Source of the DNA: Actinomycetes bacterium
Lineage (GTDB): Bacteria > Actinomycetota > Thermoleophilia > RBG-16-64-13
DNA length: 7,675 nucleotides
Reading direction: 5' to 3'
Assembly: GCA_021815245.1 (NCBI GenBank)
Contig: JAKAHF010000084.1
Span: forward strand, 1-7,675
Each line of letters opens with the position of its first letter. Within the stretch, counting starts at the first letter, position 1. The notes under the pieces are model-generated. The model made no database searches and had not been told where the DNA came from. It worked only from the letters and a program-made list of their open reading frames with translations. The position numbers and the translations under genes are program-made. Positions 1 through 7,675 of this stretch are shown here, one piece after another.

Positions 1-1
1 T

Positions 2-160
2 CTGTCCGATCTTGCCAATAAGCTCAACATCTCACTCGACGCTGCCGCGGGCATGATCGCCAAGTACCTGCCGACCGTCATCGACAAGGTGACTCCCGAC
101 GGATTGGTCCCCCATCCTGACGAACTGGCCAAGAAGGTCACCGGACTGCTAAAGCTGTAG
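2..160 (+). CDS. YidB/DUF937-family protein, C-terminal fragment
   Basis: This is the last 52 codons of a gene that begins before the window, read in the frame starting at base 2 and ending in TAG at 158-160. The visible protein has the pattern LSDLANKLNISLDAAAGMIA, then KYLPTVIDKVTPDG and a short helical tail ending KKVTGLLKL. This matches the end of the YidB/DUF937 family: a bacterial helical domain with alternating Leu-Ala helices and the conserved 'LP..VD..TPDG.VP' turn. The molecular function of the family is poorly defined. No membrane segment or signal is visible in this part. The next gene starts 61 nt downstream on the same strand. The family call rests on pattern recall without a profile search. 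Confidence 0.72.
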   Translation: MSDLANKLNISLDAAAGMIAKYLPTVIDKVTPDGLVPHPDELAKKVTGLLKL

Positions 161-221
161 GAGCGAGCCTCGCCGGCATCGAGCCGAACGCCGCCGGTCT
201 CGCGACGCCGTCTCACGGTCG

Positions 222-1169
222 ATGAAGCCGCCCCTTCTCATAGTCAACCCCACATGCGGCAAGCAGGATCCTCGCACGCTGCCGCAGGTGCTCGCGGGAG
301 TGGAGCGTACGCTTGGCGACGTGGTCATCCGCTACACGGCCAGGCGCGGCCACGCCGAGGAACTGGCGCGCGAGGCCGCCGGTGAGGGCCACTCCCTGAT
401 CGTTGCCGTTGGTGGCGATGGCACGCTGAGCGAAGTCGTCAACGGCGTGCTCTCGGCCGCCGATGCGCGATTGGTGGCCGAGCCGCCCGTGGTCGGGCTC
501 ATCGATGCCGGCACCGGCGGTGACTTTCGCAGAAGTCTCGGCATCGGCGCCGGATATGAACGGAGTCTCGAGGCCCTCGCCCTGGAGCGGGTGAGGTTCG
601 TCGACGTGGGCAAAGCCACATTCCCCGGTCCGAGCGGGCAGCCGATGACCCACTATTTCGTCAACGTCATCTCGGCGGGGCTGGGGGGTCGCGTCGACCA
701 CTACATCGAGCGCATCCCCGGCTTCGTCGGAGGCAAGACGGCATACTACATGGCCTCGCTGTGGGCGGTGGTGACCGGCAGCGAGCAGCCCGTGCTCGCC
801 CGCATCACCTGGAACGGCGAGACTCGCGACGAGGTCGTGCCGGCCTTTCTGGTGGCCGTGTGCAACGGTCGCTGGTTTGGCGGCGGCATGGACCTTGCCC
901 CGATGGCCCTGCCCGACGACGGCCGGCTCGAGGTGGTGACCATCACCGAGCGCAACAAGCTGTTTCTGCTAGCCAAGACACGCACGATCTATGCCGGCCG
1001 GCACCTCGACGAACCGACGGTGACCCACTTTCCGTGCGAACGCATCGAGCTGCGACTCGAAAGCGAGCCCGCTCAGCGCCGCTATTTGCTCGATGTCGAT
1101 GGAGACGCCTTGGGGTCACTGCCACTGACGATCGAGGTGCAGAAGCAGAGACTCCCCATCAGGGCCTGA
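222..1169 (+). CDS. Diacylglycerol kinase / YegS-BmrU family lipid kinase
   Basis: A 315-aa protein of the usual length for a bacterial diacylglycerol-kinase-like lipid kinase. These enzymes phosphorylate a lipid hydroxyl with ATP at the cytoplasmic face of the membrane. Visible motifs: the N-terminal strand LLIVNPTCGK (5-14); the nucleotide-binding GGDGT loop at 64-68 followed by LSEVVNGVL; DAGTGGDFRRSLG at 95-107, the counterpart of the more common GTGNDFAR; FVNVISAGLGG at 146-156; FLVAVCNGRWFGGGM near 209-223; and DVDGDALGSLPLTIEV at 291-306, the C-terminal return of the fold. The Asn-to-Gly change in GTGGDF occurs in some family members as I recall and does not suggest inactivation. No in-frame start exists upstream back to about base 190, so ATG 222 is the best choice, although no SD precedes it. 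The exact lipid substrate cannot be read from sequence. Confidence 0.9.
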   Translation: MKPPLLIVNPTCGKQDPRTLPQVLAGVERTLGDVVIRYTARRGHAEELAREAAGEGHSLIVAVGGDGTLSEVVNGVLSAADARLVAEPPVVGLIDAGTGGDFRRSLGIGAGYERSLEALALERVRFVDVGKATFPGPSGQPMTHYFVNVISAGLGGRVDHYIERIPGFVGGKTAYYMASLWAVVTGSEQPVLARITWNGETRDEVVPAFLVAVCNGRWFGGGMDLAPMALPDDGRLEVVTITERNKLFLLAKTRTIYAGRHLDEPTVTHFPCERIELRLESEPAQRRYLLDVDGDALGSLPLTIEVQKQRLPIRA

Positions 1170-1195
1170 GTCCGCGGACGCGACACACGGCACCG

Positions 1196-1211
1196 CGCCG
1201 GTGAGCCGGCG
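1196..1211 (+). terminator. GC hairpin between lipid kinase and padR, possible weak terminator
   Basis: CGCCGG, loop TGAG, then CCGGCG gives a 6-bp stem in the gap after the kinase stop. A 10-bp palindrome GTCCGCGGAC also lies at 1170-1179, directly after the TGA. A competing stem CACCG/CGGTG overlaps at 1191-1203. No T-tract follows, so intrinsic termination is uncertain. The hairpin sits just upstream of the padR promoter, where a boundary would be expected. Confidence 0.25.
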
Positions 1212-1218
1212 GACACTA

Positions 1219-1248
1219 TTGACTCAGTGTATACACTCAGTATATACT
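1219..1248 (+). promoter_or_regulatory. padR operon promoter (TTGACT-18-TATACT)
   Basis: A near-consensus housekeeping promoter: -35 TTGACT at 1219-1224, an 18-bp spacer, and -10 TATACT at 1243-1248. Each box matches consensus at 5 of 6 bases. This is one of the few AT-rich patches in the window. Initiation 6-7 nt after the -10 box would fall at about 1255, the A of the padR ATG, so the transcript is predicted to be leaderless or nearly so. The -10 box lies inside the second operator palindrome. Confidence 0.72.
1226..1248. promoter_or_regulatory. Tandem palindromic operator, likely PadR autoregulatory site
   Basis: Two perfect palindromes lie one base apart: AGTGTATACACT at 1226-1237 and AGTATATACT at 1239-1248. 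Their centres are 12 bp apart, so they lie on roughly the same helix face. The same stretch also reads as a 13-bp direct repeat, ACTCAGTGTATAC (1222-1234) and ACTCAGTATATAC (1235-1247), with one mismatch. The first palindrome fills the promoter spacer and the second covers the -10 box, so a bound repressor would block RNA polymerase. PadR proteins are dimers that commonly repress their own operon through such dyads. Assignment to this PadR is inference from position. Confidence 0.7.
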
Positions 1249-1254
1249 CGCCGC

Positions 1255-1788
1255 ATGAGCGTTTCGTATGCACTTCTCGGCCTGCTCGAGCAGACACCCC
1301 GCCAAGGAAGTCACGGCTATGAGCTGAAGCGGCAATACGACCGGTACTTCGGTCGCGGCAAGCCCCTGCCGTACGGGCAGGTCTACAGCACCTTGTCGCG
1401 ACTCGTGCGCGACGGGCGCATCCTCGAGTTGGGCAGCGCCCCTGGGGAGGGTCCCGAGCGGAGGCTGTATTCCATCACCTCCGAGGGCGAGGACGCCTTC
1501 GGCACATGGCTCTCGACGCCGATGGTGCCTGAGGCCGAACTCCAAAGCCTTCTCGCCATGAAGATGACGCTTGCGCTTCTTCTCAACCGTCCCGCCGACG
1601 CCTATCTCGACGCGCAGCGTCACGCCCATCTCGAACGCATGCGACAGCTCACCGCTCAGCGGCGGGATAGCCCGCTCGTAGACCAGTTGTTGCTCGACCA
1701 CGCCTTGTTCCATCTCGAGGCCGACCTCCGGTGGATCGACCTGACCACCAGCCGCCTCGATAGACTCGCCAAGGAGTTGAAACCATGA
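1255..1788 (+). CDS. PadR-family transcriptional regulator
   Basis: A 177-aa PadR protein. The N-terminal winged helix spans about 1-85: MSVSYALLGLLEQ as helix 1, the recognition helix around PYGQVYSTLSRLVRDG (39-54), and the wing around PERRLYSITSEG (67-78). A C-terminal helical dimerisation region (about 95-175) resembles the Vir_act_alpha_C domain. The frame is open 54 nt further upstream, to a GTG at 1201, but that extension would be translated through the promoter and operator. The family also normally begins a few residues before 'LLGLL', so ATG 1255 is preferred. No SD precedes it, consistent with a leaderless message. It probably represses its own operon and is relieved by a ligand handled by the downstream ABC transporter; the ligand is unknown. 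Its TGA stop overlaps the next gene's ATG (ATGA). Confidence 0.92.
   Translation: MSVSYALLGLLEQTPRQGSHGYELKRQYDRYFGRGKPLPYGQVYSTLSRLVRDGRILELGSAPGEGPERRLYSITSEGEDAFGTWLSTPMVPEAELQSLLAMKMTLALLLNRPADAYLDAQRHAHLERMRQLTAQRRDSPLVDQLLLDHALFHLEADLRWIDLTTSRLDRLAKELKP
1771..1776 (+). promoter_or_regulatory. Ribosome binding site of the ABC ATPase gene
   Basis: AAGGAG lies 8 nt before ATG 1785, inside the end of padR. It is one of only two clear SD sequences in the window and fixes the ATPase start. Confidence 0.8.
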
Positions 1789-2498
1789 GTTCGGCCCTTC
1801 TCTCGTGCCGTGACATCCACCGCTCGTTCGGCTCGACCCCCGCCCTTCGTGGCGCCGACTTCTCAGCCGGCGCCGGCGAGATCGTGGCCATCATGGGACC
1901 ATCGGGATCGGGCAAGTCGACCTTGCTGCATTGCCTGGCAGGTATCCTGGTGCCCGATTCGGGAGAGGTGTTCTTCGAGAGCACGCGTGTGGACCGGCTC
2001 TCCGAATCGGAGCGAAGCAGACTGCGTCGCGAGAAGTTCGGCTTCGTGTTTCAGTTCGGACAACTCGTGCCCGAGCTCACCGCCGAGGAGAACATAGCCC
2101 TGCCGCTCCTGCTCGCCGACCGGTCGCGCGCCGAGGCTTTCGCCGCGGCGCGACCCTGGTTCGCAAGGCTCGGACTCGAGGGTCTCGAAGGCCGGCTTTC
2201 GAGCGAGCTGTCGGGAGGCGAGGGTCAACGTGTCGCCCTCGCCCGGGCACTCGTGGCCCAACCGCGCGTGCTCTTCGCCGACGAGCCCACCGGGTCGCTC
2301 GATTCGCTCACCGGCGAGCAGGTCATGAACCTCCTCGTCGACACCGCCCGCGAGCGGGGTACCACGGTGGTCGTCGTGACCCACGAGCCACGGGTCGCCG
2401 CCTACGCCGACCGGGAAGTCATGGTGCGCGATGGCATCGCAACCGGCGCGGGCTCAGTTGCCACCCGCCTGTTCGAGCTCTGTGGGACCTCGGCGTGA
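1785..2498 (+). CDS. ABC transporter ATP-binding protein (MacB/LolD/FtsE type)
   Basis: A 237-aa nucleotide-binding subunit that powers the FtsX-type permease encoded next. All catalytic motifs are intact: Walker A GPSGSGKST (38-46), Q-loop FVFQ with Gln90, signature LSGGEGQRVALARAL (142-156), Walker B VLFADEP with catalytic Glu (162-168), D-loop SLD (171-173), and the H-loop His200 in VVVVTHEP. The order and wording (GSGKSTLLHCLAGI, FADEPTGSLDS) are typical of the class whose permeases have FtsX domains and often act mechanically instead of pumping through a channel. The start overlaps the padR stop (ATGA) behind a good SD. Its stop overlaps the permease GTG (GTGA), so the three genes should be translationally coupled. 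Substrate unknown. Confidence 0.94.
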   Translation: MSSALLSCRDIHRSFGSTPALRGADFSAGAGEIVAIMGPSGSGKSTLLHCLAGILVPDSGEVFFESTRVDRLSESERSRLRREKFGFVFQFGQLVPELTAEENIALPLLLADRSRAEAFAAARPWFARLGLEGLEGRLSSELSGGEGQRVALARALVAQPRVLFADEPTGSLDSLTGEQVMNLLVDTARERGTTVVVVTHEPRVAAYADREVMVRDGIATGAGSVATRLFELCGTSA

Positions 2499-4714
2499 TC
2501 AGGCTTGGACTACGGCTCTCGTTGCGCGGAGCGCGCGAGGGCAAGGTCAGGCTGGCACTCACCGCCTTGGGTGTCGCGCTCGCCGTGACACTGCTGCTCT
2601 GCACGATCAGCGGCTTCAACGCTCTGAAGACGCGAGACGTCCGTTCGGGATGGACGACCACGGGCATCTCCAACCGCATGCCGAGCGTCAACGAGAGCTC
2701 GTCAGACGCGTTGTGGTGGCGGATATCGGCCGATCTCTACGACGGCGCCGGCATCACGATCGTCGACGTGGCCCCTACGGGGCCCAGGTCACCCCTGCTA
2801 CCGGGAATGTCGGTCTTGCCCGCTCCCGGGGAGTACTACGTGTCGCCGGCCCTGGCCCGGCTTCTCGATTCGACGCCGAACGACCTTCTGGGTGCACGAT
2901 TCCCCGGCACCCGAAGCGGGATCCTCGGAGAGGAGTTGCTCACGTCGCCTCAGTCCCTGGTCATGGTGGCGGGACACACGCCCGAGGCGTTGCAGCGGGC
3001 AGGCGACGCCGTGCAGGTGCGCAGCATCGAGAGCGCCCCGCGTGAGCACGACATCACCCTCGTGCTGAGGATCGCCCTGGGCATAGGAGCCATCGGCCTC
3101 ATGTTGCCGGTCATGGTCTTCGTCATGACCGCCACCCGGCTGGCGGCCGCGCGGCGCGAAGAGAGACTGGCGGCCTTGCGGCTCGTCGGCGCAACACCGG
3201 GGCAGGTGAACGTGATCGCAGCCGTCGAGTCGGTGCTTGCCTCGGTCGCCGGTACGGCTTTGGGCTACGTGTTCTTCTTCGCTTTCAGGCCACTCGTCGC
3301 CCTCATCCCGTTTACCGGGGAACGCTTCTTCACACAGGATCTGGCCCTCGGCCCGGTCGCGCTCGCGGGTGTGGCCATTGGAGTGCCGGTGGCGGCGCTG
3401 ATAGCCGGGCTGTTCACGCTCCGGCGGGTTCGCATCTCGCCCCTCGGGGTCACCCGCAAAGCCCCTGCCGGACGGCCACGGGCCGCGCGGCTGTTGGCTC
3501 TCGTAGCCGGACTGCTTCTTCTGCTTCTGCCGAAGGTGTTCGATAGCCCGGGAGTGCGCACCTACTTGATCTTCGTCGTGTTCGCGGGCATCGCCCTCGG
3601 CATCATGATCGCGGGCCCATGGCTGACGCATGTCGGTGGGCGGCTGCTCGGGGCTTTCGCCCGCAAAGACTCCACACTCATCGCCGCTCGGAGACTGGGC
3701 GCCGACTCCCGCCGGGCCTTCAGGGCCATCAGCGGGCTCGTGCTTGCGGTCTTCATGGGCACCGTCTTCGTCACCATGGTGGCAACAGCGATGAACGAGG
3801 GCAGTGGTTCGTTCCAGGCACACGACTTGCCCGCCGGCGCCGTGGTGCAGCCTCTCGACGCGGCGAGCGACAGCTCGCCTTCAGGCGAAGCGGCCGCCGA
3901 GTCGCTGGCCGCGCTGAGGTCCCTCGAGGGCGTCGAGGCGGTCGTGCCGGTCTGGAGAGTCGAGACTACGGTCGAGGCCTCTGACGCCACAGCCTACGGA
4001 AGACTGAGCGCCGACGATTGGCTGCTTCTGGGAGGAGCGCGATCCGACCTCGCAGCGGACGGCTATGGATTCGTGTATGTCGAGAATTCGGCCCATGGGT
4101 ACCTCTGGGTCGACAGACCGGCTGAGCTCGCCGCGGAGATCGGCGAAATCGCCAACCCCGTCGACATCACCGCAAGCGGGCTCGCGCAGGTGCTCGTGCT
4201 GACCGACGGCAGGCAGACGAGCGTCGACCGGGTGCGCACCGCACTCGAGGTCTCGCTCGGTGCCACCGTCCGTCCGTACTCCATCGCGGAGCTCGACGCC
4301 GAGTCGGCGTCGCTCCTCAACCTGCTCGGAAGGATGATCGACATCGGAGTCATCCTCTGTCTGGTCATAGCCGGATGCAGCCTCGCTGTCTCGGTCGCGG
4401 GAGGATTGGTCGAACGCAAACGGGCATTCGCTCTACTCCAGCTCGCGGGCCTGCCAATCCGGCGGCTCTATCGTTCGGTGCTACTCGAGGCCGCTGTGCC
4501 GCTGGTGCTGGCGGCCGTCATCTCGGCCGCCGTGGGCATGCTGGTGGCGTGGATGATCGTCTACACGACAGGCGGCGAGGTGGCTATGGCCACGCCCGGT
4601 AGCGGCTACTTCGCGATGATCGGAGGTGGTTTGGTCGCCGCTCTCGCGGTCGTTGCCGCAACCCTTCCGCTCGTTCGAAGAATGACCGACCCCGCCGTCG
4701 CCCGCATGGAATAG
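2495..4714 (+). CDS. FtsX-type ABC transporter permease, two FtsX domains, 10 TM
   Basis: A 739-aa membrane subunit partnered with the preceding ATPase. The frame is open far upstream across the ATPase gene, but the GTG at 2495 overlapping the ATPase stop gives the usual N-terminus (short basic stretch, then TM1). A weak GGGA lies 7 nt upstream. Predicted TM segments: about 18-40; 188-211, 245-268 and 286-308 (first FtsX domain); 331-347; 357-375; 408-430; 613-636, 664-690 and 704-726 (second FtsX domain). Each FtsX domain carries the characteristic cytoplasmic coupling sequence: RREERLAALRLVGATPGQ (220-237) and ERKRAFALLQLAGLPIRRL (640-658). Two outward domains lie at about 41-187 and 431-612. 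The arrangement fits drug or peptide-resistance (BceB-like) or lipoprotein-handling exporters. PadR control favours a resistance or envelope-stress role, but this is inference. Confidence 0.88.
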   Translation: MIRLGLRLSLRGAREGKVRLALTALGVALAVTLLLCTISGFNALKTRDVRSGWTTTGISNRMPSVNESSSDALWWRISADLYDGAGITIVDVAPTGPRSPLLPGMSVLPAPGEYYVSPALARLLDSTPNDLLGARFPGTRSGILGEELLTSPQSLVMVAGHTPEALQRAGDAVQVRSIESAPREHDITLVLRIALGIGAIGLMLPVMVFVMTATRLAAARREERLAALRLVGATPGQVNVIAAVESVLASVAGTALGYVFFFAFRPLVALIPFTGERFFTQDLALGPVALAGVAIGVPVAALIAGLFTLRRVRISPLGVTRKAPAGRPRAARLLALVAGLLLLLLPKVFDSPGVRTYLIFVVFAGIALGIMIAGPWLTHVGGRLLGAFARKDSTLIAARRLGADSRRAFRAISGLVLAVFMGTVFVTMVATAMNEGSGSFQAHDLPAGAVVQPLDAASDSSPSGEAAAESLAALRSLEGVEAVVPVWRVETTVEASDATAYGRLSADDWLLLGGARSDLAADGYGFVYVENSAHGYLWVDRPAELAAEIGEIANPVDITASGLAQVLVLTDGRQTSVDRVRTALEVSLGATVRPYSIAELDAESASLLNLLGRMIDIGVILCLVIAGCSLAVSVAGGLVERKRAFALLQLAGLPIRRLYRSVLLEAAVPLVLAAVISAAVGMLVAWMIVYTTGGEVAMATPGSGYFAMIGGGLVAALAVVAATLPLVRRMTDPAVARME

Positions 4715-4756
4715 GGCATAGGCGCGCGGCTGCTCGCGGCACCGTCCGCCGGCCGG

Positions 4757-5692
4757 CTAGACTCCGAACTCCGTGTTGAGGTAACGAACGGCGTGGTCGA
4801 CCGCGAGGGCGCCACGGGCACATGCCGTGACGACCTGCTTCAGCTCGTAATCGGCCACATCGCCGGCCGCGTACAGACCAGGCCGGGAGGACAGGCTGTG
4901 GCGGTCGACCATGACGAAGCCCTGTTCGTCGAGGTCGCACAGATCCTTGACGAGTTCACTCATCGCGTCGATGCCGACAAACTCGAAGAAGCCGTCCACC
5001 GGCAGCACCGTCACGGTGCCGTCATCGCGAGAGCGCAGCTTCAGACCCGTGATCTTGCCGCCCTCGCCCACGATCTCATCGACGACCTTGCCGAGGTGCA
5101 TGGTGATCTTCTCGTTGTAGAAGCACTGCTCCTGGAGACACTGCGTCGCGCGAAGCTCCCCGCGCCGGTGGATGAGGTGCACATGGCTCGCGATCTTCGA
5201 CAGGTACACCGACTCTTGAGTGGCCGAATCGCCGCCCCCCACGACCGCGACAACCTTGTCACGGTAGAGAGGCCCGTCGCAGGTGGCGCACCAGGAGACG
5301 CCGCGGCCCGCAAACTCGGCCTCCCCGGGGATGCCCAACTTCTTGGGCACCGCCCCCGTCGCCAGTATGACGACCCGCGCCTCGACATCGCCGTCGGACG
5401 TCGTGAGCACGTACTGCTTGCCGTCGGCGCGTATCGCCTCGACCGGCGAGATCGTCTTGAACTCGGCACCCGCGGCTTGAGCCTGCAGGAGCATGAGATC
5501 GGCCAACTGCTGGCCGGTGACGCCATCGGGAAAACCGGGGTAGTTCTCGACGATCGAGGCCGAGACGATCTGACCGCCGGGGAGGCCCGCTTCGAAGACC
5601 ACGGTGTTGACCCGAGCCCGTGCCTCGTGGATCGCCGCCGTGAGCCCGGCAGTTCAGCCACCAACGATCGCGATGTCGATGATCTCTCCCAC
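4757..5692 (-). CDS. trxB: Thioredoxin reductase with in-frame TGA at codon 13 (candidate selenoprotein or disrupted gene)
   Basis: NADPH-dependent thioredoxin-disulfide reductase, a cytoplasmic flavoenzyme, 311 codons from GTG 5692 to TAG 4759-4757, the usual family length. The reading runs GEIIDIAIVGG, then TGA, then TAGLTAAIHEARARVNTV. The TGA at codon 13 occupies the second glycine of the FAD-binding GxGxxG loop. Downstream all is intact: GLPGGQI (36-42), ENYPGFP, ATG (111-113), redox-active CATC with Cys135 and Cys138, NADPH-binding GGGDSA (152-157) and HRRGELRA (175-182), and GLYAAGDV (272-279) for FAD. The GTG start has an SD at 5698-5703 and lies 9 nt after the upstream gene's stop. 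Internal initiation, for example at GTG 5602, would delete the FAD loop, so no alternative start rescues the enzyme. Selenocysteine decoding, a GGA-to-TGA nonsense mutation and a base-call error all remain possible. TGA as a sense codon genome-wide is unlikely, because neighbouring genes end in TGA. No thioredoxin gene is in view. Confidence 0.85.
5609..5633 (-). promoter_or_regulatory. Candidate bacterial SECIS-like hairpin after the trxB TGA
   Basis: Counting bases after the TGA, positions +21 to +45 fold into a stem of 8 pairs with two bulges: G21-C45, A22-U44, bulged U23, C24-G43, C25-G42, bulged A26, then C27-G41, G28-C40, A29-U39, G30-C38. The 7-base loop GCACGGG starts at +31 with a G. 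Bacterial SECIS elements lie in the coding region just after UGA, with an apical loop within a few tens of bases, a G at its start and often a bulged U. This hairpin meets that loose description. GC-rich DNA forms hairpins easily, so the call is tentative. Confidence 0.35.
5654..5656 (-). other. In-frame TGA within trxB
   Basis: On the minus strand the codons read GGT GGC TGA ACT GCC GGG, giving Gly-Gly-stop-Thr-Ala-Gly. A single G-to-T change from GGA would explain it as a lost glycine codon. The frame is continuous on both sides and I see no frameshift nearby. Confidence 0.95.
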
Positions 5693-5697
5693 TGTTT

Positions 5698-5703
5698 CCC
5701 CCT
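5698..5703 (-). promoter_or_regulatory. Ribosome binding site of trxB
   Basis: On the minus strand AGGGGG precedes GTG 5692 by 5 nt and overlaps the TAG stop of the upstream gene. It decides the trxB start and shows that translation is meant to begin before the in-frame TGA. Confidence 0.7.
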
Positions 5704-6427
5704 ATCGGGCCGTTAGTTTCACTCCACGCAGTTCTACCGCGACATCAGACGTGTTGATCGTCAATACGAAGGGGCCCGTTTCTAGTCCATTGGCGACGAT
5801 CGCACCGATCTCGCCGCTGGTGCCCCGCAGACGCGCCCAGTATCCCACCTGCCCGGTGATAGCTCCATCGTAGTCGCCCGCGGAGATGTCCTCACCCACC
5901 ACGTAGATGCCGTCGGCGAAGATCGCCGGCTCTCCCGGCGCTGTGGTCGACGTAGCCGAGGAAGGCGGTGGTCCGCCTTGCCCGCTCCGCAGGTCGGCGA
6001 TCTCCGTTTCCAGCGCCTGGTTCTCCTGGTAGTAATTCCAGTTGCGCGCCTCCGACGCGGCCAGGCCGGTACGCACGGCGTCAAGCTGCTTGGTCATCTC
6101 GGCGAGCTCCTCCTCGCCGGCCGCGGACTGCGACTGTGCGATGAAGTAGCCGACCAGAGCTCCTACGAGAAGAAGCGCCAGCGCACCAAGGATCATGGGG
6201 AGAAAGCGCCTGACCCGCGATCGCCTCGTGCGGGCGATCGCCTGACCGGCCGGACGGGCCGCGGCCGCGGCGACGTTCGCCCGCTCGCCGACCGCTCCGG
6301 CGGCGCTCATAACGGGTTCGCGTTCGGCGGTACCACCGTCTTCGGACTTCGACGATTCTCCAAGCGAAACATCGCCTGGCGGGTCGCCCTTCTTGGGCTG
6401 GGGAGCCTCCAAGTCCCAATCGTCCAT
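5702..6427 (-). CDS. Membrane-anchored coiled-coil surface protein with C-terminal beta domain
   Basis: A 241-aa protein of unknown function. It has a charged, low-complexity N-terminus (about 1-65), a basic patch RTRRSRVRR (67-74 region), one TM segment (75-97), a likely coiled coil (about 104-147), a Pro/Ser/Thr linker (152-167) and a compact beta-rich domain (about 169-241). The positive-inside rule puts the N-terminus in the cytoplasm and the coiled coil and domain outside. The last domain (ADGIYVVGEDISAGDY, then GYWARL, IVANG and GPFVLTI) resembles a domain I associate with actinobacterial secreted proteins, with pattern 'G.Y.VG.DI.PG.Y...CYW.R'. Both cysteines usual there are absent (GYW for CYW; RGVK near the end). 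The frame is open further upstream to 6928, but that would run through the divergent gene; ATG 6427 directly follows a -10-like element. No SD is visible. trxB follows 9 nt downstream. Confidence 0.75.
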   Translation of the reverse strand: MDDWDLEAPQPKKGDPPGDVSLGESSKSEDGGTAEREPVMSAAGAVGERANVAAAAARPAGQAIARTRRSRVRRFLPMILGALALLLVGALVGYFIAQSQSAAGEEELAEMTKQLDAVRTGLAASEARNWNYYQENQALETEIADLRSGQGGPPPSSATSTTAPGEPAIFADGIYVVGEDISAGDYDGAITGQVGYWARLRGTSGEIGAIVANGLETGPFVLTINTSDVAVELRGVKLTAR

Positions 6428-6433
6428 AGCAGC

Positions 6434-6440
6434 TATTATC
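6434..6440. promoter_or_regulatory. Overlapping divergent -10 elements in an 18-nt gap
   Basis: The gap between the two divergent ATGs (6427 minus, 6446 plus) is only 6428-6445 and contains TATTATC at 6434-6440. Read forward, TATTAT (6434-6439) is a -10-like box 6 nt before ATG 6446. Read in reverse, GATAAT (6440-6435) is a -10-like box 7 nt before ATG 6427. Both genes could therefore start as leaderless transcripts from one symmetric AT-rich element. No good -35 box is visible for either direction. Confidence 0.55.
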
Positions 6441-6445
6441 GCACC

Positions 6446-6949
6446 ATGAAACGGTCGAGCAGAGCCTGGATCCTCCTGCCGGTACTCGTTATCGCCATGG
6501 CCGTCGCCGGCTGGGTCATCTCGAGCTATCAGGAGGAAGCCGGCATCATCGACGCCGGCAAAGGAAGCCCCGCCGCGGTGTCGGCGGTGCTCACCGCGCG
6601 TGCGTACGCACTCGGCGAGAAAGCCTCGGGCTACGAGACGTTCACCGAGGCCCTCCTGGTCGCGGAGATCAAACGGCGCGACCTGCCGGTGTTCAATCCG
6701 GTCGACACGAGGATATCGCGCCTGCTGACACAGGCCCTCGACTGCCTCCACGCCGCTCGCGAAGCCTGGCAGGCGGACCTCGACGCCCAGTGGGATCCTT
6801 CTGTGCAGGGCGCGCCCGTCTACTGGCAGGCTCTGCATCCGTCGCTCGCTGTGCCCGATGACGCCACTCTCACGCCGCTCGAACTCCGCCGACTGGCCGT
6901 CGAGAGGGCGTCGAGCATCCTCGATCAAGCAATCGCTCTCGTGACCTAG
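6446..6949 (+). CDS. Small membrane-anchored protein of unknown function
   Basis: A 167-aa protein that I do not recognise. It begins MKRSSRAWILLPVLVIAMAV: a basic N-terminus followed by one hydrophobic segment (about 8-26), acting as either an uncleaved anchor or a signal peptide. There is no lipobox cysteine. The remainder (about 30-167) is mostly helical by composition. It has a region with 'ARAYALGEKASGYETFTEAL' (51-70), a Trp/Tyr-containing middle with DAQWDPSV and PVYWQALHPS (113-133), and a final helix ELRRLAVERASSILDQAI (146-163). Only one Cys (100) is present. The frame is open further upstream, but ATG 6446 gives a proper signal or anchor sequence and follows a -10-like box by 6 nt, with no SD. 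It lies 19 nt before the MFS gene on the same strand, so the two may be co-transcribed. Confidence 0.7.
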   Translation: MKRSSRAWILLPVLVIAMAVAGWVISSYQEEAGIIDAGKGSPAAVSAVLTARAYALGEKASGYETFTEALLVAEIKRRDLPVFNPVDTRISRLLTQALDCLHAAREAWQADLDAQWDPSVQGAPVYWQALHPSLAVPDDATLTPLELRRLAVERASSILDQAIALVT

Positions 6950-6968
6950 CCCGGATTCTCACCAGCGC

Positions 6969-7675
6969 ATGCCCGAATCGGAAGCTATCTTCACCAGCGG
7001 TTCGCCGAGTCTGCGGCAGCGCCTGCCGCTCTATCCGAGCCAGGTGGTCGTCGCCATGGCGATGGTGTCGGTGGGCCCCCTGCTCGACCCCATCATGAAG
7101 GGGCTCGACATCCCTCTGAGCAGCGGGGGCCTCATCAGCGCCGCTCTGTACGCCGGCAACGTCACCGGCATCTTCATCCTCAACATGCTGCTCGCGCGCG
7201 TACCGGCGAAGATGACGCTCACCACAGGCATCTTCATCCAGGGAACGGGCCTGGTTCTGGCCGGAGCTGCGTCGCGCAATCTCTGGTCGCTCTGTCTCGC
7301 CTATGTGCTCGTGGGATTCGGCGGAGCGCTGCTCAACACCACCTGCTGGATGTGGATCTCGACTCACGTGAGACAGAACGCGGCCTCGGCAGCGCTCACG
7401 ATGATCCTCTTCTTCGGATTCTGCATGGTGGCCGCCCCCCTCATCCTGGGAGTGGCGCTCGATCATGGCGCCTACTGGCGCTGGATCCTCGTTGGCGAGG
7501 GCTGCATATCGCTCACGTGCGGCCTGGTCTACACCCAGCTCCCGTTGCTCGACATACCCGGACGGCGCAACGTTCGCTTCAGCGACGTGAAAGAGGTGGC
7601 CGCCACCGACGGCCGGCTGCTGATCGGCATGGTCGTCGCCGGCCTGCTCTACACGGGCAGCGAGATGACCCTGAA
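6969..7675 (+). CDS. MFS transporter, N-terminal part, cut by window end
   Basis: The first 235 codons of a major facilitator superfamily transporter, open to the end of the window. TM segments 1-6 are visible at about 24-42, 53-75, 82-101, 105-128, 140-162 and 171-190. A cytoplasmic loop with IPGRRNVRFSDVKE (196-209) precedes the start of TM7 (217-230). The loop after TM2, ARVPAKMTLTTG (76-87), occupies the place of MFS motif A but is degenerate. No substrate-specific signature is visible. ATG 6969 is chosen because TAG at 6948-6950 region closes the preceding gene and an N-terminal cytoplasmic tail of about 24 residues is usual. No SD precedes it. It is the second gene after the divergent promoter. 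Confidence 0.85.
   Translation, partial: MPESEAIFTSGSPSLRQRLPLYPSQVVVAMAMVSVGPLLDPIMKGLDIPLSSGGLISAALYAGNVTGIFILNMLLARVPAKMTLTTGIFIQGTGLVLAGAASRNLWSLCLAYVLVGFGGALLNTTCWMWISTHVRQNAASAALTMILFFGFCMVAAPLILGVALDHGAYWRWILVGEGCISLTCGLVYTQLPLLDIPGRRNVRFSDVKEVAATDGRLLIGMVVAGLLYTGSEMTL

Follow-up and report, generated by a model that had tools for sequence, protein, structure and literature searches.

The minus-strand frame at 5692-4757 of the window, the whole 7,675-base contig analyzed here, reads as a thioredoxin reductase gene interrupted by a single in-frame TGA, which raises the question of whether that codon specifies selenocysteine, marks a recent lesion, or is an error in the sequence. The frame runs over 311 codons from a GTG start, which is preceded on its 5' side by a Shine-Dalgarno-like AGGGGG (5698..5703, minus strand), to a TAG end. 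The TGA occupies codon 13 (5654..5656, minus strand) and is followed by 298 sense codons before the TAG is reached. Both the redox-active site CATC (codons 135-138; 5279..5290, minus strand) and GGGDSA (codons 152-157; 5222..5239, minus strand), which we take to be the NADPH-binding motif, are intact. These features had been described in the original prediction and were confirmed in the sequence.

Open reading frame, homology, and neighborhood identify 4757..5692 as a trxB-like frame of the NADPH-dependent, low-Mr thioredoxin reductase type that is broken at codon 13. When the TGA was read through, the top NCBIfam match was TIGR01292 (thioredoxin-disulfide reductase) with 322.7 bits, below the cut-off of 343.45. 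The nearest proteins were 84-86% identical, with the best other protein among the matches listed at 86%. Full-length homology, CATC, and GGGDSA are all present, the neighborhood is shared with relatives, and the GxGxxG of the FAD loop is interrupted by the TGA. While length, CATC, NADPH motif, neighborhood, and identity to the closest relatives are all as in other TrxB proteins of TIGR01292, the frame of the window carries the TGA of codon 13 together with three odd codons close by, and its score is under the cut-off. The gene order of the window (lipid kinase, trxB, two small open reading frames, and weak MFS fragments) is repeated in one related genome, G003, and parts of it occur in G001, G002, and G045.

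The surroundings of the TGA were compared in an alignment of 119 of the best 120 listed homologues (8,000 scored), from which the window's own truncated protein was left out. Codon 13, the stop in the window, is G in 118 of the 119 homologues and H in one, in agreement with the earlier placement of the TGA at the second glycine of GxGxxG. Codon 14 is T in the window and P in 119 of 119, codon 22 is H in the window and Y in 119 of 119, and codon 23 is E in the window, with G in 106, A in 11, and S in 2 of the homologues. Counting the stop, seven residues of the query are absent from all 119 homologues (codons 13, 14, 22, 23, 79, 202, and 261), and four of the seven fall within the 11 codons 13-23 (5624..5656, minus strand), with a permutation p of 0.003 for a stretch that was picked after seeing the data. 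Codons 1-12, 15-21, and 24-311 are normal save for the scattered unseen residues at 79, 202, and 261. The view that the gene holds no second lesion therefore had to be given up, as codons 14, 22, and 23 also carry residues unseen in the homologues.

Outside codons 13-23, identity of the query to P0002-P0006 is 83-86%, and these five share 84-89% with one another; because the values are alike, no decay is seen elsewhere in trxB. The lipid kinase gene at 222-1169, the sole neighbor examined in this way, shows no clustering, with 3 of its 315 codons giving an unseen residue, so the oddity appears to be local. By the genetic code, one substitution from a codon for a family residue accounts for each of the four odd codons. 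Two other origins were considered and set aside. A long-standing pseudogene was rejected, as the remainder of trxB evolves like intact relatives, and a chimeric read or contig is unlikely, as close relatives agree with the sequence on either side and also with codons 15-21 in between.

Codon 13 was also followed among the relatives. At the 12 loci read at this site (34 were fetched), glycine followed by proline was found in all 12. A protein search with read-through over 399 genomes of the class gave matches in 393, and none of the matches listed had an internal stop. Within the order (18 genomes), an internal TGA occurred in a single listed row, which belonged to a distant flavoprotein that is not TrxB. 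When the TGA form was searched for as an exact DNA pattern, which does recover the window's own site as a control, 0 of the 399 genomes had it. Cysteine at codon 13 was found in 0 of the 119 aligned homologues, so that the expectation of close homologues keeping TGA or Cys at this codon was not borne out among the matches listed. The genomes G001-G004 had one close TrxB each among the matches listed, and its loss would for this reason probably be costly.

The closest relatives are equipped for selenocysteine. SelB was above the cut-off in 6 of 6 genomes (G001-G006). Among the seven genomes G001-G005, G045, and G088, tRNA-Sec was above the cut-off in five (G001-G005), SelA was present in six, SelD was above the cut-off in six, each with one TGA, and FdhA was above the cut-off in four (G001-G004), again each with one TGA. 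G045 lacked SelA as well as SelD and tRNA-Sec above the cut-off. G088 has SelA and a Sec-type SelD, but its tRNA-Sec was below the cut-off or absent. To judge from these gene sets (selA, selB, tRNA-Sec, Sec-type selD, and fdhA), the nearest relatives G001-G004 are predicted to decode UGA as selenocysteine. The lineage of the window is probably Sec-using, though the gaps in G045 and G088 mean that the trait may not extend to the whole order. The absence of selB/selC from the genome had been named as a ground for dismissing selenocysteine; looked for in the relatives, selA, selB, tRNA-Sec, and selD are present in G001-G004, and this ground is thus not borne out there.

The same relatives supplied a native control for the SECIS element, consisting of 10 UGA sites: four in fdhA (G001-G004) and six in selD (G001-G004, G088, and G005, a Coriobacteriia record). 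With the T of TGA counted as nt 1, all 10 have a hairpin of 5-8 bp just after the UGA, whose loop starts at nt 21-24 and opens with GG or GU. A strict hairpin filter was derived from these same 10 sites, which therefore pass it by construction, and its chance rate was 110 of 2000 shuffles and 10 of the 193 TGA trinucleotides in the window. Under this filter, no hairpin in the native register was found at the UGA of the window's trxB. The fdhA and SelD genes of the relatives thus share with the window's trxB an in-frame TGA inside an otherwise intact gene, whereas the hairpin with its GG or GU loop at nt 21-24 is theirs and is lacking at trxB. The longest hairpin at the trxB site is a short one, CTGCCG/GGCTCA/CGGCGG (5635..5652, minus strand), whose stem begins one base past the UGA and whose loop at nt 11 is out of register for a SECIS element of this lineage.

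A much looser definition (a 4-bp hairpin of any kind whose loop, at nt 19-41, shows a G in either of its first two positions) fits trxB with a loop at nt 40, but also 1853 of 2000 shuffles, and is for that reason uninformative. The strand at 5665-5600 folded no better than its shuffles (z 0.24). Folding energies at the same place in the intact trxB of L001-L004 were between -15.8 and -18.9 kcal/mol, much like the -19.7 kcal/mol of the window, and the strict SECIS filter was passed by 0 of these 4 intact genes. An Rfam scan of the window gave nothing at the gathering score.

The family glycine at codon 13 contacts the FAD phosphates in TrxB structures, and the site belongs to the FAD phosphate loop and not to the redox site. 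In all three of the best PDB alignments, codons 13, 14, and 22 correspond to G, P, and Y. In TrxB, a side chain at codon 13 is likely to impair FAD binding, and a selenocysteine standing alone there would seem to have no evident redox partner. Another flavoprotein of the wider superfamily allows a comparison. On contig 74 of G027 (21963-22823; L109 564-1424), a CoA-disulfide-reductase-like flavoprotein has an in-frame TGA within SYAG-U-GIPY, in a UGxP motif that we take to hold the redox-active cysteine of such enzymes. This protein is a likely true selenoprotein, and its genome belongs to the order of the window's relatives. It is 26% identical to the window's trxB and shares with it an in-frame TGA, but its selenocysteine would lie in the UGxP motif and comes with a hairpin (7 bp, loop CGGGTC at nt 25), whereas the TGA of trxB lies in the FAD loop. 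The hairpin would fail the strict filter, as its loop opens with C, though its register is close to the native one. The FAD loop of L109 is GGNAAG, in which N takes the aligned place of codon 13, the second glycine of TrxB. The second glycine is therefore not required in every related flavoprotein, and the steric argument against selenocysteine is slightly weakened; the odds of selenocysteine are left unchanged, as it is the SECIS comparison and the homologues that determine them.

In its Table 1, the 2026 inventory PMC13188914 lists a CoA-disulfide-reductase-like family with the UGxP motif, and UGxP and HxxU are the motifs of the two entries that it calls FAD-dependent oxidoreductases. Among the 119 families and subfamilies of that table, an NADPH thioredoxin reductase with selenocysteine does not appear. 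PMC2398784 cautions that a lone TGA case among metagenome reads can stem from a sequencing error; singletons were accepted there as true because each was a known selenoprotein with a strong SECIS element. In contrast to those singletons, the window's trxB is neither a known selenoprotein nor accompanied by a strong SECIS element. A literature search found no paper that brings selenocysteine and an in-frame TGA together with the FAD-binding glycine of a thioredoxin reductase.

Of the three options originally offered for the TGA, the selenocysteine-containing variant found no support, with no TGA among the TrxB matches listed, no cysteine in the alignment, and no SECIS element of the lineage type in register, while a recent mutation and a base error both stand. 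The extra odd codons at 14, 22, and 23 speak for a local error in the sequence, or for clustered mutations, more than for one clean nonsense change. Local consensus error is ranked as the most likely explanation, a real and recent mutation cluster as the next, and selenocysteine as unlikely. With four odd codons in 33 bases of an otherwise normal gene, a local base-calling or consensus error in the metagenome contig is preferred, and we hold it to be probable, though by no means assured, for the TGA and its three odd neighbors together. The gene would then be an ordinary one for NADPH thioredoxin reductase, probably intact in the uncultured actinomycetote itself; the four changes would be absent from the organism, and coverage would be thin at that stretch. 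GGT GGC directly precedes the first two odd codons, and an inverted repeat sits between the two odd pairs. PMC3622629 describes Illumina miscalls that follow GGC or GGT motifs or inverted repeats, although Illumina may not be the platform of this contig, and it also states, against the error reading, that GGC and GGT by themselves are no reliable predictors of errors. The four inferred changes are all non-synonymous, which likewise counts against an error because random errors should include silent ones; for silent changes and for an independent copy from the species, no near-identical DNA was found for comparison, the best protein being 86% identical. The rival of a real and very recent lesion supposes a cluster of mutations in one strain that truncates trxB after 12 residues, with the rest undecayed for lack of time. 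Error-prone repair can yield clustered multi-base mutations, and the frame is otherwise intact and normally conserved, as such a lesion would leave it. However, it needs four hits in 33 bases at near-invariant sites with no like excess elsewhere in the gene, at a locus whose loss the single close TrxB of each near relative suggests to be costly, and the lesion is common to none of the relatives' listed TrxB matches and, as an exact DNA pattern, to none of the class genomes. A true lesion is accordingly regarded as possible but doubtful.

If UGA at codon 13 were selenocysteine in the FAD-binding loop, the changes at codons 14, 22, and 23 could be read as compensation for it, the lineage could presumably decode it, the loop of L109 offers a precedent for losing the second glycine, and a hairpin of the loose definition is present. 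PMC9312934 adds that certain bacterial SECIS elements deviate from the consensus model. Since the lineage can decode selenocysteine and some SECIS elements are atypical, a small probability is kept for this reading, but it is very unlikely given the missing native-type SECIS, the want of an internal stop or a cysteine among the homologues compared, the position of the codon in the phosphate loop, and its absence from the inventory table. In its most explicit form, the second glycine in the FAD loop of a TrxB would be replaced by selenocysteine, without the usual SECIS of the lineage, with T14, H22, and E23 as compensating residues, and in a cofactor-binding instead of a catalytic role; this we think extremely improbable. 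If it were true, this selenocysteine of the FAD-phosphate loop would be an exception, as the residue usually replaces a redox-active cysteine. A restart of translation at the GTG of codon 31, where an open frame of 281 codons begins, would give a working N-truncated protein and let codons 13-30 drift freely. Yet no residue at codons 15-21 or 24-30 is foreign to the homologues, no clear Shine-Dalgarno sequence was seen before that GTG, and the FAD phosphate loop would be missing from the product, all of which makes a restart highly improbable. Were UGA assigned to a standard amino acid by a changed code or a suppressor tRNA, the choice of glycine, for example, would restore the family residue. 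Three neighboring genes (222-1169, 1255-1788, and 1785-2498) nevertheless end at TGA, the lipid kinase ending in this way has 315 residues, the same as its closest relative P0122, and codons 14, 22, and 23 would be left unexplained. Nor is a UGA-reassigned code known from actinomycetotes with genes of 64-68% G+C. A changed code is considered the least probable reading of all.

On the preferred reading of a local error, the case shows how an apparent selenoprotein can arise in a metagenome contig whose lineage probably uses selenocysteine. Comparison with the lineage's own SECIS elements and inspection of the neighboring codons for odd changes help to distinguish such mimics from true selenoproteins.

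The gene content around trxB was also recorded. On the minus strand, 5702-6427 encodes a protein with a C-terminal domain of the Rv1352/Rv1906c type (NF053833); this gene adjoins trxB and is partly kept at G002 and G003. On the plus strand, 1255-4714 holds a regulator gene, presumably PadR-like, an ABC ATPase with a LolD-like match, and a 739-codon open reading frame that we assume to be permease-like and that had no NCBIfam match; they overlap by a few bases in an operon-like arrangement. Among the homologues, a leave-one-out count over all 120 rows showed a denser cluster of unseen residues than that of the window in P0116 only, in the same region of the protein. Within codons 5-13 of P0116, a TrxB whose contig measures 1,091 bases, eight residues occur in no other homologue, and this too is probably a local error of the sequence that affects the same motif. 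In P0005, from a 1,028-base contig, the first glycine of GxGxxG at codon 11 is V, which is perhaps an error as well.
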